A stretch of DNA of 48,063 nucleotides, taken from NCBI GenBank assembly GCA_003223555.1, contig QHVM01000045.1:1-48063 (forward strand), given 5' to 3'. The position numbers and the translations under genes were made by a program. The first letter of the stretch is position 1, and the number at the start of each line of letters is the position of its first letter. Shown one piece after another: positions 1-48,063 of the stretch. The notes below the pieces were generated by a model, which was not told where the DNA came from, ran no database searches, and worked only from the letters and a program-made list of their open reading frames with translations. Source of the stretch: Acidobacteriota bacterium. GTDB lineage: Bacteria > Acidobacteriota > Vicinamibacteria > Fen-336.

Positions 1-3186
<3,186 letters not shown>

Positions 3187-3190
3187 ACCG

Positions 3191-4063
3191 ATGCCGCCTC
3201 CCGCGCCAGTGACCGCGGACGCGGAAACCCGGTCGGGGCCCGCCACCGACCCCACGGAAGAGGTCGAGCTCCGCCTGCTGCTGGAGGCGGTCGCCCACGT
3301 CCACGGGTTCGACTTCCGCGAATACGCCCGCAGCTCCCTGCGCCGCCGGGTACGTCACCTGATGCGCGACGAGGGGCTCTCCACGATCTCCGCCCTGCAG
3401 GACCGGGTCCTGCACGAGCCCGCGATGCTGCCCCGGCTCGTCCAGGGGCTGTCCGTCAGCGTGACCTCGATGTACCGCGACCCCGGCTTCTTCCGGGCCT
3501 TCCGGGAGCGGGTGGTCCCCGTGCTCCGCACCTACCCGGTGGTCCGGCTGTGGCACGCCGGGTGCTCGACCGGGGAAGAGGTCTACTCGATGGCCGTCCT
3601 GCTGGACGAGGAGGGCCTCTACGAACGCTGCCGCATCTACGCCACCGACATGAACGAGGCGGCGCTCGAGAAGGCGGCGGCGGGGGCCTTTCCCCTGCCC
3701 GCGATGCGCGAGTACACGGCGCGCTACCTGGCCGCGGGCGGACGCCGGTCGTTCTCCGAGTACTACGCGGTGGGGAGCCGCGACGTGGTCTTCCACCGCG
3801 GCCTGCGGCGTCACGTCGTCTTCGCCCAGCACAACCTGGTGACCGACGGCTCCTTCAACGAGTTCAACGTCATCCTGTGCCGCAACGTGCTCATCTATTT
3901 CAACCGCGGGCTGCAGGAGCGGGTGCACCGGCTGCTCTACGAGAGCCTCGGGCGGCTGGGCTTCCTGGGCCTGGGCAGCAAGGAGACGGTGCAGTTCACG
4001 CCCTTCGAGCGCAGCTACCAGGTCCTCGACGCGCCGCACAAGCTGTACCGGAAGGTGGGCTAG
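3191..4063 (+). CDS. cheR: CheR-type protein-glutamate O-methyltransferase
   Basis: A 290-aa SAM-dependent methyltransferase of the CheR family, which methylates glutamates on chemoreceptors or similar signalling proteins. The helical CheR N-domain is at about 25-95 and includes the basic stretch RSSLRRRVRHLM. The catalytic domain follows, with the SAM motif WHAGCSTGEEVYSMA at about 120-135 and the family signature LCRNVLIYFN at about 230-240. The length is normal. ATG 3191 lies 4 nt after the upstream kinase stop, and the TAG at 4061-4063 is directly followed by the GTG of the next kinase. No chemoreceptor, CheB, CheA or CheW is visible here. The protein may therefore serve a non-chemotactic pathway coupled to the two flanking hybrid kinases; that role is inferred from context only. 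Confidence 0.9.
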   Translation: MPPPAPVTADAETRSGPATDPTEEVELRLLLEAVAHVHGFDFREYARSSLRRRVRHLMRDEGLSTISALQDRVLHEPAMLPRLVQGLSVSVTSMYRDPGFFRAFRERVVPVLRTYPVVRLWHAGCSTGEEVYSMAVLLDEEGLYERCRIYATDMNEAALEKAAAGAFPLPAMREYTARYLAAGGRRSFSEYYAVGSRDVVFHRGLRRHVVFAQHNLVTDGSFNEFNVILCRNVLIYFNRGLQERVHRLLYESLGRLGFLGLGSKETVQFTPFERSYQVLDAPHKLYRKVG

Positions 4064-6604
4064 GTGACCGCCGCGGCCGGCGAGCTCGTCGACGACAGGG
4101 TCAGCATCCTGCTCGTCGACGACCGGCCCGACAAGCTCCTGGCGCTGGAGGCGGTCCTGTCCGACCTCGGCCAGAAGCTCATCAAGGCCGGCTCGGGCAA
4201 GGAGGCGCTGAAGGCGATCCTCCGCCAGGACTTCGCGGTGATCCTGCTCGACGTGAACATGCCGGGCATGGACGGCTTCGAGACCGCGGCCCTCATCCGC
4301 CAGCGCAAGAAGTCGGAGAAGACGCCCATCATCTTCTTCACCGCGCTCAGCGACACCGACACGCACGTCACCCGCGGCTACTCCCTGGGCGCAGTCGACT
4401 ACATCCGGGTGCCCGTGGAGCCCGACATCCTCCGGGCCAAGGTGGCCGCCTTCGTCGACCTCTACAAGAAGACCGAGCAGGTCAAGCGCCAGGCCGAGCT
4501 GATGCGGCAGCTCCAGGAACGCGAGCATCGCACGCAGCTCGCGGAGGCCACCGACCGCCTGGAGGCCGAGACCAAGCGGAACCGGTTCTTCACGCTCGCC
4601 ATCGACATGCTGGCCATCGCCGGCTTCGACGGCCACTTCAAGCAGCTCAACCCGAGCTGGGAGAAGACCCTCGGCTTCACCGACGAGGAGCTGAAGTCGA
4701 AGCCGCTCATCGAGTTCGTGCACCTGGAGGACCGCTCTTCCACGGAGGAGCAGCTCCACCGGCTCCAGGCGGGCGACTCGATCGCCTACTTCGAGAACCG
4801 CTACCGCACCAAGGCCGGCGGATGGCGCTGGCTGGGATGGACGGCGGCCCCGTTCGCGGAAGAGGGGCTCATCTACATCTTCGCCCGCGACCTCACGGAG
4901 CGGAAGGTCGCCGAGGAGGAGCGCCTCCACCTCATCCGCGAGCAGGCCGCTCGGGCGGCGGCGGAGGCGGCGGAGCGGCGGGCGGCCTTCCTGGCCGAGG
5001 CCGGCATCTCCCTGGCTTGTGCCTTTCATGGCCGACTGGAGCGTCCTCGACGTGCGCGACGAGGACGGCGCGGTGCGGCGGGTGGAGGTGGCCCACGCGG
5101 ACGCCGGCCAGGGGGACCTGGCCCGCGCGCTCATGGCCCACTCGCCGGAGCCCGACGCCGAGGTTCCCCAGGCCCGGGTCATGCGCACCCGCGAGCCCTT
5201 CCTGGCCTCCGAGTGCAACGAGGAGATGCTCGAGGGCCTGGCCCACGACGCCGCGGCTCGCCGGGCCCTCTGCTCGCTCGGCCCATCCTCCATGATGGTC
5301 ATTCCCCTGGTCGCGCGCGGCCGGCCGCTGGGCGCGCTCACGTTCCTCTTCGGAGAGTCGGGCCGCCGCTACGGGCGGCTCGATCTCGAGCTGGCGGAGG
5401 AGCTGGGACGGCGGGCGGCGCTGGCCGCGGACAACGCCTGGCTCTACCGCTCCTCGCAGGAGGCGCGCAAGGCGGCCGAGCGGGCCAACCGCGCCAAGGA
5501 CGAGTTCCTGGCCACCCTCTCCCACGAGCTGCGCACCCCGCTCACCCCCATCCTCGGCTGGACGGTCATGCTGCGCTCGGGGACGCTGGACCAGGCGGGC
5601 AGCGCAACGTGCGGGCCCAGACCCAGCTCATCGAGGACCTGCTCGACGTGTCCCGCATCGTCACCGGCAAGCTGCGGGTGGAGGTGCGGCCGATCGAGCT
5701 CGTCCCGGTGGTCGAGGCGGGGCTGGACGCGGTGCGGCCCTCGGCGGAGGCGAAGGAGATCCATCTCGACGTCCAGCTCGACCCCATGGACTGCAAGGTG
5801 CTCGGGGATCCCGACCGCCTGCAGCAGGTGGTCTGGAACCTGGCCAGCAACGCGGTCAAGTTCACCCCCAAGGCCGGCCGGGTCGAGGTGAGGCTGAACC
5901 GCGTCGACTCGCAGGTGCAGCTCAGCGTCCGCGACAACGGCAAGGGCATCAGCGCCGACTTCCTGCCCTACGTGTTCGACCGGTTCCGTCAAGCCGACAG
6001 CACCAGCACCCGGAAGTACGGCGGCCTCGGGCTCGGGCTGGCCATCGTCCGCCACCTGGTGGAGCTGCACGGCGGCACCGTCCACGCCGAGAGCTCGGGG
6101 CCCGACCAGGGGGCGACCTTCACCGTTCGCCTGCCGCTCATGGAGGAGCGCACCGAGCCGGCGCGTTCCCGGCCGGCCGCCGAAGGGGGCCACGCGGGCG
6201 GCGTGCGGCTGGACGGCGTGAAGGTGCTGGTGGTGGACGACGAGCTCGACATGCGGGACTTCCTGAGCGTTTCGCTGCGGCAGTACGGCGCCGACGTGAC
6301 CGCCATCGCCTCGGTGGGCGAGGCGGTGGAGGCGCTCGAGCGCGAGCGGCCCGACGTGCTCGTGAGCGACATCGGCATGCCGGGCGAGGACGGCTACGCC
6401 CTCATCCGCAAGATCCGCGCGCTGGGTCCGGAGCGGGGGGGCCAGGTCCCGGCCGCCGCGCTCACCGGCTTCGCCCACGGGGAGGACACGAGCCGCGTGC
6501 TCTCCGCGGGCTACCAGGTCCACCTGCCCAAGCCGGTCGAGCCCTCGCAGCTCGCGCAGGTTGTGGGCACCCTGGCCGGCCGCCGCAGCCCCGCCCTCCA
6601 CTAG
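4064..6604 (+). CDS. REC-PAS-GAF-HisKA-HATPase-REC hybrid histidine kinase (two internal frame breaks)
   Basis: It starts at GTG 4064 with no gap after cheR. Domains in order: an N-terminal REC ([19 protein letters not shown]), a coiled linker, a PAS domain (about 4580-4900), a GAF domain, HisKA, HATPase ([26 protein letters not shown]) and a C-terminal REC ([25 protein letters not shown]). Frame 2 carries 4064 to about 5015 and about 5600 to 6604. Between these the conserved protein is in frame 3: [12 protein letters not shown], then [21 protein letters not shown] with its His codon at 5523-5525. The frame-2 reading happens to have no stop through this stretch, so an uninterrupted 846-codon frame exists that lacks the H-box. 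At each junction a short conserved stretch is missing: the GAF start, and the helix between LDQAG and [15 protein letters not shown]. It is probably one intact kinase in the living organism. Confidence 0.82.
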
Positions 6605-6617
6605 CCGCGAACCCGCC

Positions 6618-6647
6618 TTGACACGGCGGAGGGGCTGTCTCCATAAT
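6618..6647 (+). promoter_or_regulatory. Sigma-70-type promoter for the small ORF at 6666
   Basis: A perfect TTGACA (6618-6623) is followed 18 nt later by CATAAT (6642-6647). The site lies just after the kinase stop and about 18 nt before ATG 6666, so the leader would be very short. Confidence 0.65.
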
Positions 6648-6665
6648 TTCCTCGGGTCGCGAGCG

Positions 6666-6983
6666 ATGGAAAGAGCGGATCCTGCCAGCAGCGAAGACGT
6701 CAAGCGGATGGTCCAGGAGCTGGGCACGACCATCCAGCGCACGCTGGCGGAGTCTCCGCAGATCGCCCACTGCCTGAACCGGATCAAGGCCGAGGGCTAC
6801 GAGGTCTCCTTGGTGCTGGAGGCGACCATCGGCTTCAACAAGACGGGCAGCCGCGAGGCGACCGAGGTCTCCACCTTCGATTTCCGGGTGGACAAGAGCG
6901 AGCCCGCCCCCCTGAAGATGACTCCCCTCGACAAGAAGTTCCTCCGCTCGCTGAAGATCAGCGTCGAGGAAGGGGAAGAGTAG
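6666..6983 (+). CDS. Small conserved-looking hypothetical protein (105 aa)
   Basis: A 105-aa soluble protein starting MERADPASSEDVKRMVQE. It has no signal peptide or membrane segment. The N-terminal half looks helical (EELGTTIQRTLAESPQI-like amphipathic stretch). The centre resembles a short beta region (YEVSLVLEATIGFN), and the C-terminus is acidic (SVEEGEE). ATG 6666 was chosen because it is the first ATG after a good TTGACA/CATAAT promoter; the frame is open upstream, but that part overlaps the kinase end. The gene stands alone between the signalling cluster and the convergent gpmI operon. No domain family was recognised and I propose no function. Confidence 0.65.
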   Translation: MERADPASSEDVKRMVQELGTTIQRTLAESPQIAHCLNRIKAEGYEVSLVLEATIGFNKTGSREATEVSTFDFRVDKSEPAPLKMTPLDKKFLRSLKISVEEGEE

Positions 6984-7248
6984 CCGGGCTTCTGGCCGGA
7001 CCTCCTTGGACAGCAAGCCCTCACGGTCGGCGCTCGGGTTCGCCCCGAGCGTGGGGACGCTCGCTCGGGCTTCAAAAGGAACGTGTGTCTTCTCTCGCTC
7101 GCTCGACGGTCGGGCCCGCCCCGACAGTCCCTGCACCGACCGACGCCCCACGCTCAGGGCGACCTGTCGCGCCTCCCCCTTGTTGTTCGATGTTCTCCGC
7201 GCCCTCTCCGTTCGCCCTCTGCGACCTCTGCGTTAAAGAGGCGGTCCG
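6984..7248. other. Intergenic region with GC-rich hairpins between convergent genes
   Basis: These 265 bp separate the small ORF from the end of gpmI. A perfect 8-bp stem (CGCTCGGG / CCCGAGCG with loop TTCGC) sits at 7031-7051. It is followed by CGCTCGCTCGGG, which could pair alternatively. It may end the upstream transcript, although no T-tract follows. The stretch 7200-7240 is a CTCTGCGACCTCTGCG-type pyrimidine-rich repeat. I see no convincing gene. Confidence 0.4.
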
Positions 7249-8808
7249 TCAGCCTAGCCGGCGCAGGTCGCGGCCGGTCATCTCGGGCGGCTGAGGCAAC
7301 CCCAGCAGCCCCAGCAGGGTCGGCCCCACGTCCTCGAGCGCCCCGCCTTCGCGCAATGGCCCTCGGGCGCCCTCGTGCACGAGGAAGAACGGCACCGGGT
7401 TGGTCGTGTGGGCGGTGTGGGGCTGGCCGGTGAGCGGATCCCGCATCGTCTCGCAGTTGCCGTGGTCGGCCGTGATGAGGACGGCGCCGCGCCGGGCCAG
7501 CACGGCCTCCACGATCCGCCCCAGGCACTGGTCGACCACCTCGACGGCCTTGATCGCGGCTTCCAGGACGCCGGTATGGCCCACCATGTCGGGGTTGGCG
7601 AGGTTGCCGACTACCACGCGGTGCCGGACCGCCGCCAGCTGTCCGAGGAGCGCGTCGGTGATCCCGTGGGCGCTCATCTGCGGCTTGAGGTCGTAGGTGG
7701 CCACCTTCGCCGAGGGCACGAGGATGCGGTCCTCGCCCGGCCACGGCTTCTCGACTCCCCCGTTGAAGAAGTAGGTGACGTGGGCGTACTTCTCCGTCTC
7801 CGCGATGCGCAGGTTGGGCAGCTCCGCGGCGGCCAGCGCGTCGGCCACGATGTTCCGCAGCGGCTCGGGAGGGAAGGCCACCGCCAGGCCGAAGCGCGGG
7901 TCGTACTCCGTCATGCAGACGAAGTGCAGCTTCGGGAACGTCGGGCGCGGGAAGCCTTCGAAGCCCGGCTGGGTGAGCGCGGCGGTGAGCTGCCGTGCGC
8001 GGTCGGCGCGGAAGTTGAAGAAGAGCGCGCTGTCCCCATCCTGGAGCATCGCCACCCGCCGCCCGCCCTCGTGGATCACCACCGGAAGGACGAACTCGTC
8101 GGTGACGTTCCCCGCATAAGACCGGCGGACGGCTTCCGCGGGGTCCTCGGCGGCGACGCCTTCGCCCAGCACCATCGCCCGCCAGGCCTTCTCCACGCGG
8201 TCCCAGCGCTTGTCGCGGTCCATCGCGTAGTAGCGGCCGGAGACGACCGCCACCTTGCCCAGGCCCAGCTCGCCCATGAACGCCTGCAGCTTCTCCAGGT
8301 AGCCGGCCCCGGAGGCCGGCGGCGTGTCACGGCCGTCGAGGAAGGCGTGGACGAAGACCCGCCGCAAGCCGCGATCGCGGGCCGTGCGCAGCAGGCCTTC
8401 CAGATGCTCCTGGTAGGAGTGGACGCCGCCGTCGGAGACGAGCCCCATCAGATGGAGGGTGCCCCGTTCCCGCACGCGGTCCATCGCCTCCGCCAGCACC
8501 GCGTTGCGGGCGAGAGTGCCCTGGCGGACGGTCAGCGTGATGCGCGTCGAGTCCATGTAGACGACGCGGCCCGCCCCCAGGTTCAGGTGGCCTACCTCCG
8601 AGTTGCCCATCTGGCCGTCGGGCAGCCCGACGCGCATCTGGGAGGCGGCCAGGGTCGTGTGCGGATAGCGGGCGCGGAGCGCGTCGAGGGCCGGCGTGCG
8701 GGCCAGGGCGACCGCGTTGTCGGCCCGCTCGGCGCGGACGCCGAAGCCGTCCAGGACGAACAGGACGACGGGACCGGGGACGGCAGAAGCGGCTGGTGTC
8801 GAGCTCAC
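7249..8808 (-). CDS. gpmI: 2,3-bisphosphoglycerate-independent phosphoglycerate mutase
   Basis: A 519-aa cytoplasmic enzyme, full length for the family, that interconverts 3-phosphoglycerate and 2-phosphoglycerate. Near the N-terminus is the metal-binding LDGFG. The catalytic serine is in GNSEVGHLNLGAGR at about residue 68. The phosphotransferase part contains DGRDTPP and GRYYAMDRDKRWDR. C-terminal metal sites include NPDMVGHTG and ADHGNCE. The start is GTG 8808, which overlaps the stop of a duplicated enolase tail (GTGA at 8808-8805). It is the last gene of a glgC-eno-gpmI operon, so two consecutive glycolytic steps are co-transcribed. Confidence 0.95.
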   Translation of the reverse strand: MSSTPAASAVPGPVVLFVLDGFGVRAERADNAVALARTPALDALRARYPHTTLAASQMRVGLPDGQMGNSEVGHLNLGAGRVVYMDSTRITLTVRQGTLARNAVLAEAMDRVRERGTLHLMGLVSDGGVHSYQEHLEGLLRTARDRGLRRVFVHAFLDGRDTPPASGAGYLEKLQAFMGELGLGKVAVVSGRYYAMDRDKRWDRVEKAWRAMVLGEGVAAEDPAEAVRRSYAGNVTDEFVLPVVIHEGGRRVAMLQDGDSALFFNFRADRARQLTAALTQPGFEGFPRPTFPKLHFVCMTEYDPRFGLAVAFPPEPLRNIVADALAAAELPNLRIAETEKYAHVTYFFNGGVEKPWPGEDRILVPSAKVATYDLKPQMSAHGITDALLGQLAAVRHRVVVGNLANPDMVGHTGVLEAAIKAVEVVDQCLGRIVEAVLARRGAVLITADHGNCETMRDPLTGQPHTAHTTNPVPFFLVHEGARGPLREGGALEDVGPTLLGLLGLPQPPEMTGRDLRRLG

Positions 8809-8849
8809 GCTCGCGGGTTGATGGCCGACCGGCCGGCGAACCTCGCCAT
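8805..8849 (-). repeat. Diverged second copy of the enolase C-terminal tail
   Basis: Read on the minus strand these 45 nt encode [14 protein letters not shown] plus a TGA stop. The real enolase end (9004-8960) encodes [14 protein letters not shown] plus TGA. The copies lie 155 bp apart with mostly synonymous differences. The TGA of this copy overlaps the GTG start of gpmI, as a normal operon gene end would. The 110 bp between the copies hold a GGATTCACTCCC hairpin. Confidence 0.7.
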
Positions 8850-8935
8850 CGGATATTCAGAGGATCGGGGGGGTGCGGAGCGAGACGTAAACACCCCCCC
8901 GCGCGCATTCGCGCTCCCCCCCCAGTCGCTCGCTC

Positions 8936-8948
8936 GGGAGTGAATCCC
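8936..8948 (-). repeat. Dispersed hairpin, core GGGATTCACTCCC
   Basis: On the minus strand the sequence is GGGA-TTCAC-TCCC, a 4-bp stem with a 5-nt loop, flanked by CGAGCGA-type sequence. The core matches intergenic hairpins at 17235-17251 and 12223-12237. It lies inside the apparent insertion between the two enolase tails. Confidence 0.45.
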
Positions 8949-8959
8949 TCGCTCGCTGC

Positions 8960-10249
<1,290 letters not shown>

Positions 10250-11497
10250 TCAACTGGCGAACGCAGAGTCCACCAGGCACTCCTCGCCCTGCGTCACCAC
10301 CGCCACCCCGTTCTCGGTGACGGTGTGGCGCCGCCGATCCTCGACCGCATCGTAGCCGATGACCGCCCCCCGGGGAACGCTGACCTCGTGGTCGATGATG
10401 GCGCGCCGGACACGGCTGTGCCGGTTGATCGTCGTGTTGGGCATGAGTATCGAGTCCTCGACCTCGCAGTAGGAGTGGACGCGGGCCCCCGGGGCCAGGA
10501 TCGACCGGTGCACCGTGCTGCCCGAGACGATGCAGCCCATCGAGACCAGCGACTGGGTGGCCGAGCCCCGCCGGCCCTCCTCGTCGAACACGAACTTCGC
10601 GGGCGGGAACTGCGGCTGGTAGGTGCGCAGCGGCCAGTCCGGGTCGTAGAGGTTGAACACGGGGTCGACCTGGATGAGGTCCATGGAGGCCTCGAAGTAG
10701 GCGTCGAGCGTCCCGACGTCGCGCCAGTACTTCGACTCCTTCTTGTTCTCGTCCCAGAACACGTACGCGTAGACGCGCTCGCCCCCCGCCACCAGGCGGG
10801 GGATGACGTCCTTGCCGAAGTCGTGGCTGGTGGGCTCCTCGGCGTCGCGCAGCAGCTCGCGGACGAGGACCTCGGTGTCGAAGATGTAGATCCCCATCGA
10901 GCCCAGGCACATCGAAGCGTTCCAGGGCGTGGGCCGGGCCGAAACCGGCTTCTCCTCGAACCCGACCAGCCGGCTGTCTTCGTCGACCTCCAGGATCCCG
11001 AACCGGCGGGACTCCGTCACCGGCACCTCGATGGCGGCCACGGTGAGCGAGGCCCCGCGCGCGATGTGCACGTCGAGCATCTTGCTGTAGTCCATCTTGT
11101 AGATGTGGTCGCCGGACAGGATGATCACCCATCGCGGCGACTCGCGCTCCAGCGAGTAGAGGTTCTGGTACACGGCGTCGGCGGTGCCCAGGTACCAGTT
11201 CTCGCTCACCCGCTTCTGGGGAGGCAGTATCTCGATGAACTCTCCCAGCTCGGCGTTGACGACGCTCCAGCCCATGCGGATGTGGCGGTTGAGGCTCTGG
11301 GCCTTGTACTGGGTGGCGATGAAGATCTTGCGCAGCCCCGAGTTCACGCAGTTGGAGAGGGTGAAGTCGATGATCGAGTAGGGACCCCCGAAGCTCACCG
11401 CGGGCTTGGCCCGGTCGCGGGTGAGGGGATAGAGGCGCTCGCCCGCCCCCCCCGCCAGCAGCACCGCCGCAACGTCGCGGAGGAGGAGGACGTTCAC
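10250..11497 (-). CDS. glgC: Glucose-1-phosphate adenylyltransferase
   Basis: A 415-aa ADP-glucose pyrophosphorylase, which makes ADP-glucose for glycogen synthesis. The N-terminal nucleotidyltransferase signature LLAGGAGERLYPLT lies at about 12-26, followed by KPAVSFGG and SGDHIYKMDY. The C-terminal half is a left-handed beta-helix with hexapeptide-like repeats, e.g. GCIVSGSTVHRSILAPGARV. GTG 11497 was chosen because [11 protein letters not shown] follows at normal family spacing. It lies 13 nt after the upstream hydrolase and 3 nt before eno. Placing glgC with eno and gpmI links carbon storage with lower glycolysis. Confidence 0.94.
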   Translation of the reverse strand: MNVLLLRDVAAVLLAGGAGERLYPLTRDRAKPAVSFGGPYSIIDFTLSNCVNSGLRKIFIATQYKAQSLNRHIRMGWSVVNAELGEFIEILPPQKRVSENWYLGTADAVYQNLYSLERESPRWVIILSGDHIYKMDYSKMLDVHIARGASLTVAAIEVPVTESRRFGILEVDEDSRLVGFEEKPVSARPTPWNASMCLGSMGIYIFDTEVLVRELLRDAEEPTSHDFGKDVIPRLVAGGERVYAYVFWDENKKESKYWRDVGTLDAYFEASMDLIQVDPVFNLYDPDWPLRTYQPQFPPAKFVFDEEGRRGSATQSLVSMGCIVSGSTVHRSILAPGARVHSYCEVEDSILMPNTTINRHSRVRRAIIDHEVSVPRGAVIGYDAVEDRRRHTVTENGVAVVTQGEECLVDSAFAS

Positions 11498-11510
11498 GAC
11501 GCCTTCGTGC

Positions 11511-12143
11511 TCACATCCGGGACCGCAGCACGACGCGGGCGGGGGCGCCTTCGGCTCCGGTCACCCGCAGGGGCAGGCACGTCAGCTCGTACTCGCCCGG
11601 CTCGACCTGCGAGAGGTCCAGACCCTCGACCACCACCACGCCCGCCTCGAGTAGCGCGAGGTGGGCGGGATGGTCCTTGCGCCCGTGCCGGTCGATCGAC
11701 AGGTAGTCGATCCCGACCAGCTTCAGGCCGGCCTGGGCGAGGTAGACGGCCGCCTCACCGGTCAGGTAGACGAAGTCTTCCTGGAAGGCGGCCTGGCGCA
11801 GCGCGCCCGAGTTGCGGGTCTTGATGAGCAGCCGGATGTCGTCCCGGAGGTCGAGCGCCTCGAGCTGCTCGCGGCCGACCGCGTCCCGCACGGGAACCGA
11901 GACCACGCGCGCCTTGCCGATCAGGATCTCCAGCGGCAGCCCCTCCACGGTCGCCCCGTCGGCGAGGAAGTGGTACGGCGCGTCCACGTGGGTCCCCGTG
12001 TGCGAGCCCAGGGTGAGCCGGCTCAGGTTGCAGGGGTGGCCCTCGCCCATGCGCTGGGTGAACTCGAGGTGGAAGGCGGGATCGCCGGGCCAGACCGGCA
12101 GGTCGACCGAGAGAGGGACGGTCACATCGATGATCTTGCTCAT
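11511..12143 (-). CDS. Cyclase/arylformamidase-like metal hydrolase
   Basis: A 210-aa member of the cyclase superfamily that includes kynurenine formamidase and polyketide cyclases. The diagnostic metal-binding motif HTGTHVDAPYHF lies at about 48-59. The family start DVTVPLSVDLPVWPGD and the C-terminal motif KLVGIDYLSIDRHG are also present. These enzymes are cytoplasmic and usually Zn or Mn dependent. ATG 12143 is the first gene of a minus-strand operon with glgC, eno and gpmI. The substrate cannot be read from the sequence. No tryptophan-degradation genes are nearby, so the kynurenine formamidase name is not justified. Confidence 0.82.
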   Translation of the reverse strand: MSKIIDVTVPLSVDLPVWPGDPAFHLEFTQRMGEGHPCNLSRLTLGSHTGTHVDAPYHFLADGATVEGLPLEILIGKARVVSVPVRDAVGREQLEALDLRDDIRLLIKTRNSGALRQAAFQEDFVYLTGEAAVYLAQAGLKLVGIDYLSIDRHGRKDHPAHLALLEAGVVVVEGLDLSQVEPGEYELTCLPLRVTGAEGAPARVVLRSRM

Positions 12144-12199
12144 AGGGCCCTGGGAGGCGGGAGCGCCCCGGGAAGAATCCTGATCGTGAGAACGGACGC

Positions 12200-12208
12200 C
12201 TTATAGCA
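12200..12208 (-). promoter_or_regulatory. Extended -10 element for the cyclase-glgC-eno-gpmI operon
   Basis: Reading on the minus strand, TGC-TATAAG (12208-12200) is a good extended -10 about 57 nt before ATG 12143. I see no good -35 hexamer. Confidence 0.4.
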
Positions 12209-12222
12209 CAAAAGTGCGGCGC

Positions 12223-12237
12223 CCGGATTCACTCCGG
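12223..12237. repeat. Dispersed hairpin, CCGGATTCACTCCGG
   Basis: CCGGA-TTCAC-TCCGG is a perfect 5-bp stem with the same TTCAC loop as the hairpin at 17235-17251 and the minus-strand copy at 8936-8948. It lies between the divergent cyclase operon and the barrel-protein gene. Confidence 0.45.
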
Positions 12238-12311
12238 AACCCGGCGTTCGACGAAGGCCGGCGCGGAGGAAGAGCGCCGCATTCGACGGAAGCAGACGGA
12301 AACAGCCAGCC

Positions 12312-12340
12312 TTGACAGGGTTGGGGGGGCCTGCTAGCGT
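12312..12340 (+). promoter_or_regulatory. Sigma-70-type promoter for the TonB-receptor-like gene
   Basis: TTGACA (12312-12317), a 17-nt spacer, then TAGCGT (12335-12340), preceded by the extended element TGC. The promoter ends 28 nt before the chosen TTG start at 12369. Confidence 0.65.
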
Positions 12341-12368
12341 GAGAAGCTGCCAGCGGAGAGGAGAGCGT

Positions 12369-14096
12369 TTGAAGGTCGGTCCCTGGTCTCGCGGCGCCCT
12401 CGCCCTCGTCTTCAGCCTGCTCGCTCGGGGCGCCTGGGCGGTCAGCCCGTCAAGCGGGGGGCTCACCGGGCTCGTCGAGGATACCCAGGGCGCCCCGGTG
12501 GCGGGAGCCGTGATCTCGATCTTCGGCAAGGGCCTTGGCGGCGCCGGGCTGGTCGCCCTGTCGGACAGCGCCGGACGGTTCTTCCTTCCCTCGGTGCCGG
12601 CCGGCTCCTACACGCTGCGCGCCCTCGGCGCCGGACACCTGCCGGCGCCCGCCCGCCACATCACCGTGCTCCCCAACCACGAGGCCAGCTACACGGTGAG
12701 CCTCATCCCGGTCGGAGACGACAAGGCGGACGCGGTGGCCTCCGCCAAGGCGCAGGTCCAGGAAGAGGAGAAGGACGATCCGCCGTCGCTCGCGGAGCTG
12801 CGCTGGCTGCTCCGTCACAAGCGCCGGTCGGTGCTGGAGACCCACGGACCGGAGGCGGAGGCGGGTGACGGCGGCCGGAACGTGCCCGCGCCGCCCCGCC
12901 TGCTCGCCTCGCTCGTGCCCGACCTGGCGGGAACGGTGGAGGTGATGGCGAGCCCGGCCGAGGGCGACGACGGTCTGGAGCCCTCGGCGAGCTACAGCGT
13001 GCTGCGGCTGAAGGGGCGGATCGCGAACGCCGGCCAGTGGAGCCTCGGGGGACTGGTGGCGGAGAGCGAGAGCGCGAGCTGGCGCATGGCCGCCGAGTTC
13101 GTCCTCGAGCCAGGCGGAGGGCACAAGCTACAGGCGGGCACGGGTTACGGGACGCGCTTCCTGCGGCCTCTCGCTCTCGGCGAGCGATCCAGCCAGGCGG
13201 ACAACCACAGCGTGGGCGCGGCATTCCTCCAGGACCAGTGGCAGGTGGCCGACCGGGTCACGACGACCTTGGGCGGCCGTTTCTCCTACATCGGCTTCCT
13301 GAGGGACACGAACCACTTCGATCCCCTGGCCTCGGTGGAGTTGCGCCGCGACGACCACACCCGCCTCAGCGCCACCGTGGAGACCCGCACCCTCGCCCCC
13401 GGCGGCGACCTGTTGACGCTTTCCACGCTGGCGACCGCCCCCGCGATCGCTTTCGCGTTCATCGACGACTCGCTGCGGCCCGAGCGCTCGGCGCGCCTCG
13501 AGCTGGCGGTCGACCAGAGCTTCGGCCCCACCACCATGCGCGCCCAGACCTTCTACGAGGAGGTGCACCACCAGCTCGCCAACACCTACCAGGGCTCGCA
13601 CGCCGCCCGTTCCCTCAACATCTCGGATGCCGGCGACACGGGCGCCCGCGGGGTGGGATTGAGCGTCGCCCGTCGGTTCGGCAACGCGGTCAACGGATCG
13701 CTCAGTTACCGCTTCGGCCACAGCTGGCATGAGCCGCTCCCCGGCTCGGCCGGGCCCGCCGTCTTCGGCGGGGAGGAAGGCAATTTCCACGACCTCGCCA
13801 CGCGGCTCGAGACCTCGATCGACGGAACGGGTACCCACGTCGTCGCCTTCTACCGCGTGATCCATCTCGCTCCGGACGCCGAACGGGCACGCCACGCGCC
13901 GATCACCAATCACCGTTTCGACGTCCAGCTCAGCCAGGGCCTCCCCTTCGTGGGCCGGATCACTCGCGCGGACTGGGATTTCCTGATCGCTGTCCGCAAT
14001 CTCTTCTATGAGACGTCGGAGGGCGCGGTGCTGGACGAGCTCGCGGTCGTCAACCCGCCGACGCGGGTGCTGGGCGGGATCTCGGTCCGATTCTGA
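12369..14096 (+). CDS. TonB-dependent-receptor-like outer-membrane barrel with carboxypeptidase-regulatory domain
   Basis: A 575-aa exported protein. TTG 12369 is preferred over the upstream TTG at 12312 because the latter is inside the promoter, GGAGAGGAG lies just upstream, and a clean signal peptide follows (KVGPWSRGALALVFSLLARG, ending AWA). Residues about 30-115 form a carboxypeptidase-regulatory-like beta-sandwich (GLVEDTQGAPVAGAVISIFG, PAGSYTLRALGAGH). A charged linker follows. From about 170 on, alternating strands typical of a TonB-receptor barrel end in the outer-membrane-sorting-type terminus GGISVRF. I do not see a plug domain or TonB box, and the protein is shorter than most SusC/TonB receptors. 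Transport is therefore doubtful, and a structural or adhesive role is possible. Confidence 0.75.
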   Translation: MKVGPWSRGALALVFSLLARGAWAVSPSSGGLTGLVEDTQGAPVAGAVISIFGKGLGGAGLVALSDSAGRFFLPSVPAGSYTLRALGAGHLPAPARHITVLPNHEASYTVSLIPVGDDKADAVASAKAQVQEEEKDDPPSLAELRWLLRHKRRSVLETHGPEAEAGDGGRNVPAPPRLLASLVPDLAGTVEVMASPAEGDDGLEPSASYSVLRLKGRIANAGQWSLGGLVAESESASWRMAAEFVLEPGGGHKLQAGTGYGTRFLRPLALGERSSQADNHSVGAAFLQDQWQVADRVTTTLGGRFSYIGFLRDTNHFDPLASVELRRDDHTRLSATVETRTLAPGGDLLTLSTLATAPAIAFAFIDDSLRPERSARLELAVDQSFGPTTMRAQTFYEEVHHQLANTYQGSHAARSLNISDAGDTGARGVGLSVARRFGNAVNGSLSYRFGHSWHEPLPGSAGPAVFGGEEGNFHDLATRLETSIDGTGTHVVAFYRVIHLAPDAERARHAPITNHRFDVQLSQGLPFVGRITRADWDFLIAVRNLFYETSEGAVLDELAVVNPPTRVLGGISVRF

Positions 14097-14279
14097 CGCC
14101 CCCGATCGTATCCAGGATTCTGGATCGAGGATCCGCGCTCATGGATCGCGGGTCGGATCGTCGAAGCCAAGTCTCTGTCGGGCAATGTCTTTGCTCCTGA
14201 GCCGTGACCTCTTGACGGGCACGGCGTTTGCACCCCGGCAGGCGATTCGATCTCCATCGCAGGGGAGCCAGGAGCCACC
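14097..14279. other. Intergenic region with GATC-rich hairpins
   Basis: These 183 bp between the barrel gene and the membrane kinase contain ATCCAG-gatt-CTGGAT (about 14114-14129), plus repeated GGATC/GATCC units that can fold into several small stems. They may terminate the barrel gene transcript. No convincing promoter was found; TTGACG at 14212-14217 lacks a good -10. Confidence 0.35.
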
Positions 14280-17144
14280 GTGGAAGGGCCCGCCAGTCTG
14301 CAGGACAAGCCGGTGAGGCGGCCCCGCGTGCGGCACGCTGCGTTCGTCACCGTCGCGCTCCTCCTGGCCAGCCTCGGCCTCTACAACATCTTCCTCAAGG
14401 CCACCTGGCGCCTCATGGACGACGGCGTGTTCTGGAAGGAAGCGCCGCAGGGCCTGGTCGCGGGACGGGTCGCTCCGGGCGGACCGGCCGCGCTGGCGGG
14501 GGTGCGGGTCGGCGACGTGCTGCTCGCGCTGGAAGGCGAAGAGGTCACGAGCCCCCGGCAGGTCCAGCAGCGACTGGAGCGGGCGGCGCCCGGCGCGCGG
14601 CTGGGCTACACGCTGCTGAGGCTCGCCGAGCGCCGCAGCCTCCAGGTCCCGGTGCGGCCCCTCTCCAAGGGCAACGTCACGCTGTTCTACTACCTCTCGC
14701 TCGTCGGTTTCTTCAGCCTCGTGGTGGGCACGATCGTGATGCTGAGGCGCCCCCCCGATCGCGCCGCCCTGCACTTCTACGCGATCTGCCTGCTCTTCTT
14801 CTTGATGTACTCCACGTCCTACACCGGCAAGCTGAACCTGGCCGACTGGACGCTCTTGTGGTCGGACAACCTGGCCATCCTCTTCCTGCCCGTGGTCTTC
14901 CTGCACTTCTGCCTGTCGTTCCCGGAGCGCCGCCTCTCGCATTCGCGGGGGTGGGTCATCCCCGCCGCCTACATGCCGGCCCTGGCCCTGGCGGGGGCGG
15001 CGGTGGCGAGCCAGGTCCTCTTCGTCACCACCAACGGCAACGAGGCGCTCTGGCAGATCACGGCCGCCATCGACCGGTGGAAGCCGCTCTACTTCGCCGC
15101 CCTGTTCGCGCTCTCCTTCGTGATCCTCCTCCGCTCCTACCGCCGCGCCAAGAGCCTCACCGCGCGCAAGCAGATGCAGTGGCTGGTGTGGGGCACCGGC
15201 GCCGGAGTGCTCCCGTTCTTCGTCTTCTACGCGATCCCCTTCGCGCTCGGGCGTGAGCCCCGGCCGGCCATGGAGCTGGCCGGCTATATCCCGCTCGCCC
15301 TCATCCCCCTCTCGCTCGCGTACGCGGTCGTCAAGCACCGGCTCATGGACGTGGAGCTGATCTTCCGGCGGACGCTCGTGTACATCCTCGCCACCGCGGC
15401 CATCATCGGCATCTGCCTGCTGGCGGTGAACCTCTTCCAGGCCACCCTGGCCGGCGACGAGGAGCCCCACGTCACGCTGGTGGCGGTGCTGTGCACGCTG
15501 GTGGTGATCCTGCTCTTCACGCGGGTGAAGAGCCGGGTCCAGGAGGGCATCGACCGGCTCTTCTTCCGGGAGCGCTACAGCTGGCGCAAGGCCCTCCTGC
15601 GCCTTTCCCAGGACCTCAACGCCGACCTGGACCTGGCCCGCATGGCGGAGCGGCTGCTCGACGGGGTCGCAGCGGCCCTCGGGCTCTCGGCCCTGGCCGT
15701 GTTCCTGCCCGACGACGACGGCGCGTTCAAGATCTTCCGAGCGCGTGGATGCGAAGCGGGCGGGCGAGCGCTCCGCTTCGCGGCGGACGGCTCCCTGCGC
15801 CAGCGGCTCGACGGGGGCCGGCCCGTCAACGTCGAAGCGCTCGCCGAGGAGTTCCCGGAGGCGGGACCGCTGAACTTGAGCTACTACTTCCCCTGCCGGG
15901 TCAAGGGCGAGCTGATCGCGATCCTGGGCGTCGGACGCAAGGACGGCACGGATCCCCTCAACAGCGAGGAGGTCGACCTGCTCCAGGCCCTGGCCGGGCA
16001 GGCCGCCACCGCGTTCATGAACGGCCGGCTCTACCGCAGCCTGCGGGAGAAGGCCGACGAGCTGCAGCAGCTCACCGAGTACAACGAGAGCGTCCTGGAG
16101 AGCATCGACTCCGGGATCGTCGTGCTCGACCTCCAGGGGCGGGTGGCCCGCTGGAACCGGGCGATGGAGGCGCTCTACGGCAAGCGGCGGGAGGAGGCGG
16201 TGGGCCGCCGGCTGGAGGAGATCCTCCCCGAGTCGTTCCGGGAGGCGCTGCGGGGCAGCCTGGCTCCCGGACGGCCGGGCGACAACGAGATCGCCAACAT
16301 CTACAAGCTCCACCTGCCCACCGGCGACGGCCGCGGCCTCATGGTGAACGTCTCGGTGGCCCCCTTCCAGGTCGGGAACGGAGAGCGCTGGGGCACGGTC
16401 CTCATCGTCGACGACGTGACCGCCCGCATCCGCCTCGAGGAGCAGCTCCAGCACTCGGAGAAGATGGCCTCCATCGGCCTGCTCGCTGCCGGCGTCGCGC
16501 ACGAGGTCAACACGCCCCTGGCCGGCATCTCCTCGTATACCCAGATGCTGAGGGGCCAGGTCGACGCGGCCGATCCTCGGGCCGGCCTGCTGGAGAAGAT
16601 CGAGAAGCAGACGTTCCGGGCAGCGAAGATCATCAACAACCTCCTCAACTTCTCCCGCTCCGGGCGGCCGGAGCTCGAGCCGGTGGACGTCAACCGGGTG
16701 ATCCTGGACGTGCTCTCCCTCGTCGAGCACCAGCTCCGCACCGGCCGCATCAAGGTCCGCAAGGAGCTGGCCGCCGACCTGCCACCGGTGCGCGGCAACG
16801 AGAACCGCCTGCAGCAGGTGTTCTTCAACCTGGTGCTGAACGCCCGCGACGCCATGCCCCGCGGCGGCTGGCTGACTCTTGCCACCCGGGCCGAAGAGGA
16901 TGCGGTGGTGGCCGAGGTGCGGGACACCGGGGTGGGGATCAAGCGCGAGGACATCAAGCGCATCTACGACCCGTTCTTCACCACCAAGGGAATCGGCCGC
17001 GGCACCGGGCTCGGGCTCTCCGTCTCCTACGGCATCCTCCAGGAGCACGGCGGAGCCATCTTCGTCGACAGCACCCCGGGCCAGGGCACCACCTTCCAGG
17101 TCACCCTCCCTCCCCTGAGCGTCGCCGAAGCGGCCGAGAGATAA
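14280..17144 (+). CDS. Membrane histidine kinase with PDZ, multi-TM, GAF and PAS domains
   Basis: A 954-aa inner-membrane sensor kinase. After one N-terminal membrane helix (about 21-40) comes a PDZ-like domain (GRVAPGGPAALAGVRVGDVLLALEG, quoted from about 62). A bundle of about eight hydrophobic helices follows to about residue 410, then a GAF domain (about 430-590), a PAS domain (ESIDSGIVVLDLQGRVARWN), HisKA with AAGVAHEVNTPLAGI (His 741) and a HATPase (NLVLNARDAM, DTGVGI, GTGLGLSV). GTG 14280 has a GGAG-type site upstream. The H-box class and the partner gene 17344-18786 fit an NtrB/NtrC-like pair. The stimulus is unknown; the PDZ domain and membrane bundle suggest envelope sensing. Confidence 0.88.
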   Translation: MEGPASLQDKPVRRPRVRHAAFVTVALLLASLGLYNIFLKATWRLMDDGVFWKEAPQGLVAGRVAPGGPAALAGVRVGDVLLALEGEEVTSPRQVQQRLERAAPGARLGYTLLRLAERRSLQVPVRPLSKGNVTLFYYLSLVGFFSLVVGTIVMLRRPPDRAALHFYAICLLFFLMYSTSYTGKLNLADWTLLWSDNLAILFLPVVFLHFCLSFPERRLSHSRGWVIPAAYMPALALAGAAVASQVLFVTTNGNEALWQITAAIDRWKPLYFAALFALSFVILLRSYRRAKSLTARKQMQWLVWGTGAGVLPFFVFYAIPFALGREPRPAMELAGYIPLALIPLSLAYAVVKHRLMDVELIFRRTLVYILATAAIIGICLLAVNLFQATLAGDEEPHVTLVAVLCTLVVILLFTRVKSRVQEGIDRLFFRERYSWRKALLRLSQDLNADLDLARMAERLLDGVAAALGLSALAVFLPDDDGAFKIFRARGCEAGGRALRFAADGSLRQRLDGGRPVNVEALAEEFPEAGPLNLSYYFPCRVKGELIAILGVGRKDGTDPLNSEEVDLLQALAGQAATAFMNGRLYRSLREKADELQQLTEYNESVLESIDSGIVVLDLQGRVARWNRAMEALYGKRREEAVGRRLEEILPESFREALRGSLAPGRPGDNEIANIYKLHLPTGDGRGLMVNVSVAPFQVGNGERWGTVLIVDDVTARIRLEEQLQHSEKMASIGLLAAGVAHEVNTPLAGISSYTQMLRGQVDAADPRAGLLEKIEKQTFRAAKIINNLLNFSRSGRPELEPVDVNRVILDVLSLVEHQLRTGRIKVRKELAADLPPVRGNENRLQQVFFNLVLNARDAMPRGGWLTLATRAEEDAVVAEVRDTGVGIKREDIKRIYDPFFTTKGIGRGTGLGLSVSYGILQEHGGAIFVDSTPGQGTTFQVTLPPLSVAEAAER

Positions 17145-17341
17145 TGGGAGCGCCCGCCGGAAGGGGCGCGGCGATGGTTATGACGATGGAAGCGCTGTTG
17201 GAGCGCCCGCCGGGCGCGCCTCTTCCCCGCCCGAGCGGGATTCACTCCCGCGAGGCGGAATTCAACAAGAGCGCGCCCGAGGACGCGGATTTCAGGACTC
17301 GACGCCGGCCGACGGAGCCAGGGCGTCGAGTCCGCGTTTGA
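17144..17341 (+). CDS. Possible small ORF bridging kinase and regulator (65 aa)
   Basis: ATG 17144 overlaps the kinase stop (TAATG), and the frame ends at TGA 17339-17341, right at the start of the response regulator. The predicted product (MGAPAGRGAAMVMTMEALLE and on) is Pro/Arg-rich and matches no family I know. The stretch also contains a dispersed hairpin (17235-17251), a 14-bp direct repeat (17147-17160 and 17200-17213) and a 12-bp stem (17295-17333). The frame may therefore be accidental. The start-stop coupling is the main argument for it. Confidence 0.2.
   Translation: MGAPAGRGAAMVMTMEALLERPPGAPLPRPSGIHSREAEFNKSAPEDADFRTRRRPTEPGRRVRV
17235..17251. repeat. Dispersed hairpin, GCGGGATTCACTCCCGC
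   Basis: GCGGGA-TTCAC-TCCCGC is a perfect 6-bp stem with a TTCAC loop, the best-formed member of the intergenic hairpin family also seen at 8936-8948 and 12223-12237. A related form is GTCCACTCCC near 47265-47275. Confidence 0.5.
17295..17333 (+). promoter_or_regulatory. 12-bp inverted repeat just before the response-regulator start
   Basis: GGACTCGACGCC (17295-17306) pairs perfectly with GGCGTCGAGTCC (17322-17333) across a 15-nt loop. The stem ends 10 nt before ATG 17344, so in mRNA it would cover the ribosome-binding region. In DNA it could be an operator for a dimeric regulator. Either role is inferred. Confidence 0.5.
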
Positions 17342-17343
17342 AT

Positions 17344-18786
17344 ATGAATGACTCGATCCTCGTCGTCGACGACGAGGAGGTGATGCGCGACGTCCTTCAC
17401 GCCCTCCTGACGCAGGCGGGCCACAAGGTGACCCTCGCCCAGGATGGGGCGGAGGGACTCGCCCTCGCCCGCCGCCAGGGGTTCGACGCCGCCGTCGTCG
17501 ACGTCATGCTGCCGGACATGGGCGGGATCGACGTGCTCGAGGAGCTGAAGAAGGTCGATCCCGAGCTGGTCGTGCTGATGATCACCGCCTATGCCTCGGT
17601 GGAGACGGCGCTGTCGGCCATGAAGAAGGGGGCCTTCGACTACGTGGCCAAGCCCTTCAAGCACGAGGAGCTGCTCCACATCCTCCGCAACGGGCTCAAC
17701 CAGCGCCGGCTACAGGACGAGAACCGCTCGCTGCGCACCGCGCTGCGCGACCAGGCCCGATTCACCGAGATCGTGGGCAAGAGCCCGAAGATGCAGCAGG
17801 TGTTCGGTCTCATCGCCCAGGCCGCTCCCTCGCGCTCCACGATCCTCGTCATCGGCGAGAGCGGCACCGGAAAGGAGCTGGTGGCCAAGGCCATCCACGC
17901 CAACAGCCCCCGCTCCGACCGGCCCTTCGTGGTCGTGAACTCGGGCAGCCTTCCCCACGACCTGCTGGAGTCGAACCTCTTCGGCCACGTGAAGGGCGCT
18001 TTCACGGGGGCGGTCTACTCCAAGAAGGGGCTGTTCGAGCTGGCCGACAAGGGCACGCTGTTTTTCGACGAGATCGGCAACATCCCCCTCGAGACCCAGG
18101 CCAAGCTGCTGCGCGTGATGCAGGAGCGCGAGTTCATGCGCCTGGGCGGGGTGGACGTGGTCAAGGTGGACGTGCGCATCGTGGCCGCCACCAACATCGA
18201 CCTGCGCCGGGCGGTGGAGGAGGGGCGCTTCCGCGAGGATCTGTACTACCGCCTGAACGTGATCGCCATCCCGCTGCCTCCCCTGCGCCAGCGCAAGGAG
18301 GACATCCCGGCCCTGGTCGGCCACTTCGTCGAGAAGTACGCGGGCGAGAACGGGAAGGCCATCACCGGCGTCGCCCCGGAGGCGATGCAGGCCCTCATGG
18401 ACTACGACTGGCCGGGCAACGTGCGGGAGCTGGAGAACGTCATCGAGCGCGGGGTCGTGCTCACCACCGCCCCCCAGATCGGCCGCGACCTCATCCCCGA
18501 TCACGTGCGCACCGCCCCCAGCTTCCACGTCCCCCACCTGACGGTGCCCCCGGAGGGGATCAGCCTGCGGGACGTCATCGCGAACTTCGAGCGGCGCCTC
18601 ATCGAGTCGACCCTCGACTCCACGGGCGGGGTCCAGAAGGAAGCGGCGCGGCTGCTCGGTCTCAAGCCCACGACGCTGAACGAGATGATCAAGCGGCACA
18701 ACATCCTGCTTCCGCGCGAGCGCGATCGGGAGCGGCGCGCCGTCAAGGAAGCCGACGAGGCGAGCGAAAAGCCAACGCCCGCTTGA
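17344..18786 (+). CDS. NtrC-family sigma-54-dependent response regulator
   Basis: A 480-aa three-domain activator. The REC domain ([15 protein letters not shown]) carries the phosphoacceptor Asp53 in [11 protein letters not shown]. The AAA+ domain has Walker A GESGTGKE at about 171-178, the sigma-54 contact loop GAFTGA at about 219-224, Walker B LFFDEIGN and the arginine-rich [12 protein letters not shown]. The Fis-type helix-turn-helix is at about 415-455 ([20 protein letters not shown]). The GAFTGA loop is intact, so it should activate sigma-54 promoters when phosphorylated, most likely by the kinase encoded just upstream. ATG 17344 was preferred over TTG 17338. The target promoters are not identified here. 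Confidence 0.93.
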
Positions 18787-18788
18787 TC

Positions 18789-18817
18789 TTGACAGCCCCG
18801 AGCCGGCTTGGTAGCCT
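18789..18817 (+). promoter_or_regulatory. Sigma-70-type promoter for the DUF4388 gene
   Basis: TTGACA (18789-18794), a 17-nt spacer, TAGCCT (18812-18817) with TGG before it. It lies directly after the regulator stop and 44 nt before ATG 18862. Confidence 0.62.
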
Positions 18818-18861
18818 CACCTCTCCAATTGGCCGAGTTGGAGCTCCGGAGCGCCTGACCC

Positions 18862-19788
18862 ATGGCCTTTCAGGGATCGCTCGCCGAGCTTCACCTTCCT
18901 GACATCATCCAGCTCATCAGCGTCAGCGGAAAGACGGGCGTCTTCCACCTCACGAGCGGCGCCCTGGCCGGCGAGATCTACCTGAGCGACGGCAAGATCG
19001 TCCACGCCCAGCTCGACGACGTGTCGGGCGAGGAGGCGGTCTACGCCCTCGCCATGTGGAGCCAGGGCGACTTCCGCTTCGACCCCGGCGTCTCCACCGA
19101 GCTGCGCACGATCAGCAAGAGCAACACCAACCTGCTCATGGAGGCCGCGCGGCGGCTCGACGAGTGGCGGGTGCTCTCGAAGAAGATCCCCTCCACCGAC
19201 CTGGTGCCCGAGTTCGTGGTGCAGGAGCACCGGGAAGGCCAGATCAACCTCAACACCAGCGAGTGGCTGATCCTGTCCAAGATCGACGGCCAGCGCAGCG
19301 TGAAGGCGATCGCCGCCGCCACCCGGCTCTCGGCCTTTGACGCGGCCAAGATCCTCTACGGCCTCGTCGCCACCGGCCTCATCCGGCTCCGCCCGGCGGG
19401 ATCGGGGCCGGGCGGGGCGGGCGCGGCCAGGCCGGCCGCCCCGGCGGCGAAGCCCGCGACCCGGCCCGCGGCCGCCGCGCGGACGGCCGGCCCCTCCCCC
19501 CCGGTCAACCCCTCCGGCGCCCCTGCCGCGCACGCTCCCGCCGCCCCGGCGGCGCCCGGCCCTCTCGGCCGCCTCAACCGCGTGCGGGAGATCTGCAACG
19601 GGCTGCTCGGCCCCGCCGGCGAGAGCGTCGTCAACAAGCACTACCAGAAGGCGCGGGCGGAGCTCGAGCGGGGGGCCGGGCCCGAGGCAGTCGAGGAGGC
19701 CATCAGCCAGATCGCCCGCGCGGCCTCGATCCTCAAGGGGCCGTCCACGACCGAAACGCTCCTCGAGCAGCTCAAGGCCATCAAGTAG
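18862..19788 (+). CDS. DUF4388 (PatA-like N-terminal) domain protein
   Basis: A 308-aa cytoplasmic protein. The N-terminal DUF4388/PatA-like module starts FQGSLAELHLPDIIQLISVS and continues GVFHLTSGALAGEIYLSDGK and FRFDPGVSTE. A second region (about 120-175, INLNTSEWLILSKIDGQRSV) resembles the winged-helix-like part found in many such proteins. A Pro/Ala-rich linker (about 180-235) leads to a helical C-terminus. DUF4388 proteins occur in signalling, motility and polysaccharide settings in deltaproteobacteria and acidobacteria, but no biochemical activity is established. It has its own promoter and lies 3 nt upstream of a membrane glycosyltransferase-like gene. Confidence 0.85.
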   Translation: MAFQGSLAELHLPDIIQLISVSGKTGVFHLTSGALAGEIYLSDGKIVHAQLDDVSGEEAVYALAMWSQGDFRFDPGVSTELRTISKSNTNLLMEAARRLDEWRVLSKKIPSTDLVPEFVVQEHREGQINLNTSEWLILSKIDGQRSVKAIAAATRLSAFDAAKILYGLVATGLIRLRPAGSGPGGAGAARPAAPAAKPATRPAAAARTAGPSPPVNPSGAPAAHAPAAPAAPGPLGRLNRVREICNGLLGPAGESVVNKHYQKARAELERGAGPEAVEEAISQIARAASILKGPSTTETLLEQLKAIK

Positions 19789-19791
19789 CGC

Positions 19792-21528
19792 GTGCGGCGC
19801 GACCTGCTGCTCGAGGCGGCCCTGCTGGCCTGCCTCGTCCTGCTCCTGACCACTTGGTTCGCGGCCTGGCCGGCCGGCGTGCCGCCGGCCGGCGCCTTGG
19901 CGGGCGTCGTGGTCACCGGGGCCGCCCGCCTCGTCGGCTCGCGCGCCCGGCCGGTGCCGCGGCCAGCTCTCGAGACGCTGGCCGCGCTGGGCGCCGCCGT
20001 CCTCTACCGCTCGCCGGCGCTCCTCGATCCCCGCGGATGGGTCAACCGGGACGGCGCCTATCCCGCCTTCGTCGCCCTCCACCTGATGCGCGGGATGCGG
20101 CCCGCCCCCATCTTCACGGAGGGAGCGCACTACCAGGGCACCCTGAAGGGCCACCTCGGGGCGCTCCTGGGCCTCATCACCGGGACCCGCGAGCTCGCCT
20201 TCCTGATGGTGCTCACGAGCCTGTTGCTGTACCTGGTCTTCGTGGCGGCGACGATGACCCTCTCCCGCCGGCTCGCCGGCCGCGCGGCCGCGCTGGCCAC
20301 CGGCCTCTATCTCGCGCTGAGCCCGCGCTTCCTGACGGTGTTCTCCCTCAACTGCGTCGGCCAATACGTGGACGTGCTGGCGCTCGGCGGCCTGGCCCTC
20401 GTCGTCGCCGCTCGGCTTCTCGCCGAGGACCGCCGCGGTGCGGAAGCCAGCGGGAGCCATCTCGTCGCCGGGCTGCTGCTGGGGGCCGCCTTCTGGCAGC
20501 AGCCGGTCGCGCTGGCCTACGTCGGCGCGGCCGCGGTCGCCCTCGCCCTGCGCCGGGCGAGCTGGCGGGATCCCGCCACGCTGGTCTTTCCGCTCGGACT
20601 CTTCGTCGGGGCGCTTCCCGTGCTGCTGTGGAACGTACAGAACCACTGGATGACCGGCGACATCATGGGGCGCGAGCCGGAGGAACTGAGAGCGCAGGCC
20701 GACGCGCTGCCCCACCTTGTCCGTCGCACGCTCTCCATCTCCTTCCCGATCCTCTCCGGCCTCAGTCCCGGCCACCCCTGGGGAGCCTTCGCGCCGGTGG
20801 CGGCGTTCGGGTATGTCCTCGTCCCGGCCGCCCTCGCGTTGTACCTGATCCTCAGGGGACGTGAGATCGCGATGTCCGTCCGCCAGGGCCGACCGGCGCC
20901 GGTCGTCCTCCCCCCGCTGTTGCTCGCCTGCTGTCTCGCCGGGTTCTGGGCGGTGGCTTCGGGGCGGATCTACTGGCGGCCGCGGTATCTGCTGCCGGTG
21001 ACCGCGGCCACCGCCGTCCACCTCGGCATCGTGCTGGGCTGGCTCTCCTCGCGGACGCGGATCGGGGGAGCGCTCGTCCTCGCCGCGGTGCTGGCCGTCA
21101 ACGTCGCCGGCACGTGGGCCCGCCTCTTCTCCGGGGCCGAGGTGGCCGAGCCCTACGAGCGGCTCGTGCGCTCGCTGGAGGCGAAGCAGATCCGTACCGG
21201 TTATGCCGACTTCTCCATCTCGGCCCCGGTGACGATGTTCACCTCCGAGCGGATCGTCTTCTCCTCCCGACTCGGTCCGACCCCTTCCTACGAATCGGAC
21301 CGCCACACCCGGAGGGTGGCGCAGGAGGGGCCTGACGCCTACGTGCTCCGAGCGGACGACGACCCGGAGCGCTTCGCGGCCGTGTTGCGCTCCCTCGGGG
21401 TCGCCTACAAGCTCGACGTCGACCCGTTCCCGATCTTCTACGGCTTCTCGCGGCGCGTCCGGCTCGATGAAGTGGCCGGCTTCCGCGGAGAAGAGGAAGA
21501 GACGCCGCCGTCGCCGGGCGAGAGCTGA
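19792..21528 (+). CDS. Polytopic glycosyltransferase-like membrane protein (paralogue 1)
   Basis: A 578-aa protein with about 10-12 hydrophobic helices, starting at GTG 19792, 3 nt after the DUF4388 stop. An acidic first loop (WVNRDGAYPAF) is followed by HYQGTLKGHL. This resembles GT39/ArnT-type enzymes, which use polyprenyl-phosphate sugars. The soluble C-terminus (about 465-560) has the signature IRTGYADFSI, FTSERIVFSSRLGP and DAYVL. The same architecture is shared with the products of 29755-31512 and 32833-34530. A membrane glycosyltransferase role in envelope glycans is inferred. Donor and acceptor are unknown. Confidence 0.72.
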   Translation: MRRDLLLEAALLACLVLLLTTWFAAWPAGVPPAGALAGVVVTGAARLVGSRARPVPRPALETLAALGAAVLYRSPALLDPRGWVNRDGAYPAFVALHLMRGMRPAPIFTEGAHYQGTLKGHLGALLGLITGTRELAFLMVLTSLLLYLVFVAATMTLSRRLAGRAAALATGLYLALSPRFLTVFSLNCVGQYVDVLALGGLALVVAARLLAEDRRGAEASGSHLVAGLLLGAAFWQQPVALAYVGAAAVALALRRASWRDPATLVFPLGLFVGALPVLLWNVQNHWMTGDIMGREPEELRAQADALPHLVRRTLSISFPILSGLSPGHPWGAFAPVAAFGYVLVPAALALYLILRGREIAMSVRQGRPAPVVLPPLLLACCLAGFWAVASGRIYWRPRYLLPVTAATAVHLGIVLGWLSSRTRIGGALVLAAVLAVNVAGTWARLFSGAEVAEPYERLVRSLEAKQIRTGYADFSISAPVTMFTSERIVFSSRLGPTPSYESDRHTRRVAQEGPDAYVLRADDDPERFAAVLRSLGVAYKLDVDPFPIFYGFSRRVRLDEVAGFRGEEEETPPSPGES

Positions 21529-22076
21529 GCGGCAAGCCTTACAAGGAAACCCTTCGCCCGCGCGGCGTCGTGGGGAAGACGCGGCTTCCAGTCCTTCGAC
21601 GGCGCGAGGTCAAGTCCTTCCGGCGGTTCCACTTCACGTCGAGCGCGGGCGCTGGCACATATCCTGCTTCGCTTGTTTGCGGATCGTCGCCGAGGAGGTC
21701 ATGCTGTGAGGTTGAGAGCCACGGGCCCATTGGGCGCCCTGAGCGGCCACGGACCGTCGCTGCCCCGGACGGTGCCCAGGCAGAAGCGAGGCTTCGCCAC
21801 CAGCCACTGCGCGGGCGCCTCGATCTCGTACGCGCACGGCCCTCGCGAAGCGGGCGCATACCAGTTCGACCGCGAATGCTTCTGCCTGAGCCCCGAGGCC
21901 CACGGCGCGCAGTTCCTCGACAGCGTCGACCCGCCCTGGCGGAAGGGCAACGCCTAGACCGATCGGGTCGAGTCGGCCGAGCGCATCGAGGTGTGGCGGA
22001 ACGGCGAGGGCGGGGGCGGTCACGGATTCTTCGCCGGGTCGTAGACAGCGGCTCCGGAGAAGGAGATCCTCCCTCC
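21529..22076. other. Gene-poor region with a decayed ORF
   Basis: The 548 bp between the membrane protein and the lipoprotein hold no intact gene I can support. In one plus-strand frame, 21673-22044 reads like a decayed protein: a 94-codon stretch containing YQFDRECFCLSPEAHG, then TAG at 21955-21957, then a further 28 codons (RVESAERIEVWRNGEG) to a second TAG. The ECFC motif faintly recalls the DUF6174-type lipoproteins, but this is a guess. Confidence 0.3.
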
Positions 22077-22670
22077 GTGGGTCGTTTGGCGCCGGCGCTG
22101 CCCTTGGTCGTCGCGGTGGCGGCCTGTGGCGGGAGCAACCCCGCCGCCGCTCCGTCTCCCACCCCACTGCCCCCGACCACGACACTGGCGCCCGCCACGC
22201 TCGCCGACCTTTCCGCGGCGGTGACGTCGCCGGACCAGAACCATCAATTGAACTGCCGTGACGACGTCCACGCGCGGGTCACGCTGACGAACCGCGCGGC
22301 GAGCGGCATCGTGGCGACGGGCGTCCGCAAGTCGAGCAACAGTCTGTCCGGGGGCTGCGTGTCGGCCGACGACTTCACCTACCGGATCCTGCCCCAGCTT
22401 GTCGCCCCGAACAGCACGAGCGTCGTCATGGATCGGGTGCTGTACGACGGCGGCTCCGGCTGCTGCACCAACCCGAAGCAGTGCGGTGGCACGTGCGACA
22501 TCGAGGAGGTGTTCACCGTGGTCACCGAGATCGGCTCGGTGCCGGCCGGGCAGTTCGTCTACACGCTGGAGTTCTCCGGCTGCGACGCGTGCGGCGCGTC
22601 CGCGACCTCGAGAAGGTCGTGCCGGCCCTTCTCTCAAGCAGCCGCGGCGGCCTCGATGAGTTCGCGGTAG
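22077..22670 (+). CDS. Cysteine-rich putative lipoprotein
   Basis: A 197-aa protein starting at GTG 22077 after a GGAGAAGGAG site. Residues 1-17 are a short hydrophobic signal (MGRLAPALPLVVAVAA), followed by Cys in AACGGSN. This looks like a lipobox, so it is probably lipid-anchored. A Pro/Thr linker (PSPTPLPPTTT) leads to a globular part with many cysteines (NCRDDVH, GGCVSADD, SGCCTNPKQCGGTC, SGCDACG), probably disulfide-bonded outside the cytoplasm. I do not recognise the family. The C-terminal 12 codons overlap the convergent glycosyltransferase end (22634), so the true C-terminus may have been altered. Confidence 0.5.
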   Translation: MGRLAPALPLVVAVAACGGSNPAAAPSPTPLPPTTTLAPATLADLSAAVTSPDQNHQLNCRDDVHARVTLTNRAASGIVATGVRKSSNSLSGGCVSADDFTYRILPQLVAPNSTSVVMDRVLYDGGSGCCTNPKQCGGTCDIEEVFTVVTEIGSVPAGQFVYTLEFSGCDACGASATSRRSCRPFSQAAAAASMSSR

Positions 22671-23768
22671 CGCGCCAGCACGGCCTCCCAGCGGTAGTTC
22701 TCCCGGACGTACTGCCGGCCGTTCTCGCCCATGGCCCGGCGCAGCTCGGCGTCGTGGCTCAGGAGCCGGAACGCCTCGGCGAACTCGTCGGCGCCCTCGT
22801 AGTAGAGGCCGCCGTTGGCCCGCCGGCAATGGTCCTGCAGCACCGCCGAGCGCGCGTTCACGAGACCGGGCACGCCGAGGGCGAAGGCTTCGAGGAGCAC
22901 GATCGAGAGGCTCTCGTAGGGGCCCGGGCAGAGAACGAAGTCCGCCCCGGCCAGCGCGGCCGCCTTCTCCTCCTCGGGGAGGTAGCCGAGGTAGCGCACG
23001 CCCTTCACCGCCGGCGAGGGCATGGCGAGGTTGCCGATGAGCAGCAGCTCGGGCGCTCGCGCGTGGTCGATGCGGTAGCGCTCGTAGAAGTCCAGCATCT
23101 CGGCGCAGCCCTTGACGCGCGCGAAAACCGGCCCGGTCGGGCGAGGGCGGGGCGTCGACCCCGATCCCAGCCACCGTGGCCGGCCGGCCGGTGAGCGGGA
23201 AGCGGGCGCGGACGAGGGCTTCTTCCGCGGGGGTGAGGAAGGCGAACGCGCGCGGCAGGGCGAACATCTCGCGGTAGATCCCGAAGCGCAGGGGCGGCTC
23301 GTCGTGCGTCGTCGGCACCAGGACCGAGCGGCCGGGAGCGGCCCTCAGGCCCCAGAAGGTCGGATAGTAGAGGTACGTGAAGAACATCACGGCGTGGAAT
23401 CGCTCGCGAGACGCGTCCAGCTCGCGAACCAGGGCCGGCACGTAGGGGCCCTGCCGGCGCAGCCAGTCCAGCTCCTCGTCCCTCCCGTGCGGCCGGCCGT
23501 AGAGCGCCTCCGAGAATCGGTTGAACTCCTCGAGGTCCCGCTCGTCCTCGACCGGGAAGCGCCGCACCTCGACGCCCGCCATCCACTCGGTTCCCGCCGG
23601 CAGCTCGTTGCGCCAGCTCACGTAGTCGCGGGCGCAGGTGGTCAGCACCGTCACGCGGTACAGCGCGGCCAGCCGCTCGGCGACGGCCCGGGCCAGCGAC
23701 TCGGATCCCCCGGTGACGTCCGGCCCGTAGCGCTGTACGACCACCGCCAGCGCCGGGCGGGCCGGCAT
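22634..23768 (-). CDS. GT4-type glycosyltransferase (frame-broken)
   Basis: The gene starts at ATG 23768, sharing one base with the stop of the upstream glycosyltransferase (TGATG). The N-terminal Rossmann half (VVVQRYGPDVTGGSESLARA, TCARDYVSWRNELPAG, THDEPPLRFGIYREMF) is in one frame to about 23120. The C-terminal half (KGCAEMLDFYERYR, LGYLPEEEKAAALAGADFVL, GPYESLSIVLLEAFALGVP) is in another. At the junction the usual GT4 strand (PFVLYVGRVD-like) is missing, which suggests about 40-50 nt have been lost. The E-x7-E region (ESLSIVLLE) is present. It is probably an envelope polysaccharide or LPS glycosyltransferase, last in the STAS/UbiA/GT4 operon. Confidence 0.8.
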
Positions 23769-24829
23769 CAGAGCGACTCCAGGTAACCCGCCAGCGCCGC
23801 CTCCACCGCCGGGGGGGCGAAGGCCTGCAGCCGGCGGCGCTGCCCGGCCAGGACCGACTCGCGCAGGGCGGCGTCCGCGACGAGGCGGTGGGCCATCTCG
23901 GCCACCTCGTCGAGCCGGCCGTCCGTGAACTGCACCCCCGCGTCTCCGAGCGTGTCGGGGACCGCGCTCGTCCGATGGGCCAGCACGGGCACGTCCATCA
24001 GCATCGCCTCCACCAGAGGCACGCCGAAGCCCTCGTGGTCGCTGGCGGAGACGAACAGGTCGGCCGTCTCGTAGCACGCCAGCAGCTCGGCGTGGTCCAC
24101 GTGGCCGGTGAAGACCACCTCCGCGGGGGTGAAGCCCTGCTCGTAGAAGAAGGACTGCAGCGCGTCGTAGTAGGAGCGCCGCCGGGGCAGCTTGCCCACC
24201 AGCAGCAGCCGCATGTCGGGGGAGATGAAGCGCCGCCAGTACGCGGCGAGGCGGATCAGCTGCTCCTGACGCTTGTTGGGAGCGATCCGGCCCACGAAGA
24301 CGAGGTTCGTCCGGCCGTCGTCGAGCATCCGGCGCAGCACCGGGTGCGACGGCTCGCGATAGCGCCGGAAGTCGAGGTAGATGGGCAGCACGCCGGTGCG
24401 GCCGAAGCCCGCCGCCTCCAGCTCCCGCCGGTTGAACTCGCTGTCGGCCAGGCCCAGGTCGACGTGGGGAGCGAGGCCCCGGAACTCCTCGGTTCCGATC
24501 GCGCAGATGCGCACCATCTCCGGGTCGTGGTCCACGAAGAACTCGGGCGGCGTGACGTTGTGGTGGAGGAGCACCCGCTTGCCGCGGTGCGACGCCAGGG
24601 CGGCGCTGAGCGGCGACGGCAGCGCGTAATGGAGGATCACCACGTCGCTCGCCGCGCCCGCGCGCCACTCCGAGAACGGCCGGCCGTCTCCGGCGAGGTC
24701 CTCGTCCAGTTCCAGGGCATAGACGTCGGCCTGGTGGCCCCAGGCGCGGAACGCGTCCCGCATGAGCCGTGCGGAGTCGCCGATGGCATCGCCCCGGTGG
24801 AGGGCGGGCACCCACTGGTCGACCCTCAA
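23768..24829 (-). CDS. GT4-family glycosyltransferase
   Basis: A 353-aa retaining glycosyltransferase of GT-B fold. N-terminal residues include HRGDAIGDSARLMRDAF and LHHNVTPPEFF. The hinge and C-domain have DSEFNRRELEAAGF, NLVFVGRIAPNKRQEQLI and FTGHVDHAELLACYETADLF, with the acidic EHE/E motif in SASDHEGFGVPLVEAML. The start is TTG 24829, overlapping the stop of the upstream gene as TTGA. It is closely related to that upstream product, so the two probably arose by tandem duplication. Sugar and acceptor are unknown. Confidence 0.88.
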   Translation of the reverse strand: MRVDQWVPALHRGDAIGDSARLMRDAFRAWGHQADVYALELDEDLAGDGRPFSEWRAGAASDVVILHYALPSPLSAALASHRGKRVLLHHNVTPPEFFVDHDPEMVRICAIGTEEFRGLAPHVDLGLADSEFNRRELEAAGFGRTGVLPIYLDFRRYREPSHPVLRRMLDDGRTNLVFVGRIAPNKRQEQLIRLAAYWRRFISPDMRLLLVGKLPRRRSYYDALQSFFYEQGFTPAEVVFTGHVDHAELLACYETADLFVSASDHEGFGVPLVEAMLMDVPVLAHRTSAVPDTLGDAGVQFTDGRLDEVAEMAHRLVADAALRESVLAGQRRRLQAFAPPAVEAALAGYLESL

Positions 24830-25902
24830 CGACAGAGCACCGGCGCCAGCCGCTCGCGCAGGAGGGCCGGGAAGTCGATGGCCCGGACCGCGGCCAGCGC
24901 CCTCTCCTGGCTGCGCAGCACCGCGGAGCGCAAGGCGGCGTCTCCCCGCACGAGCCGGATCAGCTCCGCCACCGCCTCCGGCCGCTTGTCGCGGAGCAGG
25001 ATCCCGCCTCCCCGCAGCGTCTCGGCCACCGCGCCGGCGTCGTAGGCGACGACCGGGAGGCCAAAGGCCATGGCCTCCAGCAGCGGCACGCAGTAGCCCT
25101 CGTGCTCGGACAGGCAGAGGAACAGGTCGGACACCCCGTAGTAGGCGCGCAGGTCGTCGTCGTCGACGTGGCCGGTGAAGACCACCTCATCGAGCCGCAG
25201 CTCGCGCACGCGCTCCTGCAGCCGGTCGTAGTAGCGCTCGTGGCCGCGGTGGTCGCCCACCAGGAGCAGGCGGGAGCGGGGCTCGACGTGGCGCTGGTAG
25301 AGGGCGAAGACGCCGACGAGGTCCTCGATGCGCTTGTTGGGGATGATGCGGCCCACGAAGAGCACGTTCACCCGGCCGTCCTCGTAGAGGCGGCGGGCGA
25401 CCGGCGAGACCGGCCGCCGGTACTCGTCCAGGTCGAGGACGATCGGGAGCACCGCCGTGCGCCGGTAGCCGGCCGCTTCCAGCTCGCGCCGGTTGAACTC
25501 GCTGTCGGCCAGGCCCAGCTCGGTGCGGGAGGCGAAGGCGGCCAGCTCACGCCGCCCGTGGTGGCACAGACCGGCCAGGTGCGGGTGGAAGCCCAGGAAC
25601 CAGTCGGCGGGAGTTATGTTGTGGTACACGCTCACCAGCCGGTCGGGGGCGCGGTGGATGAGACGCCCGGCCGCGCTCCCGATGGAGAAGTGGAAGAGGC
25701 AGACCGTCTCCGGCGACGACACCTCGGCGTACTCCCAGAGCGGGCGGGCGAGGTGGGCCATCCGGGGATGCACCCTCTCCGCGAAGATGTCGGAGTCGAA
25801 GCCGGCCCGGCGCAGGTGGCCCTGGATGGCCAGGGCCTCGTTGCCGATCGCGTCTCCGTAGGAGAGGGCGGCCAGGAGCTGGTGGACCCGCCGCGGGGTC
25901 AA
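24826..25902 (-). CDS. GT4-family glycosyltransferase
   Basis: A 358-aa GT-B glycosyltransferase. Motifs: HQLLAALSYGDAIGNEALAI, VYHNITPADWFLGFHP, DSEFNRRELEAAGYRRTAVL, NVLFVGRIIPNKRIEDLV, FTGHVDDDDLRAYY and the catalytic-type CLSEHEGYCVPLLEAMAFG. The start is TTG 25902, overlapping the stop of the coiled-coil gene (TTGA), the same arrangement as at the next junction downstream. The length fits stand-alone GT4 enzymes. It probably adds a sugar to a lipid-linked oligosaccharide made with the prenyl-phosphate pathway encoded upstream; this is inferred from context. Confidence 0.88.
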   Translation of the reverse strand: MTPRRVHQLLAALSYGDAIGNEALAIQGHLRRAGFDSDIFAERVHPRMAHLARPLWEYAEVSSPETVCLFHFSIGSAAGRLIHRAPDRLVSVYHNITPADWFLGFHPHLAGLCHHGRRELAAFASRTELGLADSEFNRRELEAAGYRRTAVLPIVLDLDEYRRPVSPVARRLYEDGRVNVLFVGRIIPNKRIEDLVGVFALYQRHVEPRSRLLLVGDHRGHERYYDRLQERVRELRLDEVVFTGHVDDDDLRAYYGVSDLFLCLSEHEGYCVPLLEAMAFGLPVVAYDAGAVAETLRGGGILLRDKRPEAVAELIRLVRGDAALRSAVLRSQERALAAVRAIDFPALLRERLAPVLCR

Positions 25903-26430
25903 CTCGGGCCGTCCCCCCCGCCGCGCGCCTGCGGGCCGCGGTCGCGCAGATCCAGCATCGCCTCCAGCGTCTTCTCCCGCCGGGCCTGCATCTCCACGCG
26001 CCCCTGGAGCTCCAGGGCGCGGTTCTTCAGCTCCTGCACCTCGAGGTTCAGGCGCGTCATCTCCACCACGAGGTTGTGCAGCAGGTGGACGGTGTAGGTG
26101 TTGAGGTCGGACTGCCGGGACAGGGCCGAGATCATGGGCGTCGGGTTCCAGAAGAGCTTCTGGACCGGCCGCAGGAGGCCCCGCACCGCCTCCAGGATCC
26201 GGCCCGCGGCGCCCCGGCTGCTGCGGTAGGGCGTGGCGGGATCGAACGAGTAGTTCCACCGCTCCGGGTGGGCCCGGAACTCCGAGAGCAGGTCGGGCTT
26301 GGTGCTCCGCGATCTCCCGCACCTCCTCGTCGGTGAGCAGGCCCTTCCGGCGCTTCTCCTCGATGCGCTCGCGGATCTGGCGCATGATCGCTTCGACGTC
26401 GACGCCCGAGGCCCGCATCTCGAAGCTCAT
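25899..26430 (-). CDS. Coiled-coil protein of a polysaccharide locus (frame-broken)
   Basis: ATG 26430 begins MSFEMRASGVDVEAIMRQIR, a basic helical segment (ERIEEKRRKGLLTDEEVREIAEH). Near 26300 the reading must change frame to continue KPDLLSEFRAHPERWNYSFD, then LFWNPTPMISALSRQSDLNT, and a long coiled coil (MTRLNLEVQELKNRALELQG) ending at TGA 25899. A stretch of tens of bases seems to be missing at the junction. Similar helical regions are found at the N-termini of glycosyltransferases and methyltransferases in O-antigen loci. It could be a scaffold for the GT4 enzymes encoded next, but no activity can be assigned. It lies 7 nt after the UbiA gene stop. Confidence 0.62.
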
Positions 26431-26437
26431 CGCGCCG

Positions 26438-27334
26438 TCACCGGCGCAGGGGAACGGGCGCGCCCCGGGCGGTGTAGACGATGGCCACCACCGTCGCCGC
26501 CCATAGCGCCACCGCCAGCAGGAGCGGCCGGTCGGTCAGGAGCACGTCGCTCGGGCTGCCCCCCTTCTCCTTCTGATGCACCAGATAAAGATAGCGGAAG
26601 ATGCCGTAGAGCACGAAAGGGATCGTCCAGGCCAGACGGCTGGTCTGGAACTTCTGCCGCGTCTCCTCGGCGGTCGTGTAGAAGGCATATGCGGTCAGGC
26701 AGGAAGCGGTGACGACCCCGATCATCTGGTCGAGCAGGTAGGGGCTGTACTCGGCCAGGATCGCGCGATGGCCGGTGGCCGCGCTGCTGAGCGAGGTCAG
26801 CTCGTGCCGGCGCTTGGACAGGCCCAGGAACAGGGCCAGCAGCACCGTGCAGATCAGCAGCCAGTCGCTCACCGCCACCCCGATCGCCGCTCCCCCGGCC
26901 GCGGCCCGGATCACGAAACCGATGCTCAGCGAGAGCACGTCCACGATGACGACGTCCTTCAGCCGGAGCGAGTAGAGCAGGTTGAGGGCCAGGTAGGCGG
27001 CCGCGCAGGCCAGGAAGGCGGGCCCGAGGGCCCACGACCCGGCCAGGCCGGCGAGGCCCAGCCCGGCCGCGAGGGCGGCCGCAGCCCGCACCGGCAGCTC
27101 GCCGCTCGCCACCGGCCGCCGGCGCTTCACGGGATGCAGCCGGTCGCGCTCCACGTCGGTGACGTCGTTCAGGAGGTAGACGGCGCCGGAGAGTCCGCAG
27201 AAGAGGACGAAGGCCAGCAGCGAGCGGAGGAGCGGGCCGCGCTCGAAGAGGTGCTTCGAGAAGGCCAGGGCCGCGAACACCACCAGGTTCTTCGTCCACT
27301 GGTGGGGCCGCAGGGAGACGACGATCGCCCGCAG
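26438..27334 (-). CDS. UbiA-family prenyltransferase, decaprenyl-phosphate phosphoribosyltransferase-like
   Basis: A membrane prenyltransferase of about 298 aa with about 8-9 helices. It has the UbiA Asp-rich motif [19 protein letters not shown] and a second site around [11 protein letters not shown]. The combination [19 protein letters not shown] at the N-terminus is typical of the decaprenyl-phosphate phosphoribosyltransferase group, which transfers 5-phosphoribose from PRPP to a polyprenyl phosphate. No ATG, GTG or TTG precedes the conserved RPHQWTKN region. A CTG at 27334, 4 nt after AGGGG, is the best start; the first standard start, GTG 27283, would cut the motif off. It lies 7 nt downstream of the STAS gene. 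It probably supplies a lipid-linked pentose for the adjacent glycosyltransferases. Confidence 0.82.
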
Positions 27335-27341
27335 TCGTCCC

Positions 27342-27677
27342 CTAGAAGCTCCGCACGGCCTCGTCTTCCGAGTCGTAGGTCTCGAAGACGGTGAGGAGCT
27401 TGGTGATGGCCAGCAGGTCCTGGATCTTCTTGGTCAGGTTCAGCAGCTTCAGCTTCCCGCCCTTGCGGCTGACGGTGGTGTAGCAGCGCACGATCTCGCC
27501 GAGACCGGCCGAGTCCACGTACGGGACGTCGGCCAGGTTCAGGAGGATCTTGCCCCGTCCGCCATCCACCAGCCTCGTCACGGCGTCGCGGAGAGCGTCG
27601 TCCCCCTCGCCGATCAGGATCTTCCCGTGGAGGTCGAGTATGGTGACGTCACCGACCTGGCGCTCGACGATCTTCAT
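27342..27677 (-). CDS. STAS-domain anti-sigma-factor antagonist-like protein
   Basis: A 111-aa single STAS domain. It begins [20 protein letters not shown] and has the conserved phosphorylatable serine region [16 protein letters not shown], as in SpoIIAA/RsbV proteins. Such proteins bind an anti-sigma factor or a related partner when the serine is unphosphorylated. ATG 27677 follows a GGGGGAAA site. It is the first gene of an operon with the UbiA and GT4 genes and has its own TTGACA promoter. No anti-sigma kinase or sigma factor is nearby, so the partner is unknown. Polysaccharide loci in several phyla contain STAS proteins, which suggests a regulatory switch for glycan output. Confidence 0.88.
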
Positions 27678-27720
27678 GGCGGTTTCCCCCTGCGGCGACA
27701 ATTACTTGCGAGGAGCGGCC

Positions 27721-27750
27721 ACGCTATCACAGCCTCTCCACGGCTGTCAA
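27721..27750 (-). promoter_or_regulatory. Sigma-70-type promoter for the STAS-UbiA-GT4 operon
   Basis: On the minus strand TTGACA (27750-27745) is followed after 18 nt by TAGCGT (27726-27721), with TGA just before it. The -10 is identical to the one at 12335-12340. It ends 44 nt upstream of ATG 27677. Confidence 0.62.
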
Positions 27751-27785
27751 CGCAGGGGCCAGCTATGCTAGGGTCGTCGGGTCCC

Positions 27786-28787
27786 ATGGACCTGCGCGAG
27801 CGTCTGCACGGGAAGGCGCGCGAGGCCGGCCGGCACGTGGTCCTCCCCGAAGGGGCGGAGCCCCGGACGGTGCAGGCGGCGGCGACCGCCGCCCGCAAGG
27901 GGCTCGCTCGCATCACGCTGCTCGGCGAGCCGGAAAAGGTGCTCGATGGGGCGCGGGCGGCGGGGGTGGACCTCTCGGGTGTCGTCGTCGAGGCGGTGCC
28001 CCGGGAGGGCCGCGAGGTCGAGGCCGCGCTGCGCGCATATGTCGAGCGCGTCCGTCACCGGGGCATCGGCGCCGAAGAGGCCCGCGAGCACCTCGCCGAC
28101 CCGCTGCTGTGGGCCGCGCTCGGCGTCGCCGGCGGCCGCTTCCATGGATTCGTGGCCGGCGCCCTCGCCAGCACCGCCCGGACGCTGCGCGCCGCCCTGC
28201 GCGGGATCGGGGTGCGCGCCGGGGTGGCCCGGCTCTCGTCCTTCATGCTGATGCTCACGTCGCGTCCGGAGCTGGGAGAAAGCGGCGCGCTCCTCTTCGC
28301 CGATTGCGGCGTGAACCCCGACCCCTCGGCCGCCGAGCTGGCCGAGATCGCGCTCCTGGCCGCCGAGAACGCCCGCCGGTTCCTGGAGGCGGCGCCACGG
28401 GTGGCCCTGCTCTCGTTCTCCACCCGCGGCAGCGCCGACCATCCGCGGTCCCGCAAGGTGGCCGAGGCGGCGCGCATCGTCAGGGCGCGGGCGCCGGAGC
28501 TGGCCGCCGACGGCGAGCTGCAGCTGGATGCCGCCCTCGTGCCGGAGGTGGCGGCGAGCAAGGCCGAGGGCAGCCCGGTCGCCGGCCGTGCCAACGTCCT
28601 GGTCTTCCCCGACCTGGACGCCGGGAACATCGGATACAAGCTGGTGGAGCGCATCGCCGGAGCGCGCGCCATCGGTCCCATCCTGCAGGGCCTCGCCCGC
28701 CCCGCCAACGACCTCTCCCGCGGCTGCTCGGTAGAGGACATCGTGGACGTCATCGCAGTCACCGCGGTACAGGCGGCCGCCGAGTGA
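27786..28787 (+). CDS. pta: Phosphate acetyltransferase/butyryltransferase family protein
   Basis: A 333-aa enzyme matching the short form of phosphotransacetylase, which converts acetyl-CoA and phosphate to acetyl phosphate. Motifs: [15 protein letters not shown] at the N-terminus, then [57 protein letters not shown] and a C-terminal [35 protein letters not shown] 27786 is chosen; ATG 27765 is in frame but lies within a possible -10 (TATGCT 27764-27769). It is divergent from the STAS operon. No acetate kinase gene is adjacent. Relatives include phosphate butyryltransferases, so the acyl specificity is not certain. Confidence 0.88.
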
Positions 28788-28915
28788 CAGCGACCGGCTT
28801 GGGGCTTCGGCGAGCGCCGGAAGGCCACACCACGGCTCTCGCCGGGGTCGGGGAAAATCTAGGGCGCCGCGGGGTCGCTGTTCCCGCGGTACGACAGGTT
28901 TGGAGGGAGGAGCGG

Positions 28916-29209
28916 CTAGATCACGGCCGCTTTGCGCTGCTGGAAGCACTCCTTGCAGTAGACCGGCCTGCCCTGGGTGGGCTTGAAGGGCACGGTGGTC
29001 TCCTTGCCGCACTGGGAACAGGTCGCGGTTGTCTCGATGCGCTCTCGCTGGGGATGGTTCAAGCGCGAGTTGCGCTTGGCCTTGCACTCCTTGCACCGCT
29101 TGGGCTCGTTCTTGAAGTTCTTGTCCGCGTAGAAGAGCTGCTCGCCCGCGGTCCACACGAACGGCTGATGACACTCGACGCAAACCAGCGTCTTGTCTCG
29201 GTACTCCAT
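28916..29209 (-). CDS. Zinc-ribbon protein with two CxxC pairs
   Basis: A 97-aa protein starting at ATG 29209 behind a GAGAGG site. It has two zinc-ribbon units. The first is DKTLVCVECHQPFVWTAGEQ with the second cysteine pair in KRCKECKAKRN. The second is TATCSQCGKETTVPF with YCKECFQQRK. The family is a probable zinc-ribbon domain found widely in bacteria, without assigned biochemistry; such proteins often bind nucleic acid or protein partners. It is co-oriented and close to rpsU, which may indicate a translation- or growth-linked role. That link is only contextual. Confidence 0.82.
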   Translation of the reverse strand: MEYRDKTLVCVECHQPFVWTAGEQLFYADKNFKNEPKRCKECKAKRNSRLNHPQRERIETTATCSQCGKETTVPFKPTQGRPVYCKECFQQRKAAVI

Positions 29210-29261
29210 GGCCTCTCGCATTTCGCTCGCGCGGGAGAGGTCCCGCGCTCGCATTTGAGCT

Positions 29262-29283
29262 GGGGGGACTGTCCGGTCCCCCC
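29262..29283 (-). terminator. Strong hairpin after rpsU
   Basis: GGGGGGAC (29262-29269) pairs with GTCCCCCC (29276-29283) across a 6-nt loop, 47 nt beyond the rpsU stop. No U-tract follows on the minus strand, so it may only attenuate transcription into the zinc-ribbon gene. A second stem, GCGCGGGA-gaggt-CCCGCGC-like, lies at about 29230-29249. Confidence 0.45.
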
Positions 29284-29330
29284 ACGCCCCCCGCGGCTTC
29301 CCCACGGGACGGTTCGACGTGCTCGCTATT

Positions 29331-29528
29331 TCACTCCGTCTCGCGGCGGATCTTCTTGCGGTTCCTCTTGCGGGCCAGCGCCTGCTTGGCGCGGCGCTTG
29401 TCGCCCGGCTTCAGATAGAAGCTGTGCTTCTTGATGTCCTTGATGATGTCTTCCTGCTGGACCTTCCGCTTGAAGCGACGGAGGGCATTCTCGATCGACT
29501 CACCCTCCTGCAGTTTGATCTCGGCCAA
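29331..29528 (-). CDS. rpsU: Small ribosomal subunit protein bS21
   Basis: A 65-aa basic protein of the S21 family. It binds the 30S platform near the 3' end of 16S rRNA and helps initiation. The family signature EGESIENALRRFKRKVQQ is followed by DIKKHSFYLKPGDKRRAK and a very basic tail (ALARKRNRKKIRRETE). The start is TTG 29528, since no ATG or GTG precedes it in frame at the right distance, and GGGGGG lies about 9 nt upstream. A TTGACA promoter about 100 nt upstream drives it. Confidence 0.95.
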   Translation of the reverse strand: MAEIKLQEGESIENALRRFKRKVQQEDIIKDIKKHSFYLKPGDKRRAKQALARKRNRKKIRRETE

Positions 29529-29623
29529 AACCTGAACACCCCCCAGTCTTTTGGATAATTTGTGAGAACCGAGCCGCCTCTTCCTCCGATCAGGGGCAGG
29601 TCACGGAGCCCAGATCGGCGCGA

Positions 29624-29653
29624 ATCCTAGGCAGATCGCGCAACACGTGTCAA
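29624..29653 (-). promoter_or_regulatory. Sigma-70-type promoter for rpsU
   Basis: On the minus strand TTGACA (29653-29648), an 18-nt spacer and TAGGAT (29629-29624). The leader before the rpsU start would be about 90 nt. Confidence 0.65.
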
Positions 29654-29754
29654 GGAAATAATGGCGGCTCAGCGGCATACGAGGATTGTCGCCCAGCGTG
29701 GCGGAGCGCGCAAAGTCAGCGCCGGTGCACGTCGTCTCGCTAAAAACTTCTATA

Positions 29755-31512
29755 TCAACCATTTGTGTCGTCGGGTAACTCGTTCCCCCTTTGCGGTGCC
29801 GCCGGTGCTTCCGCATCGTAGCCCGCCACGTCTTCGAGCGCCACCCGACGCGAGAAATGATGCAGCAGGATGTATCCGGCGACGTCTGTCCGCTGGTAGC
29901 CGACGTGCAGCGAGTCGAGCCGTCGTTCGAGTTCGGTGGCGAGGCCCGGCTGATCGAGGACGAAGGCATCGGGGCCGTCGGCTCGAACCCGCTCGGCGTG
30001 CGGTGGATGGACCCCGGAGACGTCCGGTCCCAGCTCTCCCGAGAGCACCAGGCGGCCCTCGGAGAGGAAGGACAGACGCGGACCGATCCAGAAGCCGCTG
30101 TATCCCGTGCGGATTCCGAGCTGCTGGGCGGTGGAAAGCACCTCCTCGCCGGCCGCCTGGAGGGGGGCGCGTCCTTTCAACCACGGCACGAGTCCCGCCA
30201 GATCGAGGCCCACGACCGCCAGCGCGAAGGCGGCGGCGGCGGCGCGTGAGCGGCGGGCGACGGCGTCGAGGCCCCAACCCAGCGCTACGGCCGTAGAAGT
30301 GTAGACGGGGATGAGGTAGCGGGGCCGGCGCAGGCCGCGGAAGCTGAACTTCGAGATCGAGAAGACGCCGACGACCACGACGAAGAGCAGGCCCACGAGG
30401 AATGCCGCGCGACGGCCTCGCCCTTCGCGAGCCTCACGCCGCCGGGCCCACACCATCATCAGGACGAGCAGCGGCAGCGCAAGGCCCGCGGCGACGGCGG
30501 CGGCCGACGGCAGGCCGGCGTCGGTCAGGCCGAACATCTTCGGGAAGCTGACCGCCACCGTCTGCCCCAGTCGCTCGGGCAGGCCGGCCAGCCGGTCGGC
30601 CGGCTGCTTGCTTCCACGGCGCAAGATGTCCAGCGTCGCCCAGCCGTGGGTGGCGTTCCACGCCCAGACCGGATAGCTGCCCGCGACGAAGCCCGCCACC
30701 CCTCCGGCCACGCTCTTCGCCTGGCGCAGCGCCGGGGTGAGCGCGACCGCCACCAGGGCCACGATCACGAAGTACACGCCGAGGAGCTGCTGCCAGACGG
30801 CGAGGCCGACGAGGAAGCACGGGAGCAGCAGGGTGCCCCGACTCACGAGCAATGCCAGGCCCAGGGTGCCGAGCGCGTTCACCTCGGGGTACTGGCCGAC
30901 GTTGTTCAGCGAGAAGGCGACCAGGAAACGCGGAGGCACGGCCATGAACAAGCCCGCCCCGAGGGCGCCTCGCATGCCCGCCACGTCCCGGGCCAGGACC
31001 ATCACCGCCGCCGTCCAGAGCAGGTAGAAGGCGTGCGAGCAGAGCGCGTAGAGAAATGGCGTGCCCGCGCCGGGCAACAGACGGCCCAGGAGGGCGGTGA
31101 GCTGCGCCTTCAACGTTCCCTCGTAGGGAAAGCCCGGCGCGTAGATCGGCGGCGGAAGCTGCCCGGCCCGCACCTCCTGTGCGATGATGCCGGCCACCGC
31201 GCTGTCGGAGGAGATGAGGCTTCCGGGCGCGGCCAGGGCCGGCAGGCGCACCAGCGTGGCCAGCAGGCAGGCCCCCGCCACCGCGGCGACAAAGCCCGGA
31301 GAGAAGTTCCGGGGGCTGCGGAGCGCCACGGCCACGACGGCGGCGACCGCCGCCGCGAGCAGGATCAGCAGGGCGGACAGGGGGCCGAGGTGATCGCGAA
31401 GGAGCGGGCCGTGGAACCAGCCCTCGAGGCCGAGCACCCACAGCGCAAGGGCGGAGCCTGCGGCGGCCCGGCGTCTCGCCGTCCCGGCCGCCTCGCCCGC
31501 GCGCTCGTCCAC
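29755..31512 (-). CDS. Polytopic glycosyltransferase-like membrane protein (paralogue 2)
   Basis: A protein of about 585 aa with 10-12 hydrophobic helices. An acidic loop (SLISSDSAVAGIIAQEV) is followed by FPYEGTLKAQLTALLG, matching HYQGTLKGHLGALLG in the 19792-21528 product. The C-terminal soluble part has LGIRTGYSGFWIG, FLSEGRLVLSGELGP and DAFVL, the same signature as paralogues 1 and 3. It ends hydrophilic (PQRGNELPDDTNG). GTG 31512 or GTG 31530 are possible starts; a start at 31554 would overlap divergent rsmI. It is probably a polyprenyl-phosphate-sugar-dependent glycosyltransferase of GT39 type; the substrate is unknown. Confidence 0.7.
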   Translation of the reverse strand: MDERAGEAAGTARRRAAAGSALALWVLGLEGWFHGPLLRDHLGPLSALLILLAAAVAAVVAVALRSPRNFSPGFVAAVAGACLLATLVRLPALAAPGSLISSDSAVAGIIAQEVRAGQLPPPIYAPGFPYEGTLKAQLTALLGRLLPGAGTPFLYALCSHAFYLLWTAAVMVLARDVAGMRGALGAGLFMAVPPRFLVAFSLNNVGQYPEVNALGTLGLALLVSRGTLLLPCFLVGLAVWQQLLGVYFVIVALVAVALTPALRQAKSVAGGVAGFVAGSYPVWAWNATHGWATLDILRRGSKQPADRLAGLPERLGQTVAVSFPKMFGLTDAGLPSAAAVAAGLALPLLVLMMVWARRREAREGRGRRAAFLVGLLFVVVVGVFSISKFSFRGLRRPRYLIPVYTSTAVALGWGLDAVARRSRAAAAAFALAVVGLDLAGLVPWLKGRAPLQAAGEEVLSTAQQLGIRTGYSGFWIGPRLSFLSEGRLVLSGELGPDVSGVHPPHAERVRADGPDAFVLDQPGLATELERRLDSLHVGYQRTDVAGYILLHHFSRRVALEDVAGYDAEAPAAPQRGNELPDDTNG

Positions 31513-31534
31513 CGCGCCGGATCGTAGCACGGCG

Positions 31535-32374
31535 ATGACGGGGACCCCGGGCACGCTCTACGTCGTCGCCACGCCCATCGGCAACCTCGAGGACGTCACG
31601 CGGCGCGCGCTACGGGTGCTGCGGGAGGTCGACCTCATCGCCTGCGAGGATACGCGCCGGACAGCGAGGCTGCTCGAGGCGCACGGCATCTCGACGTCGA
31701 CCACGTCTTACTTCGAGCACAACGAGCGGTGGAAGGGCGCTCGGATCCTCGATCGGGTGCGGGAGGGAAGCGACGTGGCCCTCGTCTCCGACGCCGGCAC
31801 GCCCGCGATCTCGGACCCCGGCTTCCGGCTGGTCCGCGAGGCGCGCGAGCAGGGACTGAGGGTCGTGCCGGTGCCCGGGCCGAGCGCCGCGATGGCCGCC
31901 CTCTCGGTCGCTGGCCTTCCCACGGACCGGTTCCTCTTCGTGGGGTTCCTCCCCTCGCGGGCGGGGCCACGGCGCGCCGCGCTGCAGGAGCTGGCGAGCC
32001 GGAAGGAGACCCTGGTCTTCTACGAATCTCCCGTTCGAGCGGTGGCCTGCGTCGCGGACATGCGGGAGATCCTGGGCGAGCGGCCGGCGTTCCTCGGCCG
32101 CGAGATCACCAAGCTGCACGAGGAATACCGCTCGGGGACGCTTTCGGAGCTGCGGTCCTCCCTGGCCGAGCGCAAGGAGATCCGGGGCGAGATCGTACTC
32201 GTCGTGGGCGCGGCCGGAGCCCATCCCGCCCCGAGCCTGGAGACCGCCGAGGACCTCTTCGCTCGCCTCACCGCCGAGGGCCACAGTCGGCGCGATGCGG
32301 TCAAGGAGGTGGCGCGAGCGCTGGGCCTGCCCGCCCGCGAGGTGTACCGGCGCGTGCTGCCGGATCGCCAGTGA
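31535..32374 (+). CDS. rsmI: 16S rRNA (cytidine(1402)-2'-O)-methyltransferase
   Basis: A 279-aa tetrapyrrole-methylase-fold enzyme that 2'-O-methylates C1402 of 16S rRNA with SAM. Motifs: LYVVATPIGNLEDVTRRAL at the start, IACEDTRRTARLLEAHGI, VALVSDAGTPAISDPGFRLV, VPVPGPSAAMAALSVAGLP and FLFVGFLPSRAGPRRAAL, with FYESPVR and GREITKLHEE. The length is normal and the C-terminal RsmI helical domain is present. ATG 31535 is divergent from a membrane protein gene. Its TGA overlaps the ATG of the downstream P-loop kinase (TGATG). Confidence 0.95.
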   Translation: MTGTPGTLYVVATPIGNLEDVTRRALRVLREVDLIACEDTRRTARLLEAHGISTSTTSYFEHNERWKGARILDRVREGSDVALVSDAGTPAISDPGFRLVREAREQGLRVVPVPGPSAAMAALSVAGLPTDRFLFVGFLPSRAGPRRAALQELASRKETLVFYESPVRAVACVADMREILGERPAFLGREITKLHEEYRSGTLSELRSSLAERKEIRGEIVLVVGAAGAHPAPSLETAEDLFARLTAEGHSRRDAVKEVARALGLPAREVYRRVLPDRQ

Positions 32375-32820
32375 TGGAGCCGCCGGAGCTGGCCATCCTG
32401 GTCGGGCTGCCGGGGGCGGGAAAGACGAGCTTCGTGCGCTCACGCCTGGCCGGGCACGTCCACGTCAGCAAGGACCTGATGCGCCACGCGCGCAACCGCA
32501 ACGAGCGGCAACTGGCCCTCGTCGCGCAGGCCCTGGCCGCCCGCCGGTCGCTCGTGGTCGACAATACGAACCTTCGGGTCGCCGACCGAGCGCCCCTCAT
32601 CGCCGCCGCCCGCGCCGCCGGGGCGAGGGTCGTGGGCTATTTCTTCGACGCCACGGCCAAGGAGTGCCTGGAGCGCAACCGCAGCCGGGAGGGACGGGCC
32701 CGGGTGCCCGACGTCGCCATCCACATCGCCCGGGCTCGCCTGGAGCTGCCGGCCCGCGGCGAGGGCTTCGACGCGCTCTTCATCGTGCGCGCCGAAGCAG
32801 GGGAGTTCCAGGTCCGCTGA
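32374..32820 (+). CDS. P-loop kinase of the polynucleotide-kinase-like AAA_33 group
   Basis: A 148-aa single-domain ATP-binding protein. Walker A is ILVGLPGAGKTSFVRSRL at residues about 8-25. VSKDLMRHARNRNERQ follows, then the group-typical VVDNTNLRVADRAPLI, FFDATAKECLERNRSREG and RVPDVAIHIARARLELP. This arrangement matches the kinase domain of T4 polynucleotide kinase and small ATP-binding kinases that phosphorylate nucleic-acid 5' ends or small molecules. ATG 32374 overlaps the rsmI stop, so translation is coupled. The substrate is unknown; an RNA-related role is suggested only by the rsmI neighbour. Confidence 0.82.
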   Translation: MEPPELAILVGLPGAGKTSFVRSRLAGHVHVSKDLMRHARNRNERQLALVAQALAARRSLVVDNTNLRVADRAPLIAAARAAGARVVGYFFDATAKECLERNRSREGRARVPDVAIHIARARLELPARGEGFDALFIVRAEAGEFQVR

Positions 32821-32832
32821 GGGGGATTGCCT

Positions 32833-34530
32833 CTACCGCAGCGGGAATTCCCGGCCGGGGAACAGCTCCTCCGGATCGACCTTGCGCGACAGGTGCAGCA
32901 GCACCGGCTTCATGAAGTCCCGCCGCTCGTAGCTCACCCCCAGCCGCTCCAGCCGGCGCTCCAGCTTCTCGGCGGCGGTGGGGTTGACGGCCACCAGCGC
33001 CGCCTCCGGAGCGGCGTCGACCTGCCGCCGGTAGTCGAAGAAGTACTCGGTCGTGATGGGGCCGAGCTTGGCCGAACAGACCAGGCGCTCCTGGGAGAGG
33101 AAGTTGAGCTTGGTCGCGAGGTGGAAATCGGTCTCGCACCACCTCACCCCTTCGGCCTCCAGGTCGGCCACGAACCGGCGCCACTGGGCGTCGGACCGCG
33201 CGGCCCCGGGGAACTGCGCCAGCGAGCCCGCGGCGCCGAACGCCACCAGCACCACCATGATCCACCGCCGTCCGGGCGCGTCGAGGGCCATCGCGAGGAA
33301 GACGGGAAGCGACGCCATGAGGAACTGCAGGTAGCGCGGGTTGCCCGCGATCTGGGGCAGGGCCAGCCAGGCCACGATCACGTTCACGGCCGTGAAGAGG
33401 AGGAGCAGGCCGAGTTCGGCCGAACGCCGCCGCCCGGCGATGCGGGCGGCGGCAAGGGTGGCGACGATGGCCAGGGCGACGGCCAGGAAGGCGAGGACCT
33501 TCAGGGCCAGGTCGATCGGAGGGGGATAGCCGGGGTCGTAGCCCAGGAGGACCGGCGCCTGGCCGGTCAGCATCGCCGCCGCGCGAGCGAGAAGGCCCGG
33601 GCCGGACCCTCCCGCGACGGCCCGGCCCGGCACGAGGTACCGGAACGACTCCCAACCGTTGGCGCCGTTCCAGAGGAGCGCCGGCCAATCGCCGAGGACG
33701 AAGCCGAGCGCCGCGGCCGGCCCGGCGCGGATGGCGGCTCGGGGCGCGGCGAGCAACGCCCAGAGCGCGACGGCCACGATGTGGATCACGGCGAGCACGT
33801 GGCACCAGAAGGCCAGTCCCAGCAGCACTCCGATGGCGAGCGCCGGGGCGCCCGCGGGCCGTCCCTCCCGCCGCCAGCGCGCCGCCAGCACCAGCGCCCA
33901 AGTGCCCAGCGCCAGCACCTCGACGTAGTTGCCGTCGTTGCTCAGGCTGTACCGCGTGACGAAAGCCGGGGCGAAGGCCGCGTAGAGGGCGGCCGCGATG
34001 GCCGACCAGGCGCTCGCTCCCGCCACCAGGGCCAGGCGGTAGAGCGCCGCCACGAAGACGGCATAGAACGCGACCGAGACGAGGGCGAAGGCCCGGGCGG
34101 GATCGACGACCGCGGCCAGGGGTGCGGTGAGGTGCGACTTCAGGCTGCCGCTGTAGGGGACCTGGGGGACGAAGACCAGGCGCTCGGTCGCCCCGCGAAG
34201 ATGGAGCGCGACGATGCCCGACAGCGCACCGTCGGGCGTCACGTAGGCGGCCGCGCCCTGCCAGGCGAGCGGCAGGCGGAAGACGACGGCCAGACCGGCC
34301 GCCAGGAGCAGGCCGCCGGGTGGCGCGGCGAGGGACGGCCCCGCCGGCGCTCGCCGGCGCGCCCGGAGCCACCAGCCGCCGAGCGCCACCGTGGCGAGGG
34401 CCAGCGCCGCGGCTGGAACATGCTCCAGCCACGCCGGCCGCCACTGCTCCGCCACGTCGAACCAGCGCAGGCCGAGAAGGAGCCAGAGCACGGCCGCTCC
34501 CGCGAGCCCGGCCCGCGCCGCCGCGCGCAT
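32833..34530 (-). CDS. Polytopic glycosyltransferase-like membrane protein (paralogue 3)
   Basis: A 565-aa protein with about 10-12 hydrophobic helices, starting at ATG 34530, 5 nt after the methyltransferase stop. An acidic loop (YVTPDGALSGIVALHL) is followed by QVPYSGSLKSHLTAPL. The C-terminal region has VRWCETDFHLATKLNFLSQE, RLVCSAKLGP and a final RKVDPEELFPGREFPLR. This is the same plan as the 19792-21528 and 29755-31512 products. It is convergent with the P-loop kinase gene, 12 bp apart. It probably acts at the inner membrane on lipid-linked sugars, with the linked methyltransferase in the same pathway. Confidence 0.72.
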   Translation of the reverse strand: MRAAARAGLAGAAVLWLLLGLRWFDVAEQWRPAWLEHVPAAALALATVALGGWWLRARRRAPAGPSLAAPPGGLLLAAGLAVVFRLPLAWQGAAAYVTPDGALSGIVALHLRGATERLVFVPQVPYSGSLKSHLTAPLAAVVDPARAFALVSVAFYAVFVAALYRLALVAGASAWSAIAAALYAAFAPAFVTRYSLSNDGNYVEVLALGTWALVLAARWRREGRPAGAPALAIGVLLGLAFWCHVLAVIHIVAVALWALLAAPRAAIRAGPAAALGFVLGDWPALLWNGANGWESFRYLVPGRAVAGGSGPGLLARAAAMLTGQAPVLLGYDPGYPPPIDLALKVLAFLAVALAIVATLAAARIAGRRRSAELGLLLLFTAVNVIVAWLALPQIAGNPRYLQFLMASLPVFLAMALDAPGRRWIMVVLVAFGAAGSLAQFPGAARSDAQWRRFVADLEAEGVRWCETDFHLATKLNFLSQERLVCSAKLGPITTEYFFDYRRQVDAAPEAALVAVNPTAAEKLERRLERLGVSYERRDFMKPVLLHLSRKVDPEELFPGREFPLR

Positions 34531-34535
34531 GCCCC

Positions 34536-35705
34536 TCAGAGGTTCGTGCGGCCGAGCTGCATGCCCAGGTGCCCCGCGCTCTTCTTCCGGGCGACGAAGA
34601 TCATGTCCAGGCTGTACCGGGGAGCCAGCGCGCCCGCGGCGAGCAGGCTGCGCATCAGGGGCACCGCCCACGGCCGGTTCCACGTCCGCTGGAGGCGGTC
34701 GAGCTTGGGCAGCGACGAGAACCAGTTGAGCATCAACTCGAGGTGCAGGCCGCTCGCCTGCTGAACCTCGAAGCCTTGCTCGGCGAGCCGCTCGTGCACC
34801 TCGTCGTAGCTCAGCTCGCTCAGGTGGTCGGGGCTGTACGGACGCTCCGAACGGTCGACCACGTTGGCCAGCCGCCGGCGGTTGGGCGTGGTGAGGATCA
34901 GCACGCCGCCGCCGTGCAGCACGCGGCCGAACTCGGCCAGGCCCTTCCGCGGGTCGGGGAGATGCTCGATCAGCTCGCCCGCGAAGAGTGCGTCGAAGGC
35001 CTCGTCCCGGAACGGCAGGGGGTGGGCGCCGGCCACCACCCAGTGGACGCTGCCGAACTCGCGCTTGCGCTCGCAGAGCAGGCCGTGCTCCACGTCGGCG
35101 GCGACGATCATGAAGGGCCAGTCGGGCCGGATCTCCGTGAAGAGGCTGCGGCCGCACCCGGCGTCCAGCACCCGGGCGCCCTGGGGGATGTGGTCGAGGA
35201 AGATCCGCTCCAGCTTGCGCAGCATCGCCGCGTGCAGCTCGAAGAGGAACGGCTCCGCGGGTGTATAGCCGTGCGCGGCGTGGACACGACGGTAGTAGGA
35301 GCGCAGCACGGCGGGGTCGGCGACCCGCGCCCCCACGAACCGGTTCTCCACCACCCGCCCGGCGCGCGTCCGCAGCACGAGCTGGATCCCGACGACGGGA
35401 TCGAAGACGTACCGCGGGTTGTGCCAGCTGTCGACCGCGGGCTGGCGGCCGATCGCGGTCTCCTTCCACACCGAGGCGGGGCCGATGGTCGTGAAGTCGA
35501 GCCCGATGGTGGTGAGCGCCTCTCCCTCCGGGAGCGGGAAGACCCAGTACCCGAGATGCGTCTCGGGATGGCTCTCGCGCAGGTGGGAGTAGAGGTCGAC
35601 GGCCAGGAGATAGCGATCGGCGCGGCGCAGCCGGCTCTCGAACCGCAGCGTCCCCCGCCGGCTCGTGAGGTCCACCATGGGCGTGAGGGGAAGGATCCGC
35701 GCCAT
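34536..35705 (-). CDS. SAM-dependent methyltransferase with N-terminal beta domain
   Basis: A 389-aa protein. Residues about 1-125 look like a beta-sandwich (FESRLRRADRYLLAVDLYSH, YWVFPLPEGEALTTIGLD) of unknown type. A class I methyltransferase domain follows, with motif I VLDAGCGRSLFTEI (about 181-194), LPFRDEAFDALFAGELIEHL and GVLILTTPNRRRLANVVDRS, as in Methyltransf_11 enzymes of polysaccharide clusters. ATG 35705 is the first codon of a two-gene operon with the membrane protein at 34530. It probably methylates a glycan, a lipid-linked sugar or a related cell-surface metabolite; the target is not determinable. Confidence 0.82.
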   Translation of the reverse strand: MARILPLTPMVDLTSRRGTLRFESRLRRADRYLLAVDLYSHLRESHPETHLGYWVFPLPEGEALTTIGLDFTTIGPASVWKETAIGRQPAVDSWHNPRYVFDPVVGIQLVLRTRAGRVVENRFVGARVADPAVLRSYYRRVHAAHGYTPAEPFLFELHAAMLRKLERIFLDHIPQGARVLDAGCGRSLFTEIRPDWPFMIVAADVEHGLLCERKREFGSVHWVVAGAHPLPFRDEAFDALFAGELIEHLPDPRKGLAEFGRVLHGGGVLILTTPNRRRLANVVDRSERPYSPDHLSELSYDEVHERLAEQGFEVQQASGLHLELMLNWFSSLPKLDRLQRTWNRPWAVPLMRSLLAAGALAPRYSLDMIFVARKKSAGHLGMQLGRTNL

Positions 35706-35762
35706 CGGGTCGCGGCTAAGGATAGCAGACGCGCGGCGAGGTGACCGCGCTCACCGGAGTCG

Positions 35763-35792
35763 TTGACAGTCAAAGCGCGCGCATGCCAGACT
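35763..35792 (+). promoter_or_regulatory. Possible promoter for purD
   Basis: A perfect TTGACA (35763-35768), then after 18 nt a weak CAGACT (35787-35792) preceded by TGC. It ends 40 nt before ATG 35833. Confidence 0.45.
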
Positions 35793-35832
35793 TCGTGGAC
35801 TCCCGCGAGTTCATGAGACAGGTCGAGCCCCG

Positions 35833-37082
35833 ATGAAGCTCTTGGTGGTCGGGAACGGGGGGCGTGAGCACGCCCTCGTGTGGAAGATCCGCCAGAGCCC
35901 CCTCGTCAAGGACGTCTACTGCGCGCCCGGCAACGCCGGGATCGCCACCCTGGCCGACTGCGTCCCCATCGAGACCTCGAACATCGTGGAGCTGGCCGAC
36001 TTCGCGCAGACCATCAAAGCCGACCTCACCGTCGTCGGCCCCGAGCTGCCCATGGTCCTGGGCATCGCGGACGAGTTCCACCGCCGCGAGCTGCCCATCT
36101 TCTGCCCGAGCCGGACCGCGGCGGAGATCGAGGGCTCCAAGGCCTTCGCCCGCGAGTTCATGCACCGGCACGGCATCCCCGCTCCGCATTACGAGATCTG
36201 CGATTCCGCGGAAGCGGCGCAGGCCTTCGTGAAGAAGGCGCCCTTCGGGTATCCCTTCGTGATCAAGGCCGACGGGCTGGCGGGGGGCAAAGGCACGCTC
36301 CTCGTCCAGGACAAGTCCGAGGCCAAGGCCGCCGTGGAACAGATCATGACCGACAAGAAGTTCGGCGTGGCGGGGGCCAAGGTCATCATGGAGGAGTTCC
36401 TCGACGGCGAGGAGATCTCCTTCCTCGTCTTCTCCGACGGGTCCCGGGTGGTGCCCATGGTCTCGGTCCAGGACCACAAGCGGGCCTACGACGGCGACCA
36501 GGGACCCAACACCGGCGGCATGGGCACCGTGTCCCCCTCCACGATCCTCAACGTCGACGTCCACAAGCAGATCATGCAGGCCGCTATCAGGGCGTGCTCT
36601 ACGCCGGCCTCATGATCACCGACGCCGGGCCGCGGGTGCTGGAGTTCAACGCGCGATTCGGGGATCCCGAGACGCAGGTGATCATGGCTCGCATGCGCTC
36701 CGACCTGGTGCCGATCCTCCAGGGGGTGGCCGAGGGCCAGCTCAAGGAATCCAAGATCGACTGGGCCAAGGAGCCGGCGGCGTGCGTGGTGCTGGCCTCG
36801 AAGGGCTACCCCGAGGCGCCCGAGACCGGCAAGGAGATCCACGGCCTGGACGCCTTCAAGGCCGAGCCGGACGTGATCGTCTACCACGCCGCCACGGACG
36901 AGCGCGACGGCAAGCTCGTCACCGTGGGCGGCCGCGTCCTCGGCGTCACCGCGCTGGGCGCCAACCTCGACGCCGCGGTGCAGCGCGCCTACGAGGCCAT
37001 CGGACGGATCCGCTTCGAGGGGATGTTCTACCGCAAGGACATCGGCCAGCGCGCGCTGGCCAAGCTGCACGCGCCGAGGTGA
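35833..37082 (+). CDS. purD: Phosphoribosylamine-glycine ligase (frame-broken)
   Basis: GAR synthetase, the second step of purine synthesis. Frame 1 from ATG 35833 shows the family start MKLLVVGNGGREHALVWKI, FCPSRTAAEIEGSKAFAREF, the ATP-grasp core FVIKADGLAGGKGTLLVQD and PNTGGMGTVSPS. At about 36580-36586, after HKQIMQA, the reading must pass to frame 3 to continue YQGVLYAGLMITDAGPRVLE, FNARFGDPETQVIMARM and the C-terminal domain to 37082. The helix normally found there (IIxPTVxGMAAEGRP-like) is missing, about 40-45 nt. The microhomology GGCC lies at the junction. Both halves are otherwise well conserved. purE follows 5 nt later. Confidence 0.9.
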
Positions 37083-37087
37083 CCCCG

Positions 37088-37597
37088 ATGCGGCGCGCTT
37101 CGAGCGTGAAGCCGCTCGTCGGCGTGCTCATCGGCAGCGACAGCGACCTGCCGGTGATGGCCGGCTGCGCCCGCGTGCTCGAAGAGTACGGCATCGGCTA
37201 CGAGGCGCACGACACGGCCCGCTACGTCCGGGCCGCCGAGGGCCGCGGCCTGCGCGTGCTGGTGGCGGGCGCGGGAGGCGCCGCGCACCTGGCGGGAGCG
37301 GTGGCCGCCCATACCAGCCTGCCGGTCATCGGCGTGCCGCTGGCCAGCTCACCCCTGGGCGGCTTCGACGCGCTGCTGGCGACCGTGCAGATGCCGCCGG
37401 GCGTTCCGGTGGCCACGATGGGTGTCGGCCCCATGGGGGCGGCCAACGCCGGCCATTTCGCGGTGGCGATCCTCGCCCTGGGCGACGCCGGCCTGCGCCG
37501 CAAGCTCCGCGAGCGCCGGCAGCGCGTGGCCGCGGAGATCCTTGTCAAGTCGAGGGATCTCGACCGGCGGCTCCGGGAGATCCCCAAGAGCCGGTAG
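37088..37597 (+). CDS. purE: PurE-type N5-carboxyaminoimidazole ribonucleotide mutase, active-site loop missing
   Basis: A 169-aa PurE protein, which normally converts N5-CAIR to CAIR in purine synthesis. It has [14 protein letters not shown] at the N-terminus, then [43 protein letters not shown] and [10 protein letters not shown]. The almost invariant SAHRTP segment, which carries the catalytic histidine, is absent: the sequence runs [18 protein letters not shown] loss of 27 nt in frame at about 37210 would explain this. As written the enzyme should be inactive. Because six other such losses occur in this window, I suspect an assembly or deletion artefact. No purK is visible here. Confidence 0.88.
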
Positions 37598-37603
37598 CCG
37601 CCC

Positions 37604-39352
37604 GTGAACGCCCGGGCCGCGGTGATACTCGCCGCCGGCCTCGCCCTCGTCCTCGACCTGGCCGGGATCACGTGGGGCCTGCCCGCCCGCTGGCACCCGG
37701 ACGAGAAGGCCGACGTCGCGGCCGAGATGGCGCTGGCACCGCGCCTGCGCCCGGACTCCTTCATCAACCCCTCGCTGCCGCTCTACGCGATGGCGCCCGC
37801 GCTGGGGCTTCAGGCGCGCCTCGGCCAGGCGGCCCTGCTGCGCGGGCGCGCCGCCGATGCGCTGCTCCTGGGCCGGGCGCTCGCCGCGCTGGCCGGAGCG
37901 GCGGCGGTCGCCGTCCTCGGCTTGGCCGCCCTGCGCGCGCACCCGCGACTCGGCGCCTGGCCCGCGTTTCTCTTCGCGCTGATGCCGGGGGCGGTGAACC
38001 TCTGTCACTTCGCGACGCCGGAGCCGTGGCTGCTCCTCGGCACCGCCGTCACGCTGGCCCTCGCCCTGGGCCACTTGCGGGGAGAGGTGCCGGCGTGGGC
38101 GCTCGGCCTGGGTCTCGGCCTCACGGCCTCGACCAAGTACACCGCCGCCGCGCTCCTCCTCCCTGCGCTGGCGGCGGTGTGGCTCCGCGAGCCGGCCGGC
38201 GCTCAGCCCGAGCCTCGCCGGCGGCTTCTTCCGATCGTCGCCGGAGCGCTGCTCGTCGCGGGGCTCGCGCTGGCGCTCGGCGGGGCCGCGCCGCTCGCCG
38301 CGCGCCTCCACCTCAAGGACGCGCGGCTCCTGCACCCCGAGCACGCCCTCGGGTTCGCGCACCGGCTCGAGGCCGTGCTCCTCGCCGGCGGCGCCGGCCT
38401 TGCGCTCCTTCGCGCTCTGGCCCGGCGGCGGACCTGGGCCGCGCGACTGGCTCGCGAGGAAGCCGCGGTGGCGCTCGTCGCGGCCGCGGCCGGCTTCTTC
38501 GTCGGCACGCCGTACGCTCTGCTGGACCCGCAGGCCTTCCTGAGTGACCTCGCCTTCAACCACCAGACCCGCTTCGAGTACAAGGGCCTCGTCGGCGCCT
38601 CTACGTCCTACCTGCCCTACCTGCGGCTGCTGGCCGACGCGCTCACCGGTCCCTTCTTCGCGGCGATGGCCGCGGGCGCGGTGCTGGCCGCGGGGCGGGC
38701 CCTCGGCCGCGACGCAGCGGCCGCGGTCGTGCTCTCGGCCCTGGTGGCGCCCTACCTGCTCGTGGCCTCCTCCGGGCACCAGGCCATGCGCTTCCTGGCG
38801 CCGGCGCTGCCCGCGGCGGCCTGGCTGGCCGCGATGGGGCTGGCCGGCCTGCCCTCCCCCGTCGCGCGGCGCGCGGCGTCCGTCCTCGTCCTCGCCCGGG
38901 CCGGGCTCGGGTCGGCCCTGGTGATACGGCTCTTCTTCGTCGATTCGCGGCTCGCCGCCGAGCGCTGGATCGAGGCCCATGTGCCCGCGGGCGCCACGCT
39001 CGATCTCATCGCCAACAACCCCGGCTACGCGCCCGCGATGCCGCCCGGCCGGGCCCTGCGCGTCGTGCCGACCCTGTCCCGCGAGATGGCGCCGCCCGGG
39101 CGCTTCGCGGAAGCGGCCGAGCGCTACCCGGCCGAGGCCTCGCCGTGGCTCATCCTCACCGCCTCCTACTACGAGCGCTTCCTCGAGCATCCCGGGCAGA
39201 AGCCGGAGCGGACGGCCTTCTTCGGCGGCCTCCTCGAGGGCCGGGGCGGCTTCGAGGTCGCCGCGCGCTTCGGGCAGCGGGGATGGCGGCGCCCGCCGGT
39301 GGAGTTCGTGGACCCGGAGATAGTGATACTGAAGAGGAAAGGGCCGGGCTAG
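37604..39352 (+). CDS. GT39/ArnT-like membrane glycosyltransferase
   Basis: A 582-aa polytopic protein, about 12 helices, starting at GTG 37604, 6 nt after purE. The first loop has the Asp-Glu motif expected in GT39/ArnT-type enzymes ([16 protein letters not shown]), followed by [30 protein letters not shown] and the later loop [20 protein letters not shown] also fit this superfamily. The soluble C-terminus ([20 protein letters not shown]) resembles DUF-type tails of these enzymes. It transfers a sugar from a polyprenyl-phosphate donor to an envelope acceptor by family analogy. Its place in an operon after purine genes has no evident functional reason. Confidence 0.78.
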
Positions 39353-40227
39353 CGCTTCTCGTCGGCCGGGGCGGCGGGACGGGCCACGAGCTGCACCTTC
39401 GACGCCTTGAGGTAGGCGACGCTGCCCGTCACCTCGAGCCGCCCTTCCACCTCGAGCCAGCGGCCGGTATCGGCCTTGCTCCCGGGGTCGAGGTCGAAGC
39501 CCTTGCCCTTCGGCGCCCGTCCCGTCACCCAGACCGCATGCTCGCCGTCCTGGAGAACCCAGTCGCCGCCGCTCCGTCGCGTCTCGGCGGGGAGGTCGCC
39601 GAAGAGATTGGCGCCGCGGAATCGCCCGACGATGCGCACGCTCTTGCCGGCGGCCTCGAGGGGCCGAGCCAGCGCGTCGCCGATCGTCGCGGTCCTCCCG
39701 CGGCGCGCCTCGCCCGCGCGGTAGTTCTCGATGTCGACCACGCCGGTGGCGGTGATCGAGCCGCGCGGCCACTCCGGGCGGCGGTCGGGAAGGGCGGGCA
39801 GGTCGGGATCATCGCACACGCTGGTCGGGATCGGCGGCTGGCAGAGCGGGCAGCAGCTCCCCTGGCGGTCGGGGAGAACCCGGATGATTCCGGTCACCTC
39901 GATGCGGTGGCCCAGCTGCTCTCGAAGGCCGACCGCGCTCAGCTCGACGACGGGGATGAGCATGAGCTGAGCGCCGCCGTCGCTCAACCGCCACCGGTCA
40001 CCGGGCAACAGGTCGAGGTAGCCGCGCGTGACGACATTGCGGCGCTGGTAGTCGTCCGGGCTCATCGCGAGCACCGTCAGCTCTTCCGGCTGCGCCGGTC
40101 CGTACACCCGGCGCGGTGTCGGGTACTTGAAGGGCGACGGCGTTGCCTGGGTGGGCGGCGGCTGGGCGTGACCGGCGGCGGCGAGAAAGACGAGGACGGG
40201 GACGAGGACCGCCCGCAGGGGGCGCAC
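39349..40227 (-). CDS. Exported protein with repeated OB-fold-like domains (paralogue b)
   Basis: A 292-aa exported protein starting at GTG 40227 with a signal peptide (RPLRAVLVPVLVFLAAAGHA). It shows Cys-containing loops (GSCCPLCQPPIPTSVCDDP). Two domains have the pattern of nucleic-acid- or sugar-binding OB folds: VTRGYLDLLPGDRWRLSDGG and later SVRIVGRFRGANLFGDLP. A long conserved block at about 205-275 (DWVLQDGEHAVWVTGRAPKG, DTGRWLEVEGRLEVTG) also occurs in the upstream gene product. It sits 11 nt after that gene in the same operon. Function is unknown. The C-terminus ends only 4 nt into the convergent GT39 gene. Confidence 0.62.
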   Translation of the reverse strand: MRPLRAVLVPVLVFLAAAGHAQPPPTQATPSPFKYPTPRRVYGPAQPEELTVLAMSPDDYQRRNVVTRGYLDLLPGDRWRLSDGGAQLMLIPVVELSAVGLREQLGHRIEVTGIIRVLPDRQGSCCPLCQPPIPTSVCDDPDLPALPDRRPEWPRGSITATGVVDIENYRAGEARRGRTATIGDALARPLEAAGKSVRIVGRFRGANLFGDLPAETRRSGGDWVLQDGEHAVWVTGRAPKGKGFDLDPGSKADTGRWLEVEGRLEVTGSVAYLKASKVQLVARPAAPADEKR

Positions 40228-40238
40228 CGGCGGACCCT

Positions 40239-41426
40239 TCAGGTCCCGACGCGGAAGCGCAGGACGTCGGCCGCGCCGTCGAACTGCTTCCCGGGCCGGG
40301 CGACCAGGGTCAGCCCGTCGAGGTCCGAGATGCCCGGCAGCAGCATCAGCTCGATCTGGCGCCCGGGGCGCAGAACGTCACCCGGGTCGACGGTGAGGGC
40401 GCGGCGGCCCTGGTCGTAGCTCAGCTTGACGCCGTCGAACTCGCGATCGCCGGGCAGGACCGGGCCCACGTAGCGCAGCATCACGTGGTCCTTGAAGGTC
40501 GCCTCGTCCATGTCCTTGTTGAACTGGACGACGAAGCGGCTGTCGGAGGGCACGTCGCCCTCCCCGTCGAGGGGCAGGGCGAACACGACGACCGGCGGGA
40601 CCTTCGGCCTCTCGGGTGGGGGCGGGGGCGGGGCGGCGTCGGCGGTGGGCCGGGGCGGGTCGGTGATGCGGACCTGCATGGCCTTGATGTAGGTGACGCC
40701 GTTCCTCGTCTCCGGGCGGCCCACGACCTCGATCCACTTGCCGGTGTCGCGCTTGAGGCTCGCGTCCAGCTCCCAGCCCGGGCCCTTGGGCTTGCGCCCG
40801 CTCACCCATACCGCATAAAGGTCGTCCTTGATCACCCAGTCCGACGAAGCGCGCTCGCTGCGGGCCGGGAGGTCGCCGTAGAGGTTGCGGCCGCGGAACT
40901 TCCCGACCACCCGCACGGTCTGACCGTCCTGCTTGCCGGGACGGCTGACCAGGCCCTCCAGGTTGGCCTCGACGAACTTGAGCGGGCCCTTGATCTCCTC
41001 CGGCGGGCCCAGGAACTGCCAGAACGTGATGGCGACGCGGGCCTGGGTGGGATCGCCGCCGCTGACCTGCAGCTCCTGCGCGAGCCCGGTGATCTGGGTC
41101 TCCCGGCCCAGGAACTTCATGGCGTCCGACTCGAACTCCGCCCCGATCTCGGGCACCGGCTGCAGCAGGGCGGTGTTGATCATGGAGTCGGTGAGCACGT
41201 AGGTGCGGCGCGCCTGGATCGCGGTCGAGATCTCGAGCCGGCCGCTCGTGCGCACCGACCGGTTGCTGTACGCCATCGGGTTCTGCACCAGGTCGGACAG
41301 CGACACGTCCACCGGCGTGCCGTAGAGCGCTTCGTAGCGGTTGAGGACGGGGTCTTCCTGGGCCAGCGCAGTGAGGGCGGCGAGCAGGACCAGGGCCGCG
41401 CCGGCACCGATGGTCCCCCACCGCAT
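40239..41426 (-). CDS. Exported protein with OB-fold-like domains and a C-terminal Ig-like (SbsA/Big_5) domain (paralogue a)
   Basis: A 395-aa protein with a clear signal peptide (MRWGTIGAGAALVLLAALTALAQ region). Two OB-fold-like domains follow: MAYSNRSVRTSGRLEISTA near 50, and VRVVGKFRGRNLYGDLPARS with DWVIKDDLYAVWVSGRKPKG near 165-215. A Pro-rich linker ([13 protein letters not shown]) leads to an Ig-like domain of SbsA/Big_5 type (VPSDSRFVVQFNKDMDEATF), normally found in surface and S-layer proteins. The shared block with the downstream gene shows a tandem duplication. It is divergent from the OPT transporter gene by 58 bp. The protein is periplasmic or surface-located; its activity is unknown. 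Confidence 0.68.
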   Translation of the reverse strand: MRWGTIGAGAALVLLAALTALAQEDPVLNRYEALYGTPVDVSLSDLVQNPMAYSNRSVRTSGRLEISTAIQARRTYVLTDSMINTALLQPVPEIGAEFESDAMKFLGRETQITGLAQELQVSGGDPTQARVAITFWQFLGPPEEIKGPLKFVEANLEGLVSRPGKQDGQTVRVVGKFRGRNLYGDLPARSERASSDWVIKDDLYAVWVSGRKPKGPGWELDASLKRDTGKWIEVVGRPETRNGVTYIKAMQVRITDPPRPTADAAPPPPPPERPKVPPVVVFALPLDGEGDVPSDSRFVVQFNKDMDEATFKDHVMLRYVGPVLPGDREFDGVKLSYDQGRRALTVDPGDVLRPGRQIELMLLPGISDLDGLTLVARPGKQFDGAADVLRFRVGT

Positions 41427-41484
41427 GGATCAATGCTACCATGCGCCAACCCCAGGCCGTCCGAGCGCACCCTGGAGGACTCTC

Positions 41485-43653
<2,169 letters not shown>

Positions 43654-43659
43654 GAATCA

Positions 43660-43687
43660 CCCCGGAGGGCGCCCTCGCCCTCCGGGG
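43660..43687. terminator. Perfect 11-bp hairpin after the OPT gene
   Basis: CCCCGGAGGGC (43660-43670) pairs with GCCCTCCGGGG (43677-43687) across a 6-nt loop, 7 nt after the OPT stop. There is no U-tract on either strand, but such hairpins commonly end transcripts in GC-rich genomes. It would also lie at the 3' end of the minus-strand RNA candidate 43690-43901. Confidence 0.6.
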
Positions 43688-43689
43688 CC

Positions 43690-43901
43690 GGTAAGCTGTT
43701 GGGATTCGCCAGGTCTCGACGGCGTTCGGAAACGCCCGCCCAGCGGCCTCCCTCCGGGCCCCGGGGAACTACCCGGGACTGTCAGGAGGCTATCCAGGTG
43801 GAACGGCGCCTCGTTGACTACGCTGAGGTCGCAACCTAAGCGTCAGCCACCTCGCGGGGTTTATGGCAACTGTCCACTGGACCACCTCCTTTCTCGCGTA
43901 G
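43690..43901 (-). ncRNA. Candidate structured RNA of unknown family
   Basis: The minus strand begins about 7 nt after a TTGACA/CATAAA promoter and can fold extensively. A long closing helix pairs 43890-43885 with 43789-43784 (AGGAGG/CCTCCT), 43881-43877 with 43797-43793 (TCCAG/CTGGA) and 43876-43873 with 43802-43799 (TGGA/TCCA). Inside it GTTG/CAAC (43870-43867 with 43816-43813) closes a multiloop. That loop holds a compact hairpin, 43843-43820 (ACGCT-AGGT-loop-ACCT-AGCGT), and a GCCA/TGGC stem (43867-43864 with 43849-43846). Further stems are at 43777-43760 and 43736-43721. The 5' part contains AAAGGAGG, perfectly complementary to the 16S rRNA tail but locked in the helix, followed by a 13-codon GTG frame. 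It does not match tmRNA, SRP RNA or RNase P RNA; a divergent 6S-like RNA or a leader is possible. Confidence 0.45.
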
Positions 43902-43907
43902 CGCGAG

Positions 43908-43935
43908 TTTATGAAGAGTGGGCAGGGGGTGTCAA
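43908..43935 (-). promoter_or_regulatory. Promoter for the minus-strand RNA candidate
   Basis: On the minus strand TTGACA (43935-43930), a 16-nt spacer and CATAAA (43913-43908). Transcription would start near 43901 and run toward the OPT gene end. No protein gene lies downstream in this direction. Confidence 0.58.
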
Positions 43936-44017
43936 GAGGGAAAGCGCCATAAGTGGCGTTGACCCTGGACGAAAACCCAATGCATTGCGTACACGCCCGC
44001 GATGAGACGGGCGCCAC
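43936..44017. other. Spacer between divergent promoters
   Basis: These 82 bp separate the RNA-candidate promoter from the promoter of the metallo-beta-lactamase-fold gene. A small stem, CGCCA-taag-TGGCG, lies at about 43946-43959. No ORF is evident. Confidence 0.35.
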
Positions 44018-44047
44018 TTGACACGTCCGCAGAGCGCGTGCTACCGT
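44018..44047 (+). promoter_or_regulatory. Sigma-70-type promoter for the metallo-beta-lactamase-fold gene
   Basis: TTGACA (44018-44023), an 18-nt spacer and TACCGT (44042-44047) preceded by TGC. It ends 65 nt before ATG 44112. Confidence 0.62.
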
Positions 44048-44111
44048 CCCGAGCGTCCCCGCCCCTTCCCACAAGTACAGGCACTTGAGTTACTTGGGGC
44101 GAGTGCAGCAC

Positions 44112-44873
44112 ATGAAGCTGAAGGTCCTCGGCTGCTACGGCGGCAACATCCCGGGCCACGGGATGACCTCGTTGCTGATCAACGATACCCTGGCCCTGGA
44201 CGCCGGCTGGGTCTCCGAGGCGCTGTCCCTGAAGGAGCAGGTCAAGGTCAAGGACATCCTGATCTCGCATTCCCATCTCGACCACACCTGCACGCTGCCC
44301 TTCCTCATCGACAACAACTTCTCCGCCCCCGGCTTCTCGCTGAAGATCTACGCCATCCCCGAGGTCGTGGCCTCCATGCGCGCCCACCTCTTCAACAACC
44401 ACACCTGGCCCGACTTCACCTCCCTCCCCAACGACCTCACGCCGGTGCTGAAGCTCATCGAGATCGCCCCCGAGCACCCGTTCACGATCAACGGCCTCAC
44501 GGTGCGGGCGGTGAAGGTCTCCCACATCGTCCCCACCGCCGGTTACATCGTGGAGGACAAGAAGGCCGCCATCGCGTTCTCGAGCGACACCGGGCCCACC
44601 CAGCGCTTCTGGGAGGTGGTGAACGGCATCAAGAACCTGAAGGTGGTGATCACCGAGACGTCCTTCCCCAACGAGCTGCAGGACCTCGCCGACGTCTCCG
44701 GCCACCTCACCCCGGCCACCCTCGACACGGAGCTCGACAAGCTGAAGAAGGACGTGCCCATCTACCTGTACGGGGGCAAGCCGAAGCACCTGAAGACGAT
44801 CAAGCAGCAGCTCCGCGCGCTCAAACGGCGCAAGCTGCAGATGCTCGTGCAAGGAAAGACTTACAGGTTCTAG
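44112..44873 (+). CDS. Metallo-beta-lactamase-fold phosphodiesterase, class II cyclic-nucleotide PDE-like
   Basis: A 253-aa cytoplasmic hydrolase. The metal-binding motif HSHLDH lies at about 53-58 in KDILISHSHLDHTCTLPFL. Other features are VKVSHIVPTAGYIVEDKK, AIAFSSDTGPTQRFWEVVN and ETSFPNELQDLADVSGHLTP, as in class II 3',5'-cyclic-nucleotide phosphodiesterases. These cleave cAMP or cGMP. ATG 44112 fits the family N-terminus MKLKVLGCYGGNIPGHG; TTG 44085 is an alternative. The gene is monocistronic with its own promoter. Substrate specificity is not proven, because related proteins act on other phosphodiesters. Confidence 0.85.
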   Translation: MKLKVLGCYGGNIPGHGMTSLLINDTLALDAGWVSEALSLKEQVKVKDILISHSHLDHTCTLPFLIDNNFSAPGFSLKIYAIPEVVASMRAHLFNNHTWPDFTSLPNDLTPVLKLIEIAPEHPFTINGLTVRAVKVSHIVPTAGYIVEDKKAAIAFSSDTGPTQRFWEVVNGIKNLKVVITETSFPNELQDLADVSGHLTPATLDTELDKLKKDVPIYLYGGKPKHLKTIKQQLRALKRRKLQMLVQGKTYRF

Positions 44874-44931
44874 AACCTGCCGCGTGCAGAACCTGGCGCG
44901 AATGCGGCGCGAATGTGGCGCATTCGCGTTC

Positions 44932-45825
44932 TTACACCCGTGAGCGGCCCAGGCTGACCAGGCTGCCCACGACGCCCACCGCCATCCCGCCCGCCACGAT
45001 CAGCAGGCAGACCTCGGAGGGGAGCAGCACCACCGCCCGGCCGAGGAGATCGGAGGCGGCCAGGGCGTCGCGGGCGAACATCCGGAACGCGATCCACAGC
45101 ATCCCCACCGAGATCGCTCCTCCGAGGGCGCCCTGGATCATCCCCTCTACCACGAAGGGGCCGGTGACGTAGGCCCGGGTGGCGCCGACGAGGCGCATGA
45201 TGTCGAGCTCGTCCTGGCGGGCGTACACGGTCAGGCGGATCACGTTGGAGATCGTGAACACGCCGGCCAGGACCAGGATCCCGCCCAGGAACGCGCCCAG
45301 CCCGCGCACCAGGCGCACCGCCGTCGACAGCCGCTCGATCCACAGCAGATCGTACTGGGCCTCTTCCACGCCCGGGGCGTGCTCGAAGTCGTGGACGAGC
45401 CGCTGCACCTCGGCCGGCGACTGGTGGTCGGGCTTCAGCGACACCTCGACCGAGGCCGGAAACGGGTTGTCGCCCAGGTCCTCGGGCAGCGTGCGCAGGT
45501 CGTGGAACAGCGAGCGGAAGCGCTCCAGGGCCTGCTCGTGGCTCACCAGCTCCATCGTGTCCACGGCCGGGTCGTCCTTGAGGCGGTCGAGCAGCATGGT
45601 CCGGATCCGATCCTCCACCGAGTCGTCGAGGTAGAACGTGACCTGCACCTTGTGCGTCCAGCGCGCGACCACCTCGTTGAGGTTGCTGGCCACGGTGAGG
45701 AACGCCCCCAGCACGAAGAGGCTCACCGCCATCGTGCCCACCGAGAGCGCGTTGATGAAGCGGCTGCGCCAGAGGCTCGTCACCGCCTCGGCGAAGAAGT
45801 AGGCCAGGGCGCGGAGCGCCGTCAT
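44932..45825 (-). CDS. ftsX: Cell-division protein FtsX
   Basis: A 297-aa inner-membrane subunit of the FtsEX complex, which couples division-site ATP hydrolysis to periplasmic peptidoglycan hydrolases. It has an N-terminal helix (FINALSVGTMAVSLFVLGAF), a large extracytoplasmic domain at about 50-165 (VQVTFYLDDSVEDRIRTMLL, PFPASVEVSL) and three further helices. The cytoplasmic ARQDELDIMRLVGATRAYV motif, typical of FtsX/MacB proteins, is present. ATG 45825 lies 9 nt downstream of a palindromic TATAAT element. ftsE is not adjacent: udk lies between them on the other strand, which is unusual. Confidence 0.93.
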   Translation of the reverse strand: MTALRALAYFFAEAVTSLWRSRFINALSVGTMAVSLFVLGAFLTVASNLNEVVARWTHKVQVTFYLDDSVEDRIRTMLLDRLKDDPAVDTMELVSHEQALERFRSLFHDLRTLPEDLGDNPFPASVEVSLKPDHQSPAEVQRLVHDFEHAPGVEEAQYDLLWIERLSTAVRLVRGLGAFLGGILVLAGVFTISNVIRLTVYARQDELDIMRLVGATRAYVTGPFVVEGMIQGALGGAISVGMLWIAFRMFARDALAASDLLGRAVVLLPSEVCLLIVAGGMAVGVVGSLVSLGRSRV

Positions 45826-45831
45826 GGCGCG

Positions 45832-45843
45832 GGATTATAATCC
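45832..45843. promoter_or_regulatory. Palindromic divergent -10 box between ftsX and udk
   Basis: GGATTATAATCC is a perfect 12-bp palindrome that presents TATAAT on both strands (45836-45841 plus, 45839-45834 minus). It lies 7 nt before ATG 45851 of udk and 6 nt before ATG 45825 of ftsX. Both transcripts would have almost no leader. No good -35 elements are visible. Confidence 0.5.
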
Positions 45844-45850
45844 GCCGCGC

Positions 45851-46465
45851 ATGTCCATCCTGGTGGGAGTGGCCGGGGGGACCGGCTCCGGCAAGACCTC
45901 ATTCGCCGAGAAGCTGCTCGTCCACCTCGGCCCCGCCCGCTGCGTCACCATCGCCCAGGACGCCTACTACAAGGACGGCAGCGCGCTCACCCCCGAGGCC
46001 CGCGCCGCCATCAACTACGACCATCCGGACGCCTTCGACACCTCGCTCCTCATCCAGGACCTGCGCGACCTCAAGGCGGGCCGCCCGGTGCCCCACCTCA
46101 CCTACGACCACGCCGCCTACTCGCGGCGCGTGCTGCCCGACCCGCTGACCCCGCGGCCGGTCATCCTGCTCGAGGGCATCCTGATCCTGGCCGAGGAGCC
46201 GCTCCGGCGGCTCATGGACATCAAGCTCTTCATCGACACCGACGCCGACGTGCGGATCCTGCGCCGGCTGCGCCGCGACCTGAAGGAGCGCGGGCGGACC
46301 TTCGATTCGGTGGAGAAGCAGTACCTGGTGTCGGTGCGCCCCATGCACCTCGAGTTCGTGGAGCCCTCGAAGCGCTACGCGGACCTCATTGTTCCTGAAG
46401 GCGCCGAGAACCAGGTCGCCCTGGACCTGGTCGCCGCCCGTGTTGCGGCAATGCTCGCCCGTTGA
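45851..46465 (+). CDS. udk: Uridine kinase
   Basis: A 204-aa nucleoside kinase that phosphorylates uridine and cytidine in pyrimidine salvage. P-loop GGTGSGKTS at residues 9-17, then ITIAQDAYYK-like VTIAQDAYYKDG, the uridine-site region NYDHPDAFDTSLL and YDHAAYSRR, then LEGILILAEEPLRRLMDIKL, FIDTDADVRILRRLRRD and VRPMHLEFVEPSKRYADLIV. The length is normal. ATG 45851 was chosen over upstream frames because SILVGVAGGTGSGKT follows directly. It is transcribed opposite to ftsX and ftsE, between them. Its last codons are duplicated downstream (46464-46503). Confidence 0.94.
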   Translation: MSILVGVAGGTGSGKTSFAEKLLVHLGPARCVTIAQDAYYKDGSALTPEARAAINYDHPDAFDTSLLIQDLRDLKAGRPVPHLTYDHAAYSRRVLPDPLTPRPVILLEGILILAEEPLRRLMDIKLFIDTDADVRILRRLRRDLKERGRTFDSVEKQYLVSVRPMHLEFVEPSKRYADLIVPEGAENQVALDLVAARVAAMLAR

Positions 46466-46503
46466 CCTGGTCCCCGCCCGTGTGACCGCAATGCTCGGCC
46501 GCT
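46424..46503 (+). repeat. Imperfect 40-bp tandem duplication of the udk 3' end
   Basis: 46424-46463 and 46464-46503 match at 34 of 40 positions. The first copy reads DLVAARVAAMLAR plus TGA. The second, in its own frame, reads LVPARVTAMLGR plus TAG at 46503-46505. Both copies therefore look like coding tails with a stop, and the first stop codon (46463-46465) spans the junction. Confidence 0.7.
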
Positions 46504-46550
46504 AGCCGTGCTTCCCTCTCCCCTCGGGCAGACGGAAGGTCAGGGGTACG

Positions 46551-47207
46551 TTACCCCGCGACGACCCGGCCGTGATCGAGCGTGATCACGCGCTTGCCCA
46601 TCCGCTGGATCATCTCCCGGTCGTGCGTGGCCACGAGCACCGTCGTGCCCCGGGCGTTGACCTCCCGGAAGAGAGCCATGATCTCCTGGGCCATGTCGGG
46701 GTCGAGGTTCCCGGTCGGCTCGTCGGCGAGCAGCAACATCGGCTCGTTGATGAGGGCGCGGGCGATGGCCACCCGCTGCTGCTCGCCCCCCGAGAGCTGC
46801 ATCGGGTAGGCATGCATCTTGTGGTGCAGCCCCACCGCCTTCAGGGCGGCGAAGGCGCGCCGCTTCTGCTCGCGGCCGGGCACGGCCAGGATGCGCAGGA
46901 CGAAGGCCACGTTCTCGAGGATCGTCTTGCGCTTGAGCAGCTTGAAGTCCTGGAAGACGACGCCGATGCTGCGCCGCAGCTCCGGGATCTGGCCGTCGGG
47001 GATTGCCGTGACGTTGCGGCCCCCGACCAGGATCTGCCCCTGGGTGGGCAGCTCCTCGCGGAAGACCAGCTTCAGGAAAGTGGTCTTGCCGGCGCCCGAG
47101 GCCCCGGTGAGGAAGCAGAACTCCCCCTTCGCCACGTGGAGGGTGACGTCGGAGAGGGCGCTCGACTCGCGGTCGTACTGCTTGTAGACATGGAAGGCCT
47201 GTATCAT
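46551..47207 (-). CDS. ftsE: Cell-division ATP-binding protein FtsE
   Basis: A 218-aa ABC ATPase subunit of FtsEX. Walker A GASGAGKTTFLKL at about 36-48, Q-loop VVFQDFKLL, signature LSGGEQQRVAIARAL, Walker B LLLADEPTGNLDP and the H-loop VATHDREM. The FtsE-typical start MIQAFHVYKQYDRESSALSD is present. ATG 47207 is the start; its leader of about 90 nt contains a 10-bp hairpin (47255-47264 with 47282-47291). ftsX lies 725 bp further downstream behind an inverted udk, so co-transcription would require antisense reading through udk. Confidence 0.94.
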   Translation of the reverse strand: MIQAFHVYKQYDRESSALSDVTLHVAKGEFCFLTGASGAGKTTFLKLVFREELPTQGQILVGGRNVTAIPDGQIPELRRSIGVVFQDFKLLKRKTILENVAFVLRILAVPGREQKRRAFAALKAVGLHHKMHAYPMQLSGGEQQRVAIARALINEPMLLLADEPTGNLDPDMAQEIMALFREVNARGTTVLVATHDREMIQRMGKRVITLDHGRVVAG

Positions 47208-47254
47208 CACCAGACTGGGGGCTGCTGGCGGCGCACCCCCCAGACCCCCCGCGC

Positions 47255-47291
47255 GGCTGCGCGGGAGTGGACCCCGCTCCGCCGCGCAGCC
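47255..47291 (-). promoter_or_regulatory. 10-bp hairpin in the ftsE leader
   Basis: GGCTGCGCGG (47255-47264) pairs with CCGCGCAGCC (47282-47291) across a 17-nt loop. The loop contains GTCCACTCCC on the minus strand, related to the dispersed TTCACTCCC hairpins. A leader regulatory role is possible but not shown. Confidence 0.4.
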
Positions 47292-47304
47292 TTGGCCGCT
47301 GCCG

Positions 47305-47332
47305 ATTATATGGGTGACGCTCCGGCGGTCAC
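47305..47332 (-). promoter_or_regulatory. Promoter for ftsE
   Basis: On the minus strand a perfect TATAAT (47310-47305) with a weaker GTGACC 16 nt upstream (47332-47327). Transcription would start near 47298. The -10 overlaps the start codon of the divergent MFS gene. Confidence 0.5.
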
Positions 47333-48063
47333 GTTCACTCAGGTGCTGCGCCACGGCGCGTTCCGGCGGCTCTGGATCGCCCAGCTCGTGAGCCAGCTCG
47401 GCGACTGGCTGGCCCTGCTCGCGCTCTTCAGCCTGGTCGCCTTCCGCCGCCGCGGCTCGCCCGCCGCCGTGAGCGGGATCTTCGTTGCCTTCATCCTCCC
47501 CTTCGCGCTCCTCGGCCCCGCCGCCGGAGTCCTCGTGGACCGTTGGCGGCCCCGGACGACGATGATCGGGAGCGACCTCGTGCGCGCGGCGCTCGCCGTC
47601 CTCCTGGCCGTCGCGGCAACGCTGCCCCAGCTCTACCTCCTCGTCTTCGGCCTCAGCGCCGCCTCCGCCTTCTTCAACCCGGCGCAGACGGTGGCGATCC
47701 CGCTCCTCGTCGGCCGCGAGGAGCTGCTGGTGGCCAACGCCCTCGGCTCGCAGACCATGCACCTCACCAAGGTGGTGGGACCGGCCATGGCCGGGGTGCT
47801 GGTGGCCGCGCTGGGCGAGAAGGCCTGCTTCTTCGTCGACGCGGCCACGTTCGTCTTCTCGGCCGCGATGATCTCCACGCTCACCATCCACCGGGAGGAG
47901 CGCGGAGCCGCGCCGGCGCGCTCCGTCCTCGCCGAGCTTGCCCAGGGTCTCCGATTCGTGGCCGGGCATGCGGCCATCGTCTTCGTGATCGTGACCACGG
48001 TGGCGGCCATCCTGGCCGCCGGCCTCTTCGACGCCCTCATCGCCATCTACGTCCGCGACGTGC
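47310..48063 (+). CDS. MFS transporter, EntS-like (3'-partial)
   Basis: The first 251 residues of a major-facilitator protein that runs off the right edge. It begins MGDAPAVTFTQVLRHGAFRR, then LWIAQLVSQLGDWLALLALF. Seven or more membrane helices follow, with the loop GVLVDRWRPRTTMIGSDLVR (the MFS A-motif region) and FFNPAQTVAIPLLVGREELL. This pattern matches the MFS_3/EntS-type exporter group. ATG 47310 overlaps the minus-strand TATAAT of ftsE; GTG 47343 is an in-frame alternative. Substrate and the rest of the gene are not visible. Confidence 0.85.
   Translation, partial: MGDAPAVTFTQVLRHGAFRRLWIAQLVSQLGDWLALLALFSLVAFRRRGSPAAVSGIFVAFILPFALLGPAAGVLVDRWRPRTTMIGSDLVRAALAVLLAVAATLPQLYLLVFGLSAASAFFNPAQTVAIPLLVGREELLVANALGSQTMHLTKVVGPAMAGVLVAALGEKACFFVDAATFVFSAAMISTLTIHREERGAAPARSVLAELAQGLRFVAGHAAIVFVIVTTVAAILAAGLFDALIAIYVRDV

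Follow-up and report, generated by a model that had tools for sequence, protein, structure and literature searches.

The window, i.e. the whole 48,063-nucleotide stretch of Acidobacteriota DNA analysed here, encodes on its minus strand a small RNA which on sequence grounds appears to be a minimal mRNA, and a divergent branch of a family whose named actinobacterial part is Ms_IGR-5. The predicted micro-ORF within this RNA is a new point, having been missed by the original prediction made from this DNA, as were a second, competing fold and the relation to Ms_IGR-5. The best explanation, which we put at about even odds, is a stand-alone, translation-gated regulatory RNA, that is a minimal mRNA working as an RNA; the serious rivals to gating are a ribosome sink and a micropeptide gene.

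The transcription unit and its micro-ORF

The RNA lies between a convergent OPT transporter gene (PF03169, stop 43653) and a divergent phosphodiesterase/MBL gene (PF02112). A minus-strand promoter had been proposed here as TTGACA/CATAAA, and was borne out as TTGACA (43935-43930) and TAAACT (43911-43906) separated by an 18 nt spacer (43906..43935, minus strand), an arrangement that is retained in relatives and is the sole sigma-70-like site in 43500-44200, where shuffles are expected to give 0.0 (sd 0.1). As judged from this promoter, transcription probably starts at ~43899, giving an RNA of ~240 nt (43660..43899, minus strand) that runs to the end of a GC-rich hairpin of 12 perfect pairs (43660..43687, minus strand), perfect as it had originally been described. 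The hairpin is taken to be a terminator because a T run trails it in several relatives, the run being absent from the window copy. Since the OPT gene is convergent, with its stop at 43653, no gene lies downstream of the RNA on the minus strand, in agreement with the earlier claim. The minus strand folds better than its dinucleotide shuffles (z −3.2 and −3.4), and ARAGORN found zero tmRNA or tRNA genes in the window.

The general sequence of the 3′ end of bacterial 16S rRNA is CUGGAUCACCUCCUUUC, and the RNA carries an extended Shine-Dalgarno sequence, GAAAGGAGGTGGTCCAG (43877..43893, minus strand), that pairs with it with one G-U. Complementarity to the 16S tail had been claimed before and was checked against the general bacterial sequence; the genome's own 16S gene was sought in the assembly and not found. 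Directly behind the Shine-Dalgarno sequence follows a micro-ORF of 13 codons (43836..43877, minus strand) with a GTG start, a TAG stop and the predicted peptide MDSCHKPREVADA. It reads GAG GTG GCT and stops 15 nt after GAG begins, its E-V-A codons forming the element GAGGTGGCTG (43844..43853, minus strand).

Relatives were collected using a two-block pattern (GGAGGTGRTCC plus GAGGTGGCTG), which yielded at least 120 stretches in named genomes. The pattern fixes the Shine-Dalgarno sequence and GAGGTGGCTG, so their constancy in pattern-found loci is not evidence, whilst it places no constraint on the ORF frame, P1, P4, the 3′ core or the loci found by model. Of 125 distinct loci among the matches listed, all 125 have a stop at +15 from GAG and 115 combine an open frame with a normally spaced start, against 1 and 0 of 125 in the other two frames; several of the start exceptions open with CTG (Acidimicrobiia-type). 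Start codons (TTG 64, ATG 32, GTG 23) and stop codons (TAG 106, TGA 11, TAA 10), again among the matches listed, swap freely, which only coding explains. The frame was recovered by an automatic rule in 44 of a second set of 46 loci, most of them model-found, and the remaining two are also open through to a TAG in the same place. A start-to-stop micro-ORF in essentially every relative examined argues that the RNA is not purely non-coding. Many copies from family f20 of the phylum (L176, L177, L179, L181, L182, L184, L186 and L187) have an extra A (GGAGGATGGTCC or GGAGGATGATCC) that weakens the Shine-Dalgarno sequence, and the ORF and P3 are retained.

The peptides, of 11-22 residues, have in common only EV and a small residue, and these are imposed by the pairing of helix P3 described below. 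The strict frame with its start and stop codons, together with mycobacterial ribosome reads (PMC4974804), favours a micropeptide gene, in which the product, ending EV-x-x-x, would be functional and the RNA folds would only control translation. However, both the length and the residues of the peptide are free to vary outside the positions set by RNA pairing, changes of the Ala codon to Thr, Pro or Ser come with changes in its pairing partner, and beyond the stop lie ~140 nt of structured, conserved RNA; we hold this explanation to be quite improbable. A ribosome sink is unlikely too: here a near-perfect Shine-Dalgarno sequence and a very short ORF would trap 30S subunits or hold terminated ribosomes, and GAGGUG, which itself resembles a Shine-Dalgarno sequence and lies 6 nt ahead of the final sense codon, could anchor the ribosome at the stop. 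The extent of the complementarity to the 16S tail, the variable peptide and the GAG-to-stop distance, fixed in all 125 loci among the matches listed, suit a sink, but it would need a very abundant RNA and on its own leaves the long-range helix before the terminator and the conserved 3′ core unexplained.

Predicted long-range helices and a competing fold

Helix P1 (43853..43898, minus strand) joins CGCG (43898-43895) to CGCG (43856-43853), 4 bp that close the Shine-Dalgarno loop. In P1/P2, 61 compensated cells (both sides changed) were counted vs 16.8 in shuffles, and the covariation score of 0.371 fell to 0.106 or less after sliding the partner. Helix P3 links the last codons of the micro-ORF, GGUGGCUG (43851-43844, minus strand), to the CAG..ACC just 5′ of the terminator, its 3′ strand being CAGCTTACC (43690..43698, minus strand), and in P4 the stop codon sits in or beside a bulge. 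In a partner-swap test the strands paired better with their own partners (z −8.3 for P1, −9.5 for P3, −6.5 for P4a and −14.1 for P4b), with controls of equal relatedness at −0.3 and −1.5. The codon for the small residue after EV varies (GCU/ACU/CCU/GCG) together with the 3′ strand of P3 (CAGUCCACC, CAGUUCACC, CAGGCCACC and CGCCACC); in some loci this strand is placed wrongly by the anchored P3 listing, which was inspected by eye. Taking the best P3 window from the entire downstream region carried no information, as GGUGGC finds many partners in GC-rich DNA. RNAalifold, given seven family members, found unprompted P1, P3, the stop-codon stem and an inner helix in which GGGAGGCCGCTGGG (43739..43752, minus strand) pairs with CCTGGCGAATCCC (43701..43713, minus strand), the 3′ core whose AAUCC motif is common to actinobacterial copies. 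P1 and P3 are predicted helices supported by compensatory changes. The original prediction had proposed conservation and compensatory change as its check, and both were found, the RNA being kept in relatives with compensatory changes in its stems.

A long helix burying the Shine-Dalgarno sequence had also been claimed, and indeed the single-sequence minimum-energy fold pairs GGAGGUG with CCACCUGGAUAGCCUCC, which resembles the 16S tail. This alternative partner belongs to an internal anti-Shine-Dalgarno, CCACCTGGATAGCCTCC (43785..43801, minus strand), which mimics the 16S tail CUGGAUcaCCUCC. By energy rules the P3 fold is ~8 kcal/mol weaker than the single-sequence minimum. Because this minimum buries the Shine-Dalgarno sequence while RNAalifold finds P1 and P3, two folds are predicted to compete, at least in the window's family. 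Anti-Shine-Dalgarno complementarity beats shuffles in 8 of 8 family members, is weakly significant in Acidimicrobiia-type copies and is not significant against shuffles outside these two groups, Actinomycetia included, and the mechanism of switching may therefore differ between lineages; burial as a general property was rejected, being clear only in the window's family and weaker in Acidimicrobiia-type copies. In one family member (L005, G005:C47) the inner anti-Shine-Dalgarno block occurs twice, as CTACTAGAGAACATCGG and CAACTGGATGCCTCC, with ~46 nt inserted. The original interpretation is upheld in part, namely as to a free, structured and conserved RNA that has its own promoter and terminator and a Shine-Dalgarno sequence that pairing can hide.

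Distribution and family assignment

By DNA search the RNA is present in 7 of 13 other genomes of the family, with promoter, core and hairpin kept, and by covariance model in 8 of 14 family genomes, own included, as a single copy in each. Five members of the family (G004, G006, G011, G012 and G013; 85-100% complete) have no copy detectable by the covariance model, which may reflect loss, an assembly gap or strong divergence; one copy-less family genome shares its genus with a copy-bearing one. Across the phylum, a broader model gave a match at E ≤ 1e-3 in 71 of 297 genomes (E-values of the models built in this analysis are rough), and of the weakest phylum matches, those read comprised several real copies and one false match, L201, which sits within a coding gene. 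Among the pattern matches listed, most are from Actinomycetota, the others carrying Zixibacteria, Nitrospinae, Sumerlaeota, Spirochaetia, Deltaproteobacteria and Acidobacteriota record labels. One Acidobacteriota-labelled contig (L066) bears an Acidimicrobiia-type copy and is possibly a misassigned metagenome bin. A Microbacterium match (L041) was discarded as a chance match in a repeat. Four pattern matches in viral contigs were also rejected, all being coding-like and without the other RNA parts.

Among the matches listed, the next downstream ORF shares the strand of the RNA in 63 loci and is opposite to it in 57, and a shared neighbour gene sought across these same loci was not found; with no constant neighbour, the RNA would act on its own. 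A cis leader or attenuator acting on a neighbour gene has its classical parts here, namely a short ORF, alternative folds and a terminator, yet there is no shared downstream gene, the strand of the next gene is random among the matches listed and the window neighbour is convergent, which makes this explanation very improbable.

The original prediction had matched the RNA to no known family and had proposed an Rfam covariance search. At gathering cut-offs this search of the window gave zero matches for the RNA, which is consequently not filed as an Ms_IGR-5 member, and the link to known families emerged below threshold: the two lowest-E matches were CC2171 (RF01867; 24.7 bits, cut-off 75) and Ms_IGR-5 (RF02471; 22.2 bits, cut-off 45), both of which open with an extended Shine-Dalgarno sequence. 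Relatives exceed the Ms_IGR-5 cut-off of 45, as in L163 from the window's own phylum (47.3 bits), the zixibacterial L059 (55.9 bits) and 14 of 18 tested loci from the pattern set. A model built from actinobacterial copies only (5′ 81 nt) singles out the window locus in its genome, at 38.5 bits and a rough E of 4.3e-8, the runner-up being at 0.23; another site in this genome that resembles Ms_IGR-5 (C45) is a chance match to the start of a coding gene. The window copy also has the Ms_IGR-5 micro-ORF frame with its fixed GAG-to-stop distance, and the 3′ core AAUCC-n-CAG-n-ACC ahead of the terminator, paired with GAGGUGGCUG. The assignment as a divergent branch follows from the relatives above the cut-off and from the actinobacterial-only model, and supplies the family match that the original prediction had not been able to make.

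A divergent 6S-type RNA, left untranslated, had been a further suggestion, and a stand-alone, structured RNA of about the right length would agree with it. However, RF00013 is absent at this locus, the ORF is conserved, and the genome's canonical 6S RNA lies elsewhere (L216, contig C138:53916-54096, plus strand; 100.1 bits, the sole RF00013 match), by which 6S identity is refuted for practical purposes and retains next to no probability.

Actinobacterial copies of Ms_IGR-5 are transcribed as a discrete small RNA (PMC8079986, PMC8780764, PMC10454040), with transcription of homologues in Streptomyces (PMC8079986, PMC8780764). Ribosome footprints lie on homologues in M. abscessus and M. smegmatis, and the authors point out that structured RNAs in general can also show Ribo-seq reads (PMC4974804). 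In the open-access literature we found neither the Ms_IGR-5 ORF nor an extension to multiple phyla.

Translation as a possible signal, and known systems

The endpoint of translation is fixed inside a conserved helix and the peptide is not conserved, which is most simply read as a fold gated by translation, although the fixed ORF could alternatively just make a peptide or load ribosomes. In the gated RNA, initiating ribosomes would reach the stop and cover GAGGUGGCUG and the stop-codon stem; with a ribosome at the stop, P1 and P3 would open and the 3′ core (AAUCCcaaCAG..ACC) would be freed. Were initiation to fail, P1 and P3 would be restored, with the internal anti-Shine-Dalgarno additionally shutting the ribosome site in the window's family. 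The fold would thereby report ribosome availability or initiation state, and its change would alter RNA stability or binding by the 3′ core. More tentatively, and with rather less confidence than for gating itself, the RNA may belong to an ancient, multi-phylum class in which translation of the micro-ORF is the input, the peptide sequence is almost unconstrained, and the fold switches according to how available ribosomes are (or to the state of their 16S tail), in some lineages by way of a copy of that tail within the RNA, with Ms_IGR-5 and perhaps CC2171 as branches.

A small RNA catalogued as specific to actinobacteria is thus far wider, with a universally conserved frame and a Shine-Dalgarno sequence among the most complete possible, and an orphan becomes a testable model of translation as a signal for a regulatory RNA, with Mycobacterium smegmatis and Streptomyces lividans as readily cultured laboratory hosts.

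Ms_IGR-5, classed by Rfam as an actinobacterial sRNA, has like the window RNA an extended Shine-Dalgarno sequence, a micro-ORF ending EVA-x-x-stop, P1, P3, an AAUCC..CAGUCACC core immediately ahead of the terminator and a stand-alone gene, whereas the inner region of the window RNA is longer, with the internal anti-Shine-Dalgarno. CC2171 of the Alphaproteobacteria likewise has an extended Shine-Dalgarno sequence, GAAAGGAGGUGAUCC, a GTG or ATG start and a short ORF (24-26 codons, MSHC.., in plasmid and chromid copies), ORF codons of which (CAUUGUC) pair long-range with GACAAUG before the terminator, but it lacks both the GAGGUGGCUG element and the AAUCC..CAG..ACC core. That the plan is the same and the sequences differ points to a function for the plan as such; as far as their sequences tell, the two RNAs would work alike, and they may share descent. 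In CC2171-like copies on alphaproteobacterial plasmids and chromids (L138-L141, L143) the conserved ORF, starting M/V-S-H-C, lies behind the extended Shine-Dalgarno sequence, which an internal CCUCC may mask, and CC2171 is annotated as a non-coding sRNA despite this ORF. 6S RNA shares with the window RNA only that it is stand-alone and structured, RF00013 not matching the locus. In tmRNA and leader-peptide attenuators, too, it matters that a very short ORF is translated; unlike tmRNA, the window RNA has no tRNA-like domain (ARAGORN), and unlike attenuators it has no regulated downstream gene.
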